NCBI RefSeq assembly: GCF_003319095.1
Contig: NZ_QOHI01000005.1
Span: 124,001 to 188,000, forward strand
Direction: 5' to 3'
Source of the DNA: Blastococcus sp. TBT05-19
GTDB taxonomy: Bacteria; Actinomycetota; Actinomycetes; Mycobacteriales; Geodermatophilaceae
DNA length: 64,000 nucleotides
Shown: piece after piece, positions 1 to 64,000 of the stretch
Numbering within the stretch: the stretch's first letter is position 1
Layout of the letters: each line of letters starts with the position of its first letter
Notes under the pieces: generated by a model
Told to the model about the DNA's origin: nothing
The model's input: the letters and a program-made list of their open reading frames with translations, nothing else
Databases searched by the model: none
Translations under genes and position numbers: made by a program

Positions 1-1035
1 GACGCACCGGTGATCCTGCTCGTCGTCGTCCTGTCCGACGTGCTGATCGGGGGCGCCTCGGGCCCCTGGTGGACGGTGCCGGTCGTGGTCGTGGCCGAGC
101 TGGTCGGCGGCGCGGTGCTCGGGCTGGCGGTCGGGTTCGGCGGGGCGGAGCTGCTGCGCCGGGTCGCCCTGCCGCTGTCCGGCTTCTACCCGCTGGCCAC
201 GCTGGCGCTGTGCGTGCTCGCCTTCGCCGGCGCCTCGTTGCTGCACACCTCGGGCTTCGTCGCCGTCTACCTCTGCGGGCTCGTCCTCGGCAACGCCACG
301 CTGCCGCACCGCTCGGCCAGCATCGGCTTCGCCGAGGGCATGGCCTCGCTCGCGCAGATCGGGCTGTTCGTCATGCTCGGGCTGCTGGTGTCGCCCTCGC
401 GGCTGCCCGAGGCCGTGGGCCCGGCGCTGGTCGTGGGCGGGGCGCTGCTGCTGCTCGCCCGGCCGCTGTCGGTGCTGGCCAGCCTCGTGTGGTTCCGCTT
501 CCCGGCCCGGCAGCAGGCGTTCATCGCGTGGGCGGGGCTGCGCGGCGCCGTGCCGATCGTCGTCGCCACCTTCCCGCTGACCGCGCAGGTGCCGGGAGCG
601 ACGCGGGTCTTCGACACCGTGTTCGTGCTGGTCGTCGTCTTCACCCTGGTGCAGGGCTGGTCGCTGCCCTGGGTGGCCCGGCGCCTGGGCATCGCCGCCC
701 CCGTGGCGCCGCGGGAGATCCAGGTGGAGGCCGCGCCGCTGGAGGAGCTGGACGCCGAGCTCATGCAGATGACCGTGCCGGCCGGATCGCGGCTGCACGG
801 CGTGTACCTGCCCGAGCTGCGCCTGCCCGAGGACGCCGCCGTCGTGCTGATCGTGCGGCAGGGGCGGTCGTTCGTGCCCGACGAGAACACCCGGCTCATG
901 CGCGGGGACCAGGCGCTGCTGGTGTCGGCACGGCGCTCGCGGGCCGAGGCCGAGCGCCGGCTGCGGGCGGTCAGCCGCGCCGGCCGCCTGGCCATGTGGC
1001 GCGGCGAGACCGGCCGCCCCGACGAGACGGACTAG
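1..1035 (+). CDS. Potassium/proton antiporter (CPA1/CvrA type), 5' truncated by window edge
   Basis: The reading frame is already open at base 1, so the N-terminus lies outside the window. What remains is the C-terminal half of a CPA1-type monovalent cation/proton antiporter: at least six hydrophobic segments up to about residue 235, including the segment with FIAWAGLRGAVPIV typical of the family. A soluble tail with a TrkA-C/RCK-C-like fold follows (residues about 250-320, containing RLMRGDQALLVSA), which in relatives senses ligand and gates the transporter. It would exchange K+ or Na+ for H+ in the cytoplasmic membrane. Ion specificity cannot be read from the sequence. It ends in TAG at 1033-1035. 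Confidence 0.85.
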   Translation, partial: DAPVILLVVVLSDVLIGGASGPWWTVPVVVVAELVGGAVLGLAVGFGGAELLRRVALPLSGFYPLATLALCVLAFAGASLLHTSGFVAVYLCGLVLGNATLPHRSASIGFAEGMASLAQIGLFVMLGLLVSPSRLPEAVGPALVVGGALLLLARPLSVLASLVWFRFPARQQAFIAWAGLRGAVPIVVATFPLTAQVPGATRVFDTVFVLVVVFTLVQGWSLPWVARRLGIAAPVAPREIQVEAAPLEELDAELMQMTVPAGSRLHGVYLPELRLPEDAAVVLIVRQGRSFVPDENTRLMRGDQALLVSARRSRAEAERRLRAVSRAGRLAMWRGETGRPDETD

Positions 1036-1099
1036 GTTCCGCCGAGCGCGGGACGGCTCGACGACGCCCGCCTGGTGCCGGGAGCGAGGAGGGTGCGGG

Positions 1100-1600
1100 A
1101 TGGCTGCCCGGCGCGACGAGCTGCGCATCGCGCCGGAGCTGCGCGAGGTGTGGAGGCCGTTCTACGTCTTCGGCCCCATGGCGGTGCTCGCCGTGTCGTG
1201 CGGGGCGATCGCCACGGCAGCGGGAGAGCCGGACGGGCTCGGAGTCGGTCTCTTCGTGGGGGTGACCATCGTGCTCTTCGCGGCAGCGAGAACCCTCGTC
1301 TGGCGACTGATCCCGGGATCCGTCTGCGTCGTCCTCGCGGACGACGGTCTGCAGCTCCGGCGGTTCGGGAGGATCTTCCGCAGGCACGCGTGGGTGGACG
1401 TCGAGAGCGCGCACGTCGAGCCGGGGGACCGCTGGCCGGAGTGGAACACCTGGGCCGGGTTCGCGCAGCTCCAGATCGTCCGTCGCGACGGGAGCCGCGT
1501 GAGCAGCCCGAGCATCCTGATCGTGCGGTCCACCGATGTCGACGCCGTCCAGAAGCTGCTGGACGAGCAGCTCGAGAGGCATGCCGCCGGGAGTCCCTAG
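1100..1600 (+). CDS. Small membrane protein with PH-like domain
   Basis: 166 aa. Two hydrophobic segments (about residues 24-44 and 50-70) are followed by a soluble C-terminal half with a beta-rich pattern resembling the bacterial PH-like domain found in small actinobacterial membrane proteins (DDGLQLRRFGRIFRRHAWVD onward). The start ATG at 1100 is set by a GAGGAGG ribosome site about 8 nt upstream. It sits 64 bp after the antiporter and may be cotranscribed with it. Function is unknown. The PH-like assignment rests on the layout (two TM segments then a beta-rich domain) and is tentative. Confidence 0.6.
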   Translation: MAARRDELRIAPELREVWRPFYVFGPMAVLAVSCGAIATAAGEPDGLGVGLFVGVTIVLFAAARTLVWRLIPGSVCVVLADDGLQLRRFGRIFRRHAWVDVESAHVEPGDRWPEWNTWAGFAQLQIVRRDGSRVSSPSILIVRSTDVDAVQKLLDEQLERHAAGSP

Positions 1601-1809
1601 CCTCGGCCGGTCCGCAGAAAGGTGGCGGACACGCGGGAGGCGATGGCCGATCCACTCCCTCGCCCCGGCCCGTGCCGAGGGTCCGGCCGGAACGCATGCA
1701 GCTGGTTCTGACCGCGACGCGTCTGCAGGCGAGCGGCACCGACGCGTGGCATCGTGATCGCACCGGCACCGGGCGGCGGTCGCCGTGCCGGGACCCACGG
1801 AGCAACGCC

Positions 1810-3039
1810 ATGCGCTACCTCTTCCGGCCACCGGCCGCGGACGCGACGGGCCTGCTGACGCTGCCGTGGGACCAGCCGCTCGAGGAGTGGGACCACGAGC
1901 TGCTGCTCGACGTCCCCTCGCGCGGCATCTCCCGGCACGTCGTCCGCTTCGTCGCCGTCGAGGGCCGGGTCTACGCGCTCAAGGAGATCGACGAGCGCCT
2001 GGCCCGGCACGAGTACGCCCTGCTGGCCCAGTTCGAGGGGGAGGGGCTGCCGTCGGTCTCGGTGCTCGGCATCTGCGTGGACCGGCCCGACGACCAGTCG
2101 GCGATCCTGGTGACCCGCTACCTCGAGTACTCGATGTCCTACCGCTGGCTGTTCTCCCGGCCGCGCGGGCACCAGTCGCCCGACCAGCTGCTCGACACCA
2201 TGGTCGTGCTGCTCGTACGCCTGCACCTGGCCGGCGTCTTCTGGGGTGACTGCTCGCTGTCCAACACCCTCTTCCGCCTCGACGCCGGCACCTTCGCCGC
2301 CTACCTGGTCGACGCGGAGACCGCCGAGCGGTACCCGTCGCTGTCACCCGGCCAGCGGAACTACGACGTCGACCTGGCCCGCGAGCGCGTCGGTGCCGAG
2401 CTGATGGACCTGCAGTTCGGTGGTCTGCTGCCCGAGGACATCGACCCCATCGAGGTGGCCGACAGCCTGCCGCGGCGCTACGAGTCGCTGTGGGACGAGG
2501 TGACGCGGGAGGAGGTCTTCCGCAGCGACGAGCAGCGCTACCGCGTCGCCGAGCGGCTGCAGCGGCTCAACGAGCTGGGCTTCGACGTCGGCGAGGTGGA
2601 GCTGAAGACCACCGACGGCGGCACCCGGCTGCGGGTGGAGACCCGGGTCGCCGAGCCCGGGCACAACCGGCGCGAGCTGTTCCGGCTCACCGGCCTGGAG
2701 GCCCAGGAACGGCAGGCGCAGCGGCTGCTCAACGACGTCCGCGCCTTCCGCGCGTACCTGGAGCAGAAGGCCGGGCACCCGGTGCCCGAGACGATCGCCG
2801 GTCACCGCTGGCTGGCGGAGGTCTACCAGCCCGTCGTCGACGCGGTCCCCGAGGAGCTCCGCGGCCGGCTGGAGCCGGCCGAGGTCTTCCACGAGGTGCT
2901 CGAGCACCGCTGGTTCCTCTCGGAGAAGGCCGGCCGGGACGTGGGGACGACGAAGGCCGCGCGCTCCTACTTCGACACCGTCCTGCCGGGCACCCCCGAG
3001 GAGCTGACCACCCCCTCGGTCATCGCCGGCCGCAGCTGA
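1810..3039 (+). CDS. DUF4032 protein with kinase-like N-terminal domain
   Basis: 409 aa. The N-terminal half resembles lipopolysaccharide-kinase/RIO-like folds: VYALKEIDERLARHEYALL supplies a lysine and a helix-C-like acidic residue, GDCSLSNTLFR looks like a degenerate catalytic loop, and VDAETAE occupies the metal-binding position. The C-terminal half is the DUF4032 region conserved in actinobacteria. The open frame extends upstream to 1075, but the family-like sequence begins at MRYLFRPP; ATG 1810 has a GGAG about 7 nt upstream. Substrate is unknown. The 210 bp before it contain no convincing gene. Confidence 0.8.
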   Translation: MRYLFRPPAADATGLLTLPWDQPLEEWDHELLLDVPSRGISRHVVRFVAVEGRVYALKEIDERLARHEYALLAQFEGEGLPSVSVLGICVDRPDDQSAILVTRYLEYSMSYRWLFSRPRGHQSPDQLLDTMVVLLVRLHLAGVFWGDCSLSNTLFRLDAGTFAAYLVDAETAERYPSLSPGQRNYDVDLARERVGAELMDLQFGGLLPEDIDPIEVADSLPRRYESLWDEVTREEVFRSDEQRYRVAERLQRLNELGFDVGEVELKTTDGGTRLRVETRVAEPGHNRRELFRLTGLEAQERQAQRLLNDVRAFRAYLEQKAGHPVPETIAGHRWLAEVYQPVVDAVPEELRGRLEPAEVFHEVLEHRWFLSEKAGRDVGTTKAARSYFDTVLPGTPEELTTPSVIAGRS

Positions 3040-3177
3040 CGGGGCCCCTGACGCCGGCGTTGGTGACGACGAGGTCACGGCCGCGTGGCCTTCCGTTTGA
3101 CACCGAATGACGGCGGTACCACGCTCCGAGAACGCCGAGATCATGCGGCTCACCGGACGCCAACGGAGGCGATGCGT

Positions 3178-4533
3178 GTGACTGAGATCCCTGGCCAGCA
3201 CCCGCCGGAGCGGCGGGCGACGGCTGCCCGCCCCGCGCGATCCCGGGCGCCACGGCGCCTCGCGGGCGCCGCGGCCGGCGTCGTCCTGGCCTCCACCCTC
3301 GCGGCCTGCGGAGGCGGCGGTAGCGGGGGGGTGCCGACGCTCACCTGGTACACCAACCCCGACTCCGGCGGGCAGGCCGAGCTGGCCGCGCGCTGCACCG
3401 ACGCCGCCGAGGGCCGCTACCGGATCTCCACCGCGGTGCTCCCGCGCGACGCGGCCGGGCAGCGCGAGCAGCTGGTCCGCCGCCTCGCCGCGAGCGACAC
3501 CTCGATCGACATCATGAGCCTCGACCCGCCCTTCATCCCGGAGTTCGCGGCGGCCGGCTTCCTCGCCGAGATCCCCGAGGACGTCGCCGAACGGGTGACC
3601 GAGGGTGTCGTCCAGGGAGCCATCGAAGGGGCCACCTGGGACGACGAGCTCGTCGCGGTCCCGTTCTGGGCGAACACGCAGGTGCTCTGGTACCGCAAGT
3701 CGGTCGCCGAGGCGGCCGGCCTCGACATGGAGGAGCCGGTCACCTGGGAGCAGATCGTCCAGGCCGCCGAGGAGCAGGGGAAGCTCGTCGGCGCCCAGGG
3801 CGCCCGGGCCGAGTCGCTCACCGTGTGGCTCAACGCGCTCATCGAGTCCGCCGGCGGCTCCATCATCGAGGAGAACGCCGAGGACCCGGCCGACATCGAG
3901 CTGGGTCTCACCTCCGACGCCGCGACGCGCGCGGCCGAGGTCATGAACCTGGTCGCCTCCTCCGACGCGGCGAGCCCCGCCTTCTCCACCGAGAACGAGG
4001 ACGCCTCGGCCACCGGGTTCGAGAGCGAGAACGGCGGCTTCCAGGTCAACTACCCGTTCGTCTACGCCCGCGCGCTGGGCGCCGTCGAGGCGGGGTCGCT
4101 GGAGGCCTCGGTGCCGGAGGACTACGGCGCCGCGGTCTACCCGCGGGTCGACCCGGACGAGCCGGCCGCTCCGCCGCTGGGCGGCATCAGCCTGGGCATC
4201 AGCGCCTTCAGCCCGGACGTCGACCTCGCGCTCGAGGCCGCCGAGTGCATCACGTCGGCGGAGAACCAGGCGTTCTACTTCGTGAACGACGGCAACCCGG
4301 CGTCGAAGGCGGAGGTCTTCGACGACCCGGAGGTGCTCGAGTCCTTCCCGCAGGCGCCGGTGATCCGGGAGTCCCTGGAGCTGGCGAAGCCGCGACCGCA
4401 GACCCCGTACTACAGCGAGGTCTCCGGCGGCATCCAGCGGGTGTACCACCCGCCGGCCTCGGTGGACGAGAACACCGGCGAGGCCGCAGCCGAGCTGATC
4501 AGCGCGGTGCTCCGAGGGGACCAGCTGCTGTGA
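3178..4533 (+). CDS. lpqY: LpqY-like trehalose-binding lipoprotein of ABC importer
   Basis: 451 aa extracytoplasmic solute-binding protein (family 1 type). GTG 3178 is preferred because GGAGG at 3165-3169 is 8 nt upstream; ATG 3172 in the same frame would be only 2 nt away. A signal peptide with an Arg-rich n-region (PRRLAG) ends in the lipobox LAAC, so Cys44 should be lipidated and anchor the protein outside the membrane. The mature N-terminus (WYTNPDSGG ... LPRDAAGQREQLVRRLAAS) lines up with mycobacterial LpqY as I remember it. It heads an operon with two permeases and an ATPase; the next gene starts 13 bp downstream. Trehalose specificity is inferred from that resemblance; another alpha-glucoside is possible. 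Confidence 0.8.
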   Translation: MTEIPGQHPPERRATAARPARSRAPRRLAGAAAGVVLASTLAACGGGGSGGVPTLTWYTNPDSGGQAELAARCTDAAEGRYRISTAVLPRDAAGQREQLVRRLAASDTSIDIMSLDPPFIPEFAAAGFLAEIPEDVAERVTEGVVQGAIEGATWDDELVAVPFWANTQVLWYRKSVAEAAGLDMEEPVTWEQIVQAAEEQGKLVGAQGARAESLTVWLNALIESAGGSIIEENAEDPADIELGLTSDAATRAAEVMNLVASSDAASPAFSTENEDASATGFESENGGFQVNYPFVYARALGAVEAGSLEASVPEDYGAAVYPRVDPDEPAAPPLGGISLGISAFSPDVDLALEAAECITSAENQAFYFVNDGNPASKAEVFDDPEVLESFPQAPVIRESLELAKPRPQTPYYSEVSGGIQRVYHPPASVDENTGEAAAELISAVLRGDQLL

Positions 4534-4546
4534 GGGAGACGGACCG

Positions 4547-5509
4547 ATGACCCAGACGACGCTGCCCCCGGTCGAGAAGACCCAGCCGGTCTCCGCGCCC
4601 CACGGGAAGATCAGCGACCGGTCGAAGTCCGAGCGCAAGCTCGGCTGGCTGCTCGCCGGCCCGGCCTTCCTGGTGATGCTCGGGGTGACCGCCTACCCGA
4701 TCCTCCAGGCGACCTACGAGTCGCTGTTCTCCTACCGGCTCACCGACCCCGCCAACCGGGAGTTCGTCGGGCTGAACAACTACCTCGTCATCCTCAGCGA
4801 CACGCTGTGGTGGCAGGCGCTCGGCGTGACGCTGCTGATCACGGTGATCACCGTGGCGGTCGAGCTGGTGCTCGGCTTCGGCCTGGCGCTGGTCATGTCC
4901 AAGGCGCTGAAGTCCATCCGGCCGGTGGTGCGCGCGGCGATCCTCATCCCGTACGCCGTCATCACCGTCGTCTCGGCGTTCGCCTGGCAGTTCGCCTTCG
5001 ACATCAACACCGGGTTCGTGAACTCCTGGTTCGCCTGGATACCGGGGGTCTCGGCCGACACCGACTGGTTCGGCGAGACCGGCACGTCGCTGCTGGTGAT
5101 CTGCCTGGCCGAGATCTGGAAGACGACGCCGTTCATCTCGCTGCTGCTGCTCGCAGGCCTCGCCCAGGTGCCGGAGGTGCTGCAGGAGGCGGCGAAGGTC
5201 GACGGCGCCACCTGGTGGCAGCGGATGACGAAGGTGACGCTGCCGAACATGAAGGCCGCGATCATGGTGGCCCTGCTGTTCCGCACGCTCGACGCCTTCC
5301 GCGTCTTCGACAGCATCTTCGTGATGACCGGCGGGGCCAACAACACCGAGTCGGTGTCGTTCCTGGCCTACCGGCAGACCATCTCGCGGCTGGAGATCGG
5401 CCTCGGCTCCGCGGTCTCGGTGCTGCTCTTCCTGAGCGTCGTGCTCATCGCCGCCCTCTTCATCAAGGGCTTCAAGGTCGACCTGGCTTCCGCGAGAGGT
5501 GAGCGCTGA
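4547..5509 (+). CDS. sugA: Sugar ABC transporter permease, SugA/MalF type
   Basis: 320 aa inner-membrane permease with six predicted helices and a roughly 40-residue polar N-terminal tail. The EAA loop that docks on the ATPase is visible as EAAKVDGATWWQRMTKVTLP. It has the length and order (first permease after the binding protein) of SugA in LpqY-SugABC. It starts 13 bp after lpqY with GAGGGAG about 8 nt ahead of the ATG. Its TGA overlaps the ATG of the next permease, so the two are translationally coupled. It is predicted to pair with the downstream permease to form the trehalose channel. Confidence 0.82.
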   Translation: MTQTTLPPVEKTQPVSAPHGKISDRSKSERKLGWLLAGPAFLVMLGVTAYPILQATYESLFSYRLTDPANREFVGLNNYLVILSDTLWWQALGVTLLITVITVAVELVLGFGLALVMSKALKSIRPVVRAAILIPYAVITVVSAFAWQFAFDINTGFVNSWFAWIPGVSADTDWFGETGTSLLVICLAEIWKTTPFISLLLLAGLAQVPEVLQEAAKVDGATWWQRMTKVTLPNMKAAIMVALLFRTLDAFRVFDSIFVMTGGANNTESVSFLAYRQTISRLEIGLGSAVSVLLFLSVVLIAALFIKGFKVDLASARGER

Positions 5510-6342
5510 TGTCGCGCAAGGAGAAGATCTGGTGGTGGATCGGCGGCGTGGCGATCGTCGTCTACTGCCTGTTCCCGATCGGCTGGATCGTCGCGCTGTC
5601 GTTCAAGTCCGCCGGTGACCTGAACTCCGGCGACTTCCTCCCCAACGGGGCGGTGCTGGACAACTACAGCTTGATCCTGACCGGGAATGCCAGCGACCTG
5701 TTCCTCCCGGCGCTGGTCAACAGCTTCGGGATCTGCCTGATCGCCACCGCGATCTCCTGCCTGCTGTCGATGTTCGCCGCCTACGCGATCGCCCGGCTCG
5801 ACTTCCCCGGCAAGAAGCTGGTCCTCTCCACCGCGCTGGTGGTGGCGATCTTCCCGGTGATCTCGATCGTGACGCCGCTGTTCAACGTGTGGCGGCAGAT
5901 CGGCCTGTACGACACCTGGCCGGGGCTGATCATCCCGTACCTCTCGCTGACCCTCCCGATCTCGATCTGGACGATGTCGGCGTTCTTCCGGGAGATCCCC
6001 TGGGAGATGGAGCAGGCCGCCCAGGTCGACGGCGCCACCACCTGGCAGGCGTTCCGCAAGGTGATCGTGCCGCTGGCCGCTCCCGGCGTCTTCACCACCG
6101 CGATCATCGCGTTCTTCATCGCCTGGAACGACTTCGTCTACGGGATCTCGCTGACCTCGACGGAGAACGCCCGGCCGGTGCCCGCCGCGCTGGGTCTGTT
6201 CTCCGGCGCCTCGCAGTTCGAGGACCCGACCGGGGCCATCGCCGCCGCCGCGGTGATCGTCACGATCCCGGTCGTCGTCCTGGTCCTGCTCTTCCAGCGG
6301 CGCATCGTCGCCGGTCTCACCAACGGCGCGGTCAAGGGCTGA
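5509..6342 (+). CDS. sugB: Sugar ABC transporter permease, SugB/MalG type
   Basis: 277 aa permease with six predicted helices and the EAA motif EQAAQVDGATTWQAFRKVIV. The first helix follows a very short cytoplasmic tail, as in MalG/SugB proteins. It overlaps the upstream permease by one base (TGATG), so it should be made in equal amounts with it. Together the two form the membrane channel served by the ATPase encoded 60 bp downstream. Confidence 0.82.
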   Translation: MSRKEKIWWWIGGVAIVVYCLFPIGWIVALSFKSAGDLNSGDFLPNGAVLDNYSLILTGNASDLFLPALVNSFGICLIATAISCLLSMFAAYAIARLDFPGKKLVLSTALVVAIFPVISIVTPLFNVWRQIGLYDTWPGLIIPYLSLTLPISIWTMSAFFREIPWEMEQAAQVDGATTWQAFRKVIVPLAAPGVFTTAIIAFFIAWNDFVYGISLTSTENARPVPAALGLFSGASQFEDPTGAIAAAAVIVTIPVVVLVLLFQRRIVAGLTNGAVKG

Positions 6343-6402
6343 CCCGATGAGCGCCGGCACCCGACTCAGCACCGCTCCGACCTTCCGAGGGGACGACTCC
6401 TG

Positions 6403-7701
6403 ATGGCCTCCATCGAGATGAAGAACATCGTCAAGCAGTACGGCGACGGCTACCCGGCCGTGAACGACGTCAGCCTCGACATCGCCGACGGCGAGTTCAT
6501 GATCCTCGTCGGCCCCTCCGGCTGCGGGAAGTCGACCCTGCTGCGGATGATCGTCGGGCTGGAGGACATCACCAGCGGCGACATGGTCATCGGCGGCACC
6601 CGGGTCAACGACAAGGCGCCCCGCGACCGGAACCTGTCGATGGTCTTCCAGAACTACGCGCTCTACCCGCACATGACGGTGTTCGAGAACATCGCCTTCC
6701 CGCTGCGGCTGGGCAAGATGGCCGACGACGAGGTGCGCCGCCGCGTCATCGAGGCCTCCGACGTCCTCGAGCTCAAGGACCACCTCGACCGCAAGCCCGC
6801 CAACCTCTCCGGTGGTCAGCGCCAGCGCGTCGCCATGGGCCGGGCGATCGTGCGCCAGGCGGAGGCGTTCCTCTTCGACGAGCCGCTGTCCAACCTCGAC
6901 GCCAAGCTGCGCGGCCAGATGCGCACGGAGATCTCGCGGCTGCAGCGGCGCCTGGGCATCACCACGGTCTACGTCACCCACGACCAGACCGAGGCCATGA
7001 CCCTCGGCGACCGGGTCTGCGTCCTGCGCAAGGGCAAGATCCAGCAGGTCGCCTCGCCGCGGGAGCTCTACGAGCAGCCGGTCAACCTGTTCGTCGCGGG
7101 GTTCATCGGCTCGCCGCCGATGAACTTCCTCCCGGCCACCGTCGAGGGCAACAACCTCATGACGCCGTTCGGGCCGATCGAGCTCGACGAGGCGCGGGCC
7201 GCGAAGGTCGCCGGCCGCGACCTGCTGCTGGTGGGCATCCGGCCGGAGTACTTCGAGGACGCCTCGCTCGTCGACGAGGCCAAGCGGCCGGTGGGCTCGG
7301 TGTTCCGGGCCAGGGTCGACGTCACCGAGTGGCTGGGCGACTCGCAGTACGCCTACATCCCCTACGAGGCGCCCGAGTCGATCACCGCGCAGCTGCGCGA
7401 GCTGTCCCGCGAGCTGGACTCCGAGGAGCTGCGCACCCAGGCGATCGTCTCCATCGACTCGACCAGCCGGATCCGGGAGGGGCGCGAGGCCGAGTTCTGG
7501 CTGGACACCCGCAAGATCCACGTCTTCGACCCGCACTCGGGCGAGAACCTCACCCGGGACGCCGAGGCCGGCGCGGAGCTGACCCGGCAGGCCACCGAGG
7601 ACCGGCTCGAGCACCTCGAGGCCGCACGCGGCCGGCAGGACGGGGCGCAGGACGGTCAGAGCGGCTCGCGCGGCGGGGCGACCGCCGTCGGCGCCGCGTA
7701 A
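6403..7701 (+). CDS. sugC: Sugar ABC transporter ATP-binding protein, SugC/MsmX type
   Basis: 432 aa ATPase of the MalK/SugC group. Walker A is GPSGCGKST, the signature [15 protein letters not shown], Walker [13 protein letters not shown], and the H-loop [11 protein letters not shown]-terminal TOBE/MalK regulatory region follows from about residue 240. It is longer than usual (360-395 aa is common): the last 50 residues are a charged, low-complexity tail. The ATG at 6403 follows a GAGGGGA ribosome site. It energises the importer encoded immediately upstream. Inference: trehalose released during mycolate or cell-envelope metabolism, or taken from the environment, is the cargo. Confidence 0.85.
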
Positions 7702-7702
7702 C

Positions 7703-7721
7703 GCGGCCGGGCAGCGGCCGC
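7703..7721 (+). terminator. Candidate hairpin after sugC
   Basis: Directly after the sugC TAA there is a perfect 7-bp inverted repeat (GCGGCCG / CGGCCGC) with a 5-nt loop. No U-tract follows, as is usual at this GC content. A -10-like hexamer for the next gene starts 3 bp later. Confidence 0.35.
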
Positions 7722-7724
7722 GGC

Positions 7725-7730
7725 TATCGT
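7725..7730 (+). promoter_or_regulatory. Candidate -10 element for lspA
   Basis: TATCGT lies just behind the sugC hairpin. It would start an mRNA near 7737 with a short leader carrying the GAGGAG ribosome site at 7774-7779. Confidence 0.3.
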
Positions 7731-7805
7731 CGTCGGCACCGGCGGTGCGCCCGCCACCGGTGCCGCGACGTCCGAGGAGCCGACCTGACCGAGCACGCCG
7801 AACCG

Positions 7806-8360
7806 GTGGACGGCTCTCCCGGCGCGTCCGCCGCCGTCGAGCACCCGCGTCGTCCGCGCACGCGGCTCCTGCTCGCGCTGGCCGCCGGCGTGCTGCTCGC
7901 CGACCTCGTGACCAAGCTGGTCGTCGTCGCGACGATCGCGCCGGGGGAGGACATCCGCACCCTCGGCGGGGCGCTGTACCTCACCCACCTGCGCAACACC
8001 GGGGCCGCCTTCTCGCTGGCCGAGGGGTTCACGGTCGTGCTCACCCTGATCGCGGTGGCCGTCTCCGTGGTGATCGTGCGCGTCGCCCGGCGGCTGTTCT
8101 CGACCGGCTGGGCCGTCGCGCTCGGGCTGGTCCTCGGCGGGGCGCTGGGCAACCTGGTCGACCGGATCTTCCGCGACCCGGGCTTCCTGCGCGGCGGCGT
8201 CGTCGACTTCCTGTCGGTCTTCGGACCCGACGGCTCGGTGTGGCCGGTCTTCAACATCGCCGACTCCGCGATCGTCTGCGGCGGCATCCTGGGCGTGCTG
8301 CTGGCCCTGCGCGGCATCGAGTTCGACGGCACGCGGAGCAGCGAGGACGACGCCGCGTAA
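7806..8360 (+). CDS. lspA: Lipoprotein signal peptidase (signal peptidase II)
   Basis: 184 aa from GTG 7806. Four transmembrane segments and the two catalytic aspartates of the family are visible in GNLVDR and FNIADS, with the conserved RNTGAAFS between them. The enzyme cleaves prolipoproteins such as LpqY (lpqY, upstream) after Lgt (lgt at 52165) adds diacylglycerol. The start is uncertain: GTG 7806 has no ribosome site, whereas the in-frame CTG at 7785 lies 5 nt after GAGGAG. If CTG is used the protein is 191 aa. It is followed by the pseudouridine synthase, the usual actinobacterial neighbour. Confidence 0.93.
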
Positions 8361-8394
8361 CGCACGGCTGCGACGTCCGGTCCCGCCCGACCCG

Positions 8395-8400
8395 CACAAT
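8395..8400 (+). promoter_or_regulatory. Leaderless-type -10 element for the RluD-like gene
   Basis: CACAAT ends 7 nt before the GTG at 8408, so transcription should begin at or next to the start codon. Confidence 0.45.
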
Positions 8401-8407
8401 GGGTGCC

Positions 8408-9346
8408 GTGATCAGCACTCCTGGCCTGCACCGGGCCCTTCCGGTGCCCGACGGCCTCGAGGGGCAGCGGGTGGACCAGGCGCTCTCCCGCCTCTTCGGC
8501 CTGACCCGCAGCGCCGCCGCCGAGGTGGCCGACGCCGGGCTCGTCGTCGTCGACGGCCGGGTGCGCGGCAAGGGCGACCGGCTGTCCGGTGGCAGCTGGC
8601 TCGAGGTCGAGCTGCCGCCCCCGCCGGGCGAGCCCGCGGCGCCCAAGCCGGTCGAGGGCATGACGATCCTGCACGACGACGACGACCTCGTGGTCGTGGA
8701 CAAGCCCGTCGGCGTCGCGGCGCACCCGAGCCCCGGCTGGGACGGGCCGACCGTGATCGGTGGTCTGGCCGCAGCCGGCTACCGGGTATCGACCTCCGGT
8801 GCGGCCGAGCGCCAGGGCGTGGTGCACCGGCTGGACGCCGCGACGACCGGGGTCATGGTGGTCGCCAAGAGCGAGCGCGCGTACACCGCGCTCAAGGCCG
8901 CCTTCAAGGAGCGCACGGTCGAGAAGGGCTACAACGCCCTCGTCCAGGGCCACCCCGACCCCTCGCGCGGCACCATCGACGCACCGATCGACCGGCACCC
9001 GAAGCACGACTGGCGGTTCGCGGTCGTCCAGGGCGGCCGCCCGTCGGTGACGCACTACGAGGTGATGGAGGCATTCGCCGCCGCCAGCCTCGTCGACATC
9101 AAGCTGGAGACCGGCCGCACCCACCAGATCCGGGTGCACTTCTCCGCCATGCGGCACCCGTGCGTCGGCGACATGACCTACGGCGCCGACCCGACCCTGG
9201 CCGCCCGCCTCGGCGTCTCGCGCCAGTGGCTGCACGCGGTGCGCCTCGGCTTCTCCCACCCGGCCGACGGGCAGTGGGTCGAGTTCACCAGCGAGTACCC
9301 GCCCGACCTCGCCGGCGCGCTGGCAGTCCTGCGCGCCGAGACCTGA
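8408..9346 (+). CDS. RluA/RluD-family pseudouridine synthase
   Basis: 312 aa. An N-terminal S4 RNA-binding domain ([20 protein letters not shown]) precedes the RluA-type catalytic domain with the active-site aspartate in [15 protein letters not shown] and the [10 protein letters not shown] motif. It converts uridines in 23S rRNA to pseudouridine. I chose GTG 8408 rather than ATG 8399 because a CACAAT -10 element would place the transcript start there. It lies 48 bp after lspA, a pairing common in actinobacteria. The exact target positions cannot be read from the sequence. Confidence 0.9.
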
Positions 9347-9356
9347 CCCACCACCG

Positions 9357-10139
9357 GTGACCGGTCTGCCGGCCTCCCTCGCCGACTTCGGGCCCGCGGC
9401 CCTGGCGGCGGTCGTGGTCGCGGCCTACCTGGTCGTGGGGGAGCCGGTCGCCGGGCACGTCCTGCACCGGCGCTTCGAGGGCCGGCTGCGCACCGACGCC
9501 GGCGCCCGTCGCTCGTTCTACCGGCGGCTGCTGGTGCTCGAGTGGGGTCTGGCGGTGCTCGCCCTCATCGTCTGGCTGTTCGCCACCGACGTCTCCGCCG
9601 GGGCGGTCGGGCTGCGCTGGCCGCAGGGGTGGCCGGGCTGGTTCACCTCGGCGCTGGTGGTCGTCGTGCTGCTGCTCGTCGTCGCCTCCACCCGGCAGCT
9701 GCGCGCCGGGGCGCTGCTGGAGATGGCCCGCCCGGCGCGACGGCCGGGGGAGGGGCGGCACGCCGAGCCGCCCGGGCTCTCGACGCTCGCGCTCCTGCCG
9801 AGGACGGACGACGAGCGGCGGCTGTTCACCGTCGTCGGCATCACCGCCGGGGTGTGCGAGGAGTGGCTCTACCGCGGGTTCTTCCTCGCGGTGGTGACGG
9901 CGGTCGTCGGGGGAGCGCCGTCGTCCGTGCTGGTGCTCGTCGCCGGCGTCGCCTTCGGGCTGGCGCACGCCTACCAGGGGCGCGCGGGCATCGTGACGAC
10001 CGGCGTGCTGGGTGGGGTGATGGCGCTGCTGTACCTCGACACCGGCTCCCTGCTGCTGCCGGTCCTGCTGCACGCCCTGATCGACCTGCGCTTCCTGCTC
10101 GTCCCCGCCAGCGCCCTGCCCACCGAGGAGACCGCGTGA
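9357..10139 (+). CDS. CPBP-family intramembrane metalloprotease
   Basis: 260 aa with about seven hydrophobic segments. It carries the three CPBP (Abi/CAAX-like) motifs: EEWLYRGFF, FGLAHAYQG and HALIDLRF, which supply the glutamates and histidines for intramembrane metal binding. It is likely a membrane-embedded peptidase; the substrate is unknown. It starts with GTG 10 bp after the RluD-like gene and overlaps the GNAT gene by 4 bp (GTGA), so the three are probably one transcript. Confidence 0.82.
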   Translation: MTGLPASLADFGPAALAAVVVAAYLVVGEPVAGHVLHRRFEGRLRTDAGARRSFYRRLLVLEWGLAVLALIVWLFATDVSAGAVGLRWPQGWPGWFTSALVVVVLLLVVASTRQLRAGALLEMARPARRPGEGRHAEPPGLSTLALLPRTDDERRLFTVVGITAGVCEEWLYRGFFLAVVTAVVGGAPSSVLVLVAGVAFGLAHAYQGRAGIVTTGVLGGVMALLYLDTGSLLLPVLLHALIDLRFLLVPASALPTEETA

Positions 10140-10570
10140 CCCGCCCGACCGCCGCCGTCGCCACCGCCCAGGACCGGCCCGAGGTCGCCGCGCTGCGCAC
10201 CCGGGTGTTCGTCGAGGAGCAGGGCGTGCCGCCCGAGATCGAGCAGGACGACGCCGACGCCACCGCCGTCCACGTGCTCAGCCGCGACGACTCCGGGCGG
10301 GTGGTGGCCACCGGACGCCTGCTGCTGGACGGACCCGTCGCCCGGATCGGCCGCATGGCCGCCGACGCCGGGGTGCGCGGCCGCGGGCACGGCGCGGCGG
10401 TGCTCGCCGAGCTGCACCGCCAGGCCGTCGCCCGCGGGGCCACGGGGGTGGAGCTGCACGCCCAGCTGCCGGCCCGCCGCTTCTACGAGCGCGAGGGCTA
10501 CACCGCCGTCGGCGAGGTCTACGAGGAGGCCGGCATCGCGCACGTCACCATGCGGCGAGCGCTCCCCTGA
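10136..10570 (+). CDS. GNAT-family N-acetyltransferase (ElaA-like)
   Basis: 144 aa. It has the GNAT fold with the acetyl-CoA pyrophosphate loop in [12 protein letters not shown] and the ElaA-like N-terminus RTRVFVEEQGVPPEIEQD. It would transfer an acetyl group to an unidentified amine. The GTG start overlaps the stop of the CPBP gene. About 200 bp without a gene follow before dnaE; I see no clear element there. Confidence 0.82.
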   Translation: MTRPTAAVATAQDRPEVAALRTRVFVEEQGVPPEIEQDDADATAVHVLSRDDSGRVVATGRLLLDGPVARIGRMAADAGVRGRGHGAAVLAELHRQAVARGATGVELHAQLPARRFYEREGYTAVGEVYEEAGIAHVTMRRALP

Positions 10571-10769
10571 GCCTGCTGTGACGGAGCGGTCCGGGTGTGA
10601 GCAGATCCGTCGTGTCGGACCCTCGGCGTAGAACTCATCCAGTGCGAGGATCGACGCACCGGCCCGCCGGTGCCTGCCGCCCCCGCATGCACCGCCGGTC
10701 TTCCCCGCCGGTCGCCCGCCGCGTGACGCCGGCCGGGCACGCACGACCCGTGAGGAGCACAGACCCACT

Positions 10770-13700
10770 GTGAGCAGCCCGTCCGACTCGTTCGTGCACC
10801 TGCACGTGCACACCGAGTACTCGATGCTCGACGGCGCCGCGAAGCTGCCCGAGGTCACCAAGGCCGCGGCCGAGCAGGGGATGCCGGCGCTGGCGATGAC
10901 CGACCACGGCAACGTCTTCGGCGCCTACGACTTCTACAAGCACGCCCGGGCCGCCGGCGTGAAGCCGATCATCGGCATGGAGGGCTACTACACCCCGGGT
11001 TCGCGTTTCGACCGGGCGCCGTTCGACTTCGGCGACAACCTCATCGACGAGGAGGGTGACGGCGGCTCCAACCGGGGCAAGGCGGCCTACACCCACATGA
11101 CGCTGCTCGCCCGCACCACGGAGGGCATGCACAACCTCTTCCGCATCTCCTCGCTGGCCAGCCTCGAGGGGCAGTACCGCAAGCCCCGCTTCGACCGCGA
11201 CCTGCTGGAGCGCTACGGCAAGGGCCTCATCGCCACCACCGGCTGCCCCTCGGGCGAGGTGAACATGTGGCTGCGCGCCGGCAAGGAGGACAAGGCGCGC
11301 CAGGCCGCCGCGGACTTCCAGGACATCTTCGGGCGCGAGAACTTCTACGCCGAGCTGATGGACCACGGGCTGTCCATCGAGAAGAAGACCCGCCCGGCGC
11401 TGCTGTCCATCGCCAAGGACCTCGGCATCCCGCTGCTGGCCACGAACGACCTGCACTACACGCACAAGGAGGACGCCGACGCCCACGACGCCCTGCTGTG
11501 CATCCAGACCGGCTCACGCCTGAACGAGACCAACCGCTTCCGCTTCAACGGTGACGGCTACTACCTGAAGTCCGCCGCCGAGATGCGCGCGCTGTTCACC
11601 GGTGACCTCCGCGAGGCCTGCGACAACACCCTGCTCGTCGCCGAGCAGTGCGAGGTCACGTTCACCGAGGGCGCCGACCTCATGCCGCGCTTCCCCCTGC
11701 CGCCGGGGGAGGACGAGACCTCCTGGTTCATCAAGGAGGTCGAGCGCGGGCTGCACAAGCGCTACCCGAACGGCATCCCGGACCACGTCCGCAAGCAGGC
11801 CGACTACGAGACCGGGATCATCTGCCAGATGGGCTTCCCGGGGTACTTCCTCGTGGTCGCCGACTTCATCAACTGGGCCAAGGACAACGGCATCCGCGTC
11901 GGCCCGGGCCGTGGTTCGGCCGCCGGTTCGCTGGCCGCCTTCGCCATGGGCATCACCGACCTCGACCCGCTGCAGCACGGCCTGATCTTCGAGCGCTTCC
12001 TCAACCCCGAGCGCGTCTCGATGCCCGATGTCGACATCGACTTCGACGACCGCCGCCGTGGCGAGGTCATCCAGTACGTCTCGCAGAAGTACGGCGAGGA
12101 GCGGGTCAGCCAGATCGTCACCTACGGCACGATCAAGGCCAAGGCCGCGATCAAGGACGCCGCCCGGGTGCTCGACCGGCCCTACTCCATCGGCGACGAG
12201 CTGACCAAGCTCATGCCGCCGGACGTCATGGGCAAGGGCATCCCGCTGTCGGGGGTCTTCGACCCGGCCCACCCGCGCTACAAGGAGGCCACGGAGTTCC
12301 GCGCCCGCTACGAGTCCGACCCCGGCGCGGCCGAGGTCGTCGACCAGGCGCGCAAGCTCGAGGGCCTGAAGCGGCAGTGGGGCGTGCACGCCGCCGGCGT
12401 CATCATCGGCCGCTACCCGCTGATCGACAGCATCCCGATCATGCGGCGCGAGGCCGACGGCGCGATCATCACGCAGTTCGACTACCCGACCTGCGAGACG
12501 CTCGGCCTGCTGAAAATGGACTTCCTGGGCCTGCGCAACCTCACGGTGATCGACGACGCGCTGCGCAACATCGTGATCAACGGCAAGCCGCCGGTCGATC
12601 TGGACGAGATCAGCAAGGACCTCACCGACCCGAACACCTACGCCCTGCTGTCCCGCGGCGACACCCTGGGCGTGTTCCAGTTCGACGGCGGCCCGATGCG
12701 GTCGCTGCTGCGCCTCATGCGCCCCGACAACTTCGAGGACATCTCGGCCGTCGGCGCGCTCTACCGGCCCGGCCCGATGGGTGCGAACTCGCACACCAAC
12801 TACGCGCTGCGCAAGAACGGCCAGCAGGAGATCACGCCGATCCACCCCGAGCTCGCCGAGCCGCTCGAGGAGATCCTCGGCCAGACCTACGGCCTGATCG
12901 TGTACCAGGAGCAGGTCATGGCGATCGCGCAGAAGGTCGCCGGGTACTCCCTCGGCAAGGCCGACCTGCTGCGCCGCGCGATGGGCAAGAAGAAGAAGTC
13001 GGTCCTGGACGCCGAGTTCGTCGGCTTCGAGGCCGGCATGAAGGCCAACGGCTTCTCCGGCGCGGCCATCAAGACGCTGTGGGACATCCTCGTCCCGTTC
13101 GCCGACTACGCGTTCAACAAGGCGCACTCCGCCGCCTACGGGCTGGTCTCGTACTGGACGGCCTACCTCAAGGCGAACTACCCGGCCGAGTACATGGCCG
13201 GGCTGCTCACCAGCGTCCAGGACGACAAGGACCGCCGGCCGATCTACCTGGCCGAGTGCCGCCGCATGGGCATCAAGGTGCTCCCGCCGGACGTCAACGA
13301 GTCCTCCTGGGACTTCACGGCCGTCGGCACCGACATCCGCTTCGGCCTGGCGTCGGTGCGCAACGTGGGCACCAACGTCGTGGAGTCGATCGTCAAGGCG
13401 CGCGAGGAGAAGGGCGCGTTCAAGGACTTCGCCGACTTCATGCGCAAGATCGACACGGTGGCCTGCAACAAGAAGGTCATCGAGTCCCTCGCCAAGGCCG
13501 GCGCCTTCGACTCCCTCGGCCACTCCCGCCAGGGCATCGCCGCCATCCACGCGCAGGCCGTCGACTCCGCGATGAGCCTCAAGCGCAAGGAGGCCGAGGG
13601 GCAGTTCGACCTCTTCGGCAGCTTCGGGGACGACGGCGGCGACGACGACCCGTTCGGCGGGGCGCTGAACATCGTCATCCCGACCGCCGACTGGTCCAAG

Positions 13701-14330
13701 AGCGAGCGGCTGATGTTCGAGCGCGACATGCTCGGCCTCTACGTCTCCGACCACCCGCTGCACGGCGTCGAGCACGTGCTCACCTCGCACGCCGACACCC
13801 CGATCGCCGAGATCAACGCCGGGGGAGTGGAGGACGGCGCCAACGTCACCATCGCCGGCATCCTCACCTCGGTCTCGCCCCGCACCAACAAGCAGGGCGC
13901 GCCCTGGGCGATCGCCACGGTGGAGGACCTCGAGTCCGGCATCGAGGTGCTCTTCTTCCCCAAGACGTGGGTCGAGGTCTCGGAGAAGGTCGTCCGCGAC
14001 CAGATCGTGGTGGTCAAGGGGCGGATCAGCCGCCGCGACGACCAGCCCTCGCTGTTCGGCTCCGAGGTCACCGTGCCCGAGCTCACCGAGGGCCCGCGCG
14101 GTCCGGTGCTGGTGTCGATGGCTGCCGCCCGGTGCACCCCGCCGGTCGTGGAGCGGCTCCGCGAGGTGCTGGGCAGCCACCCGGGCACCACGGAGGTCCA
14201 GCTCAAGCTGGTCAACGGCAGCCGCGAGACCGTGCTGCGCCTGGACCAGGGCCTGCGAGTGCGCCCCAGCACCGCGCTGATGGGTGACATCAAGGCCCTG
14301 CTCGGCCCGACCAGCGTGGCGCTGCTCTGA
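10770..14330 (+). CDS. dnaE: DNA polymerase III alpha subunit
   Basis: 1186 aa replicative polymerase (DnaE1 type). The N-terminal PHP domain keeps its metal-binding histidines (HLHVHTEYSMLDGA); in actinobacteria this domain supplies proofreading. The polymerase palm has the catalytic aspartates in PDVDIDFDD, followed by finger, helix-hairpin-helix and OB-fold (ANVTIAGILTSVSPR) regions. The length is normal for the family. GTG 10770 is used; GAGGAG lies about 12 nt upstream, which is somewhat distant. It is a single-gene unit closed by a hairpin. Confidence 0.97.
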   Translation: MSSPSDSFVHLHVHTEYSMLDGAAKLPEVTKAAAEQGMPALAMTDHGNVFGAYDFYKHARAAGVKPIIGMEGYYTPGSRFDRAPFDFGDNLIDEEGDGGSNRGKAAYTHMTLLARTTEGMHNLFRISSLASLEGQYRKPRFDRDLLERYGKGLIATTGCPSGEVNMWLRAGKEDKARQAAADFQDIFGRENFYAELMDHGLSIEKKTRPALLSIAKDLGIPLLATNDLHYTHKEDADAHDALLCIQTGSRLNETNRFRFNGDGYYLKSAAEMRALFTGDLREACDNTLLVAEQCEVTFTEGADLMPRFPLPPGEDETSWFIKEVERGLHKRYPNGIPDHVRKQADYETGIICQMGFPGYFLVVADFINWAKDNGIRVGPGRGSAAGSLAAFAMGITDLDPLQHGLIFERFLNPERVSMPDVDIDFDDRRRGEVIQYVSQKYGEERVSQIVTYGTIKAKAAIKDAARVLDRPYSIGDELTKLMPPDVMGKGIPLSGVFDPAHPRYKEATEFRARYESDPGAAEVVDQARKLEGLKRQWGVHAAGVIIGRYPLIDSIPIMRREADGAIITQFDYPTCETLGLLKMDFLGLRNLTVIDDALRNIVINGKPPVDLDEISKDLTDPNTYALLSRGDTLGVFQFDGGPMRSLLRLMRPDNFEDISAVGALYRPGPMGANSHTNYALRKNGQQEITPIHPELAEPLEEILGQTYGLIVYQEQVMAIAQKVAGYSLGKADLLRRAMGKKKKSVLDAEFVGFEAGMKANGFSGAAIKTLWDILVPFADYAFNKAHSAAYGLVSYWTAYLKANYPAEYMAGLLTSVQDDKDRRPIYLAECRRMGIKVLPPDVNESSWDFTAVGTDIRFGLASVRNVGTNVVESIVKAREEKGAFKDFADFMRKIDTVACNKKVIESLAKAGAFDSLGHSRQGIAAIHAQAVDSAMSLKRKEAEGQFDLFGSFGDDGGDDDPFGGALNIVIPTADWSKSERLMFERDMLGLYVSDHPLHGVEHVLTSHADTPIAEINAGGVEDGANVTIAGILTSVSPRTNKQGAPWAIATVEDLESGIEVLFFPKTWVEVSEKVVRDQIVVVKGRISRRDDQPSLFGSEVTVPELTEGPRGPVLVSMAAARCTPPVVERLREVLGSHPGTTEVQLKLVNGSRETVLRLDQGLRVRPSTALMGDIKALLGPTSVALL

Positions 14331-14334
14331 AGAA

Positions 14335-14386
14335 GGACCCCCTGCCCCCCAGGCCTCGCCAGCTCGGCGCGGGTCCCTGCAGGGGG
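14335..14386 (+). terminator. Candidate terminator hairpin after dnaE
   Basis: CCCCCTGC (14338-14345) pairs with GCAGGGGG (14379-14386) only a few bases after the dnaE stop. Inside, GGACCC and GGGTCC can pair alternatively. No U-tract follows. Confidence 0.45.
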
Positions 14387-14428
14387 CCGCTGACGGCGGG
14401 TGACGGGAACTCGGGGTTCACTGGGGTG

Positions 14429-14992
14429 GTGAGCACGCCGCCGTTGGAGGCCCCGCCGCTGCCGGCGCCGTCCGCGCACGCCTTCTGGCGTGGCTGGCCC
14501 GAGGTCGTGCAGGACCTGCGCGGCGGGATCGGGCTGCTGGTGGCTTTCGCGCTGACCGGCATCCCGGCAGGGCTGCTCTGGTGGCTGCTGGCTCCGCAGG
14601 CCGTCTACCGCATCACCGACGACGGACCGGTCCCCGTGGGCGCGCGGGTGGGCGAGGTCCAGGCGGGCACCGACGCCGTGCTGGTGCTGGTGCTGCTCGG
14701 GCTGGGCCTCGTCGTGGGGTTCGGTGCCTGGCTGCTCCGCAGCCGGCGCGGGGTGGGGACCCTCGTGGTGCTCTCCGTCGGTGGCTGCCTGGCCTCGGCG
14801 GTCGCCTGGCAGTTCGGCGAGCTGCTGCGGCGCCCGCCGACCGAGGCCGAGATCACCGACGTCGGCAGCACGGTCACCACCGGCCTGGTGCTCGGGTCGC
14901 TGCCGGTGCTCGCCGCGACGTCGTTCGCGGCCCTGCTGGGCTACCTGATCTGCGTGATGGTCGTCGCCGACGACGGGCTCGGCCGTCGCTAG
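14429..14992 (+). CDS. DUF2567-like membrane protein
   Basis: 187 aa with four predicted transmembrane segments (near residues 34, 74, 108 and 145). An extracytoplasmic segment QAVYRITDDGPVPVGARVG lies between the first two. This layout matches actinobacterial DUF2567-type membrane proteins; the family name is from memory. Tandem GTG codons at 14426 and 14429 both fit. Its TAG shares the palindrome CTAG with the stop of the convergent gene downstream. Function is unknown. Confidence 0.6.
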   Translation: MSTPPLEAPPLPAPSAHAFWRGWPEVVQDLRGGIGLLVAFALTGIPAGLLWWLLAPQAVYRITDDGPVPVGARVGEVQAGTDAVLVLVLLGLGLVVGFGAWLLRSRRGVGTLVVLSVGGCLASAVAWQFGELLRRPPTEAEITDVGSTVTTGLVLGSLPVLAATSFAALLGYLICVMVVADDGLGRR

Positions 14993-15858
14993 TCCGCAGC
15001 GGAGCGGTGCAGCTGGTTGCCCAGCGGCGGTCCGCCGCCCTCAGCAGGGGCTGGGAGTGCGGCCGGATCGGCCAGGAGGCCCGGGATCTTCCGGTACCAG
15101 GCACGGTGCCCCCGGCCCATGCGCTCGTCGGCCGCTGCCGACGCGGCGGCGTCGAGCAGCCGCGTGGCATCGAGCACTCCTGCCAGAGCCAGCCTCACCA
15201 GGGCGACCCGCCACGTGTTGCCCTGGTCCCAGAACCTCTCGGCGCCGAGCAGCGCCCGCTGCACGCCAGGCGCCGGCTCGAACAGCGACCAGATCCGCTG
15301 CTCGGCCAGCTCCGGGTCGGCGGTCACGGCGTCGACGACGGAGCCGGTGAACAGCAGCCCCCGGACCATGACCACGAGGTAGTCGGCAGAGGTCGGGTCC
15401 GGGTGCAGGACACCGCGGCGCTCCCGCTGACGCACCTGCTGCCACCACAGCGACCAGAACGGACCCATCAGCGCCACCTCGGTCTCGGACGCGAAGGAGC
15501 GCAGCGTCGCGGCCGTGAACTCGTCCCGCCAGCCGTGTGATCGCGAGGCGAGCACACGATCCACGTCGGACTCGAAGTCCGGGGCGAGGACCCGGGAACC
15601 CACCCGGCGCACGACATCCGCGGGGCCGATGGCCAGCGCCACCACCGCGAGCGTGCGCGCGTGCCGCGTCCACGCCTCCTCGGTGACACCGCGCAGGACC
15701 TCGGGTCCCGGAACCGCGCAGAGCGGGCGGCGCAGGAGCTCCCACGCCTCCGCTCGCACGGCGTCGCTCAAGGAGGGCAGGGCAGCCAGGACGCCCTCGG
15801 CGTCATCCGCCTCGTAGCGAGCCACCAGGTCGGACGACGACGCCACGGCGGGGACCAT
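14989..15858 (-). CDS. Hypothetical protein, DUF6493-like N-terminal region
   Basis: 289 aa, soluble, helix-rich, no signal peptide. The stretch TWRVALVRLALAGVLDATRLL resembles the repeated helical pattern of DUF6493 proteins, but the protein is shorter than that family, so it may be a truncated relative. The call is weak. ATG 15858 is preferred over GTG 15864 because a CATGCT hexamer ends 6 nt before it. It converges on the DUF2567-like gene with overlapping stop codons (CTAG). Confidence 0.5.
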   Translation of the reverse strand: MVPAVASSSDLVARYEADDAEGVLAALPSLSDAVRAEAWELLRRPLCAVPGPEVLRGVTEEAWTRHARTLAVVALAIGPADVVRRVGSRVLAPDFESDVDRVLASRSHGWRDEFTAATLRSFASETEVALMGPFWSLWWQQVRQRERRGVLHPDPTSADYLVVMVRGLLFTGSVVDAVTADPELAEQRIWSLFEPAPGVQRALLGAERFWDQGNTWRVALVRLALAGVLDATRLLDAAASAAADERMGRGHRAWYRKIPGLLADPAALPAPAEGGGPPLGNQLHRSAAD

Positions 15859-15864
15859 CGGCAC

Positions 15865-15870
15865 AGCATG
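15865..15870 (-). promoter_or_regulatory. Leaderless-type -10 element for the DUF6493-like gene
   Basis: CATGCT (minus strand) ends 6 nt before ATG 15858. It is a weaker member of the set because the first base is C and the third is T. Confidence 0.3.
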
Positions 15871-15894
15871 TCTCGAACCTGCGACGGCTACTCC

Positions 15895-16689
15895 TCAGTT
15901 CACCGTCATCGGGGTCGTGAACTGCTCCAGCGGCGCCGGCACGGCGCCGAGCTCCTGCAGCAGCGTCAGCTCCCGGCGCAGCAACCGGGACTCCGCCGCG
16001 AGCCGCCGCCGGGTCGCCGACTCGGCGAGCAGCGCCTGCCGGTCCTCGGTGGTGAGCAGGGCCGACGACGCGACCACCCACGACAAGGCACCGGGGTCGT
16101 CGGACGCGGCGGCCAGGCGCACCGCCGCCTCCACGCCGTCGCCGTGGGTGCCCGCGCCGAGCATGGCGACCTCCGCGACGTACCGGGTGAACAGGTCGCC
16201 GACGCCCCGCGCGAGCAGGTCCAGCGAGCCTCGCGCCACCGACGAGGCGACCTCGTCGGGCAGGCCGAGGGTCGGGCCGTCCGCCACCGATTCGGCGTCG
16301 CCGGCCGCCTCCTCGGCGGCCTCCTCCTCGGCGAGCCACTCGACCTCGGCCTGCAGGTAGGGCGGGTCGTCGCCGACGACGACGTCGAGCAGCCGGAAGC
16401 GCTCCCCGCCGACGGTCACGATGCGGAACCCGCCGTCGGGCTGCGGCTGGACGCGCTGGAGCCGGGCGGTGCAGCCGATGTCGTAGAGCGCCGCGGCCGG
16501 CGCCACCCGCTCGACCTCCCAGCCCTGCCGGATGGCGACGACGCCGAAGAACCGGCGGTCGCCGTGCTCGGGCAGGCTCATCAGATCGCGCATCAACCGG
16601 CGGTAGCGGGGCTCGAAGATCTGCAGCGGCAGCACCACGCCGGGGAACAGTGGCCGCCCCAGCGGGAACAGCGGGATCAGCTCACCCAT
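15895..16689 (-). CDS. LON substrate-binding (PUA-like) domain protein
   Basis: 264 aa. The N-terminal half is the Lon substrate-recognition domain without a protease: [20 protein letters not shown] and [13 protein letters not shown] are diagnostic. The C-terminal half is helical. Stand-alone versions are common in actinobacteria; a role in protein quality control is likely but unproven. ATG 16689 is chosen over an upstream in-frame start because a TACGCT hexamer ends 7 nt before it. It is divergent from hisD, with 128 bp between the two starts. Confidence 0.82.
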
Positions 16690-16696
16690 CCGGGCA

Positions 16697-16702
16697 AGCG
16701 TA
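16697..16702 (-). promoter_or_regulatory. Leaderless-type -10 element for the LON-domain gene
   Basis: TACGCT on the minus strand ends 7 nt before ATG 16689. Confidence 0.5.
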
Positions 16703-16768
16703 CGACCCGCGACCACCCCGGCCGGGCGCCCGCCCCGGGTGCGCCGGGATCGGCCCCGGAGCGCTGGC

Positions 16769-16774
16769 TACCCT
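16769..16774 (+). promoter_or_regulatory. Candidate -10 element of the his operon
   Basis: TACCCT would start transcription near 16781 and give a short leader of about 37 nt containing the CGGAGG ribosome site for hisD. No leader peptide or attenuator fits in that space. Confidence 0.4.
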
Positions 16775-16817
16775 GAGAACTCCCGGCACCACCCTGCCCA
16801 GACCTCGGAGGCACCCC

Positions 16818-18122
16818 GTGCTCGCACGCATCGACCTGCGCGGAGACGCCCTGCCCGGCGTCCGCGAGCTCGCCTCGCTGCTGCCGCGGGCCGCCACCGA
16901 CATCGACTCGGTGCTGGCCACCGTCCGCCCGCTGTGCGAGGACGTGCGGGTCCGCGGCGCCCAGGCGGTGCGCGAGATCACCGCCCGCATCGACGGCGTG
17001 GACGCCGAGGACTTCGCCGTGCCGCAGGAGGCGCTGGACCGGGCGCTGGCCGAGTGCGACCCGACGCTGCGGGCGGCGCTGGAGGAGGCCACCGCCCGGG
17101 TCCGCACCGTGCACGCCGACCAGCGGCGCACCGACGTCACCACGCAGGTCGTCCCCGGCGGCACCGTCATGGAGCGCTGGCTGCCGGTCCGCCGCGTCGG
17201 GCTCTACGTGCCCGGTGGTTTGGCGCCACTGCTGTCCAGCGTGATCATGAACGTGGTGCCCGCGCAGATCGCCGGCGTCGAGTCCATCGCCGTGGCCTCG
17301 CCGCCGCAGCGCGACAACGGCGGCCTGCCCGACCCCGGCGTCCTGGCCGCGTGCGCGCTGCTCGGCGTCACGGAGGTGTACGCCGTCGGTGGGGCGCAGG
17401 CCGTCGCCGTCTTCGGCTACGGCGCGGGCTCCTGCGAGCCGGTCGACATGGTGACCGGGCCCGGCAACGTCTACGTCACCGCCGCCAAGCGGCTGCTGCG
17501 CGGGATGATCGGCATCGACTCCGAGGCCGGCCCGACCGAGGTCGCGATCCTCGCCGACGAGACGGCCGACCCCGCGCACGTCGCGGCCGACCTGATCAGC
17601 CAGGCCGAGCACGACCCGCTGGCCGGCGCGGTGCTGGTGACGACGAGCGAGGAGCTCGCCGACGCCGTCCTCGCGCTGGTGCCGGGCCAGGTGGCGGCGA
17701 CCAAGCACTCCGACCGGATCAGCACCGCGCTCGACGGCTCCCAGTCCGGCGTCGTGCTGGTCGACGACCTCGAGGCGGGGCTGCGGGTGGTCGACGCCTA
17801 CGCCGCCGAGCACCTGGAGATCCAGACGCGGAACCCGCGCGAGGTGGCGATGCGGGTCCGCAACGCCGGCGCGATCTTCGTCGGCGCGTGGTCGCCGGTG
17901 TCGCTGGGCGACTACGCGGCCGGCTCCAACCACGTGCTGCCCACCGGTGGCTGCGCACGGCACCAGAGCGGGCTGTCCGTGCAGTCGTTCCTGCGCGGCA
18001 TCCACGTCGTCGAGTACGACGAGCGGGCCCTCGCCGAGGTCGCACCGCACATCGACGCCCTGGCCGGGGCCGAGGACCTGCCCGCGCACGCCGCTGCCGT
18101 GCGGATCCGGCAGCGCGGCTGA
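16818..18122 (+). CDS. hisD: Histidinol dehydrogenase
   Basis: 434 aa. It carries out the last two steps of histidine synthesis, oxidising histidinol to histidine with two NAD+. The family signature around the zinc site is clear: [10 protein letters not shown] and [16 protein letters not shown], plus [11 protein letters not shown]. The start is GTG 16818, placed 8 nt after CGGAGG. It is the first gene of the his cluster; its TGA overlaps the ATG of hisC, so translation is coupled. Confidence 0.97.
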
Positions 18123-19234
18123 TGGCCTCGCTCGACGAGCTCCCGCTGCGGCCGGAGCTGCGGGGCCGCACGCCCTACGGCGCCCCGCAGCTGCCCGCCA
18201 CCCACCGGCTCAACACCAACGAGAACCCGCACCCGCTGCCGACCGAGCTGCTCGCCGACCTCGGCGCGGCGCTCGGGCACGCGGCGCTGGAGCTCAACCG
18301 GTACCCCGACCGGGACGCCGTGGAGCTGCGGGCGGACCTCGCCGCGTACCTGACCCGCACCAGCGGGGAGCCGATCGAGCCCGCGCAGGTGTGGGCGGCC
18401 AACGGCTCCAACGAGGTGCTGCAGCAGATCCTGCAGGCGTTCGGCGGTGCCGGGCGCACCGCGCTGGGGTTCACGCCCTCGTACTCGATGCACCCGATCA
18501 TCTCGGCTGGCACCGGCAGCGGCTGGGTCGACGGGCACCGCGCCGCCGACTTCACCATCGACACCGCGGCCGCCGTGGCCCAGGTGCGCGAGGTGCGGCC
18601 CGACGTCGTCTTCGTGACCAGCCCGAACAACCCGACCGGCACCGCGGTCGACCTCGACACCGTCGCGGCGCTCTACGAGGCGACGTCCGGCGTGCTCGTC
18701 GTCGACGAGGCCTACGCCGAGTTCGCCCGCCCCGGTACGCCGTCGGCCTTGACCCTCCTGCCGGGCCGGCCCCGGCTGATCGTCAGCCGCACCATGAGCA
18801 AGGCGTTCGGGATGGCCGGCCTGCGGCTGGGCTACCTCGCCGCCGATCCCGCCGTCGTCGACGCCATCCAGCTGGTCCGGCTGCCCTACCACCTGAGCTC
18901 GCTCACCCAGGCGGCGGCGCGGGCGGCGCTCGCGCACACCGACGCGCTGCTCGCGACCGTGGCCGCGGTCATGGAGCAGCGGGACCGCATCGTCGCCGCG
19001 CTGCCGGGCATGGGCCTGAGCAGCGTGCCGAGCGACGCCAACTTCGTGCTCTTCGGGCACTTCGCCGACGCGCCCTCCGCCTGGCGGGCGCTGCTGGAGC
19101 GGGGCGTGCTCGTGCGCGACGTCGGGCTGCCCGGCTGGCTCCGGGTGACCGCGGGGACGCCTGCGGAGACCGATGCCTTCCTCACCGCGCTGGGTGAGAT
19201 CGCGCCGGACCACCGCACGACTCTGGGAGACTGA
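18122..19234 (+). CDS. hisC: Histidinol-phosphate aminotransferase
   Basis: 370 aa class II-type PLP aminotransferase. The lysine that binds PLP is in [17 protein letters not shown], the cofactor-binding Asn in TSPNNPTGT and Asp in VVDEAYAEF. It converts imidazole-acetol phosphate and glutamate to histidinol phosphate. It overlaps hisD by one base (TGATG) and is followed by hisB after 5 bp. Confidence 0.97.
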
Positions 19235-19239
19235 CGTCC

Positions 19240-19836
19240 ATGACCCGCACCGCACGCGTCGAGCGACAGACCAGCGAGACGAAGCTGGTCGTCGAGCTCG
19301 ACCTCGACGGCACCGGCACCAGCTCCATCAGCACCGGCGTGGGCTTCTACGACCACATGCTGACGGCGCTGTCCAAGCACAGCGGCATCGACCTGTCGGT
19401 CCGGGCCGACGGCGACCTGCACATCGACGCCCACCACACCGTGGAGGACGTCGCCATCGCCCTCGGGCAGGCGTTCGCCGAGGCGCTGGGCGACAAGCGG
19501 GGCATCACCCGCTACGGCGACGCCACCATCCCGATGGACGAGGTGCTGGCGCAGGCCGCCGTGGACCTCTCCGGCCGGCCGTACTTCGTGCACGCCGAGC
19601 CCGAGAACATGACGCCGATGATCGGGCCGGACTACCCGACGAGCCTGACCAAGCACGTGCTCGAGTCCTTCGCGTTCAACGCGCGGATCAGCCTGCACGT
19701 ACGGGTGCTCTACGCGGGCCGGGACGCCCACCACATCGTGGAGGCGCAGTTCAAGGCGCTGGCCCGCGCGCTGCGGGTCGCCGTCGCCCTCGACCCGCGG
19801 GTCACCGACGTGCCCTCCACCAAGGGCGCGCTGTAA
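19240..19836 (+). CDS. hisB: Imidazoleglycerol-phosphate dehydratase
   Basis: 198 aa, the monofunctional actinobacterial form without a phosphatase domain. Metal-binding motifs DAHHTVEDV and [17 protein letters not shown] are intact, as is GFYDHML near the N-terminus. It dehydrates imidazole-glycerol phosphate to imidazole-acetol phosphate. It follows hisC by 5 bp with GGGAG upstream of its ATG. Confidence 0.97.
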
Positions 19837-19839
19837 CCG

Positions 19840-20016
19840 GTGGACTTCGGACTGGTCCTGCTCGTGCTGGGCGGGTTCCTGCTGGGCGGCGCGTGGAGCA
19901 TCTGGCGCGCCGACTCCGACACGAAGGGGCGGACCGGCCCGCAGGTGGTCTTCGCCGTGGTCCTGCTGGTCGCCGCGCTGCTGGCCAGCGCCTCGGGCGT
20001 CCTCCGCATGGTGTGA
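19840..20016 (+). CDS. 58-residue membrane protein following hisB
   Basis: GTG 19840 lies 3 bp after the hisB stop and opens a 58-codon frame ending in TGA at 20014-20016. It encodes two hydrophobic helices (residues about 3-19, DFGLVLLVLGGFLLGGA, and 36-52, [17 protein letters not shown]) joined by a short charged loop WRADSDTKGR. Spacing and frame suggest cotranslation with hisB. I do not recognise the family. Similar tiny membrane ORFs next to hisB are, to my recollection, annotated as hypothetical in relatives. It is the last gene before the antisense HNH insertion. Confidence 0.6.
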   Translation: MDFGLVLLVLGGFLLGGAWSIWRADSDTKGRTGPQVVFAVVLLVAALLASASGVLRMV

Positions 20017-20115
20017 GCGCGGCCGAGGACCAGCGCTTCCTCGCGATCTGACGGCCGACCCGACGGTGCGGGCGGTCCTGGATCGCGCATCCGCTCTCCG
20101 ATCCCAGGTAGCCGC

Positions 20116-21359
20116 TCAGCCGGCGCGTGTCCTCACCGTCTCGTCGGGAATGCGGGGGAGAACCAGGATCTCGGTGTCGTCGGGCCGGTAGGTGCGCCAT
20201 CGGCCGTCGGGTTGTCGTTCGATCCGGAACCCGTGGTGGACCTTGGTGTGGTGGCGCTCGCACAACAAGGCGAGGTTGTCCGGTTCGGTTTCCCCGCCGT
20301 GCGCCCAGTGGATGAGGTGGTGGACGTCGCACCAGTGACTGGGGGCGTCGCAGCCGGCGAAGACGCAGTGGTGGTCGCGGTGCTCGATCACGCGGCGCAG
20401 CGGGTGCGGGACGACGCGGTGGCTTCGGCCGAGGTCGAGGGGCTGGCCTTCGGGGCCGACGACGATGCGGGTGACGGTGCCGTCGCAGGCCAGCCAGCGG
20501 GCGCGGCGGCGGAGATCGTGGCTCCGAAGCCGAGGTCGGCGGTCGCCGGGCTCGTGTCGGAGCCGACGAGGTCCTCCAGCGGGATCGTCACGACGACGTG
20601 CGGCTTGATGGTCCGCAGCGTGGGGAGGGTGCCGGCGGACAGCTGGTTGTCGCACAGCTGCACGAACGCGTCCGCCTGCTGCTGGGCGCGGGTGCGGGTG
20701 TCTCCGGCGGGCCGCGAGGCCTGCACGATCGACTCGATCGCCGCCTGCGCCTTCTCGGTTCCCACGGCGTCGAGCTCGAAGTGGCCGGTGGACGAGCCGT
20801 CGGCGTGCTTGACCAGGGTGAAGGAGCGCTGCTCGGTGGGATCGGGCTCCGTGCCGTCGGGGTCCAGCCGGTCCAGGTAGTGGGCGACAGCCTTGCGGAG
20901 GACGGGGTGGAACTGGGTGCGTGCGACGTCGGTGAGGAGCTGGTCGATCTCGGCCAGGTCAACGCCCAGCTCGGCCGCCGCCTCCAGGTTCCCGGTCGCC
21001 GCCACCGGTGCGATCGCCGCGACCGCTTCGGCGCTCACCTCACCGGCGCCGGCCGCCGCGGCCAGCACCGGCAGGTGCTGCAGTGCTCGGCCGTTGGTGA
21101 CGAGCGCGTTGGCCGCCGAGGCGGAGAACCGCGCATGCCCTCGCAGCCAGGCCTTCATCGAGGCCTGGCCGTCGACCTCCGCCGCCCCGGCCAGCTCGCA
21201 CTGCCGCGTCGTCCTCGCCAGCTCGGCCGCCAGCCGGTTCGCCGCGACGATCAGCTGCGCCTCCCGCTCGAGGAGTGCCGGTCCGAACAGACCGTCCAGC
21301 CGCTCGGACGACAGCTCGTCGAGAGCCGCCTCCAGAGCCGCCGAACCAGTCGAACGCAT
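20116..21359 (-). pseudogene. 13E12-repeat/DUF222 HNH endonuclease, frameshifted
   Basis: On the minus strand ATG 21359 opens a DUF222-type helical N-terminal domain. The frame loses sense after GFGATIS and the conserved continuation RRARWLACDGTVTRIVVGP reappears in another frame near 20512. It runs on through a complete HNH site (CVFAGCDAPSHWCDVHHLIH and LALLCERHHTKVHHGF) to TGA at 20116. One extra C at the GCC-rich run around 20510-20513 would restore the frame with ISRRRARW. So this is a one-base deletion, either a real pseudogene or a sequencing error. The family is the mobile-like REP13E12 group of actinobacteria. It lies antisense inside the his operon. Confidence 0.8.
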
Positions 21360-21365
21360 GTACGA

Positions 21366-21371
21366 ATACTA
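21366..21371 (-). promoter_or_regulatory. Leaderless-type -10 element for the HNH gene
   Basis: TAGTAT on the minus strand ends 6 nt before ATG 21359. It is the most AT-rich member of the set. Confidence 0.45.
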
Positions 21372-21532
21372 GCGGAGTGAACTGACATTCGCAGCACAAA
21401 TCCTCAGGTCAGCAGCCTGCCCACACTTGTGGCGCACGCCTGACGGCTTCAACCCGGTCGATCGCGCATCGCTGCCGTCGTGCACGTCACGGCCCCGGGG
21501 GGAACAGGCCGCAGGCGTCGCGCGCTGGTCGG

Positions 21533-21538
21533 TAGCGT
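21533..21538 (+). promoter_or_regulatory. Leaderless-type -10 element for hisH
   Basis: TAGCGT ends 7 nt before GTG 21546. hisH, cut off from hisB by the HNH gene, thus seems to have its own promoter. Confidence 0.5.
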
Positions 21539-21545
21539 GGCAGGC

Positions 21546-22184
21546 GTGAAGAAGGTGGCAGTCCTCGACTACGGCTCGGGCAACCTGCGGTCCGCGGAGC
21601 GGGCCCTGCAGCGGGTCGGGGCCGACGTCACGGTGACCTCCGACGCGGACACCGCCCTGGCGGCCGACGGTCTCGTCGTGCCCGGCGTCGGTGCCTTCGC
21701 GGCCTGCATGACCGGGCTGGACGCCGTCCAGGGCCGCCGGATCATCGGCCGACGGCTCGCCGGCGGCCGGCCGGTGCTCGGCATCTGCGTCGGCATGCAG
21801 ATCCTCTTCGAGCGCGGCGTGGAGCACGGCGTGGACGCCGAGGGCTGCGGCGAGTGGCCCGGCGTCGTCGAGGAGCTCAAGGCCCCGGTGCTGCCGCACA
21901 TGGGCTGGAACACCGTCCAGGCCGCCCCGGGCAGCGCCCTGTTCGCCGGCCTCGAGGACGAGCGCTTCTACTTCGTGCACTCCTACGGCGTCCGCGAGTT
22001 CCCGCTCGCCGAGGACGGCGCCACCGGTCCGCTCGCACCGCCCAAGGTGACCTGGGCCGAGCACGGCGACCGGTTCGTCGCCGGCGTGGAGAACGCCGCC
22101 CTCTCGGCGACCCAGTTCCACCCGGAGAAGAGCGGCGACGCCGGCGCGCAGCTGCTCACGAACTGGCTGGGCACGCTCGACTGA
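21546..22184 (+). CDS. hisH: Imidazole glycerol phosphate synthase, glutaminase subunit
   Basis: 212 aa class I glutamine amidotransferase. The nucleophile Cys is in [10 protein letters not shown], the catalytic His and Glu in QFHPEKSG. It feeds ammonia to HisF, encoded more than 12 kb away at 34089. GTG 21546 is chosen because the preceding TAGCGT element would start the mRNA there. In most actinobacteria hisH is directly followed by priA; here an accessory block of about 10.8 kb intervenes. Confidence 0.96.
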
Positions 22185-22231
22185 CACCGGGGGGGCGCGC
22201 CTGCCTCCCCGCCTCCACGGCTCCGCTCACC

Positions 22232-22237
22232 TAGGGT
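22232..22237 (+). promoter_or_regulatory. Candidate -10 element for the M28 peptidase
   Basis: TAGGGT would start an mRNA near 22244 whose short leader holds the GGAGG site before GTG 22275. Confidence 0.35.
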
Positions 22238-22274
22238 TCCCGCGTCCTGTCCCGGCGCAGCCCTGGAGGTCGGC

Positions 22275-24608
22275 GTGCCCGCTCCGCGTCCCGCCCGCAC
22301 CGGGCGCCGGCCGGGCCGTCTGGCCGGCCTGCTCACCGTCGTCCTCCTGCTGGCGCTGGCCGCCTGGACCGTGCTCGGGCTGCAGCCGCCGGACCCGCGG
22401 TCGGCCGACGCCCCGGCCGGTGAGTTCAGCGCCGAGCGCGCGTTCGCGCACGTCGAGCGGATCGCCGCCGGCGTCCACGTCGCCGGCAGCCCGGAGAGCG
22501 CCGACGTCGTCGACGGGCTGGTCGGCACGCTGACGGAGCTCGGCCTGGACACCCGGGTGCAGACGGCCGTCGGTGCCCGGGCGGGCGGCGCGGGGGAGAC
22601 CCGCATGGCGCGGGTGCAGAACGTGGTCGGCGTCCTGCCCGGCACCGACCCCACCGGCCGGCTCTACCTGATGGCGCACCACGACTCCGCCGAGGCCGGG
22701 CCGGGCGCGGCCGACGACGCCGCGGGTGTCGCCGCGCTGCTGGAGTCCGTCCGGGCGCTGACGGCGGGGCCGGCGCCGCGCAACGACGTCGTCGTCGTGC
22801 TCACCGACGCCGAGGAGGCCTGCCTGTGCGGCGCGGAGGCCTTCGCGGCCTCGCACCCGCTGGCCGGCGGCGGGGTGGTGCTGAACTTCGAGGCCCGCGG
22901 CACGAGCGGCCCGCCGATCATGTTTGAGACGTCGCGGGGCAACGCCGGTCTCGCCGATGCGTTCGCGGCGGCCGCGGAGCACCCCGTGGCGAGCAGCTTC
23001 GCCGTCGAGGTCTACCGCGCGCTGCCCAACGACACCGACTTCAGCGTGCTGCTCGACGACGGCGACTTCACCGGCATGAACACCGCCTTCATCGACGGTG
23101 CCGCCGGCTACCACTCGCCGCAGGACACCCCCGACCGGCTCAGCCGCGCCACGCTGCAGGCCCTCGGCGACAACGCGCTGGCCCTGACCCGCGCGCTGGG
23201 CGACCGCGACCTCGCCACCCTGGCCGAGCCCGGCGGCGAGGACGCCACCTACTTCCCGCTGCCCGGGCGGCTCGTCCAGTACCCGGGCGCCTGGGTGTGG
23301 CCGCTCGCCGGCGCGGCGCTGGTCGCCGTCGCGGGCCTGGTGCTCGCCCTCCGGGCACGCGGCACCAGCTCGCTGCGCCGCACCGCCTCGGGTGCGCTGC
23401 TCGCCCTCGTGCCGCTGGTCGTGGCGCCGCTGGCCGCGCAGGGGCTGTGGGCGCTGCTCGTCGCCGTGCGGCCGGGCTACGCCACGATGCTGGACCCGTG
23501 GCGGCCCGGCTGGTTCCGGCTGGCCGCGGTCGCCGTCGTCCTGGCCGTGGTGCTGCTCTGGTACGCGCTGCTGCGCCGCCGGATCGGCCCGGCGCCGCTG
23601 GCTGCGGGCGCGCTGGTCTGGCTCGCCGCGGGAGCCGCGGTGCTCGCCGCCGTGGCGCCCGGCGGCTCCTACCTCGTGGCGTGGCCGGCGCTGGTCGGTG
23701 CGCTCACCGGCCTCGTCGCCGCGCTGGCGCCCTCGGGGCCGGTGCGCGTCCTGGCGGCGCTGCTCACCGGTGCGGCCGCCGTCCTCGTGCTCGCGCCCAC
23801 CGCCGCGCTGTTCTTCCCGGCGCTGGGGCTCTCCCAGGCGCTCGCGCCGTCGGTCGTCGTCGTCCTCGCGGCCCTGGCCCTGCTGCCCGCCGCGGAGCTG
23901 CTCTTCCCCGACCCCGACCAGCGGAGCCGGCTCGCCGCCACGGCGGTACCGGCCACCGCGCTCGTCGTCGCCGCCTTCTGCGCGCTGACGGGGCTCGCGG
24001 TGGACCGCTTCGACGCCGCCCACCCGGTGCCCAGCCGGCTGGCCTACGTGCTCGACACCGACCGCGGCGAGGCCCGGTGGGTGAGCACCGAGACGACGCC
24101 GGGGGAGTGGACCGCCCGCTTCGTCGACGGACCCGGCAGCCTGGGCGCGGACTTCCCCTACCTGGCCGGCCGCGAGGTGCAGACCGGGCCCGCCGAGGCC
24201 GCGGAGCTCAGCGCCCCGGAGGTCACGGTCGTCTCCGACGACGTCGTCGGAGGACGCCGGGAGATCACCGTGCGGATCACGCCGCGGCGCGACGACGTCC
24301 GGCTCGTCGACCTCGAGCTCACCGTCGACGCCGGAACCGTCGTGCGCGGGCGCATCGGCGGCCGGGCGGTGCCCGAGGACGCGGTGGGGGAGGACCGGCT
24401 GCGGGTCACCTTCCACGCGCCCCCGGCCGACGGGTTGCAGGCCGGCTTCACCGTCGAGGGCGACGGGCCGGTGCGGCTGCGCGCCACCGACGCCAGCGAC
24501 GGCCTGGCCGGGCTCCCCGGCTTCGAGCCGCGACCCGAGGGCGTCGACGTCGCCGGCACCCACGGCGCGGACCTGCTGCTGGTCACCGCCGTCACCGACG
24601 TGGGCTGA
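22275..24608 (+). CDS. M28-family membrane metallopeptidase
   Basis: 777 aa. After an N-terminal membrane anchor (residues about 17-35) comes an M28 aminopeptidase domain with the zinc-site pattern AHHDS, ADDAAGVAALLE, DAEEACL, FEARG and YHSPQDTPDRLS. These supply the His, Asp, Glu, Glu and His ligands. Eight or nine hydrophobic segments follow (about residues 335-580), then a soluble beta-rich tail of about 190 residues. This is the layout of the FXNA/ER-metallopeptidase-like branch. The active domain should face outside. Cargo is unknown. A GGAGG site precedes GTG 22275. The sensor operon begins 73 bp downstream. Confidence 0.85.
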   Translation: MPAPRPARTGRRPGRLAGLLTVVLLLALAAWTVLGLQPPDPRSADAPAGEFSAERAFAHVERIAAGVHVAGSPESADVVDGLVGTLTELGLDTRVQTAVGARAGGAGETRMARVQNVVGVLPGTDPTGRLYLMAHHDSAEAGPGAADDAAGVAALLESVRALTAGPAPRNDVVVVLTDAEEACLCGAEAFAASHPLAGGGVVLNFEARGTSGPPIMFETSRGNAGLADAFAAAAEHPVASSFAVEVYRALPNDTDFSVLLDDGDFTGMNTAFIDGAAGYHSPQDTPDRLSRATLQALGDNALALTRALGDRDLATLAEPGGEDATYFPLPGRLVQYPGAWVWPLAGAALVAVAGLVLALRARGTSSLRRTASGALLALVPLVVAPLAAQGLWALLVAVRPGYATMLDPWRPGWFRLAAVAVVLAVVLLWYALLRRRIGPAPLAAGALVWLAAGAAVLAAVAPGGSYLVAWPALVGALTGLVAALAPSGPVRVLAALLTGAAAVLVLAPTAALFFPALGLSQALAPSVVVVLAALALLPAAELLFPDPDQRSRLAATAVPATALVVAAFCALTGLAVDRFDAAHPVPSRLAYVLDTDRGEARWVSTETTPGEWTARFVDGPGSLGADFPYLAGREVQTGPAEAAELSAPEVTVVSDDVVGGRREITVRITPRRDDVRLVDLELTVDAGTVVRGRIGGRAVPEDAVGEDRLRVTFHAPPADGLQAGFTVEGDGPVRLRATDASDGLAGLPGFEPRPEGVDVAGTHGADLLLVTAVTDVG

Positions 24609-24619
24609 CCGCCCACCCG

Positions 24620-24648
24620 GATGAGAGAGTTCTCATCCGGCTCTCACC
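24620..24648 (+). promoter_or_regulatory. Predicted response-regulator operator, site 1
   Basis: Three hexamer boxes lie on one strand: GATGAG at 24620, CTCATC at 24632 and CTCACC at 24643. The last two are 11 bp apart, one helical turn, as bound by OmpR/PhoB-type regulators. Box 3 ends 20 bp before the -10 hexamer CAGGCT at 24669. The same geometry recurs at two other promoters near this two-component system. The first two boxes also form an inverted repeat, so a hairpin at the end of the M28 gene is an alternative reading. Confidence 0.55.
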
Positions 24649-24668
24649 GCCCCGACACCGCGACGGTG

Positions 24669-24674
24669 CAGGCT
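24669..24674 (+). promoter_or_regulatory. Leaderless-type -10 element for the acidic protein/two-component operon
   Basis: CAGGCT ends 7 nt before GTG 24682. It lies 20 bp downstream of the last operator box, with no recognisable -35, as expected for an activated promoter. Confidence 0.45.
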
Positions 24675-24681
24675 GGGCGCC

Positions 24682-24972
24682 GTGCGCCCCCGTCTCGTGC
24701 TCGTCCTGCTGGCCGGGCTCGCCGTCGTCCTGCTCGCCGGCGGGACCGTGTGGGCACTGCTGCGCCCCTCCGCGGAGAGCGGGGTGTCGGTGCCACCGCC
24801 GATCGAGGTCCCGGTGCCCGCCACCGCCAGCGACCCGGCACCCCCGGAGCCGACGAGCGCACCCACGCCGCCGCCGTCGGCACCGGCCACCGACGTCGTC
24901 GCTCCACCACCGCTGGACGACGACGACGATGACGAGGACGACGACGAGGACGACGCCGACGATGACGACTGA
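24682..24972 (+). CDS. Small membrane-anchored protein with Pro-rich stalk and poly-acidic tail
   Basis: 96 aa. A hydrophobic signal or anchor helix (residues 5-26) is followed by a Pro/Ala/Ser/Thr-rich stalk (residues about 37-78). The C-terminus is about 18 almost uninterrupted Asp/Glu residues (79-96, with one Ala). No Cys-containing lipobox is present, so it is anchored by the helix or secreted. The tail could bind Ca2+ or other cations, but this is only composition-based. The gene overlaps the histidine kinase by 11 bp and shares its promoter, which suggests it works with the sensor. No known family recognised. Confidence 0.65.
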   Translation: MRPRLVLVLLAGLAVVLLAGGTVWALLRPSAESGVSVPPPIEVPVPATASDPAPPEPTSAPTPPPSAPATDVVAPPPLDDDDDDEDDDEDDADDDD

Positions 24973-26542
24973 ACCGGGAACGGCAAGGCCCGGAGCGCGG
25001 AGACGTCTGCGGAGCCGGCTGGCGCCCCGAGCCGCCCGGACGCGGATCATCGGCTGGGTCCTGCTCCTGGTGCTGCTCGCACTGGCGTTGGTCACGCTGG
25101 TCACCTGGCGGCTGCTGGTCCGGGCCACCGACGAGCGCATGGACGTGGCGCTGGAGGCCGAGGTCGAGGAGTTCCGGCGGATCGTGGCGGGCACCGTCGA
25201 TCCGGCCACCGGCCGGCCGTTCGAGTCGGTCTCCGACGTGCTGCAGACGATGATCACCTACAACCTCGCCAGGCCGAACGAGAAGTTCCTCGGCTACGTC
25301 GACGGCGAGTACCGCTTCCAGAGCCGGATCGAGGCACCGGTGCTGCTCAGCGAGGACGCCGACTTCGCCGAGCTGGTCGGGTCGGCCTCCGAGCCCACCG
25401 CCGGCCGGTACGCCAGCGGAGCCGGTGAGGTCCGCTACCTCGCCGTCCCGGTGGACCTCGAAGGAGACCCCGCTCGCGGGGTGGCCGTCGTCGCCTACTT
25501 CGCCGACCAGGAACGCCAGGCTGCCGACGACACCGCCCAGCTGATGCTCGGGGTCGGGGCGGTCACCGCGCTCCTGGCGGCCGGGGGTGCGTGGGTCGTC
25601 GCCGGTCGCGTTCTCGCGCCGGTCCGCGCGGTGGCGACCACCGCGCAGGGCATCACCGAGACCGACCTCTCCGGCCGCATCCCGGTCGAGGGCCGCCCCG
25701 CCGACGAGCTGACCGACCTCGCCCGGGCGGTCAACGCGATGCTCGACCGCGTGGAGAACGGTGTGGCCGCCCAGCGCCGGTTCCTCGACGACGCCGGCCA
25801 CGAGCTGCGCACCCCCATCACGATCGTGCGCGGCCACCTCGAGGTGCTCGACCCCGCGGACCCCGGCGACGTCCGGCAGACCGTCGCCCTCGTCGACGAC
25901 GAGCTCGAGCGGATGAACCGCATGGTCTCCGAGCTGCTCCTGCTCGCCCGCGCCGAGCAGCCGGAGTTCGTGCGGGTCCAACCGGCCGACGTCGCGGCGC
26001 TCACCCGGGAGGTCTTCGGCAACGTGCGCCGGCTCGGTGAGCGCGACTGGCAGCTGGGCGGCGTGGCCCGTGCCGACCTGCTGCTGGATCCGCAGCGGCT
26101 CGCGCAGGCCGTCGTCGCCCTCGCCGACAACGCCGTCCAGCACACCCGGCCGGGCGACCGGATCACCCTCGGCAGCCGGCTGTCCGGCGACCGGCTGCTG
26201 GTCTGGGTGGACGACGCCGGTCCGGGGATCGCGCCGGCCGACCAGGACCGGATCTTCGAGCGCTTCGCCCGGGGCAGCTCCGGCGCCCGGCGCAGCGACG
26301 GCGCCGGGCTCGGGCTGTCCATCGTGCAGGCCATCGCCGCGGGTCACGGCGGCTCCGTCGAGCTGCACAGCAGGCCGGGGGAGGGCGCGACGTTCACCCT
26401 CGTCCTGCCGGCCCGCCCGGCGCCGCCGCGGAACGCCTACCCCGAGGACCTGACCGCCGGCGTCGACGGCACCGTGGACGAGGCGCTCGCCACCCCGCCG
26501 CTGGACCCCCGTCCCGTACCGACCGAGGGAGGACCCCGGTGA
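24962..26542 (+). CDS. HAMP-domain sensor histidine kinase
   Basis: 526 aa. TM1 lies at about residues 29-53, an extracytoplasmic sensor region of about 140 residues follows, TM2 at about 194-216, then HAMP (217-270). The HisKA dimerisation box has the phospho-acceptor His280 (DDAGHELRTPIT), and the ATPase domain has the N box around Asn390 (LADNAVQHT), G1 (DDAGPGI) and G2 (DGAGLGLSI). All catalytic residues are present. It should phosphorylate the regulator encoded next (overlap GTGA). The start ATG lies inside the Asp-codon run of the upstream gene. The N-terminal 28 residues are Arg-rich. Confidence 0.93.
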   Translation: MTTEPGTARPGARRRLRSRLAPRAARTRIIGWVLLLVLLALALVTLVTWRLLVRATDERMDVALEAEVEEFRRIVAGTVDPATGRPFESVSDVLQTMITYNLARPNEKFLGYVDGEYRFQSRIEAPVLLSEDADFAELVGSASEPTAGRYASGAGEVRYLAVPVDLEGDPARGVAVVAYFADQERQAADDTAQLMLGVGAVTALLAAGGAWVVAGRVLAPVRAVATTAQGITETDLSGRIPVEGRPADELTDLARAVNAMLDRVENGVAAQRRFLDDAGHELRTPITIVRGHLEVLDPADPGDVRQTVALVDDELERMNRMVSELLLLARAEQPEFVRVQPADVAALTREVFGNVRRLGERDWQLGGVARADLLLDPQRLAQAVVALADNAVQHTRPGDRITLGSRLSGDRLLVWVDDAGPGIAPADQDRIFERFARGSSGARRSDGAGLGLSIVQAIAAGHGGSVELHSRPGEGATFTLVLPARPAPPRNAYPEDLTAGVDGTVDEALATPPLDPRPVPTEGGPR

Positions 26543-27201
26543 GCCGGGTGCTGATCGCCGAGGACGAACCGCGCATCGCTGCGTTCGTCGAGAAGGGCCT
26601 GAGGGCCAACGGGTTCACGACCACCGTCGTGGACGACGGGCTGGCCGCGCTGGACCGGGCCCGCAGCGGCGCGTTCGACCTCGTGGTCCTCGACATCGGC
26701 CTGCCGGTCCTCGACGGGTTCGCCGTCCTGCGCGCCCTGCGCGCGGAGCGCGTTCCCGTGCCGGTGATCGTGCTGACCGCGCGCGACAGCGTCCAGGACA
26801 CCGTGGCAGGTCTCGAGGGCGGCGCGGACGACTACATGGCCAAGCCGTTCCGGTTCGAGGAGCTGCTGGCGCGGGTGCGGCTGCGACTGTCCGGCGCGCG
26901 CGCGGGGGAGGTCACGGTGCTCACCGCCGGAGGGCTGTCCCTGGACCTGCGCACCCGGCGGGCCGGCGTCGACGGGCGGGTCGTCGACCTCTCCGCCCGC
27001 GAGTTCGCCCTCGCCGAGACCTTCCTGCGCCATCCGGGGCAGGTCCTGGCGCGCGAGCAGCTGCTCAGCCAGGTGTGGGGCTACGACTTCGACCCAGGCT
27101 CCAACGTCGTCGACGTCTACGTCCGCTACCTGCGCAAGAAGCTCGGGGCGTCCCGCATCGAGACCGTGCGCGGCATGGGCTACCGGCTGATCGCCGCCTG
27201 A
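26539..27201 (+). CDS. OmpR/PhoB-family response regulator
   Basis: 220 aa. The receiver domain has the acidic pocket (AEDEP), phospho-acceptor Asp52 (VVLDIGLPVLDG), the conserved Thr (VLTARD) and Lys (MAKPF). The C-terminal winged helix ends with DVYVRYLRKKLG and ETVRGMGYRL. It starts with GTG overlapping the kinase stop. It is the natural candidate for binding the GATGAG/CTCATC boxes found at 24620, 27669 and 28958, so it would regulate its own operon. Confidence 0.94.
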   Translation: MSRVLIAEDEPRIAAFVEKGLRANGFTTTVVDDGLAALDRARSGAFDLVVLDIGLPVLDGFAVLRALRAERVPVPVIVLTARDSVQDTVAGLEGGADDYMAKPFRFEELLARVRLRLSGARAGEVTVLTAGGLSLDLRTRRAGVDGRVVDLSAREFALAETFLRHPGQVLAREQLLSQVWGYDFDPGSNVVDVYVRYLRKKLGASRIETVRGMGYRLIAA

Positions 27202-27203
27202 AC

Positions 27204-27248
27204 GCCGCGACGGCCCCGGCCCCGCGAGGGGACCGGGGCCGTCGCGGC
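27204..27248 (+). terminator. Strong bidirectional terminator hairpin
   Basis: A perfect 16-bp stem (27204-27219 with 27233-27248) and a 13-nt loop start 3 bp after the response-regulator stop and end 7 bp before the stop of the convergent gene. It should serve both transcripts. No T-tract is seen. Confidence 0.7.
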
Positions 27249-27255
27249 CGGGAGC

Positions 27256-27600
27256 TCAGTCGTCGCCGGGGCTGTCGGCCGTGTCCGGGGTGACGTCGTC
27301 CGGGGTGGCGTCGTCAGGGGTGGCGTCGTCAGGGGTCGCGTCGTCAGGGGTGGCCGTGTCCGGCGAGGCGTCGGGGCTGTCGACGGCGCTCTCGGCCGGG
27401 CTGTCGGCGCTCTCCGGGGAGGCGTCGGCGGCGACGTCGGGCGAGCTGCCCGGCGCGTCCTGAGCAGCGACGGAGACGGCGGCCGGCGCGGAGGTCGACG
27501 CGCCGTCGTCGGCGGTGGCCACGCCGACGCCGACTGCGCCCAGCCCGGCGAGCGCGGTGCCGAAGGTGACGACCTTCCAGGTGGCGGGGGTGCGGGTCAT
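27256..27600 (-). CDS. Secreted Asp/Ser/Pro-rich repeat protein
   Basis: 114 aa from ATG 27600, which has a strong AGGAGG about 8 nt upstream. An N-terminal signal peptide (TWKVVTFGTALAGLGAVGVG, cleavage probably near VATA-DDG) is followed by a low-complexity acidic region ending in four copies of ATPDD-like units and TADSPGDD. No folded domain is visible. Composition is close to that of the poly-acidic protein at 24682, and its promoter carries the same box set. Both flank the two-component system. It may be an extracellular partner, target or cation buffer of that system; function is unknown. Confidence 0.65.
   Translation of the reverse strand: MTRTPATWKVVTFGTALAGLGAVGVGVATADDGASTSAPAAVSVAAQDAPGSSPDVAADASPESADSPAESAVDSPDASPDTATPDDATPDDATPDDATPDDVTPDTADSPGDD
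27287..27346 (-). repeat. 15-bp coding tandem repeat (four units)
   Basis: Four near-identical 15-bp units encode the TPDDA repeat at the C-terminus of the secreted acidic protein. Units two and three are identical. Copy number is likely to vary between strains. Confidence 0.85.
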
Positions 27601-27642
27601 GGGAGTTCCTCCTCGAACGGTGGTGGTGCGCTGTCGAGATCC

Positions 27643-27648
27643 ACTCTC
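27643..27648 (-). promoter_or_regulatory. Candidate -10 element for the acidic repeat protein
   Basis: GAGAGT on the minus strand lies exactly 20 bp after the third operator box (CTCCCG, 27674-27669). It would yield a leader of about 36 nt with the AGGAGG site. Confidence 0.35.
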
Positions 27649-27668
27649 CCCACGCCCGGTGAGGCCTC

Positions 27669-27717
27669 CGGGAGACGGCGATGAGCTCCCTCTCATGCGG
27701 ATGAGTCCGGCCTCATC
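27669..27717 (-). promoter_or_regulatory. Predicted response-regulator operator, site 2 (double)
   Basis: Reading the minus strand: GATGAG (27717-27712), CTCATC (27705-27700), CATGAG (27697-27692), CTCATC (27685-27680) and a degenerate third box CTCCCG (27674-27669). Spacings N6, N6 and N5 match site 1. The first two boxes and part of the third fall in the last codons of the phosphotransferase gene, so chance through coding cannot be fully excluded. Confidence 0.5.
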
Positions 27718-28925
27718 GCAGCCGTGGCCCACTCCTCGGCGAGGGCCACGCGCGCCTCCGTCGCCGTGACCCAGTCCGCCTGCTGCACCCGGAACGGCCC
27801 CGTGGCCAGCCCGACCAGCACGCCCGCCACCCGCGCCTCCAGCTCGCCGGCCGCCCAGCGCCCGGCGAGCAGCTCCTGCACCCGGGCGCGGTACCGGGCG
27901 ACCGGGCCCGGGTCGTCGACCAGCCGCTCGAGCAGGGCCAGGTGCCCCACGAGGGTCGCCCAGTCGTCGATCCGCGCCCCGGGGCCGGCGGTGTCGACGT
28001 CCAGCAGCCCGACCACGGCGCCCGCGTCCACGAGCAGCTGCGCCTCGTAGAAGTCGCCGTGCACCGCGACGACGGGGTGCCTCCCCGCGGCCGCGCCGAC
28101 CACCTCGACGAGCCGGTCCAGCCGGGGGGCCAGCGACGGGCAGACCGCGGCGGTCACCGACGCGTGGGTGCGCACCGAGGGCAGGGGGTCACCCGGGTGG
28201 CGCCGCGGTTCGGCGGCGCCCACCTGCGGCAGCGAGTCGAGCAGCGCCTCGAGGGCAACCGGGTCCGGCAGCTGCGCGGGGTCCCCGGCCAGGGCTGCCC
28301 GCATCGGGGTGCCGGGCAGGCCGGGCAGCACGACGACGCCGTCGTCGGTGGAGGCCAGCGCCGGGGGCACGGGGACGACCGACGCCAGCGCCTCGTGCCG
28401 GGTCACGAGCCGGGCCACCGCCGACGGCCGCACCACCTTGAGGAACCACCGGCCGGCGGGGGACCGCACCTCGACCACGGCGCGTCGCCCGGGCCGGTAG
28501 GCCCGCAGCCGCAGACGGGCGCTCGCGGCGTCGAGGCCGAGTGCTCCCAGCCGCTGGGCAGTGGCCGCCGCGGAGGTCGCCCAGGCCAGTGCGGGCAGTC
28601 CGGGGTCCAGCGGCCAGCGCCACAACCCGACGGTGACCGGGCCACCTGCTGCCTCGCCCTCGACGACGGTGGCCCCCGGCGGGATCGCGCTGCCCGTCGT
28701 CGCCGCGAGGTGCTCCCGCGTGGTGCGTCCGTCGGCCCAGTCGACCACGGCGGCGTGCCGCACGGTGGCCGCACCGCTCGGGCGCAGGTGCGCCGAGGTC
28801 GCGGTGAGGCTCCGCAGCCGTCCACCGAGCGGGTCGAGGACGGCGGTCCACAGCTCCACGGCGGGCTCCCCGAGGAGCACCTGCAACGACGGCGGCCACG
28901 ACGGCGGAGCGAGAGCGGAGTCCAC
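27693..28925 (-). CDS. APH-family phosphotransferase
   Basis: 410 aa with an aminoglycoside-phosphotransferase/choline-kinase-type fold. An ATP-lobe lysine is in RWFLKVVRP, the catalytic loop is VVAVHGDFYEAQLLVD, and the metal-binding Asp is in GLLDVDTAGPG. The N-terminal 150 residues are poorly conserved and may set specificity. The open frame extends to 28988; GTG 28925 is chosen because the GAGGGT hexamer and the three-box operator are then spaced exactly as at 24682. The substrate is unknown; a resistance role should not be assumed. Confidence 0.8.
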   Translation of the reverse strand: MDSALAPPSWPPSLQVLLGEPAVELWTAVLDPLGGRLRSLTATSAHLRPSGAATVRHAAVVDWADGRTTREHLAATTGSAIPPGATVVEGEAAGGPVTVGLWRWPLDPGLPALAWATSAAATAQRLGALGLDAASARLRLRAYRPGRRAVVEVRSPAGRWFLKVVRPSAVARLVTRHEALASVVPVPPALASTDDGVVVLPGLPGTPMRAALAGDPAQLPDPVALEALLDSLPQVGAAEPRRHPGDPLPSVRTHASVTAAVCPSLAPRLDRLVEVVGAAAGRHPVVAVHGDFYEAQLLVDAGAVVGLLDVDTAGPGARIDDWATLVGHLALLERLVDDPGPVARYRARVQELLAGRWAAGELEARVAGVLVGLATGPFRVQQADWVTATEARVALAEEWATAAMRPDSSA

Positions 28926-28931
28926 CCATCC

Positions 28932-28937
28932 ACCCTC
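28932..28937 (-). promoter_or_regulatory. Candidate -10 element for the phosphotransferase
   Basis: GAGGGT on the minus strand ends 6 nt before GTG 28925 and lies 20 bp after the last operator box at 28958. The hexamer itself is weak, as expected for an activator-dependent promoter. Confidence 0.35.
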
Positions 28938-28957
28938 GCTGGCCGCGGTGAACGCCC

Positions 28958-28986
28958 GATGAGACGCCGATGAGCGCGCTCTCACC
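28958..28986 (-). promoter_or_regulatory. Predicted response-regulator operator, site 3
   Basis: Reading the minus strand: GGTGAG (28986-28981), CTCATC (28974-28969), CTCATC (28963-28958), with N6 and N5 spacers. This is the same order, orientation and distance to the -10 as site 1 at 24620. It overlaps the stop codon of the nitroreductase gene. Confidence 0.55.
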
Positions 28987-29581
28987 ACGAGCCGCGGTGC
29001 ACGACCTCCTCGACACCGCGCCGGCCGCGCCTGAGCGAGGGGGACCGGCGGTCGTCGGCGCCCGGGTAGCCGACCGAGACGCAGCCGACCGGGCGGTACT
29101 CCGCGGGCACGCCGAACGCCTGCCGGAAGGGCTCGACCCGCTCCGCGGGCACCCCGAAGAAGCAGGCGCCCAGCCCCTCGTCGACCGCGGTGAGCAGCAT
29201 CAGCAGCGACGCCATGCCGGCGTCGACGTCCCAGTAGGGCACCGGCCAGCGGGCCTCGTCGCGGTCGGTCCAGCCCTTGTCCGGCTGGGCGTAGCGGTCG
29301 AGGTAGGCCTGCTTGTTCGACAGCGGCACGACCAGCAGCGGCGCCCGGCGCATGCGGGTCAGCCAGCCGTCGGGTGCGCCGCTACCGGTCGTGGCGGCCC
29401 AGAACCGGTCGCGCTCCTCGGGGCTCTCCAGGACGAGGAACGCCCAGCCCTGGCTGAACCCGGCCGAAGGGGCCCGGATCGCGTGCTCGAGCAGCCGCTC
29501 GCGCACCTCGGCCGGGACCGGGCGGTCGGGGTCGTAGTCGCGCACCATGCGGCGACGGCGGACGACGTCGGCGAACTCCAC
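28982..29581 (-). CDS. Nitroreductase-family flavoprotein
   Basis: 199 aa. It has the FMN-dependent nitroreductase fold: VRRRRMVRDYDPDRPVP at the N-terminus contacts FMN phosphate, APSAGFSQGWAFLVL is the second motif, and GLGACFFGVPAE the third. It probably reduces an unknown quinone or nitro-type substrate with NAD(P)H; F420-type use is not indicated. The start is GTG 29581 with a CAGGCT element 6 nt upstream. It reads toward the phosphotransferase and its stop lies inside that gene's operator. Confidence 0.85.
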   Translation of the reverse strand: MEFADVVRRRRMVRDYDPDRPVPAEVRERLLEHAIRAPSAGFSQGWAFLVLESPEERDRFWAATTGSGAPDGWLTRMRRAPLLVVPLSNKQAYLDRYAQPDKGWTDRDEARWPVPYWDVDAGMASLLMLLTAVDEGLGACFFGVPAERVEPFRQAFGVPAEYRPVGCVSVGYPGADDRRSPSLRRGRRGVEEVVHRGSW

Positions 29582-29587
29582 GCGGTC

Positions 29588-29593
29588 AGCCTG
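29588..29593 (-). promoter_or_regulatory. Leaderless-type -10 element for the nitroreductase
   Basis: CAGGCT on the minus strand ends 6 nt before GTG 29581. Confidence 0.4.
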
Positions 29594-29610
29594 TCACCCG
29601 CGCCGTCGGG

Positions 29611-30159
29611 TCAGCCGGCCCGCCCGAGCCGGGCCAGCGCGCGGACCTCCCGGCCGGCGCCCTCGGGCACGTCGGGGGCCGGCCGGCAGATGCCGTCCAT
29701 GTAGAGCGCCTCGCCGAAGCTGTCCGCGCCGGCCTCGATGCGGTCGAGCTCGTCGGCGGTCAGCCCCGCGTCGGCTCCCACCGCGCGGGCGACGTCCCAC
29801 CGGTGCACGACCATGTCCCACACGTAGAACTGCTCGAAGGCCGCGCCCACCGTCGTCGGCCCGAAGAAGCCGTCGAACTGCCGGGCCGGCGCGGCGTCGT
29901 CGGCCAGCGCCGCGGCCACCCGGCGGGCGTGCTCCCGCCAGGCGGCGGCGGGGTCCGCGGCGACGTCGGGGGCCTCGCCCAGGTCCACCCCGTGGGTGGT
30001 GAGGAAGTCCCGCTGGGTGCTGATCAGGTGGCCGACGACGTCCGCCGCGGACCAGACCTCGCAGGGGGAGGGCCGGGACCAGCCGGCCCGGGGGACGGCG
30101 TCCAGGATCTCGGTGAGCGGGCGGTCGGCTGCGGCGAACTGCGTGGCTGTCCGGGTCAT
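29611..30159 (-). CDS. TIGR03086-type DinB-like metal-binding protein
   Basis: 182 aa four-helix protein of the maleylpyruvate-isomerase/DinB superfamily. The metal-binding histidines appear in VVGHLISTQ and [12 protein letters not shown], and the N-terminal [13 protein letters not shown] matches the mycothiol-dependent isomerase domain. Members use or modify mycothiol, the actinobacterial low-molecular-weight thiol; the reaction here is unknown. ATG 30159 has TAGCTT 7 nt upstream. It is divergent from the AraC regulator with only 38 bp between starts. Confidence 0.82.
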
Positions 30160-30166
30160 GCGGGAG

Positions 30167-30172
30167 AAGCTA
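30167..30172 (-). promoter_or_regulatory. Leaderless-type -10 element for the TIGR03086 gene
   Basis: TAGCTT on the minus strand ends 7 nt before ATG 30159. It lies within the 38-bp space shared with the divergent AraC gene. Confidence 0.5.
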
Positions 30173-30197
30173 GGGACGTGCGGCAGGCTCGGTCTTG

Positions 30198-31037
30198 ATG
30201 AAACCCGACAGCCCCCAGCGGATGGACCCCGTCGAGCGGGCCCACCTCAAGGATCCCGGCGACGCCTCGCACGTCATGTACCGGTATCCGGCCGCGCCGG
30301 AGTTCGACGGCCTGCTGCAGCGCTTCTGGATCCCGGTGTGGTCGGTGCCGCCGGGTCAGGAGGCGCCGCAGCGGGTCCTGCAGTACCCGGTCTCGCTCGT
30401 CGTCGTCGCGCCGGACTACGCCCGGTTCTACGGCGTCGTGCCCGGGCTGTCGACGACGACGCTGAGCGGGGACGGCTGGGCGGTCGGGGTGATGTGCGCG
30501 CCGGCGGCCGGGGCGCTGGTCGCCGGCGGCCCGATGAGCGCCTTCACCGACCGGTTCGTGGACGTGGCCGACGTCCTCGGGGAGGCGGGGGACCGGCTGA
30601 CCGCGCGGGTGCGCGCCGCGATGGCGCCCGATCCGCACGCAGCGGAGGCGCACGCGTCCGCCATGACGGCGATGGAGGACGCGCTGCGGCCGTTCCTGCC
30701 GGTCGACGACGACGGGCGGCTGGTCAACGAGGTCGTCGCGTTCGTGGAGGGCGACCGCGAGGTGACCCGCGTGGCCCAGGTGTGCGAGCGCTTCGGCCTG
30801 TCCGAGCGGGCGCTGCAGCGGCTGGTGCACCGCCGGCTCGGGCTGACGCCGAAGTGGCTGATCCAGCGGCGCCGGCTGCAGGAGGCGGCCGAGCGGCTGC
30901 GGACCGGGCCGGAGGGGCTCGGCGAGGTCGCGGCGGTGCTGGGCTACGCCGACCAGGCGCACTTCACCCGCGACTTCGCGCGGGTCACGGCCATGACGCC
31001 GGGGGAGTTCGCCGGCCGTCAGCGCCGGAAGACGTAG
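30198..31037 (+). CDS. AraC-family transcriptional regulator
   Basis: 279 aa. The N-terminal region resembles the DUF6597-like ligand domain of stand-alone AraC regulators ([19 protein letters not shown]). The C-terminus has the two AraC helix-turn-helix units: [20 protein letters not shown] and [23 protein letters not shown] 30198 follows an in-frame TTG and is preferred. It may control the divergent TIGR03086 gene from the shared 38-bp region. Its 3' end overlaps the convergent lipase gene by 19 bp. Confidence 0.87.
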
Positions 31038-32047
31038 GGCCTCAGCGGCGGCTCGGCCGGCTGGTCGGGCGCGTTGCCCTCCGGGTTGCCGGCGTAGGCG
31101 ACCATCGCCGCGAAGTCCTGCAGCCCCGTCGCCGGGTCCACGCCCGGCTGGAACGGCTGCGCGCACACGAGCGGGTCGATGCGCGACCGGTCCGCCGGAC
31201 CCTCGTGGTCCAGCGCGTCGACCACGAGCGCGTAGCCCACGGCGTCCGAGCTGCCGATCTGGAAGTGGTCGGCCACGTGCCCGGGGCAGACCTCCTGCAG
31301 CGCGATGTTCGCGATCCGGCCGTTCCCGGTGCGCAGCGGCGAGCTGGCCGCCGGGCCCGCGTTGGGCACGACCACCTCGTCGGTGCTCGTGTAGGCGACC
31401 GTGTAGTCGATGCCGGCGAACGTCTCGGCGCCGCTGTTGAGCGCCCGCATGAACTGCGACCGCGAGGCCTGCTGGTGGAACGAGGGGTTGCAGGGCCGCT
31501 GGCAGGCGAGGTCGGCGGCCACGGTGCCGTGGTTGGAGGGGCTCAGGCCGATGAGGTCGTCGACGAGCTCGCGGGTGTCGGGCCAGAAGCGCAGCGCCCA
31601 GCGCGGCACCATCCCGCCCTGGCTGAACCCGACGACGTCGACGTCGCGGTGCGCGGCCCTGCTCATCGTGCGCAGCGCGTGGACGACGTACTCGCCGGCC
31701 ACCTGGACGTCGCCGGTGGCGTCCTGCGGGAGCGTGACGGTGCACCAGCGGCGGCCGTCCTGGTCGAAGGCCCGCAGGTAGTTCCAGTCGAAGTTCACCT
31801 CGGGCGTGAGCGTCGTGCCCGGGACGAGAAGCACCGGGTCCGCGGCCGGCTCCCTCAGCGAGCCGTTGCAGCGCAGCGCCGCGTCGAGCTGCGCCGTCGG
31901 CACGCTCAGCCGGGGACCGCGCTGGTCCAGCGGCGCGAACTCGCCGGTGCCCGGCGCGGAGTGCGGGGTGGCGGAGGCGGAGCCCACGCCGGCGGCGAGG
32001 AGCGCTGCGACCAGCAGGACGAGCAGGCGGAACCGGGGCAGGCGCAC
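31019..32047 (-). CDS. Secreted lipase/esterase, CALB-like alpha/beta hydrolase
   Basis: 342 aa. The signal peptide (residues about 1-26, ending GSASA) is followed by a lipase domain resembling Candida antarctica lipase B. The nucleophile serine is in [11 protein letters not shown], the probable catalytic Asp in [11 protein letters not shown] and His in PGHVADHFQ. Cysteines in [26 protein letters not shown] and VCAQPF suggest disulfides. GTG 32047 follows GAGGAGG by about 8 nt. The substrate is likely an ester of medium or long acyl chains; unproven. Confidence 0.85.
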
Positions 32048-32125
32048 GAGCGTCCCTCCTCACCGGGCGCGCACCGGCGCGCACCCGACCGGGACAACGA
32101 GACGGCGGCGGTCAGGTTGCGCCGG

Positions 32126-32941
32126 TCAGCGGGGAGCGAGCCCGGTGACGGCCCGGACCAGCTCCGGCCCGTCCAGGAGCACGAGGTCGTTGTGCCCGGC
32201 GTCCGGCACCTCGACGAGGGCGTGCAGCCGCCCGGCGGCCGCGGCGACCCGGCGGCTCTGCTCCGGCGGCACGATGGTGTCGGCGGTGCCGAGCAGCACC
32301 GTCGTCGGCACCTGCACGCGGGCGACCTGCTCGGCGACGGGGAAGCGGTCGCGCAGCAGCAGCCCCACCGGCAGGAACGGGTAGTGCTCCGCACCCACGG
32401 CCGCGAGGTCGACGAACGGCGAGCGCAGCACCAGCCCCGCGGGCGGGTGCTCGAGGGCCAGCTCGGTGACGACGGCGCAGCCGAGGCTCTCGCCGAGGTA
32501 GACCAGCCGCTCCTGCGGCACGGCGGCCTCGGTGACCAGCCAGTCCCGCGCCGCTCGCACGTCGAGCGCCAGCCCGTCGGCGTCGGGACTCCCGGGGTTG
32601 CCTCCGTAGCCGCGGTAGTCGAAGAGCAGGACGGCGAGCCCCTCCGCGGCCAGCGCGCGGGCCAGCGGCACGCGGTGCTCGCGGTTGCCGCCGTTGCCCG
32701 CCGCGAACAGGACGGCCGGCGCGTCGGCGTCGGGACCGGGGAAGAACCAGGCGCCCAGCCGCAGCCCGTCGGAGGTGGTCAGCTCGACGTCGCGGCCGCC
32801 GGGGAGGACGTCGGCGGCCGAGGGGACCGGCCCGCCTGCGGGGAGGTAGATCAACCGGCGCTGGAGCGCCCACAGCAGGCCCACCAGCACAGCACACACG
32901 AGGGCGAGCGCGAGCGCCGTCCGGAGCAGCCGCCGCAGCAC
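32126..32941 (-). CDS. Membrane-anchored alpha/beta hydrolase (BEM46-like)
   Basis: 271 aa. A single N-terminal helix (residues about 8-26) precedes a serine hydrolase domain. The oxyanion loop is [11 protein letters not shown], the nucleophile LGESLGCAV, Asp in [10 protein letters not shown] and His in DAGHNDL. This is the layout of BEM46/YqkD-type hydrolases. GTG 32941 is used; ATG 32949 is out of frame. It is divergent from priA with only 30 bp between the start codons, both with leaderless-type -10 elements. Substrate is unknown. Confidence 0.82.
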
Positions 32942-32947
32942 CCCGAC

Positions 32948-32953
32948 ATCGTG
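32948..32953 (-). promoter_or_regulatory. Candidate leaderless -10 element for the hydrolase
   Basis: CACGAT on the minus strand ends 6 nt before GTG 32941. It sits 5 bp from the priA -10 element on the other strand. Confidence 0.3.
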
Positions 32954-32958
32954 CTCCC

Positions 32959-32964
32959 TACGCT
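32959..32964 (+). promoter_or_regulatory. Leaderless-type -10 element for priA
   Basis: TACGCT ends 7 nt before GTG 32972. Confidence 0.5.
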
Positions 32965-32971
32965 GGTCGTC

Positions 32972-33703
32972 GTGCCGAAGCTGCAGCTGCTCCCCGCCGT
33001 CGACGTCGCCGACGGCCAGGCCGTCCGTCTCGTGCAGGGGGAGGCCGGGAGCGAGACCTCCTACGGCGACCCCCTCGAGGCCGCTCTGCAGTGGCAGCGC
33101 GACGGCGCCGAGTGGGTGCACCTGGTCGACCTCGACGCAGCGTTCGGCCGAGGCAGCAACCGCGAGCTGCTGGCCCGGGTCGTGGGTGAGCTGGACGTCG
33201 ACGTCGAGCTCTCCGGCGGCATCCGGGACGACGCCTCGCTGGAGGCGGCCCTCGCCACCGGCTGCCGCCGGGTGAACCTGGGCACCGCCGCGCTGGAGTC
33301 GCCCGACTGGTGCGCCCGCGCCATCGCCGAGCACGGCGACCGGATCGCCGTCGGCCTCGACGTGCGCGGCACCCGGCTGGCCGCCCGGGGCTGGACCCAG
33401 GAGGGCGGCGAGCTCTACGAGACCCTCGCCCGCCTGGACGCCGAGGGCTGCGCCCGCTACGTCGTCACCGACATCACCAAGGACGGCACCCTCAAGGGCC
33501 CGAACCTGGAGCTGCTGCGGGAGGTCTGCGCCGCCACGCCGCGCCCGGTGATCGCCTCGGGCGGGGTCAGCTCGCTCGAGGACATCCGCGCCCTGGCCGG
33601 GCTGACCGCGATCGGCGTCGAGGGCTCGATCGTCGGCAAGGCCCTGTACGCCGGTGCCTTCACCCTGCCGGAGGCGCTGCGGGTGACCGAGGAGCTCGCG
33701 TGA
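32972..33703 (+). CDS. priA: Phosphoribosyl isomerase A (dual HisA/TrpF)
   Basis: 243 aa (beta-alpha)8 barrel. The two catalytic aspartates are in [14 protein letters not shown] and [15 protein letters not shown]. It isomerises ProFAR in histidine synthesis and, in actinobacteria lacking trpF, also PRA in tryptophan synthesis. No trpF is seen near trpE or trpC here, which supports the dual role. GTG 32972 is set by the TACGCT element 7 nt upstream. It overlaps ridA by 4 bp and forms priA-ridA-hisF. Confidence 0.95.
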
Positions 33704-34092
33704 GCGTGATCCGCCTGGGCTCCGGCAGCCCGTGGGAGGCGGTCGTCGGGTACAGCCGGGTGGTCGTCCGCGGCGACACCGCGTGGGTGAGCGGCACGAC
33801 GTCGCTGGTCGACGGCGAGGTCGCCCACCCCGGGGACCCGGCCGCGCAGACCCGCCAGGCGCTGGCGAACGTCGAGCACGCCCTCGAGCGCGCCGGGTTC
33901 ACGCTGAACGACGTCGTGCGCACGCGGATCTACGTCACCGACATCGCGCGCTGGGAGGACGTGGGCCGGGCGCACGGCGAGGTGTTCGGCGACATCCGCC
34001 CCGCGACCACGATGGTGCAGGTGGCCGCGCTGATCGACTCCGCGATGCTGGTGGAGATCGAGGCCGACGCGGTGCGGGCGGCCGGGGCATGA
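33700..34092 (+). CDS. RidA-family enamine/imine deaminase
   Basis: 130 aa trimer-forming YjgF/YER057c/UK114 protein. The carboxylate-binding Arg ([10 protein letters not shown]) and active-site Glu region ([10 protein letters not shown]) are present, so it is likely an active imine deaminase of the RidA side of the family. It overlaps priA (GTGA) and hisF (ATGA), and is therefore translated in step with them. In Mycobacterium the gene impA sits at this spot. It may clear reactive enamines or imines made by PLP enzymes; the link with histidine or tryptophan flux is inference. Confidence 0.9.
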
Positions 34093-34883
34093 GCCTCGCC
34101 GTGCGCGTCATCCCGTGCCTCGACGTCGACAACGGGCGCGTGGTGAAGGGCGTCAACTTCGTCGACCTGCGCGACGCCGGCGACCCGGTCGAGATGGCCC
34201 GGGTCTACGACGCCGAGGGCGCCGACGAGCTCACCTTCCTCGACATCACCGCCAGCTCCGGCGACCGCGAGACCACCTACGACGTCGTCCGCCGGACCGC
34301 GGAGAGCGTGTTCATCCCGCTCACCGTGGGCGGGGGCGTGCGCAGCGCCGACGACGTGGACAAGCTGCTGCGCGCCGGCGCCGACAAGGTCGCGGTGAAC
34401 ACCGCCGCCGTCGCCCGGCCGGAGCTCATCGCCGAGATCGCGCACCGCTTCGGCAACCAGGTGCTCGTGCTCTCGCTGGACGCCCGGCGCACCCGCGACG
34501 GCGCCGTCACCGACTCGGGCTTCGAGATCACCACCCACGGCGGACGGCGGGGCACCGGGCGCGACGCCGTCGAGTGGTGCGTGCAGGCCGCGGAGCTCGG
34601 GGTCGGCGAGATCCTGCTCAACTCCATGGACGCCGACGGCACCCGCACCGGCTTCGACACCGACCTGGTCCGGCTCGTGCGCCGGGAGGTCGCCGTGCCG
34701 CTGATCGCCAGCGGGGGAGCGGGCGCGGTCGAGCACTTCCCGCCCGCCGTGGAGGCCGGCGCCGACGCGGTGCTGGCCGCGAGCGTCTTCCACTTCGGCC
34801 AGCTGCGGGTCGGCGACGTCAAGGCCGGCCTCGCGGCGGCCGGCGTCCCGGTCCGCCGGGAGGCCGACACCCCGCTCAGCTGA
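34089..34883 (+). CDS. hisF: Imidazole glycerol phosphate synthase, cyclase subunit
   Basis: 264 aa (beta-alpha)8 barrel. The catalytic aspartates lie in [15 protein letters not shown] and VLSLDARR. It uses ammonia from HisH to form imidazole glycerol phosphate and AICAR. The ATG overlaps the ridA stop. Its last 8 bases overlap the convergent membrane-protein gene. hisI, normally next, lies 11.6 kb further on. Confidence 0.97.
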
Positions 34884-35358
34884 CGGGGCGCCTCAGGGTC
34901 GGCCAGATCCGGACGAGCGCGACGCTGGTCAGGATGACGAACAGCGACATGGCCGCCTGGACCCAGGTCCACCAGCCGGTCGGGCCGTGGCCGGCGAGCG
35001 GGCACACCATCGTCATCACCGCCATCATGACGCCGGCCGCGATGCCGTGGTGCGGTGCGCGCGGGCTGCCGCGCCACAGGGTCGCCACCGCCCCGACGAT
35101 CGTCGCGAGCGTGGCCAGGTCGATGGGCAGCTGCCACAGCGGGTAGTGCACGTCGCCCACCGGCATCGGCTCCACCATCGGGCAGGTCAGCCAGGCGACG
35201 GCGAAGACCACGGCGAGCACCTTGCCGGCGGTCCCCGACGGGCGCCGCCGCGGCGGGGCGGTCCACTGCGGTGCGACGGACGACCGGGTCGCCGCGGGGA
35301 CCCGCTGGGCGGCGGGAGCGGTGGAGCCGGCGGGGGACCGGTGGTCGGCGACGTACAT
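34876..35358 (-). CDS. Four-helix membrane protein of unknown function
   Basis: 160 aa. A polar, Pro/Ala-rich N-terminal 45 residues are followed by four hydrophobic helices (about residues 46-62, 74-92, 103-119, 130-150). Histidines in VHYPLW, PHHGIAA and GHGPTGWW near the membrane could bind metal, but no known motif is seen. ATG 35358 has TACCGT 6 nt upstream. It is convergent with hisF with an 8-bp overlap. No family recognised. Confidence 0.6.
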
Positions 35359-35364
35359 GGGCGC

Positions 35365-35370
35365 ACGGTA
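35365..35370 (-). promoter_or_regulatory. Leaderless-type -10 element for the four-helix protein
   Basis: TACCGT on the minus strand ends 6 nt before ATG 35358. Confidence 0.45.
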
Positions 35371-35423
35371 GCGCCGCGGGCCCGGCCCGACGAGCACTTT
35401 CCGGGTGCCGCCCCGCGGCGCGG

Positions 35424-36035
35424 TCAGCTGACGGCGACCCGGGCGACGTCGCGGCGGCCGGAGACCCACAGCATCAGCTCCAGCGGCTCGCCGGTCACCG
35501 TGCGCCCGCCGTCCCCCAGCCGCTTCTCGACCCCGGGGGCGTCGCTGCGGCGCAGCACGAGCCCGCGGCGGCCGGCGGCGCGGCGGGCGTGCAGACCCAG
35601 CCCCGACCACAGCTGGTCCTGCTCCTCCCGCGGGAGCAGCCGCGGCTCCCATCCCGGCTGGGCACGCCGGACGTCCTCGTGGTGGATGGCGAACTCGGCC
35701 ACGTTGAAGACCTTCGCCGCGGCTGGCAGGGCCATCGGCGACCACGCCGGCGGCCCGGTGCGCACCTGCTGGACCACCTCGGCGTAGGAGGTCCGGGTGC
35801 GCAGCCGTTCCTCCAGCCGGTGCGACCACCAGGCCAGGCGCTCGCCGCCGGGGAGCATCTCCAGCCCGTAGCCGGGCAGTGCGTCCGGCCGCCGGTCGCG
35901 GACGACGAGGTGGGCGGCGAGGTGGGCGGTGGTCCACCCCTCGCAGCAGGTGCGGGCGTCGGGGCCGACCTCGTCCAGCAGGTCGGCGAGGGCGGCTCGT
36001 TCGCGGACGGCCAGCGGCGGCGTGGACGACGTCAC
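35424..36035 (-). CDS. TIGR03085-type DinB-like metal-binding protein
   Basis: 203 aa, second mycothiol-isomerase-like protein of the window. CCEGWTTAHLAAHLVVRDRR and FAIHHEDVRRAQPGW carry the conserved metal-binding histidines and the HHEDVRRA motif of TIGR03085. The C-terminal beta region ends ELMLWVSGRRDVARV. The open frame runs to 36077, but GTG 36035 fits a TAGCTT element 7 nt upstream. A thiol-dependent reaction is likely; the substrate is unknown. Confidence 0.83.
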   Translation of the reverse strand: MTSSTPPLAVRERAALADLLDEVGPDARTCCEGWTTAHLAAHLVVRDRRPDALPGYGLEMLPGGERLAWWSHRLEERLRTRTSYAEVVQQVRTGPPAWSPMALPAAAKVFNVAEFAIHHEDVRRAQPGWEPRLLPREEQDQLWSGLGLHARRAAGRRGLVLRRSDAPGVEKRLGDGGRTVTGEPLELMLWVSGRRDVARVAVS

Positions 36036-36042
36036 GCCGGCG

Positions 36043-36048
36043 AAGCTA
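36043..36048 (-). promoter_or_regulatory. Leaderless-type -10 element for the TIGR03085 gene
   Basis: TAGCTT on the minus strand ends 7 nt before GTG 36035. Confidence 0.5.
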
Positions 36049-36098
36049 CCCGCGGGCGCGTCCGCCCGCCGGACCACCCCAGCGGTGCGGGGGGCACC

Positions 36099-38735
36099 TC
36101 AGTCGGTGGTGCTCCGCCGGCGGCGACCGGCCACGAGTGCCACCGCCCCGGCGCCGATCGCCAGGCCCGCCAGCGCGAGGAGGGGTCCGGGCTCGCTACC
36201 GGTGGAGGCCAGGTCGCCGGCCCTGGTGCCGCGGGTGCCGGCGTTCGTGACGGGTTCCCTGGTCCGGTCGTACCTGAGGGCGAGGCCGTCGCCGCTCCCG
36301 TCCGGGTGCGGTGTGCTCTGCCCGCCGTCTCCGGTGCCCGGCGACGTCGGTCCGCCCGGCGTGGCTCCGTCGCCCGGGGTCCCGCCGCCCACCGTCCCCG
36401 GGGCGGTCCCGCCCGCCGGGTCGATCGTGTAGGTGTGCCGGCCGGCCGCGACCGGGAGGACCAGACCCGCGCCGTCGGCCTGCGCGGACACCGGGACGCC
36501 GTCGCGCAGGACGCGGGTCCCGGCGGGGAAGCGTCCGGCGAGCAGCACCGTGCCGTCGCGGTCGGCGTCCGTCGTCACCGTGAGCTGTCGTCCCGGGTCG
36601 AGCCGTGCCCGGGCGAGGTCGAGGGTGGCGTCCGCGACGTTGGCCAGCCGCAGGTCCAGCCGGTTGGCGACCGGGATGGCCGGCTCCGGCCCCCAGGAGC
36701 GGTTGACCTCCGTGTAGGGCAGCGCGCCGCCGACGACACCGGCGCCGGTACCGGGGGAGCTGGGCGCGTCCCCGCGGCCGAAGCCGTGGCTGAAGGCGTC
36801 GACCAGCGCCTTGGCCGGCTGCGTGCCCGAGGACCCGGCACCGGGCGCGGTGGATCCGGGCCGCACCCCGGACACCCAGTAGGCGTGGTCGTGCACCAGC
36901 CCGAGCGCGGCGTCGTCGGCGGCCGGCACGTAGCCGAGGGAGACGTGGTGGGGGTTCCGGTCGACGCGGGACTCGCCCAGGAACTCCGTCGCCATCGGGA
37001 CGTCGTAGCTGCGCAGGGCGATGGTGAAGTGCTCGGCACCAGGGACGACGGCGAACCGGTAGCGGTAGCCCAGCTGCTCGAAGCCGCGCACGCCGACCTC
37101 GGGGGCGCCGAGGTTCTGCGCCCGCGGGCCGACGATCGGCACCAGCTGGTCGGCGCCGGCGGCGACGTTCAGGTAGGGCACGTTGCGGGCGTTCTCCAGC
37201 CACAGGTTGGACAGCGTCTCGATGCCACCGGTGGGCGGCGCCGGGGGCACCCAGATGCCGTCCCCGGGCGGGCCGACGGTGGAGAAGGCCCGGCCGAAGA
37301 GGTCGGGGTACAGCGTCCCGAGGCGGTAGGTGGCGTAGCCGCCCATCGAGTAGCCGCTGATCGCCGTCCGGTCCGGGTCGAGCGTGAAGTGCCGGGCGAC
37401 GTCGTTCCACATCTCGAAGACGTCGTACTCGGCCTCGTGCTGGTACCAGCCGTCCGGACCGCGGGAGAGCGAGGTGGCCACGATGTTCCCGCGGGCCTCG
37501 CCGATCTGCTGGATGCCCGTCGAGCCGTTGTACTGCCAGTGCTGCTGTCCCAGGGAGTGCAGGGCGAGGGTGAACCCGGTGCGGGTGCCGGGCCGGTAGC
37601 TGCTGGGCACGTAGAGGCTGTAGGGCTGCAGCTGCCCGCGGTACTGCGGGAAGGTCGCCTCCAGGTCGCGGCCCTCGCCGAGGTCCAGCCGGCTCGGGAA
37701 GATCCGGATCGTCGTGCCGGTCGCCGGCACGGTGGTGCGGTCCCGCTTATCGGCGAGCGCGGCGAAGTCGATGTCGCGCGCGTACCGGGTGGGCTCGTCG
37801 CGGGTCAGCACCGGGGCCTGCGCCGTGTCCGGTGGGGTGTTCGCCCCGGTGACCGGCTCGTCGAAGCGGAAGCCCAGGTTGAAGATCCCGTTCGGCGCGG
37901 GGTCCGTCGGACCGGCGCCGCCGGGGGAGTCGGCGTCGGCCACCGCCTGGGGGCGCAGCCAGCCGCCGGTGGCGCGGTCGTGGAGACCGGTGGCCAGCGT
38001 CGCCCGCCAGGTGCCCTGCGGGTCGCTGGTGGTGCGGGGCACGGTGACCGTCAGCTGGTTGGCCTCGAGGTCCGTGCGCACCTCCACCGGCGTCGTCGCC
38101 CCGGCACCGCCGTCGGCGGCGAAGGAGGCGTGCTCTGCGCCCGTACCCCACACCGTGATCACCTCGTCGGTGCCGGGGAACGGCGCTCCCGGGTCCCCGG
38201 GCAGGGTCGCGGTGCCGGTGGCGGTGTCGCGGTCGGTGTCGAACGCGAGGGCGATGATCGTCGAGTCGGGCTGGAGCAGCGTGTTGAGGGTGAACCGGTA
38301 GGACACCCGGTCGCGCTCCGGCGCGATGCGGAACTCGACCAGGTCGGCGGCGTTGCCGCCGTACCGCGCTGCGTCGGTCGGGTAGGTGACGTCACCGGCC
38401 CGCTCGGACAGCGACGAGCCGCCCTGGCCGTTCGTGTCGGCGCCGTAGTCGTCGAAGAGGTGGTCCTGGTAGAGGTACTCGCCCTGGACGTAGGCCTCCT
38501 GCCCGGAGACCAGCAGCGGCTGGGCGCGGAACCGCGCGTCCCGGTTCTCCAGCTGCGGTGCGGCCGGCGCCGGTGCGTACAGGACGTCGGGGCCCGGCCG
38601 CGCACCGCTGGGGACGGCGGGCAGCGAGCCGGCCGCGGGGTCGCGCCCGTCCCCGGTGGCGGACGCCCCGGTCGGGGCGACCACGCCCAGGGCGAGGAAC
38701 GCGGCGCAGCCGACAGCCAGGGACGCTCTGCTCAT
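36099..38735 (-). CDS. Large secreted esterase with LAxTG sortase anchor
   Basis: 878 aa. The signal peptide spans about residues 1-27. Residues about 60-290 form a beta-rich module resembling the glucodextranase C-terminal/DOMON-like binding domain. A PHB-depolymerase/feruloyl-esterase-like alpha/beta hydrolase follows with nucleophile in ISGYSMGGYATYR and a likely His in PGAEHFTIAL. The C-terminal 130 residues are Pro/Gly/Thr-rich and end in LASTG, a hydrophobic helix and RRRR. That is the complete sorting signal of class E-type sortases, so the enzyme should be covalently attached to the wall. No sortase gene is visible in the window. Confidence 0.8.
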   Translation of the reverse strand: MSRASLAVGCAAFLALGVVAPTGASATGDGRDPAAGSLPAVPSGARPGPDVLYAPAPAAPQLENRDARFRAQPLLVSGQEAYVQGEYLYQDHLFDDYGADTNGQGGSSLSERAGDVTYPTDAARYGGNAADLVEFRIAPERDRVSYRFTLNTLLQPDSTIIALAFDTDRDTATGTATLPGDPGAPFPGTDEVITVWGTGAEHASFAADGGAGATTPVEVRTDLEANQLTVTVPRTTSDPQGTWRATLATGLHDRATGGWLRPQAVADADSPGGAGPTDPAPNGIFNLGFRFDEPVTGANTPPDTAQAPVLTRDEPTRYARDIDFAALADKRDRTTVPATGTTIRIFPSRLDLGEGRDLEATFPQYRGQLQPYSLYVPSSYRPGTRTGFTLALHSLGQQHWQYNGSTGIQQIGEARGNIVATSLSRGPDGWYQHEAEYDVFEMWNDVARHFTLDPDRTAISGYSMGGYATYRLGTLYPDLFGRAFSTVGPPGDGIWVPPAPPTGGIETLSNLWLENARNVPYLNVAAGADQLVPIVGPRAQNLGAPEVGVRGFEQLGYRYRFAVVPGAEHFTIALRSYDVPMATEFLGESRVDRNPHHVSLGYVPAADDAALGLVHDHAYWVSGVRPGSTAPGAGSSGTQPAKALVDAFSHGFGRGDAPSSPGTGAGVVGGALPYTEVNRSWGPEPAIPVANRLDLRLANVADATLDLARARLDPGRQLTVTTDADRDGTVLLAGRFPAGTRVLRDGVPVSAQADGAGLVLPVAAGRHTYTIDPAGGTAPGTVGGGTPGDGATPGGPTSPGTGDGGQSTPHPDGSGDGLALRYDRTREPVTNAGTRGTRAGDLASTGSEPGPLLALAGLAIGAGAVALVAGRRRRSTTD

Positions 38736-38832
38736 GACGACCCCAACGAGCGTTCCGGCGAGAAGTTGCGATCTGCATCACGCCGACACGCGGCCGGGGG
38801 GAAGAACCGGGGGTGGGCCGCTGTTGGGCGCA

Positions 38833-38847
38833 GTTAGCAGGCCTAAC
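38833..38847. repeat. Short palindrome upstream of the ABC exporter
   Basis: GTTAG-N5-CTAAC forms a 5-bp-arm inverted repeat 43 bp before the first exporter gene. The AT content is notable for this genome. It could be a TetR/MarR-type operator, but arms are short and no regulator gene is adjacent. Confidence 0.25.
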
Positions 38848-38889
38848 GAACCTGGCATGCTGGTCGCACCACCGAGCCCGAGGAGTCCC

Positions 38890-40665
38890 GTGCCAGGCCG
38901 CAGAGACGCCGTCGTGCGGCGCGGGCTCCGCCACATCGGCCGGGCCGTCCGCGAGCAGCCGGGGATGTTCACCCTGGCGCTCCTGGCCAGCAGCCTCTAC
39001 GGCGCGATGACCGTCGCCAGCGCGTACGTGATCGGCGAGGTCACCGACCGGGTGCTCCTGCCCTCCTTCGACGACGGCGTCACGACCGCGTCGGCGCTGA
39101 CCCTGGCGGCGCTGGCCATCCTCGGCGTCGCCCTGCTGAAGATCGTCGGCATCCTCGGCCGGCGGTTGTTCGCCGGCGTCATGAGCTACCGGCTGCAGGC
39201 CGACTACCGCCGACGGGTCACCGGCCAGTACCTGCGGCTGCCGCTGTCCTGGCACCAGCGCCACCCCACCGGGCAGCTGCTGTCCAACGCGAACTCCGAC
39301 GTCGAGGCCGCCTGGTTCTTCGTCGCGCCGCTGCCCTTCGCCTGCGGCGCGCTGGTGATGATCGCGATCACCACGGTCGCGCTGGTGCTCACCGACCCGT
39401 TGCTGGCGGTGGTCGGCCTGGTCGTCTTCCCGCTGGTCTTCGCCGTCAACGTCGTCTACTCGCAGGTCATGAGCCCGCGCATGCAGCGGGCGCAGCAGCT
39501 GCGCGCCGAGGTCAGCGAGATCGCCCACGAGAGCTTCGACGCCGGTCTGGTGGTGAAGACCCTGGGCCGCGAGGACAGCGAGACCGAGCGCTTCGCCGTG
39601 CGCACCGAGCAGCTGCGCGACGGGCTGGTCGCGGTCGGCCGGGTGCGCGGGCTGTTCGACCCGATGATGGAGGCGCTGCCCAACCTGGGCACGCTCGCCG
39701 TGCTGCTCATCGGTGCCGGCCGGGTGGCCGACGGCTCCACCGGCGCCGGCGAGCTGGTCTCGGTGGCCTACCTGTTCACCCTGCTGGCGCTGCCGATCCG
39801 CGCCATCGGCTGGGTGCTGGCCGACCTGCCGCGCGCGCTGGCCGGCTTCGACCGGGTCACCCCCGTGCTCGAGGCGACCGGGGAGACCCCGCACGGCCCC
39901 GACGCCGCGGCCACGCCCGACGGCGCCGCCGCGGTCGCGCTGCGCGACGTCGGGTTCGCCTTCGACGGCGCCGCGCGGCCGACCCTGCACGAGGTGACCT
40001 TCGAGGTGCCGGCCGGCCGGACCGTCGCCGTCGTCGGGCCCACCGGCTCGGGCAAGTCCACGCTCGCCGGCCTCCTCGTGCGCCTCGTCGACCCCTCCGA
40101 CGGCACGGTGCTGCTCGACGGCATCGACCTGCGCCGGCTGCGCGAGGGCCAGGTCAGCGACCAGGCCGCGTTCGTGGCCCAGAGCGCGTTCCTCTTCGAC
40201 GACACCGTGCGCGACAACGTCACCCTCGGCGGCCCGTTCTCCGACGACGACGTGTGGGCCGCGCTCCGGGTGGCCGCCGCCGACGGCTTCGTCTCCGCGC
40301 TGCCCGACGGGCTCGACACGCGCGTGGGGGAGCGGGGCGCCTCGCTGTCGGGCGGCCAGCGCCAGCGGCTGGCGCTCGCCCGCGCCGTCGTCCGGCGGCC
40401 CCGGCTGCTCGTCCTGGACGACGCCACCAGCGCCGTCGACCCGGCCGTCGAGGCGCGGATCCTCGACGCGCTGCGCGGCAGCGAGACGCCGGCGACGGTC
40501 GTGGTCGTGGCCTACCGCCAGGCCACGATCGCGCTCGCCGACGAGGTGGTGTGGTTCGAGGACGGCCGCGCCGTCGACCGCGGCACCCACGACGAGCTCC
40601 TGGCGCGCGTGCCCGGCTACGCCGCCCTGGTGCGGGCCTACCAGCAGGCCGCGGTGCCGGCGTGA
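38890..40665 (+). CDS. ABC exporter half-transporter with degenerate ATP site
   Basis: 591 aa: six transmembrane helices then an ATPase domain. Walker A is GPTGSGKST and the signature is canonical LSGGQRQ. The Walker B end reads LLVLDDATSAVD, with Asp instead of catalytic Glu, and the H-loop reads VVVAYRQATI, with Tyr instead of His. This subunit should therefore not hydrolyse ATP at its own Walker site. It pairs with the next gene (overlap GTGA) as a heterodimeric exporter. GTG 38890 follows AGGAG by 4 nt. The cargo (drug, lipid or peptide) is unknown. Confidence 0.87.
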   Translation: MPGRRDAVVRRGLRHIGRAVREQPGMFTLALLASSLYGAMTVASAYVIGEVTDRVLLPSFDDGVTTASALTLAALAILGVALLKIVGILGRRLFAGVMSYRLQADYRRRVTGQYLRLPLSWHQRHPTGQLLSNANSDVEAAWFFVAPLPFACGALVMIAITTVALVLTDPLLAVVGLVVFPLVFAVNVVYSQVMSPRMQRAQQLRAEVSEIAHESFDAGLVVKTLGREDSETERFAVRTEQLRDGLVAVGRVRGLFDPMMEALPNLGTLAVLLIGAGRVADGSTGAGELVSVAYLFTLLALPIRAIGWVLADLPRALAGFDRVTPVLEATGETPHGPDAAATPDGAAAVALRDVGFAFDGAARPTLHEVTFEVPAGRTVAVVGPTGSGKSTLAGLLVRLVDPSDGTVLLDGIDLRRLREGQVSDQAAFVAQSAFLFDDTVRDNVTLGGPFSDDDVWAALRVAAADGFVSALPDGLDTRVGERGASLSGGQRQRLALARAVVRRPRLLVLDDATSAVDPAVEARILDALRGSETPATVVVVAYRQATIALADEVVWFEDGRAVDRGTHDELLARVPGYAALVRAYQQAAVPA

Positions 40666-42497
40666 GCGGCGGCGTGAGCGCCACCGCTGGGCGCACCGAG
40701 GGCAGCATGGCGACGCTGCGCCGGGGGCTGCGGATGATGCCCGAGTTCCGGCGCGGGCTGCCCGTGACCTTCGCCCTCGCGCTGCTGGCCACCACCGGCC
40801 GCGTCGTCGTCCCGATCGCCGTCCAGCAGGTCATCGACCGCGGGCTGAACGGTCCCGACGGCGCCGACCTCGACCTGGTCCGCACCCTGGTGCTGCTCTG
40901 CGCCCTCGTCGTCCTGGTCACCGCCGTCGCGGTGTACCGGATGAACGTGCGGCTGTTCCGGACGACGGAGACCGCGCTGGCCAACCTCCGGGTGCGGGCC
41001 TTCCGGCACGTGCACGACCTGTCGGTGCTGCACCAGCAGGGGGAGCGGCGCGGCTCGCTGGTCTCCCGGGTCACCAGCGACGTCGACCAGCTCTCGGTGT
41101 TCATGCAGTGGGGCGGTGTCCTGGGGCTGGTCAGCCTCGGGCAGCTGCTCGTCGCCACCGTCGTCATGGCCGTCTACTCCTGGCAGCTGACCCTGCTGGT
41201 GCTGCTCTGCTTCGTGCCGCTGGTCATCGCCATCCGGGCCTTCGCGCGCCGGCTGGTCGTCGTCTACGGCGTGGTCCGCACCCGGGTGGGCGACGTGCTG
41301 GCCGCCGTCGCCGAATCCGTCGTCGGCGCCCCCACGGTGCGTGCCTACGGCGTCCGGGCCCGCACCGCGGCCCGCCTCGACGCGGCGATCGCGAAGCACT
41401 ACCGGTCGCAGGTCGACGCGCAGAAGGTCACCGCCGCGGTGTTCGTCAGCGGTGAGTTCGTCGCCGCGCTGGCCAACGCCGCGGTCGTGGTCGTCGGCGT
41501 CCTGCTGGGCCTGGCCGGCGACATCACCGCCGGCACCCTCGTGGCCTTCCTCTTCCTCGTCACGCTGTTCGTGGCGCCGGTCCAGACCGCGAGCGAGGTG
41601 CTCAACGAGGCGCAGAACGCGGTCGCCGGTTTCCGCCGGGTCCTCGACGTGCTCGACACCGAGCCCGACGTCCGCGATCCCGCCGTCGCCGATCCCGACC
41701 GGTCGCGGCAGCTGCCCGACGGCCCGCTGGGTGTGCGCTTCGAGCACGTCACCTTCCGGTACTCGCCGACCGCCCGGGCGGCGCTGGACGCCGTCGACCT
41801 CACCCTCGAGCCCCGCCGCCGCGTCGCGATCGTCGGCGAGACCGGCTCGGGCAAGACGACCTTCGCCAAGCTGGTCACCCGGCTCATGGACCCCACCGGC
41901 GGACGGGTCCTGCTCGGCTCGGACGCCGACGGCTGGGTGCCGCTGACCGACGTCGCGTTCTCGTCGCTGCGCTCCCGGGTCGTGATGGTCCCGCAGGACG
42001 GCTTCCTCTTCGACGCCTCGATCGCCGAGAACGTGCGCTACGGCCGGCCGGGGATGACCGACGACGAGGTCACCGCCGCCTTCGACGAGCTCGGGCTGCG
42101 GTCCTGGCTCGACGGGCTCGACGCCGGCGTCCTGACCCCCGTGGGCCAGCGCGGTGAGTCGCTGTCGGCGGGGGAGCGGCAGCTGGTCGCCGTCGCCCGC
42201 GCCTACGTCGCCGATCCGCACCTGCTGGTGCTCGACGAGGCCACCAGCGCCGTCGACCCGGCCACCGAGCAGCGGCTCACCCGCGCGCTGGACACCCTCA
42301 CCGCCGGGCGGACCACGCTCACCATCGCCCACCGGCTGTCGACCGCCGAGCGGGCCGACGAGGTGCTGGTGGTCGACGCCGGCCACGTCGTCCAGCGCGG
42401 CTCGCACGCCGAGCTGGTCGACGCCGAGGGTCCCTACGCCCGGCTGCACGCCTCGTGGCGCCGGTCCTCGGCCGGGGAGCCCGAACCGGTCGCCTGA
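40662..42497 (+). CDS. ABC exporter half-transporter with catalytic ATP site
   Basis: 611 aa partner of the preceding gene. Six transmembrane helices, then Walker A GETGSGKTT, Walker B LLVLDEATSAVD with catalytic Glu, and H-loop TIAHRLST, all canonical. Its signature is altered to LSAGERQ. The altered signature faces the degenerate site of the first subunit, while its own Walker motifs pair with the canonical LSGGQ of that subunit. This is the arrangement of TM287/288- and TmrAB-like asymmetric exporters. The GTG overlaps the upstream stop; a second in-frame GTG lies 12 bp later. Confidence 0.87.
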   Translation: MSGGVSATAGRTEGSMATLRRGLRMMPEFRRGLPVTFALALLATTGRVVVPIAVQQVIDRGLNGPDGADLDLVRTLVLLCALVVLVTAVAVYRMNVRLFRTTETALANLRVRAFRHVHDLSVLHQQGERRGSLVSRVTSDVDQLSVFMQWGGVLGLVSLGQLLVATVVMAVYSWQLTLLVLLCFVPLVIAIRAFARRLVVVYGVVRTRVGDVLAAVAESVVGAPTVRAYGVRARTAARLDAAIAKHYRSQVDAQKVTAAVFVSGEFVAALANAAVVVVGVLLGLAGDITAGTLVAFLFLVTLFVAPVQTASEVLNEAQNAVAGFRRVLDVLDTEPDVRDPAVADPDRSRQLPDGPLGVRFEHVTFRYSPTARAALDAVDLTLEPRRRVAIVGETGSGKTTFAKLVTRLMDPTGGRVLLGSDADGWVPLTDVAFSSLRSRVVMVPQDGFLFDASIAENVRYGRPGMTDDEVTAAFDELGLRSWLDGLDAGVLTPVGQRGESLSAGERQLVAVARAYVADPHLLVLDEATSAVDPATEQRLTRALDTLTAGRTTLTIAHRLSTAERADEVLVVDAGHVVQRGSHAELVDAEGPYARLHASWRRSSAGEPEPVA

Positions 42498-42547
42498 CCT
42501 GCGCGACGTCCGTCGTCCGGGGGAACCGCGGAGGAGGGGATCGGCAC

Positions 42548-42553
42548 TAGCCT
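42548..42553 (+). promoter_or_regulatory. Leaderless-type -10 element
   Basis: TAGCCT ends 7 nt before GTG 42561. Confidence 0.5.
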
Positions 42554-42560
42554 CCGGACC

Positions 42561-43061
42561 GTGACCGCCTCGCCGGCCTGGCCGCCCGCACCGCCGGCCC
42601 CGCCCGGCGGACCGGTGGCCGAGCCGCGCCCCGGCTGGGCGGAGACCGCCGGGTACATCGGCGTCGCGGTGGCCGCGGTGCTGCTGGCCGTGTCGCCCGT
42701 CGCGGCGCTGTACGCGGGCGGGAGCGTGGTGGACCCGCTGCGCCCGGTCCTCCCGATGCCGCTGGTCCTGGCGTGCGCCGCCGCCGTGGCCGCCCTCGTC
42801 GTGGCGCTCCCGGTCCTGCAGCTGGTGGGCGCGCTCCGGCTGCTGCGGCGGCGAGGGCGCCGCCTGCTGCTCGCCTCCGGCCTCCCCGTCACCGCCGGGT
42901 GGGGAGCCCTGGTCCTCGTCCCGCTGGTCACCGGCTCGGAGCCCGGGCCGTGGTTCCTCCTCGTGCTGCTCGCCCCGTTCGCCCTGCCCCCGATCTTCGC
43001 GCTGATGCCGTCCGTCGGGCGCTGGCTGGCCACGGCGCCGCCGGCGGGGCGACGTGGCTGA
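42561..43061 (+). CDS. Four-helix membrane protein of unknown function
   Basis: 166 aa. A Pro-rich N-terminus (WPPAPPAPPGGP) precedes four hydrophobic helices (about residues 32-52, 62-90, 103-120, 129-147). No motif recognised. It is the first of three similar-sized membrane proteins in a row and overlaps the next by 8 bp. Its start is set by the TAGCCT element 7 nt upstream. Content and position behind the exporter do not reveal a function. Confidence 0.55.
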   Translation: MTASPAWPPAPPAPPGGPVAEPRPGWAETAGYIGVAVAAVLLAVSPVAALYAGGSVVDPLRPVLPMPLVLACAAAVAALVVALPVLQLVGALRLLRRRGRRLLLASGLPVTAGWGALVLVPLVTGSEPGPWFLLVLLAPFALPPIFALMPSVGRWLATAPPAGRRG

Positions 43062-43476
43062 GCCCGCCGTCGCGCCCCGGTCGGACGAGTGGCCGCCCGC
43101 GATGGCCCTGCTGGCCGGCGTGGGGGCGTCGATCGGCGTCCTGCCGGGCGTGCTCTTCCTGCTCTCCGTCCCGCTGACGCTCGGGTACACGGCGCTGGTC
43201 GTGCTGCACGTCCCGCTGTTCGCCGTCGTCTTCGTGGTGCTGCCCTGCCTGCTGGGCCTGGGAGCGGTGCGGCTGCTGTCCCGGCGCGACCGGTGGGTGC
43301 TGGTCCTCGGCGGGTCGGTGGTCACCGCCTACGTGGGCTGGCTCGCCTACCGGGGCCTGGTCCACGGGGAGGCGACCTGGCCGGTCCTGGTGCTGGCCGG
43401 TCCCGCGCTGGCACCGCTGGCCGCGATGGCGCCGTCGGTGCGCAGGTGGCTGACCGAGGAGCAGGTCCCGTCCTAG
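43054..43476 (+). CDS. Four-helix membrane protein of unknown function
   Basis: 140 aa with four hydrophobic helices. It has the same helix plan and a related ending (ALAPLAAMAPSVRRWLT versus ALPPIFALMPSVGRWLA in the upstream protein), so the two look like tandem paralogues. GTG 43054 lies inside the upstream gene, giving an 8-bp overlap. Function unknown. Confidence 0.55.
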   Translation: MAEPAVAPRSDEWPPAMALLAGVGASIGVLPGVLFLLSVPLTLGYTALVVLHVPLFAVVFVVLPCLLGLGAVRLLSRRDRWVLVLGGSVVTAYVGWLAYRGLVHGEATWPVLVLAGPALAPLAAMAPSVRRWLTEEQVPS

Positions 43477-43479
43477 GCT
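43474..43479 (+). promoter_or_regulatory. Leaderless-type -10 element
   Basis: TAGGCT overlaps the stop codon of the preceding gene and ends 6 nt before GTG 43486. Confidence 0.4.
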
Positions 43480-43485
43480 CCGGTC

Positions 43486-43968
43486 GTGCCCTCGTCCGCC
43501 GCCCGCAGGTCGCCCCGAGCCGCGCCGCTCGCCCGCGCCGAGGAGCCGGCCGGCCGCCCCGACCTGGTGCCCTACGCCGTCGTCTTCGGGGTGCTCACTG
43601 CCGGCGTGGTCCTGTACCTCGGCTGGCTCCTGCTCCGGGGTGACCCGGAGGCGGGCCCGCTGCTCGCCGTCCCCGCCGGGGTCGCGCTGGCGGTGCTGCT
43701 GGGGGCCGGGCTGGTCTGGCGCGGCGTGCGCGGCGGCTGGGCGCTGCTCGCGGTCGCCTCGCTGGTCCCGTTCCTGGGCATCCTGTTCGTCGCGTTCCTC
43801 TTCGGCGCGCTGGGCGCCGGCGGGGACATGGCGCTCGCGCTGCTGCTGGCGGTCGCCCCGCTGAACAGCCTGGTCCTGGCGCTGCGTGCGCCGGTGCGCG
43901 CCTGGTGCACCCCGTCCCGGGGAACTCGCCCGGCAGGGGGGACGCGCGCCGCGCGGCGTGCCCGCTAG
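43486..43968 (+). CDS. Four-helix membrane protein of unknown function
   Basis: 160 aa. A polar Arg-rich N-terminus (residues 1-27) is followed by four hydrophobic helices and a basic C-terminal tail (TRPAGGTRAARRAR). It follows the two paralogue-like proteins by 9 bp, but the sequence is not clearly related to them. Function unknown. Confidence 0.5.
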   Translation: MPSSAARRSPRAAPLARAEEPAGRPDLVPYAVVFGVLTAGVVLYLGWLLLRGDPEAGPLLAVPAGVALAVLLGAGLVWRGVRGGWALLAVASLVPFLGILFVAFLFGALGAGGDMALALLLAVAPLNSLVLALRAPVRAWCTPSRGTRPAGGTRAARRAR

Positions 43969-43971
43969 CGT
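43966..43971 (+). promoter_or_regulatory. Leaderless-type -10 element for the flavoprotein
   Basis: TAGCGT ends 7 nt before GTG 43979; its TAG doubles as the stop codon of the preceding gene. Confidence 0.5.
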
Positions 43972-43978
43972 CGGCGGT

Positions 43979-45646
43979 GTGAGCGCGAACACCGCCTTCG
44001 AGGCCGACGTCGTCGTTGTGGGTGCGGGGCTGGCCGGACTGGTCGCCACCGCCGAACTGGCCGACGCCGGCAAGCGCGTGATCTTCGTCGACCAGGAGCC
44101 CGAGCAGTCCCTCGGCGGGCAGGCGTGGTGGTCCTTCGGCGGTCTCTTCCTCGTCGACTCGCCCGAGCAGCGGCGGCTGCGGGTCCGCGACTCCCTCGAG
44201 CTCGCCCGGCAGGACTGGTTCGGCACCGCGGGCTTCGACCGCGACACCGACCACTGGCCGCGGCAGTGGGCCGAGGCCTACCTGCAGTTCGCGGCGGGGG
44301 AGAAGCGCTCCTGGCTGAGGTCGCAGGGCATCGGCCTGTTCCCGATCGTCGGCTGGGCCGAGCGCGGCGGGTACACCGCCACCGGCCACGGCAACTCCGT
44401 GCCGCGCTTCCACATCGTCTGGGGCACCGGCCCCGGCATCGTGGCGCCCTTCGCCCGGCGGGTGCGGGACGCCGCCGAGCGCGGCCTGGTGCAGCTGCGC
44501 TTCCGGCACCGCGTCTCCGAGCTGGTCGTCACCGACGGCGCGGTCACCGGTGTGCGCGGCGCCGTGCTCGAGCCCAGCGACGTCGCGCGTGGTGAGGCCA
44601 GCTCGCGCACCGAGGTCGGCGAGTTCGAGTTCGCCGCGCAGGCCGTCGTCGTCACCTCCGGCGGCATCGGCGGCAACCACGAGCTGGTCCGCCAGAACTG
44701 GCCGGCCCGGCTCGGGCCCGCGCCGCAGCGGATGCTCTCCGGCGTCCCGGCGCACGTGGACGGGCAGATGCAGCAGGCGACCGTGGCGGCCGGCGCGAGC
44801 ATGGTCAACAGCGACCGCATGTGGCACTACACCGAGGGGATCACCAACCACTCGCCGGTCTGGGCCCAGCACGGCATCCGGATCCTGCCCGGGCCGTCGT
44901 CCCTGTGGCTCGACGCGACCGGGCAGCGGCTGCCCGTGCCGCTGTTCCCCGGCTTCGACACCCTCGGCACGCTTGCCCACATCGGGCAGACCGGCCACGA
45001 GCACACGTGGTTCGTCGCGACGAAGAAGATCGTGGAGAAGGAGTTCGCCCTCTCGGGCTCCGAGCAGAACCCCGACCTCACCGGCAAGGACGTCCGGCTG
45101 CTGATCAACCGCGCGCGGGCCGGGATCGCCGCGCCGGTGCAGGCCTTCCTGGACCGCGGCGAGGACTTCGTCGTCGCCCCCACGCTGCCCGAGCTCGTGG
45201 CCGGCATGAACCGGATCACCGGCGGCTCCCCGGCGCTGACCCTCGAGCAGGTGGAGCGGGAGGTCGTGGCGCGTGACCGCGAGGTCGGCAACGCGTTCAC
45301 CAAGGACCTGCAGCTCACCGCCATGCGCGGCGCCCGCAACTACCTGGGCGACAAGCTGATCCGGGTCGCGCAGCCGCACCGGCTGCTCGACCCGGCGGCC
45401 GGGCCGCTGATCGCCGTCCGGCTGAACATCATCACGCGCAAGACGCTCGGCGGGCTGGAGACCGACCTGTCCGGCCGCGTCCTGCGTCCCGGCGGCGAGG
45501 TGTTCCCCGGGCTGTACGCCGCGGGCGAGGTGGCCGGCTTCGGCGGTGGCGGCGTGCACGGCTACCGCTCGCTGGAGGGCACCTTCCTCGGTGGGTGCCT
45601 GTTCAGCGGGAGGGTGGCGGGTCGGGCCCTGGCGGAGGCCCTGTGA
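43979..45646 (+). CDS. FAD-binding dehydrogenase (KstD/fumarate-reductase-like)
   Basis: 555 aa. The N-terminal dinucleotide-binding fold is VVVGAGLAGLVATAELADAG, and the C-terminal FAD region GLYAAGEVAGFGGGGVHGYR with SLEGTFLGGCLFSGRVA. This is the fumarate reductase/3-ketosteroid dehydrogenase superfamily; long FAD-binding dehydrogenases of this type occur widely in actinobacteria with unassigned substrates. GTG 43979 is set by the TAGCGT element 7 nt upstream. It may oxidise a steroid-like or other saturated carbonyl compound; no steroid genes are nearby. Confidence 0.85.
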   Translation: MSANTAFEADVVVVGAGLAGLVATAELADAGKRVIFVDQEPEQSLGGQAWWSFGGLFLVDSPEQRRLRVRDSLELARQDWFGTAGFDRDTDHWPRQWAEAYLQFAAGEKRSWLRSQGIGLFPIVGWAERGGYTATGHGNSVPRFHIVWGTGPGIVAPFARRVRDAAERGLVQLRFRHRVSELVVTDGAVTGVRGAVLEPSDVARGEASSRTEVGEFEFAAQAVVVTSGGIGGNHELVRQNWPARLGPAPQRMLSGVPAHVDGQMQQATVAAGASMVNSDRMWHYTEGITNHSPVWAQHGIRILPGPSSLWLDATGQRLPVPLFPGFDTLGTLAHIGQTGHEHTWFVATKKIVEKEFALSGSEQNPDLTGKDVRLLINRARAGIAAPVQAFLDRGEDFVVAPTLPELVAGMNRITGGSPALTLEQVEREVVARDREVGNAFTKDLQLTAMRGARNYLGDKLIRVAQPHRLLDPAAGPLIAVRLNIITRKTLGGLETDLSGRVLRPGGEVFPGLYAAGEVAGFGGGGVHGYRSLEGTFLGGCLFSGRVAGRALAEAL

Positions 45647-45722
45647 GCGGACAGGGGCGTGAGCATCGCAGCGAGGGACGAGCGAGGAGCGGAGCGCACC
45701 GCGGGAGCGAACTGGTGACACC

Positions 45723-46427
45723 GTGACGGATCCCTGGGCCGATCCCTCGAGCTCGTCCGAGCCGGGGTACGCCGGGCCGCCGCCCACGGCGCGGCCTCCG
45801 GTCCCGTACGGGCCGCCGCCCGGGTACGGGCAGCCGCCGCCCTACGCCGGTCCGTACGGCATACCGCCGTACGGGGCGCCGCCGTACGGCATGCCTCCGT
45901 ACGGGGCGCAGCCGTACGGCATGCCGCCCTACGGACAGCTGCCCTTCGGCCCGCTGCGCCCGCCCGGCCGCCCCGGGCAGGTCGTCGGCGCCGCCGTGCT
46001 GGCCTTCGTCCAGGGCGCGCTGGTCCTCATCGCGTCGTTCTACGTGTGGTTCTTCGCCTCGATCGCCGGCATCGCGATCGAGGAGAACCCCACCGGGGCG
46101 CCGACCCAGGCCTACGAGCTCGCGGAGATGGGGACCACGCTCACGATCGTGCAGGTCCTCTCCGTGGTCCTGCTGGTCGTCGGTGGCATCCTCGCCCTCA
46201 CCCGTCGGGTCCGGCTGTCCTGGCTGGTGCTGGTCGGCGCGCACGCGGTGCAGCTGCTGCTCACCGTCTACTGGGCGGTGCGGCTGCAGGAGATCCTCGG
46301 CCGCGTGGAGGAGCTCGGGGGCGTGCTCGCCGTCTTCGCGCTGTTCTTCGCCGCCTTCCCGCTGGTCGCGCTAGGGCTCGCACTGTTCGGCCCGGGCCGC
46401 AGGTGGTTCACCGCCCCGCAGGGCTGA
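45723..46427 (+). CDS. Pro/Tyr/Gly-rich repeat membrane protein
   Basis: 234 aa. Residues 1-80 are a disordered cytoplasmic-type tail with PYG repeats ([20 protein letters not shown] and onward). Four transmembrane helices follow, with a short acidic loop [18 protein letters not shown] after the first. Such tails mediate clustering of membrane proteins in actinobacteria. GTG 45723 is used. Between it and the flavoprotein lies 76 bp of purine-rich GAGCGAG-like sequence. Function unknown. Confidence 0.6.
45852..45941 (+). repeat. 15-bp coding tandem repeat (six units)
   Basis: Six 15-bp units, alternating between two variants, encode PYGxP repeats in the N-terminal tail of the membrane protein. 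Confidence 0.85.
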
Positions 46428-46440
46428 GCGGCGGGCACGG

Positions 46441-46446
46441 CAGACT
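46441..46446 (+). promoter_or_regulatory. Leaderless-type -10 element for hisI
   Basis: CAGACT ends 7 nt before ATG 46454. hisI-trpE thus appears to have its own promoter after the accessory block. Confidence 0.45.
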
Positions 46447-46453
46447 GGCGGGC

Positions 46454-46831
46454 ATGTCCGCCGTCCCGCCCGCCGTGCCCGCTCTCGACCCGCAGGTCGC
46501 CGAGCTGCTGCGCCGCGACCCCTCCGGGCTCGTCGCCGCCGTCGTCCAGCAGCACGACACCCTCGAGGTGCTGATGGTCGCCTGGATGGACGACGAGGCG
46601 CTGCGCCGCACCCTCCAGACCGGCCGGGCCACCTACTGGTCGCGGAGCCGGCAGGAGTACTGGGTGAAGGGCGAGACCTCGGGCAACCGGCAGTGGGTGC
46701 GCGAGGTCCGCGTGGACTGCGACGGCGACGCGCTGCTGGTGCTCGTCGACCAGGAGGGCGCCGCCTGCCACACCGGCGAGCGCAGCTGCTTCTTCCGCGA
46801 GCTCCCCGCCGTCGTGGGGGTGCGGCCGTGA
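46454..46831 (+). CDS. hisI: Phosphoribosyl-AMP cyclohydrolase
   Basis: 125 aa, the single-function HisI of actinobacteria (no HisE domain). The zinc and Mg ligands are in [20 protein letters not shown] and HTGERSCFF. It opens the purine ring of PR-AMP, the third step of histidine synthesis. ATG 46454 follows the CAGACT element by 7 nt. It overlaps trpE by 4 bp (GTGA), the point where the his and trp clusters join. Confidence 0.96.
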
Positions 46832-48324
46832 GGTTCGGCGTGACCACCCCGAGCCGCGAGGAGTTCGCGGCAGCCGATGCGACGGTCGTCCCGGTCACCC
46901 GCCGGCTGCTGGCCGACGGGCAGACGGCGATCGGCGTGTACCGGGCGCTGGCCGGCAACCGGCCGGGCACGGTGCTGCTGGAGTCGGCCGAGCAGGGCAA
47001 GCGCTGGGCGCGGTACAGCTTCGTCGGCGTCCGGAGCGCCGGCGTGCTCAGCGAGCGGGACGGCCGCACGCAGTGGCTGGGCGAGGACGTGCCCGGCCTG
47101 ACCGACGAGCTGCCCGACGACCCGCTGGACGCGGTCCGGGTGATGGCCCGACGGCTGCGCTCGCCGCGGACCGAGGGGCTGCCGCCGCTCACCGGCGGGC
47201 TGGTCGGCTACCTGGGTTACGACGTCGTCCGGCGCCTGGAGCGGCTGCCCGCCACCAGCACCGACGACCTCGGCATGCCCGAGCTGGCCATGATGCTGGT
47301 GACGGACCTGGCGGTGCTCGACCACACCGACGGTTCGGTGCTGCTCATCGCCAACGCCCTGCGGGGTGGGGGCGGGTACGACGACGCGGTCGCCCGGCTC
47401 GACGACATGGCCGCCGCCCTCACCACCGCCACGGCGCCGCCGGTGGCGGTGTTCGAGCGGGCCGACGCCCCGCCGGTGCTCAGCAACCTGGGTGCCGGCG
47501 TGTTCGAGGACGGCGTCGAGCGGGTGCGCGAGCACATCCGCGCCGGCGACGCCTTCCAGGTGGTGCTGTCCCAGCGGTTCGAGCTCGAGACCGACGTCGA
47601 CGCCCTCGACCTCTACCGGGTGCTGCGGGCGACGAACCCCTCGCCGTACATGTACCTGCTGCGCTTCGCGGGCCGGGAGACGCCGTTCGACGTCGTCGGC
47701 TCCTCGCCGGAGGCGCTGGTCACGGTGACCGGCAGCTCCGCGGTGGTGCACCCGCCCGCCGGCACCCGGCCGCGGGGCGGCACCGAGGAGGAGGACCTGC
47801 GGCTGGCCGAGGGACTGCTCGCCGACCCCAAGGAGCGGGCCGAGCACGTGATGCTGGTCGACCTCGCCCGCAACGACCTCGGCCGGGTCTGCGTGCCGGG
47901 CAGCGTCGAGGTGCCCGACTTCATGCGGGTCGAGCTGTACAGCCACGTCATGCACCTGGTGTCGACCGTCGCCGGCGAGGTGAGCCCCGGGTGCGACGCG
48001 CTGGACGTGTTCGACGCGACCTTCCCGGCGGGCACCGTCTCCGGCGCGCCCAAGCCGAGCGCCATGACGATCATCGAGACCCTGGAGCCGACCCGGCGGG
48101 CGCTCTACGCCGGCACGGTCGGCTACGTCGACGCCAGCGGTGACATGGACATGGCGATCGCGATCCGGACCGCGGTGCTGCACCAGGGGCGGGCGTACGT
48201 GCAGGCCGGAGCCGGGATCGTGGCCGACAGCGACGCCGCGACCGAGGAGGCCGAGACCCGGCACAAGGCGCGGGCCGTGCTGTCGGCGATCGCGACGGCG
48301 GAGAGCCTGCGGGAGCTCCCGTGA
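46828..48324 (+). CDS. trpE: Anthranilate synthase component I
   Basis: 498 aa. The tryptophan feedback motif [18 protein letters not shown] is near the N-terminus, so it should be inhibited by Trp. The catalytic chorismate-binding half shows [29 protein letters not shown] and SGAPKPSAM. It makes anthranilate from chorismate with a glutaminase partner not in this window. The GTG overlaps the hisI stop; its own stop overlaps the next membrane protein. Confidence 0.96.
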
Positions 48325-48947
48325 GCGGTCGCCGCGAGCTGACCACGGCGGTCCTGGGCGCCGCGCTCGCGGGGGCCCTCGCGCTGTCCGCGGCGAGCCA
48401 GCGCTGGGCGGACGTGACCGCGCAGCGCCGGGCACCGCTGCCCCCGGTCGAGGGCGCGCTCTCCGGCGGCGACGCCGCCCCGCTGGTCACCGCGGCCGGG
48501 CTGGTCCTCCTGGCCGCCGCCGTCGCGCTGCTCGCCGTGCGCGGCGCCGGCCGCGCCGTCGTGGGGCTGCTCACCGCGGTCGCCGGCGGTGCCCTGCTGT
48601 GGTCGGCCGGGCGGGTGCTCGCCGGAGGGGTGTCCGACGCTGCGGCGGACCTGCCGGGCGCCGGCGGCAGCAGCGTCACCTCGGTCGCCGTCGACGTCTC
48701 GCCGGTCTGGCCGGTGCTCACGCTGGTCGCCGCCCTGCTCGCCGTGGCCGCCGGCCTGCTGGCGACCGTGCGGGGACGGAGCTGGCCGGGGATGGGACGC
48801 CGCTACGAGCGGACCCCGGCCGCGGCGCCGCCGCGCACCGACGAGGACCGTGCGCAGGAGGCCTGGAAGGCGCTGGACCGCGGCGACGACCCGACCGAGG
48901 ACGCCGCCGACCCGGGTGCGGCGCCCCGGACCGGCCCCGCCGTATAG
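48321..48947 (+). CDS. Trp-region conserved membrane protein (TIGR02234 type)
   Basis: 208 aa with four predicted helices and a charged C-terminal tail ([20 protein letters not shown]). Its place between trpE and trpC and the N-terminal [10 protein letters not shown] match the actinobacterial Trp-region membrane protein family. A role in tryptophan or aromatic transport has been supposed but is unproven. It overlaps trpE by 4 bp, so expression is tied to trpE. Confidence 0.83.
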
Positions 48948-49005
48948 CGGAACCGCCGGGAGCCGGGGCACCGGCCCCCGCCCCGGGCCGCGCGGGCGCC
49001 CCTTC

Positions 49006-49011
49006 TAGAGT
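49006..49011 (+). promoter_or_regulatory. Candidate -10 element upstream of trpC
   Basis: TAGAGT follows a GC-rich stretch able to fold into a hairpin (about 48971-49000). It would start an mRNA near 49018, with a leader of about 43 nt before trpC, which suggests trpC is transcribed apart from trpE. Confidence 0.4.
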
Positions 49012-49040
49012 GGGCCGCATCCGCCCGGGAGGGGTTCGAC

Positions 49041-49064
49041 GTGCGAGAGGCAGGGGTGTCGTGA
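49041..49064 (+). CDS. Candidate 7-codon upstream ORF coupled to trpC
   Basis: GTG 49041 is preceded at 6 nt by GGAGGGG, the best ribosome site in this leader. It opens a 7-codon frame (MREAGVS) whose TGA overlaps the trpC GTG as GTGA. The trpC start itself has only a weak AGGGG. No Trp codon is present, so it is not a classical attenuator peptide. Translational coupling is plausible. Confidence 0.3.
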
Positions 49065-49870
49065 ACGTTCTCGACGAGATCGTCGCCGGCGTCCGCGAGG
49101 ACCTCGCCGTCCGCGAGGCCGCCCGGCCGCTCGACCAGGTGAAGGCGGCCGCGCAGGCGGCCCGCCCCGCGCTCGACGCGCTGGCCGCCCTGCGCGCCCC
49201 CGGCGTCGGCGTCATCGCCGAGGTCAAGCGGCGCAGCCCCTCCAAGGGCGACCTGGCCGACATCGCCGACCCCGCGGAGCTCGCCGCGCAGTACGCCGCG
49301 GGCGGTGCCCGGGTCATCTCCGTGCTCACCGAGGGTCGCCGCTTCGGCGGCTCGCACGCCGACCTGGCCGCCGTGCGCGCCGTCGTCGACGTCCCGGTGT
49401 TGTGCAAGGACTTCATCGTCAGCAGCTACCAGGTGCACGAGGCCCGGGCCTACGGCGCCGACGTCGTGCTGCTGATCGTCGCGGCGCTGGAGCAGAACGT
49501 GCTGACCGGCCTGCTGGAGCGGGTCGAGTCCCTCGGCATGACCGCGCTGGTCGAGGTGCACACCGAGGCCGAGGCCGATCGCGCGCTGGACGCCGGCGCC
49601 TCGGTGATCGGCGTCAACGCCCGCGACCTCACCACGCTGCAGGTCGACCGGTCGACGTTCGAGAAGATCGCGCCCGGGCTGCCGTCGGAGGTCGTCAAGG
49701 TCGCCGAGTCCGGCGTGCGCGGCCCGCACGACCTGATCAGCTACGCCGCCGCCGGTGCCGACGCGGTGCTCGTCGGCGAGGGCCTGGTCACCGCCGGGGA
49801 CGCCCGCCAGGCGGTGGCCGACCTGGTCACCGCCGGCTCGCACCCGGCCACCCCGCGCACCACCCGCTGA
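49061..49870 (+). CDS. trpC: Indole-3-glycerol-phosphate synthase
   Basis: 269 aa (beta-alpha)8 barrel, without a fused TrpF. Catalytic Lys in [13 protein letters not shown] and Lys in [13 protein letters not shown] are present, as are Glu in [13 protein letters not shown] and the phosphate site [11 protein letters not shown]. It converts CdRP to indole-3-glycerol phosphate for TrpA. GTG 49061 is used, possibly coupled to a tiny upstream ORF. trpB follows after 145 bp. Confidence 0.96.
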
Positions 49871-50002
49871 CCTCGCCGCCCCGCCCGGGGCACTGTGCGG
49901 GAACGGCGCATCTCCGCGCGCCGATCGCGCCCCGCGTGCACATCGCCGCTCCTTTCGGGCGCACTCCGAGAGCCTGCGAGCGGTGGGGGTCGGGCGGGTC
50001 CC

Positions 50003-50008
50003 TACGCT
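50003..50008 (+). promoter_or_regulatory. Leaderless-type -10 element for trpB
   Basis: TACGCT ends 7 nt before ATG 50016, implying a separate trpB-trpA-lgt transcript. Confidence 0.5.
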
Positions 50009-50015
50009 GGACGGC

Positions 50016-51365
50016 ATGACGACGACCAGCCCCCCGCAGACCGGAGAACTCCCGCTCCCGGCGCGCCCGGGCTGGCCGGACGCGACGGGCCACTTCGGCA
50101 TCTTCGGTGGCCGGTTCGTGCCCGAGGCGCTGATCGCCGCGCTCGACGACCTCACCGAGGCCTACGAGGCCATGCGCGTGGACCCGGTGTTCCTCGAGGA
50201 GTTCGCCCGGCTGCAGCGCGACTACACGGGCCGGCCCAGCCCGGTGACCGAGGTGCCGAAGTTCGCCGAGCACTGCGGTGGCGCCCGCGTGCTGCTCAAG
50301 CGGGAGGACCTGAACCACACCGGCTCGCACAAGATCAACAACGTGCTGGGGCAGGCGCTGCTGACCAAGCGCATCGGCAAGACCCGGGTCATCGCCGAGA
50401 CCGGCGCCGGGCAGCACGGCGTGGCGACGGCGACGGCCGCGGCGCTCATGGGCTTGTCCTGCACGGTCTACATGGGCGAGGAGGACACCCGCCGGCAGGC
50501 GCTCAACGTCGCCCGCATGCGGCTGCTCGGCGCGGAGGTCATCCCGGTGACCACCGGCTCCCGCACCCTCAAGGACGCGATCAACGAGGCGTTCCGCGAC
50601 TGGGTCACCAACGTCGACACCACCAACTACGTGTTCGGCACCGTCGCCGGCCCGCACCCGTTCCCGGCCATGGTCCGGGACTTCCAGCGGGTGATCGGCG
50701 ACGAGGCGCGCGGCCAGGTGCTCGAGCGCGAGGGCCGGCTGCCCGACGCCGTCCTCGCCTGCGTCGGCGGCGGCTCGAACGCCATCGGCATCTTCACCGC
50801 CTTCGTGCCCGACGACGGCGTCCGGCTGATCGGCCTGGAGGCCGGCGGCGACGGCGTCGACACCGGCCGGCACGCGGCCACCATCACCGGCGGCACCCCC
50901 GGTGTCCTGCACGGGGCGCGCTCGTACCTGCTGCAGGACCACAACGGCCAGACCATCGAGTCCCACTCGATCAGCGCGGGCCTGGACTACCCGGGTGTCG
51001 GCCCCGAGCACTCCTACCTGAACGACATCGGCCGCGCCGAGTACCGGCCGATCACCGACGCCGAGGCGATGGAGGCGTTCGCGCTGCTCTGCCGCACCGA
51101 GGGCATCATCCCGGCGATCGAGTCCGCGCACGCCCTGGCCGGCGCGATGAAGCTCGGCCGGGAGCTCGGTCCCGACGCGATGCTCCTGGTCAACCTCTCC
51201 GGCCGCGGCGACAAGGACGTGGAGACGGCGTCCCGGTGGTTCGGGCTGGGCGACCGCGAGGAGGTCGACCCGGGCCCCGGCCTGGACACCGACCAGCAGC
51301 CCACCGAGGGCGCGGTCAGCAACGACGAGGCCGTCGCCGGCCCGGACGCGGGGGAGCAGGCGTGA
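50016..51365 (+). CDS. trpB: Tryptophan synthase beta chain
   Basis: 449 aa PLP enzyme joining indole and serine. The PLP lysine is in [16 protein letters not shown], the glycine-rich phosphate site in [10 protein letters not shown], and catalytic Glu in [11 protein letters not shown]. The last 45 residues are an acidic extension ([17 protein letters not shown]) beyond the usual end. It overlaps trpA by 4 bp (GTGA), as expected for subunits of one complex. The start is set by the TACGCT element. Confidence 0.97.
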
Positions 51366-52168
51366 CCACCAGCAAGCTGGCCGAGCGCATCGACGCGGCG
51401 AAGGCCGAGGGGCGGGCCGCGCTGATCGCCTACCTGCCGGTCGGCTATCCCGACGTCGACACCTCGATCGACGCGATGGTCGCCGCCGTCGAGGCCGGCG
51501 CCGACGCCATCGAGATCGGCGTCCCCTACAGCGACCCGGGCATCGACGGCCCCGTCATCCAGGAGGCCGTCGACGTCGCCGTGCGCGCGGGTGTCGGCAT
51601 CCCCGACGTCCTGCGGGCCGTGCGCGCGGTGGCCGACGCCGGCGCCGTCCCGGTGGTCATGACGTACTGGAACCCGATCGAGCGCTACGGCGTCGAGCGG
51701 TTCGCCACCGACCTGGACGCCGCCGGGGGAGCGGGGCTCATCACCCCGGACCTCATCCCCGAGGAAGCGGGCGAGTGGATCGCCGCCAGCGAGCGGGCGG
51801 GCCTGGACCGGGTCTTCCTCGTCGCGCCGTCGTCCACCGACGCCCGGCTGCGCTCGACGACCGCGGCGAGCCGGGGCTTCGTGTACGTCGCCTCCACCAT
51901 GGGCGTCACCGGCGCCCGCGCCACCGTGAGCGACGCGGCGCAGAGGCTGGTGGCGCGCACCCGGGAGGCGCGGCCGGACATCGCGCTGTGCGTGGGCCTC
52001 GGCGTCTCCAACGGCGACCAGGCCGCGGAGATCGCCGCCTACGCCGACGGGGTCATCGTCGGCTCGGCCTACGTGCGCGAGATGCTCGAGGGGCGGGGCG
52101 CCGACGGCGTCCGCGCGCTCACCGAGGACCTCGCCCGCGGCGTGCGCAGCGCGGGGGTGCGGGCGTGA
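51362..52168 (+). CDS. trpA: Tryptophan synthase alpha chain
   Basis: 268 aa barrel. The catalytic Glu is in [17 protein letters not shown] and Asp in [12 protein letters not shown]. It cleaves indole-3-glycerol phosphate and channels indole to TrpB. GTG 51362 overlaps the trpB stop and its own TGA overlaps the lgt start. Confidence 0.97.
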
Positions 52169-53103
52169 CCGTCCTCGCCTCCATCCCGAGCCCGACGCAG
52201 GGCGTCTGGGAGCTCGGCCCGTTCCCGCTGCGCGCCTACGCGCTGTGCATCGTCGCCGGCATCATCGCCGCCATCGTGCTCACCGAGCGGCGCTGGGTGG
52301 CCCGTGGGGGAGCGCCCGGCGACGTCCTGGACATCGCCGTCTGGGCCGTGCCCTTCGGCATCATCGGCGGCCGGATCTACCACGTCATCTCCAGCCCGCG
52401 GCCCTACTTCGGCGAGGGCGGCGAACCGCTGCGCGCCTTCGCCATCTGGGAGGGCGGCCTCGGCATCTGGGGGGCGATCGCCCTCGGCGGGGTCGGGGCG
52501 TGGATCGCCTGCCGGCGCCGCGGCATCCCGCTGCCCGCGTTCGCCGACGCCCTCGCGCCCGGCCTGCTCGTGGCCCAGGCCGTCGGCCGGCTCGGCAACT
52601 GGTTCAACAACGAGCTCTACGGCGGGCCCACCGACCTGCCCTGGGCGCTGGACATCTACGAGTGGGACGGCGGCCGCGCGGTCCTCGGCCCCGACGGCCA
52701 GCCGCTGCTCCTGGGCACCTTCCACCCGACGTTCCTCTACGAGCTGCTGTGGAACCTCGCGGCCGCCGTGCTGGTCATCTGGGCCGACCGGCGGTTCCGG
52801 CTCGGCCACGGCCGGGCCTTCGCGCTGTACGTGGCCACCTACTGCGCCGGCCGGCTCTGGATCGAGCTGCTGCGCACCGACCCGGCCGAGACGTTCTTCG
52901 GGGTGCGGATCAACGTCTTCACCTCGGTCGTCGTCGGGCTGCTGGCGGTGGCCTACTTCTTCTGGCAGCGCGGCCGCCCGCGCGAGGTGGTCGACCGGTC
53001 GGACGTGGCCCGGCAGCGCCGCGACGAGGAGGTCGCACGCCGTGCTCCGGCCGCTCCGGCCGCGGCGCGTGAGAACGATCACGAGGACTCCCCGCCGTCC
53101 TGA
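52165..53103 (+). CDS. lgt: Prolipoprotein diacylglyceryl transferase
   Basis: 312 aa integral membrane enzyme with seven helices. The Lgt signature GRLGNWFNNELYG is intact with its catalytic Arg, and the RWVARGG and GGRIYHVISSP loops are present. It attaches diacylglycerol to the lipobox cysteine of prolipoproteins before LspA cleaves them. The C-terminal 45 residues are a charged tail (VDRSDVARQRRDEEVARRA). The GTG overlaps the trpA stop; trpA-lgt linkage is standard in actinobacteria. Confidence 0.96.
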   Translation: MTVLASIPSPTQGVWELGPFPLRAYALCIVAGIIAAIVLTERRWVARGGAPGDVLDIAVWAVPFGIIGGRIYHVISSPRPYFGEGGEPLRAFAIWEGGLGIWGAIALGGVGAWIACRRRGIPLPAFADALAPGLLVAQAVGRLGNWFNNELYGGPTDLPWALDIYEWDGGRAVLGPDGQPLLLGTFHPTFLYELLWNLAAAVLVIWADRRFRLGHGRAFALYVATYCAGRLWIELLRTDPAETFFGVRINVFTSVVVGLLAVAYFFWQRGRPREVVDRSDVARQRRDEEVARRAPAAPAAARENDHEDSPPS

Positions 53104-53460
53104 ACGACCCCCGGGATCGCCGTCCCGGCCAGGGATCGCGCCGATCCGGCCACCCTGGCGCGGCGTGGCTTCCATCATGTCTGTTGCGTGTTACGGCTGT
53201 GTACCCTCTCGTCTGACTCGCCAGCGATCCTGGCCGGGTCGTAGTGTCGGAACCGGGCCAGCGTCGCCCCGCGGACGACGGCTCGGCGACACCATCCCGC
53301 TGAGCTCGCACGCGCAGATTCGTCCGGGGCACTGTGTCCGGCCGATCTCCTGCGCTCCGCACGTGCCGCCTTCTCCGCCGCCTTCGACCCCGGCCGGGCC
53401 TCCGCCCCCGTCTGCCCCTCCCGCCGAGGGGCCGACGGTGCGCCGACGACGGGAGTGACC
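53104..53460 (+). other. Gene-free region with candidate long gltB leader
   Basis: This is the only stretch over 300 bp without a gene. An extended -10 lies at 53202. Downstream, about 245 nt of GC-rich sequence with several short inverted repeats (for example near 53266-53290 and 53325-53342) precede gltB. I see no recognised riboswitch and no convincing small gene. A leader-based control of gltB is possible but unsupported. Confidence 0.4.
53202..53207 (+). promoter_or_regulatory. Candidate extended -10 element for gltBD
   Basis: TACCCT preceded by TGTG, an extended -10 context. No good -35 is seen 17 bp upstream. Confidence 0.35.
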
Positions 53461-56400
53461 GTGACCGACCTTCCCGCCCCCACCACCGACGGCGCCCAGC
53501 GCCGCAGCGGTTCGGCTGTCCCGTTCTCCGCCGTGCCCGCCGCGCACGGCCTCTACGACCCGGCCAACGACAAGGACGCCTGCGGCGTGGCCTTCGTGGC
53601 CGACGCCCGCGGCCGCCGCAGCCGCCGCATCGTGCAGGCCGGTCTGACGGCGCTGCACAACCTCGACCACCGCGGTGCCGCCGGTGCCGAGCCCAACTCC
53701 GGCGACGGCGCCGGCATCCTCACCCAGGTCCCCGACGCGCTGCTGCGGGCGAGCGTCGACTTCGACCTGCCGCCGCTGGGCGAGTACGCCGTCGGCATCG
53801 CCTTCATGCCGGTCGACGCCGACGAGCGCGCCGGCCGGATCGCCGACGTCGCCCGGCTCGCCGAGGAGGAGGGGCTGGCCGTCCTCGGCTGGCGCGACGT
53901 GCCGGTCGACCCCGACGGCGCCGACCTCGGCCCGACCGCGCGCGCGGTCATGCCGCACTTCGCCCAGCTGTTCGTCGCCGAGACGATGGGCGGCCGGGCC
54001 GACGCGAGCGCCTTCGGCGGCAACGTCGAGTGCCACGGCGTCACCCGGCTGGAGCGGCGCTCCTTCGTCCTGCGCAAGCGGGCCGAGCGGGCCGCGGTCG
54101 ACGCGGGCAGCTCGCTGTACATCGCCTCGCTGTCGTCCCGCACCATCACCTACAAGGGCATGCTGACCACCGACCAGCTGCCGCTGTTCTTCCCCGACCT
54201 GCGCGACGAGCGCTACGAGTCGGCGATCGCGCTGGTGCACAGCCGCTTCTCGACCAACACCTTCCCGAGCTGGCCGCTGGCGCACCCCTTCCGCTTCATC
54301 GCGCACAACGGCGAGATCAACACGATCAAGGGCAACCGCAACCGCATGCGGGCCCGCGAGGCCAAGCTCTCCACGGAGCTGTTCGACGGCCCCGCCGGCC
54401 CGGCGAGCGAGCTGGGCCTGGACCGGATCTTCCCGGTCACCGCCAGCGACTTCAGCGACTCGGCGACCTTCGACGAGGTGCTCGAGCTGCTGCACCTGTC
54501 GGGCCGCTCGCTGCCGCACGCGGTGCTGATGATGATCCCGGAGGCGTGGGAGAACCACGACGAGATGGACCCGGCCCGCCGGGCCTTCTACCGGTTCCAC
54601 TCCTCGATCATGGAGCCGTGGGACGGGCCGGCCGCGGTCTGCTTCACCGACGGCACGCTGATCGGCGCGGTCCTGGACCGCAACGGTCTGCGCCCGGGCC
54701 GCTGGTGGCACACGAAGGACGACCTGGTCGTCATGGCCAGCGAGGTCGGCGTCCTGGACATCCCGGCCGCCGACATCGTCGCCAAGGGCCGGCTGCAGCC
54801 GGGCCGCATGTTCCTCGTCGACACCGCCTCCGGCCGGATCGTCTCCGACGAGGACGTCAAGGGCGCCCTGGCCGCCGAGAACCCCTACGAGGACTGGCTG
54901 CACGCGGGCCTGGTGCACCTGCCCTCGCTGCCCGAGCGCCGTCGCTCGCGGCCCAGCCACGAGTCCGTCGTCCGCCGGCAGCTGCTCTTCGGCTACACCG
55001 AGGAGGACCTGCGCCTGCTCATCACGCCGATGGCGGCCAGCGCCGCCGAGCCGATCGGCTCCATGGGCACCGACACCCCGATCGCGGCGCTGTCGGACCG
55101 GTCGCGGCTGCTCTACGACTACTTCGGGCAGCTGTTCGCCCAGGTCACCAACCCCCCGCTGGACGCCATCCGCGAGGAGCTGGTCACCAGCCTCGGCCGC
55201 ACCTTCGGGCCCGAGCAGAACCTGCTGACGGCGTCCCCGGCGTCCTGCCGGCAGGTCCACCTGCCGTTCCCGGTCATCGACAACGACGAGCTGGCCAAGA
55301 TCCTGCACATGGACGACGACGGCGACCTGCCCGGCTTCGCCGCCGTCCGGATCACCGGCCACTTCGACGTCAACGGCGGCGGGACGGCGCTGGCGGAGGC
55401 GGTCGAGCAGCTGCGGACCAAGGTCTCCAAGGCCATCGCCGCCGGCGCGCGGATCATCGTGCTGTCCGACCGCGACTGCGACGAGCAGCGCGCCCCGATC
55501 CCCTCGCTGCTGATGACCGCCGCGGTGCACCACCACCTGGTGCGCGAGAAGACCCGCATGGAGGTCGGTCTCGTCGTCGAGTCCGGCGACTGCCGCGAGG
55601 TGCACCACGTCGCGCTGCTGCTGGGCTACGGCGCGGCCGCGGTCAACCCGTACCTGGCCTTCGAGTCGATCGAGGACCTCATCCGCGACGGCGAGCTGAC
55701 CGGCATCGAGCCGGCGCAGGCGGTGCGCAACGTGGTCAAGGCGCTCGGCAAGGGCGTCCTCAAGGTCATGAGCAAGATGGGCATCAGCACCGTCGGCTCG
55801 TACACGATGGCCCAGATCTTCGAGGCCGTCGGCCTGTCCAAGGAGCTCGTCGACGAGTACTTCACCGGCACCTCGGCCCCGCTGGGCGGCGTCGGCATCG
55901 ACGTGCTCGCCGAGGAGGTGGCGCTGCGCCACCGCCGCGCCTACCCGGAGAACCCCACCGAGCGTGCGCACCGGCGGCTGGAGACCGGCGGCGAGTACCA
56001 GTGGCGCCGCGAGGGCGAGGTGCACCTGTTCAACCCCGAGACGGTGTTCCTGCTCCAGCACGCCACCCGCTCGCGGCAGTACGACGTCTTCGAGAAGTAC
56101 ACGCAGACGGTCGACCAGCTGTCCGAGGACGCCGCCACGCTGCGCGGCCTCTTCGCGCTGCGGACCGGCGTGCGCCCGCCGGTGCCGATCGACGAGGTCG
56201 AGCCGGCCAGCGAGATCGTCAAGCGGTTCAACACCGGCGCGATGAGCTACGGCTCGATCTCGCAGGAGGCCCACGAGACGCTCGCCATCGCCATGAACCG
56301 GCTCGGCGGCCGGTCCAACACCGGCGAGGGCGGTGAGGACCCCGACCGCTTCACGCCCGACCCCAACGGCGACCTGCGCCGCTCGGCGATCAAGCAGGTG

Positions 56401-58134
56401 GCCTCGGGCCGGTTCGGCGTCACCAGCGAGTACCTGGTCAACGCCGACGACATCCAGATCAAGATGGCGCAGGGCGCGAAGCCCGGCGAGGGCGGGCAGC
56501 TGCCCGGCGGCAAGGTCTACCCGTGGGTGGCCCGCACCCGGCACTCCACGCCGGGCGTCGGCCTGATCAGCCCGCCGCCGCACCACGACATCTACTCGAT
56601 CGAGGACCTCAAGCAGCTCATCCACGACCTCAAGAACGCGAACGACGCGGCGCGGGTGCACGTGAAGCTGGTGGCCGAGGTCGGTGTCGGCACGGTCGCG
56701 GCCGGGGTGAGCAAGGCGCACGCCGACGTCGTCCTGATCTCCGGGTTCGACGGCGGCACCGGTGCCGCTCCGCTGACCTCGCTCAAGCACGCCGGCTCCC
56801 CGTGGGAGCTGGGGCTGGCCGAGACCCAGCAGACGCTGCTCGCCAACGGGCTGCGCGACCGGATCACCGTGCAGGTCGACGGGCAGATGAAGACCGGCCG
56901 CGACGTCATCGTGGCCGCGCTGCTGGGCGCCGAGGAGTTCGGCTTCGCGACCGCGCCGCTGGTGGTGTCGGGCTGCGTGATGATGCGCGTCTGCCACCTG
57001 GACACCTGCCCGGTTGGCGTCGCCACGCAGAACCCGGAGCTGCGCAAGCGGTTCACCGGGCAGCCGGAGTTCGTCGTCACGTTCTTCGAGTTCCTGGCCG
57101 AGCAGGTGCGCGGCTACCTCGCCGAGCTGGGCTTCCGGTCGATCGACGAGGCCGTGGGCCACGCCGAGCTGCTGGACACCCGCAAGGCGGTCGGCCACTG
57201 GAAGGCGCAGGGGCTGGACCTCTCGCCGGTGCTCGTCGTCCCGGAGCTGCCCGAGGGTGCCCCGCTGCGCCGGGTGCGCGGCCAGGACCACGGTCTCGAC
57301 GTCGCCCTGGACCAGACCCTGATCCAGCTGTGCGAAGGCGCGCTGCTCGACGCGCGGCCGGTGAGCCTCGAGCTGCCGGTGCGCAACGTCAACCGCACCG
57401 TCGGCACGATGCTGGGCTCGATGGTCACCCGCCGCTTCGGTGGCGAGGGCCTGCCCGACGGCACGATCGACCTCACCTTCGGCGGGTCGGCCGGGCAGTC
57501 GTTCGGCGCCTTCGTGCCGCGCGGCATCACCATGCGGCTGTTCGGCGACGCCAACGACTACGTCGGCAAGGGCCTGTCGGGCGGGCGGATCATCGTCCGG
57601 CCGGCGCGCGAGGCGTCGTTCCTGGCGGAGGACAACGTCATCGCCGGCAACGTCATCGGCTACGGCGCCACGCGCGGGGAGATCTTCCTGCGCGGCCGCG
57701 TGGGGGAGCGGTTCTGCGTCCGCAACTCCGGGGCGCTGGCCGTCGTCGAGGGCGTGGGCGACCACGCGCTGGAGTACATGACCGGCGGCAGCGCGGTGAT
57801 CCTCGGCCCGACCGGCCGCAACATCGCCGCCGGCATGTCCGGCGGGATCGGCTACGTGCTCGACCTGGCCAAGCACCGGGTCAACACCGAGATGGTCGAC
57901 GTCGAGCCGCTGGACGGGGAGTCCTCGCAGTGGCTGCGCGACGTGCTGGTGCGCTACGCCGCCGACACCGAGTCGACGGTGGCCCACGCGCTGCTCGCCG
58001 ACTGGGGCCGCTGGTCGGAGCAGTTCAGCGTGATCATGCCCCGGGACTACCGGCGGGCGATGGAGGCCCGGCGCGCCGCCGAGGCCGCGGGGATCGATGT
58101 GGACCGAGCAGTGATGGAGGCGGCACGTGGCTGA
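53461..58134 (+). CDS. gltB: Glutamate synthase (NADPH) large subunit
   Basis: 1557 aa. After a 40-residue propeptide, Cys41 ([11 protein letters not shown]) is the Ntn amidotransferase nucleophile, exposed on maturation. A central domain, the FMN-binding synthase barrel ([20 protein letters not shown] region) and the C-terminal beta-helix follow. The 3Fe-4S cysteines are in [16 protein letters not shown] (C-x5-C-x4-C). It makes two glutamates from glutamine and 2-oxoglutarate. GTG 53461 is preferred over GTG 53455, which overlaps the GGGAG ribosome site. It overlaps gltD by 8 bp. Confidence 0.97.
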
Positions 58135-59617
58135 CCAGACCGGTTTCCTGAAGTACGACCGCGCGCTGCCGCCGCGCCGTCCGGTCGAGCTCCGGCTCAT
58201 GGACTGGAAGGACGTCTACTCCCGGCGGGAGAACGGCGAGGACCCGTTGTTCCCGACGGCGGAGGTGCGCACCCAGGCCGCCCGCTGCATGGACTGCGGC
58301 ATCCCGTTCTGCCACCACGCCTGCCCGGTGGCGAACCTGATCCCGGAGTGGAACGACCTCGCCCGCCGCGACGACTGGCAGGACGCCATCGAGCGGCTGC
58401 ACGCGACGAACAACTTCCCGGAGTTCACCGGGAAGCTCTGCCCCGCCCCGTGCGAGGGCTCCTGCGTGCTGAACCTGCAGGAGTCGCCGGTCACGATCAA
58501 GCAGATCGAGTGGGAGATCATCGACCGCGCCTGGGACGAGGGCTGGGTGACCCCCCAGACCCCCGCCGAGCGCACCGGCAAGAAGATCGCCGTCGTCGGC
58601 TCGGGGCCGGCCGGGCTGGCCGCCGCCCAGCAGCTCACCCGCGCCGGGCACGACGTGACGGTGTTCGAGCGGGCGGACAGGATCGGCGGCCTCCTCCGCT
58701 ACGGCATCCCCGAGTTCAAGATGGAGAAGTCCGTCCTGGATCGGCGGCTGGACCAGATGCGCGCCGAGGGCACCCGGTTCGTCACCGGCGTCGAGGTCGG
58801 TGGCGGTGCCGAGGCCGACCTGTCGGTCGAGCAGCTGCGCGGCGACTTCGACGCCGTGGTGCTCGCCGGTGGCGCGACGATCGGCCGCGACCTCCCGGCC
58901 CCCGGGCGGGAGCTGGCCGGAATCCACCTGGCCATGGAGTACCTGCCCTACGGCAACCGGCAGGCGCTGGGCGAGCTCGACGAGCCGCCGATCGACGCCA
59001 AGGGCAAGCACGTGGTGATCATCGGTGGCGGTGACACCGGCGCGGACTGCCTCGGCACCTCCCACCGCCAGGGTGCGGCCTCGGTCACGCAGCTGGAGAT
59101 CATGCCCTCGCCGCCGGACCGCCGGGACCAGGGCAGCAACCCGTGGCCCACCTACCCGATGATCATGCGCGTCTCCAGCGCGCACGAGGAGGGTGGCGAG
59201 CGCCTGTACTCGGTCAACACCGAGCGCTTCCTGGGCGATGGGGACGGCAACGTGCGGGCGCTGCTGCTGCACGACGTGGAGCGGGTCGACGGCCGGTTCC
59301 AGAAGATCGAGGGCAGCGAGCGCGAGCTGCCCGCGGACCTGGTCTTCCTGGCCATGGGCTTCACCGGTGCGCAGACCGAGGGGCTGGTCGACACCCTCGG
59401 GGCCGAGGTCGACGGCCGCGGCAACGTCACCCGCGACGGGGAGTTCATGTCCTCCGTGCCCGGGGTGTTCGTGGCCGGGGACATGGGCCGCGGTCAGTCG
59501 CTCATCGTGTGGGCCATCGCCGAGGGCCGCGCCGCCGCGGCCTCGGTCGACACCTGGCTCACGGGCACCTCCATGCTGCCCCGCCCGGTCACGCCGACGG
59601 CGGTCGCGCTCCGCTGA
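58127..59617 (+). CDS. gltD: Glutamate synthase (NADPH) small subunit
   Basis: 496 aa. The N-terminal 4Fe-4S domain has cysteines in [18 protein letters not shown] and [12 protein letters not shown]-binding ([19 protein letters not shown]) and NADPH-binding ([20 protein letters not shown]) folds follow. It passes electrons from NADPH to GltB. GTG 58127 lies 8 bp inside gltB. A strong hairpin follows its stop. Confidence 0.97.
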
Positions 59618-59619
59618 GC

Positions 59620-59676
59620 ACCCGGGGCCGGGCCTACTGATCGGTAACCCCGATCGGGAGGGTCCCGGCCCCGGGT
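59620..59676 (+). terminator. Nested hairpin terminator after gltD
   Basis: A perfect 13-bp outer stem (59620-59632 with 59664-59676) encloses an inner 6-bp hairpin GATCGG/CCGATC (59639-59644 with 59650-59655). It begins 2 bp after the gltD stop and ends before the pyk promoter. No U-tract. Confidence 0.6.
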
Positions 59677-59704
59677 CGCTCCGCCGTGCGGTTCGTCGTG
59701 GCAC

Positions 59705-59710
59705 TAGCTT
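59705..59710 (+). promoter_or_regulatory. Leaderless-type -10 element for pyk
   Basis: TAGCTT ends 7 nt before ATG 59718. An alternative ATG at 59712 would lie only 1 nt downstream of the hexamer, so 59718 is favoured. Confidence 0.5.
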
Positions 59711-59717
59711 TATGGCC

Positions 59718-61133
59718 ATGTCCCGCCGCGCCAAGATCGTCTGCACCCTCGGACCCGCCACCAGCTCCCCGGAGCAGGTCATGGCCCTCGTCGAGTCCGG
59801 GATGGACGTCGCCCGGCTGAACTTCAGCCACGGGGCCCACGAGCACCACGCCAACGCCTACCGGCTGGTCCGGGCGGCGTCGGACGCCACGGGCCACGCG
59901 GTCGCCGTGCTGGCCGACCTCCAGGGCCCGAAGATCCGCCTCGGCACCTTCGCCGACGGACCGGTCACCTGGGTCACCGGCAGCCAGGTCTGCATCACCG
60001 TCGAGGACGTCGCCGGCACCGCCGAGCGCGTCTCCACGACCTACAAGAACCTCGCCAACGACGTGAAGGTCGGCGACCGGCTGCTCGTCGACGACGGCAA
60101 CCTCTCGCTGAGCGTCGTGCGGGTCGACGGCCCCGACGTCTTCTGCCTCGTCGTCGAGGGCGGGAAGGTCTCGAACAACAAGGGCCTGTCGTTGCCCGGG
60201 GTCGCGGTCAGCGTGCCGGCTCTGTCGGACAAGGACGAGGAGGATCTCCGCTTCGCGCTGAACCTCGGCGTGGACTTCATCGCGCTGTCCTTCGTGCGCT
60301 CGCCCACCGACGTCGCGCTGGTCCGCGACATCATGCGGCAGGAGGACATCTACGTCCCCGTGATCGCCAAGCTGGAGAAGCCCGAGGCGGTCCGCAACCT
60401 GGACGCCATCGTCGAGGCCTTCGACGGGATCATGGTCGCCCGCGGCGATCTGGGCGTGGAGCTCCCGCTCGAGCAGGTGCCGCTGGTGCAGAAGCGCGCC
60501 ATCCAGGCCGCCCGCGAGCGCAACAAGCCGGTCATCGTCGCCACCCAGATGCTCGAGTCGATGATCACCAACTCGCGGCCCACCCGCGCCGAGGCCTCCG
60601 ACGTCGCCAACGCCGTCCTCGACGGTGCCGACGCGGTCATGCTCTCCGGCGAGACCTCGGTCGGCGCGTACCCGATCGGCGCGGTGCGCACGATGGAGCG
60701 GATCATCGACGCCGTCGAGAGCGACCACCTGCGGGTGCCCGAGGTGGCTCGGATGTCCCGCTCCCGTTCCGGTGCCATCGTCCGGGCCGCGCGCGACATC
60801 GGCGAGTCCCTCGACGTCAAGGCGCTGGCCACCTTCACCCAGACCGGCGAGACCGCCCGCCGGCTCGCCGCGCTGCACCCCCGGCAGCCGCTGCTGGCCT
60901 TCACCGTCGACGCCCGGGTGCGCAGCCAGCTGGCGCTCTCCTGGGGCGTGGAGACCTTCCTGGTGCCCGCCGTCGAGCACACCGACGACATGGTGGAGCA
61001 GGTGGACTTCTCGCTGCTGTCCATCGGCCGGCTCAAGGTCGGCGACCGCGTCGTCGTCGTGGCCGGCAGCCCGCCGAACACCGTCGGGTCGACCAACCTG
61101 ATCCGCGTGCACGAGGTGGGGACCGACTCGTGA
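59718..61133 (+). CDS. pyk: Pyruvate kinase
   Basis: 471 aa. The active-site region is complete: NFSHG near the N-terminus, VIAKLEKPEAVRNLDAIVEA with catalytic Lys, and MVARGDLGVELP for Mg2+ binding. A PK C-terminal domain (TQTGETARRLAALHP) follows. It converts PEP and ADP to pyruvate and ATP at the end of glycolysis. The start ATG 59718 is set by the TAGCTT element. It overlaps the thioesterase gene by 4 bp (GTGA), the same pykA-tesB pairing known in Mycobacterium. Confidence 0.97.
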   Translation: MSRRAKIVCTLGPATSSPEQVMALVESGMDVARLNFSHGAHEHHANAYRLVRAASDATGHAVAVLADLQGPKIRLGTFADGPVTWVTGSQVCITVEDVAGTAERVSTTYKNLANDVKVGDRLLVDDGNLSLSVVRVDGPDVFCLVVEGGKVSNNKGLSLPGVAVSVPALSDKDEEDLRFALNLGVDFIALSFVRSPTDVALVRDIMRQEDIYVPVIAKLEKPEAVRNLDAIVEAFDGIMVARGDLGVELPLEQVPLVQKRAIQAARERNKPVIVATQMLESMITNSRPTRAEASDVANAVLDGADAVMLSGETSVGAYPIGAVRTMERIIDAVESDHLRVPEVARMSRSRSGAIVRAARDIGESLDVKALATFTQTGETARRLAALHPRQPLLAFTVDARVRSQLALSWGVETFLVPAVEHTDDMVEQVDFSLLSIGRLKVGDRVVVVAGSPPNTVGSTNLIRVHEVGTDS

Positions 61134-62008
61134 GCGGCGGACGGGGCGACAGCCAGGCGGCCGCGCTGATGGCCGTCCTCGATCTCGAGGAGCGCGACAC
61201 CGACGTCTTCGTCGGCAAGACCCCGAGCACCGAGCGGCAGCGGATCTTCGGCGGCCAGGTCGCCGGGCAGGCACTGGTCGCCGCCGGCCGCACCGTCCCG
61301 TCCGACCGGGGCGTGCACTCGCTGCACGCCTACTTCCTCCGTCCCGGCGACCCGTTCGCCGAGATCCGCTACGCCGTCGACCGGATCCGCGACGGGCGGT
61401 CCTTCACGACCCGCCGCGTGGTGGCCTGGCAGGAGCGCAAGGGCGAGGAGGTGGCGATCTTCGCCCTGACCGCCGACTTCCACGCCGGCGAGCAGCCGGT
61501 CGCCGAGCACAGCGCCCCGATGCCGGTGGTCCCCGCGCCCGAGGACGCGCTCGGCACGGCCGACGTCGTCGCCCGGCACGGGGACAAGGCCGCGTGGATG
61601 TCGGCGATGGGGAACGTGGTCGAGCAGCGCTTCCTGCAGGACCCGTTCTCGGCACCGCCGAAGTCGCCGCCGCACACCGAGACCCAGACCTGGTTCCGGG
61701 TGGCGGGCAACCTCGGCGACGACCCGGCGGTGCACGCGGCCGCCCTGACGTTCGTCAGCGACCTGACGTTGCTGTCGGCCGGCTTCGCCCGCCTCGGTGG
61801 CGGCTGGCCCGACTTCGCCGGGGCGAGCCTGGACCACGCCGTCTGGTTCCACCAGCCGGTGCGGGCCGACGACTGGCTCCTCTACGAGACCGACAGCCCG
61901 GCCGCCTCCGCCGGGCGGGCGCTGTGCCTCGGCAAGATCTGGTCCGCCGACGGGACGCACGTCGCGACGGTGGCCCAGGAGGGCCTCATCCGCTCCGCCG
62001 ACGACTGA
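61130..62008 (+). CDS. tesB: Acyl-CoA thioesterase II
   Basis: 292 aa double hot-dog protein. The N-terminal motif RIFGGQVAGQALVAAGRTV and the C-terminal active-site region SLDHAVWFHQPVRADDWLLY (with DLTLLSAGFA before it) match TesB, including the Asp-Thr/Ser-Gln type triad positions. It hydrolyses medium to long acyl-CoAs. It is cotranslated with pyk. It converges on the decarboxylase with 16 bp between the stop codons; only a weak, bulged hairpin lies there. Confidence 0.93.
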   Translation: MSGGRGDSQAAALMAVLDLEERDTDVFVGKTPSTERQRIFGGQVAGQALVAAGRTVPSDRGVHSLHAYFLRPGDPFAEIRYAVDRIRDGRSFTTRRVVAWQERKGEEVAIFALTADFHAGEQPVAEHSAPMPVVPAPEDALGTADVVARHGDKAAWMSAMGNVVEQRFLQDPFSAPPKSPPHTETQTWFRVAGNLGDDPAVHAAALTFVSDLTLLSAGFARLGGGWPDFAGASLDHAVWFHQPVRADDWLLYETDSPAASAGRALCLGKIWSADGTHVATVAQEGLIRSADD

Positions 62009-62024
62009 GGCGGCCGTCCCGCCG

Positions 62025-63605
62025 TCAGGCGGGGTCGCCGACCTCCTCGGGGGCCTGGCCCTGCGCGCGCTCCTGCTCGGCCCGCTCCTGCTCGGCCCGC
62101 TCGCGCTCGGCAGCGCGCGCCGCGGCCTGCTCGGCGGCCTGCGCGGCGAAGTCGGCGGCGAGCCAGTCGTGGCCCTCGACGAGCAGTGCCCAGACGCGCT
62201 CGACGTGGGCGCGGGTCGTGGCGGGGGAGCCCACCGCCACGCGGAGGACCGGCTGCCGCTCGACGGTGGTGTGGGTGAGGAACACCTCGCCGCCGTCGTT
62301 GAGCCGGTCCAGCAGCGTCATGGTGGCGACGTCGGCGTCCACGCCCTCGGGCCAGCGGGGCTTGAGGCAGACCAGCGACAGCGGGTGCGGCGCGACGACG
62401 TCGAAGCGCTCGTCGGCGGCGGCCCAGCCGGCGAGCTCCTGGGCGAGGGCCACGTGGCCCCGGATGTGCGCGCGCAGGCCCTCGGCGCCGTACCAGCGCA
62501 GCACGAACCACAGCTTGAGGGCGCGGAAGCGCCGGCCCAGCGGGATCTGCCAGTCGCGGAAGTCGACCACGGCACCGGCGTCGGTGGCGGCGTTGCGGAG
62601 GTACTCGGGGAGGATCGCCAGCGCCCCGGTGAGGGCGGCCCGGTCGGCGACCCAGAAGAGGGTGGCGTCGAAGCCGGTGAGCAACCACTTGTGCGCGTCG
62701 GTCGTGTAGCTGTCGGCCCACTCGACCCCGGCCTGCAGCTCGCGCAGCTCCGGGACGAGCGCGCTCACGCCGGCGTACGCGGCGTCGACGTGCAGCCAGA
62801 CGCCGAACTTCTGGCAGATCGGGCCGATCGCCGCGAGCGGGTCCACCGCGGTGGTGGACGTGGTGCCGACCGTCGCGCAGACCAGGACCGGGCGGTACCC
62901 CCGGGCGACGTCGCGCTCGATGCGGGCGGCCAGCGCGACCGGGTCCATGGCGAGGTCGCCGTCGACCTCGACGATGCGGACGGCGTCGGTGCCCAGCCCG
63001 GCGATCCGCACGGCCTTCTCCATGGAGGAGTGCGTCTCGCGCGACACGTAGACCGTGGCGCGCTCGGGCTCCACGCCGTGGCGGACGGTGGCGCCGCCGG
63101 AGGCCCGGTGCAGGGCCGCGAGCAGCGCGACGAGGTTGGCCCCGGAGCTGGAGTCCTGGACGACGCCGCCACCGGTGCCCGTGGAGCGGAAGGACTCCGG
63201 CAGCCCCATCAGATCGGCCAGCCAGTCCATGACGTGCTGCTCGAGCTCGGTCGCGGCGGGGCTGGTCACCCACGACATGCCCTGCACGCCGAGCCCCGCG
63301 GACACCAGGTCGCCGAGCACCGAGGGGCCGGAGGTGTTGGCCGGGAAGTAGCCGAAGAAGCCGGGGTGCTGCCAGTGCGTGACGCCGGGCAGCACGACGC
63401 GGTCGAGGTCGCCCAGGATCGCGTCGAAGGACTCGCCCTGCTCCGGGGCGGACGCCGGCAGCCCGGCGCGGACGTCGCCGGGGGAGACCTGGGAGCGCAC
63501 GGGGAACGAGCCGATCCGCGTCCAGTAGTCGGCGATCCAGTCGACCACCTCGTGGCCGTGGCGCCGGAACTGCTCGGGGGTCATGTGCGGAACGGGCTCG
63601 GTCAC
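62025..63605 (-). CDS. PLP-dependent group II decarboxylase (aromatic amino acid type)
   Basis: 526 aa. The N-terminal swap segment HWQHPGFFGYFPANTS and WVTSPAATELE are typical of the aromatic-L-amino-acid decarboxylase family. The PLP lysine is in TTDAHKWLLTGFD and the Asp that holds the pyridine ring in LHVDAAYAG. It would decarboxylate Tyr, Trp, Phe or DOPA-like amino acids. A charged Ala/Glu/Arg tail (RAAERERAEQERAEQERAQ) extends past the normal end and may form a coiled coil. GTG 63605 fits a TACGGT element better than GTG 63614. Confidence 0.9.
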   Translation of the reverse strand: MTEPVPHMTPEQFRRHGHEVVDWIADYWTRIGSFPVRSQVSPGDVRAGLPASAPEQGESFDAILGDLDRVVLPGVTHWQHPGFFGYFPANTSGPSVLGDLVSAGLGVQGMSWVTSPAATELEQHVMDWLADLMGLPESFRSTGTGGGVVQDSSSGANLVALLAALHRASGGATVRHGVEPERATVYVSRETHSSMEKAVRIAGLGTDAVRIVEVDGDLAMDPVALAARIERDVARGYRPVLVCATVGTTSTTAVDPLAAIGPICQKFGVWLHVDAAYAGVSALVPELRELQAGVEWADSYTTDAHKWLLTGFDATLFWVADRAALTGALAILPEYLRNAATDAGAVVDFRDWQIPLGRRFRALKLWFVLRWYGAEGLRAHIRGHVALAQELAGWAAADERFDVVAPHPLSLVCLKPRWPEGVDADVATMTLLDRLNDGGEVFLTHTTVERQPVLRVAVGSPATTRAHVERVWALLVEGHDWLAADFAAQAAEQAAARAAERERAEQERAEQERAQGQAPEEVGDPA

Positions 63606-63612
63606 GGGGTCC

Positions 63613-63618
63613 ACCGTA
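63613..63618 (-). promoter_or_regulatory. Leaderless-type -10 element for the decarboxylase
   Basis: TACGGT on the minus strand ends 7 nt before GTG 63605. Confidence 0.5.
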
Positions 63619-63670
63619 TTGGGTGGGTGCCGCCCCTTCCGGGCGGTCCCGTCCGCGCCGTCCTCCCGGA

Positions 63671-64000
63671 TCAGGGTCGGGGGATCGGGAGCTCCCGCAG
63701 CGGCGTGCCGCCGTCCACGAACAACCGGGCAGCGGGCGTCGTGGCGGCGCCGAGGCGTCGGAGCACCCGTGCCCCCGCCTCGGGGTGGCGTCCGTCCAGG
63801 GCGCCCACGCGGACGGCGAGGACGACGTCGAAGGCCTGGTCCCCGTCCTCGAGGACGAAGTCCTCCGCCGCGATCCGGCGGAACCGCAACCGCCCCGCGG
63901 CGAGCAGGTCGGCAGCGGCGGCGCGGGCCTGGTCGATGGCCGCGGCCGACCGGTCGATGCCCAGGACGTGGCCGGTACGCAGCCGCCGGGCGATCGCGCG
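63671..64000 (-). CDS. SAM-dependent methyltransferase, 5' end outside window
   Basis: The minus-strand frame is open from base 64000 to a TGA at 63671-63673, giving the last 109 residues. HVLGIDRSAAAIDQAR resembles the motif I/II region of a class I methyltransferase, and AFDVVLAVRVGALDG the motif IV region. The start of the gene, and so the SAM-binding glycine loop, lies beyond the window. The TTG at 63889 is only an internal codon. Substrate unknown. Confidence 0.75.
   Translation of the reverse strand, partial: RAIARRLRTGHVLGIDRSAAAIDQARAAAADLLAAGRLRFRRIAAEDFVLEDGDQAFDVVLAVRVGALDGRHPEAGARVLRRLGAATTPAARLFVDGGTPLRELPIPRP

Follow-up and report, generated by a model that had tools for sequence, protein, structure and literature searches.

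Regulators of the OmpR/PhoB family mostly bind head-to-tail sites, and an inverted box is unusual among them; in the PhoB geometry the repeats lie across the -35 region, a short distance from the -10 element. Among the closest described systems, CopRS of Corynebacterium glutamicum is reported to use a direct repeat of 11-bp pitch, TGAAGATTTnnTGAAGATTT, at what is apparently a single genomic site, and to activate its own operon together with a divergent one (PMC3140484). TcrXY of Mycobacterium tuberculosis is described as autoregulated and as an activator of genes for small proline-rich proteins, and its authors state that they found no genome-wide consensus (PMC10883919). Our search of the open-licence literature returned no published operator and target set of the kind presented here and no paper with the phrase “MprA box”; the putative gene set, in which secreted acidic proteins and kinases would be under common control, is apparently undescribed. 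The locus in question belongs to Blastococcus sp. TBT05-19 and lies in a window of 64,000 nucleotides, meaning the whole stretch of DNA that was analyzed.

Phased Boxes and -10 Register

The original prediction held that three promoters around one two-component system share a phased box-and-spacer layout. Read letter by letter, all three do so with exact spacings: an inverted box 1, 6 nt, CTCATC (box 2), 5 nt, a CTC box (box 3), 20 nt, and an NANNNT hexamer. Site 1 (forward strand, gene at 24682) consists of GATGAG (24620..24625), spacer AGAGTT, CTCATC (24632..24637), spacer CGGCT, CTCACC (24643..24648) and the -10 hexamer CAGGCT (24669..24674), which is also placed by its register in relatives and is followed by 7 nt to the GTG start. 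On the reverse strand, site 2 (gene at 27600) reads CATGAG (27692..27697, overlapping the stop codon of the phosphotransferase gene), AGGGAG, CTCATC (27680..27685), GCCGT, CTCCCG (27669..27674) and, 20 nt on, GAGAGT (27643..27648). Site 3, also on the reverse strand (gene at 28925), reads GGTGAG (28981..28986), AGCGCG, CTCATC (28969..28974), GGCGT, CTCATC (28958..28963) and, after the same 20 nt, GAGGGT (28932..28937), with 6 nt remaining to the GTG start. GATGAG proper occurs as box 1 of site 1 only.

Boxes 2 and 3 are 11 bp apart at each site, as had been proposed, and site 2 is indeed doubled, with a second GATGAG-6-CTCATC palindrome (27700..27717, reverse strand) 2 nt upstream of its box 1. 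The three boxes originally named stand, but the number of half-sites does not: there are four per site, an additional one (box 4) having been overlooked in the 20-nt gap, where 5 nt separate it from box 3 and 9 nt from the -10. It reads GACACC at site 1 (24654..24659, where the box 4 pattern in relatives agrees), CTCACC at site 2 (27658..27663) and TTCACC at site 3 (28947..28952). Each site thus comprises three tandem half-sites of 11-bp pitch (boxes 2–4) and one inverted half-site (box 1). No usual -35 element was seen by eye at any of the three promoters. Two of the putative target genes begin 59 and 60 nt past the TGAG, and their transcripts are probably leaderless.

Across sites from related genomes the -10 hexamer keeps a fixed register, and the start codon often does too. 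After 127 sites had been thinned to 84 non-redundant ones (<75% identity; the start-codon count covers 82), 69 of the 84 had the hexamer at a distance of exactly 20 nt, and eleven other offsets had 0–4. Covariation between boxes 1 and 2 was left out of all counts because site selection fixes their letters.

Genes of the Locus

The first gene of the operon (24682..24972, forward) encodes a small protein with a hydrophobic N-terminus, a Pro-rich middle and an Asp-rich tail; it has no Pfam or NCBIfam match, and orthologues occupy the same place in related loci. Its end is overlapped by the start of a histidine kinase gene (24962..26542, forward; HAMP, HisKA, HATPase_c), followed by that of an OmpR/PhoB-type response regulator (26539..27201, forward) with a receiver domain (Response_reg, PF00072, 5.3e-27) and a winged-helix domain (Trans_reg_C, PF00486, 1.7e-26), both above cut-offs. 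The best-scoring NCBIfam models were CzcS/CopS (TIGR01386, 209.1 vs. a cut-off of 292.55) and CzcR/CopR (TIGR01387, 203.2 vs. 279.2); membership in these heavy-metal subfamilies was rejected, as the scores fall below the curated cut-offs. The CseB and MtrA equivalogs of NCBIfam were likewise rejected (181.1 vs. 350 and 177.9 vs. 300).

Site 2 precedes the gene of a secreted-looking Ser/Pro/Asp-rich protein (coding part 27259..27600, reverse), which has no Pfam match and whose ATG is preceded by a Shine-Dalgarno-like GAGGAGGA. The product of the gene behind site 3 (27693..28925, reverse) appears, by fold and catalytic residues, to be an APH-type phosphotransferase with an N-terminal cap: its predicted structure (pLDDT 84.8) has 4u94 (4e-8) and 4h05 (1.5e-7) as best Foldseek matches, and HGD plus Lys/Asp residues are invariant across 11 sequences. 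The protein in the window has no Pfam match at E values up to 0.1 and only a weak match to an APH profile; orthologue-type proteins at loci L199, L214 and L215 match PF01636.

Rarity and Conservation of the Sites

The full motif is rare, as the prediction required, rather than scattered at random. GATGAGN6CTCATCN5CTC with at most one mismatch matches three times in the 3.92-Mb genome, always at this locus, and its backwards control not at all; TGAGN6CTCATCN5CTC at the same tolerance also gives three matches and none for the control. A matrix whose training sites include two of the three window sites scores them at 51.0, 51.7 and 54.5 bits, with nothing else in the 64-kb window at or above 22 and no match in 640 kb of first-order Markov sequence. 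By itself, the direct repeat CTCATCN5CTCATC (up to two mismatches) has 146 genome matches vs. 72 for its backwards control, and was dropped as an unspecific genome-wide signal.

The boxes are conserved upstream in relatives. The core TGAGN6CTCAN7CTC is present in 36 of 44 loci with kinase homology (L034–L077) and in none of 36 distant-kinase loci (L078–L113), many of which come from other phyla; we set the division where matches drop to C-terminal ones of ~27–37% identity. Among 112 genomes of the family, the 36-nt pattern is found in 38 (0 for the backwards control), the kinase in 36 and both in 33 (Fisher 1.2e-19, a value that ignores shared ancestry); among 298 genomes of the order, the corresponding counts are 33, 55 and 28. 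Kinase-bearing genomes without the strict pattern number 3 of 36 in the family and 27 of 55 in the order. At 20 of 26 kinase loci without the strict pattern a held-out matrix match of at least 22 bits is present, and 6 stay below 22; a relaxed search finds no such site in the Pseudonocardia loci L063, L065 and L067. In the family 5 of 38 genomes with the pattern, and in the order 5 of 33, show no kinase at the cut-off. Some of these resemble relics or broken contigs, and one resembles a chance match.

Scanning the phylum by DNA alone, we found a regulator 62–72% identical to that of the window in 9 of 20 regions, one further region having a fragment, while paralogues within its own genome reach 36–45%. 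Three of the 20 regions (L285, L286, L287) look like chance, having no match of at least 22 or one of 23.9; in the other genomes with non-chance matches, the regulator (62–72%, or once the fragment) lies near a site in 10 of 14. A matrix match of at least 22 lies within 5 kb in 79 of 92 regulator rows (103 minus 7 paralogue-like and 4 duplicates), a count that is not independent, since kinase or motif served to choose the loci and the matrix was trained on many of them. Both co-occurrence across genomes and the surroundings of the DNA-only matches tie the sites to the regulator at 26539, as had been proposed. Similar sites precede further kinds of gene in other taxa; in this genome, only the three sites were found.

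Proposed Mechanism and Alternatives

It is very likely that the adjacent OmpR/PhoB-type regulator uses the three sites as operators, through which it would activate its own operon and a small regulon, namely the secreted Asp-rich protein and the APH-fold kinase. Boxes 2–4 are tandem half-sites spaced by one helical turn close to -35, an OmpR/PhoB trait judged here from sequence only. Binding, phosphorylation, activation, the signal and the roles of the targets are predicted as follows. The adjacent kinase would phosphorylate the regulator, which would then bind the three tandem half-sites (boxes 2–4) and the inverted box 1. Boxes 3 and 4 cover the -35 region, leaving 9 nt to the -10; the pho box likewise lies over the -35 region and ends near the -10. 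Because of this position and the pho-box-like distance, we propose class II activation by the regulator, at promoters that lack a usual -35 element. The operon, with its small Asp-rich protein, kinase and regulator, would be positively autoregulated, with the secreted Asp-rich protein and the APH-fold kinase co-induced, and the outcome may be an extracytoplasmic response to a signal sensed beyond the membrane.

The sign of regulation is not legible in the DNA, and the same regulator might bind yet repress, or activate some promoters and repress others: bound within 9 nt of the -10, it could block polymerase, and Streptomyces CutR is described as both activating and repressing, by position (PMC12802291). 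We consider this unlikely, given one exact -10 distance in 69 of 84 sites, a constraint needed for activation and not for repression, and three promoters in which no usual -35 was seen. That the sites belong to the phosphate regulator PhoP (or RegX3) as PHO boxes is highly improbable, even though direct repeats of 11 nt are used there as well, the 11-nt PHO unit GtTCAccnnnn (PMC6754071) has TCAYC in common with the sites, and box 4 is often GTCACC or TTCACC. Boxes 2 and 3 are CTC-type and not GTTCACC repeats, and the inverted box 1 is foreign to the PHO box. To our knowledge PhoP is near universal, whereas this genome has three sites only and their presence tracks the kinase (33 of 38 family genomes).

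Palindromes like GATGAG-6-CTCATC are typical for other dimeric regulators, and the second copy at site 2 holds just the palindrome part; an unlinked factor could bind boxes 1 and 2 while the two-component system rides along. Against this very unlikely reading, no other regulator gene was a constant neighbor in the loci inspected by eye, boxes 3, 4 and the -10 keep a conserved phase relative to the palindrome, and the link to the regulator persists in the phylum scan. Chance likeness among three GC-rich promoters might be suspected from how common the bare direct repeat is (146 matches, 72 in the control), but it merits almost no credence when the full pattern occurs three times in the genome, all at the locus (control 0), and never backwards in 112 family genomes, and when the sites are conserved before orthologous genes.

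A Possible Wider Regulon

Activation by the adjacent regulator, our preferred reading, makes of three similar promoters a specific prediction that links regulator, operator and promoter. The DNA signature locates likely targets across actinobacteria, many with no assigned function: secreted Asp-rich proteins, DUF7282 lipoproteins, DUF4956 membrane proteins (for which VTC or CotH would be the expected neighbor, and none is claimed), sodium:sulfate-symporter-type permeases, and kinases. The kinase behind equivalent sites is APH-fold in most taxa seen, and a Ser/Thr protein kinase or a RimK-like ATP-grasp enzyme elsewhere. As a speculative extension of low probability, a phylum-wide actinobacterial regulon might use one promoter type (inverted plus three tandem half-sites, fixed -10, often leaderless), and its kinase might modify the co-induced Ser/Pro/Asp-rich secreted proteins ahead of their export, so that a polyanionic layer forms at the cell surface by a logic like that of phosphoprotein matrices. 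An operator that combines inverted and tandem half-sites at a strictly fixed distance from the -10 offers a clean test of the OmpR/PhoB activator arrangement, leaderless promoters included.

Comparison with Known Systems

The site 3 product resembles mycobacterial maltokinase and APH(3') kinases in its Foldseek matches (4u94, 4h05) and its HGD and Lys/Asp residues, but differs in identity (16–21%), with query TM-scores of ~0.4. Its HGD motif is followed by Q, where APH kinases usually have N. As known types for the operator, the PHO box, TcrX, CutR and CopR were set aside on motif or distribution; PolR of Microlunatus, also rejected, is described as a DevR-like regulator with GTTCACnnnnnGTTCaC (PMC6754071). 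CutRS and CssRS of Streptomyces share with the proposed system two-component control of secreted or envelope proteins, but the motif given for CutR is TAWATAAA (PMC12802291). TcrXY resembles the proposed system in its autoregulation and small proline-rich protein targets, and appears to be set apart by its operator, described as a 7-bp mirror repeat overlapping the -10 (PMC10883919). CopRS shares the 11-bp direct repeat, and the GATGAA variant of the sites has TGAAGA in common with it; it differs in lacking an inverted box, in its copper-resistance targets and in other gene content. PhoB/PhoP at pho/PHO boxes likewise pairs an OmpR/PhoB-type regulator with 11-nt direct repeats (PMC6754071), whereas the sites described here have CTCAYC-type half-sites, a third tandem half-site and an inverted upstream one, and precede genes that are in many cases probably leaderless, with very few putative targets per genome.

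Putative operator architecture

The promoters of the genes starting at 24682 (+; site 1), 27600 (-; site 2) and 28925 (-; site 3) agree base for base with the layout first reported. The boxes and spacings stand as described, but the number of half-sites does not: a fourth is present within the 20-nt stretch in all three promoters. In full, inverted box 1 is followed after 6 nt by box 2; boxes 2, 3 and 4 are each separated by 5 nt, giving a pitch of 11 bp, and a further 9 nt leads to the hexamer NANNNT (-10). GTG starts lie 60 nt past the T of TGAG and 7 nt past the hexamer at site 1, and 59 and 6 nt past them at site 3; these distances suggest that the mRNAs of genes 24682 and 28925 are leaderless. 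At site 2 the distance to the ATG is 95 nt, with GAGGAGGA preceding the ATG, and the extra palindrome (27700-27717) falls within the 3' end of the phosphotransferase gene. Paired same-strand operators near a secreted-protein gene at two other loci, L039 (8774 and 8696, 78 bp apart) and L041 (9260 and 8669), recall this doubled site.

The hexamer keeps its register elsewhere. We searched with a 36-nt pattern derived from orthologous sites that included box 4 and imposed no -10; in the 127 sites, hexamer position 2 is A and position 6 is T in 91% each. Both are correct in 69 of 84 non-redundant sites, versus 0-4 at eleven other offsets, and 35 of 82 have a start codon (ORF of at least 70 aa) at a distance of 59-61 nt. 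Such a fixed register is a requirement of a polymerase-touching activator.

Rarity and conservation

A genome scan proposed with the original prediction bore it out: with one mismatch allowed, a 26-nt pattern matches the 3.92-Mb genome three times, always in the window and only at the three sites (reversed-pattern control, 0), and the identical three are found without its first two bases. A weight-matrix scan of the window at 22 bits or more likewise gives only these sites, and 640 kb of simulated sequence gives no match at that score. The bare direct repeat is uninformative (146 genome matches vs. 72 for the control).

Conservation beside related kinases also held. A kinase search in named genomes retained 80 loci; of the 44 nearer ones (L034-L077), 36 contain one or more copies of TGAGN6CTCAN7CTC, vs. 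none of the 36 distant-kinase loci (L078-L113). The 36 span Blastococcus, Geodermatophilus, Klenkia, Pseudonocardia, Actinomycetospora, Rhodococcus, Mycolicibacterium and one Paeniglutamicibacter. A relaxed pattern found nothing at Pseudonocardia loci L063, L065 and L067. By eye, the downstream genes are of the window's three kinds (operon protein, secreted Asp-rich protein, phosphotransferase), with the phosphotransferase seen in the family, Pseudonocardia bannensis (L049) and a metagenome-assembled actinomycete (L058). A metagenome record titled Synechococcales cyanobacterium (L074:2151-6200; kinase 39%, regulator 54% identical) has repeat-like boxes and may be a distant relative.

Among 26 held-out kinase loci (L238-L263), which lack the strict pattern and were not used in matrix training, 20 have a match of at least 22, three barely so (22.0-22.2), mainly to a variant with GATGAA or TTCATC at unchanged spacing. 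Six fall below: the relaxed pattern recovers the layout in L250, L255 and L257, with the hexamer displaced one base in L255, and L243 scores 19.4. Within L239-L263 (e.g., L248:2518, L253:1670, L262:5084) the kinases belong to a more distant group and the variant precedes their operon protein; several of these loci have a second site ahead of a sodium:sulfate-symporter-type permease.

Co-occurrence with the kinase

The nearest named kinase relatives are Blastococcus species (83-86% identity), and the family is therefore the one containing Blastococcus and Geodermatophilus. Of 112 genomes from this family, 38 contain the 36-nt pattern (control, 0), 36 the kinase (E ≤ 1e-100) and 33 both (Fisher 1.2e-19, ignoring shared ancestry). 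Five genomes have the motif only. The match in G009, with no matrix match of at least 22, looks like chance; in G068 the regulator's end lies at a contig edge; G039 shows, close to a contig end, a phosphotransferase match of 53 residues; and none of the five proteins matched around the sites in the 8 kb read of G046 or the 17 kb read of G023. G046, without the kinase at the cut-off, carries two operators about 230 bp apart (L147, 3852 (+) and 4117 (-)) that look like promoter remnants left after system loss. The kinase-only genomes G056, G059 and G065 have sites outside the strict pattern, scoring 23.4, 37.2 and 52.8 bits. In 298 order genomes sampled from a larger group (kinase E ≤ 1e-90), the pattern occurs in 33, the kinase in 55 and both in 28 (outside the family, 16, 39 and 13); the control was found in one genome, G305.

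Starting from DNA, the pattern is present in 18 of 396 genomes of the phylum, Blastococcus sp. TBT05-19 counted (control, 0). Of 20 regions around matches in the 17 other genomes, nine contain a regulator 62-72% identical (L280, L281, L282, L284, L288, L290, L294, L295, L298), one a regulator fragment (L291), and three look like chance matches (L285, L286, L287). Per genome, a regulator or fragment is nearby in 10 of the 14 others with non-chance matches; own-genome paralogues of the regulator share 36-45% identity. Most remaining sites precede the same gene kinds, namely APH-like or protein kinases, secreted Asp- or SPD-rich proteins, beta-solenoid proteins and ATP-grasp enzymes.

Operon and candidate targets

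The small Asp-rich operon protein (24682..24972) has no match in Pfam. The kinase (24962..26542; HAMP, HisKA, HATPase_c) and regulator (26539..27201; Response_reg, Trans_reg_C) score best against heavy-metal subfamilies, yet under those subfamilies' cut-offs. The predicted sensor region (pLDDT 84) has long helices and antiparallel strands, with weak structural matches to PAS/PDC-like sensors such as WalK, KinD and CzcS, just one at E < 0.001. The site-3 product (27693..28925) is predicted (pLDDT 85) to adopt an APH fold that carries a cap at the N-terminus; its nearest structures are mycobacterial maltokinase and APH(3'), and HGD, Lys and Asp are invariant across 11 sequences. The gene immediately 5' of the operon (22275-24608), in the same orientation, encodes an M28-family peptidase whose C-terminal part is long; the matrix scan ahead of it gave no match of at least 22.

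Genes behind sites in other genomes are likely regulon targets, and many encode extracytoplasmic or membrane proteins. They include DUF7282 lipoproteins (L155, L157), a DUF4956 protein (L213), a phytase-like lipoprotein (L196), APH kinases (L199, L214, L215), two ATP-grasp enzymes (L224 and the RimK-like L234), a protein kinase (L236), a cell-wall-binding protein (L223) and, behind variant sites, sodium:sulfate-symporter-type permeases (L247, L253, L261, L262). The sites ahead of a glycosyltransferase (L144), an MFS transporter (L194) and, in two genomes, a ~370-aa P-loop protein with an ABC-transporter-type gene after it (L210:2999-4099, L154:3964-5076; no Pfam match for L210, the one scanned) may each be lineage-specific or chance. 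Two secreted-looking proteins of ~187 aa with short repeated motifs lie ~100 nt behind an operator (L149:292-852, L203:2394-2957); neither has a Pfam match.

Proposed regulation and precedents

With layout, rarity, conservation, co-occurrence and register observed directly, the best-supported reading is positive autoregulation, in which the adjacent regulator would activate its own operon and a small regulon; regulator binding, phosphorylation, the sign of control and the signal are what we infer. Inverted box 1 is the operator's least understood part; it would be consistent with a second dimer bound in head-to-head orientation to the first. From the kinds of target alone, an envelope cue might lead the system to cover the surface in anionic protein.

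This is an OmpR/PhoB-type system of known kind with an unusual operator and an apparently undescribed regulon. Titles and abstract openings in the open-licence literature yielded no description of either, so an earlier one is possible. In the parts of the sources compared, PHO-box activation, CopRS of C. glutamicum and TcrXY are without the present operator; the first two are the closest precedents in architecture, and TcrXY is the closest for small proline-rich targets.
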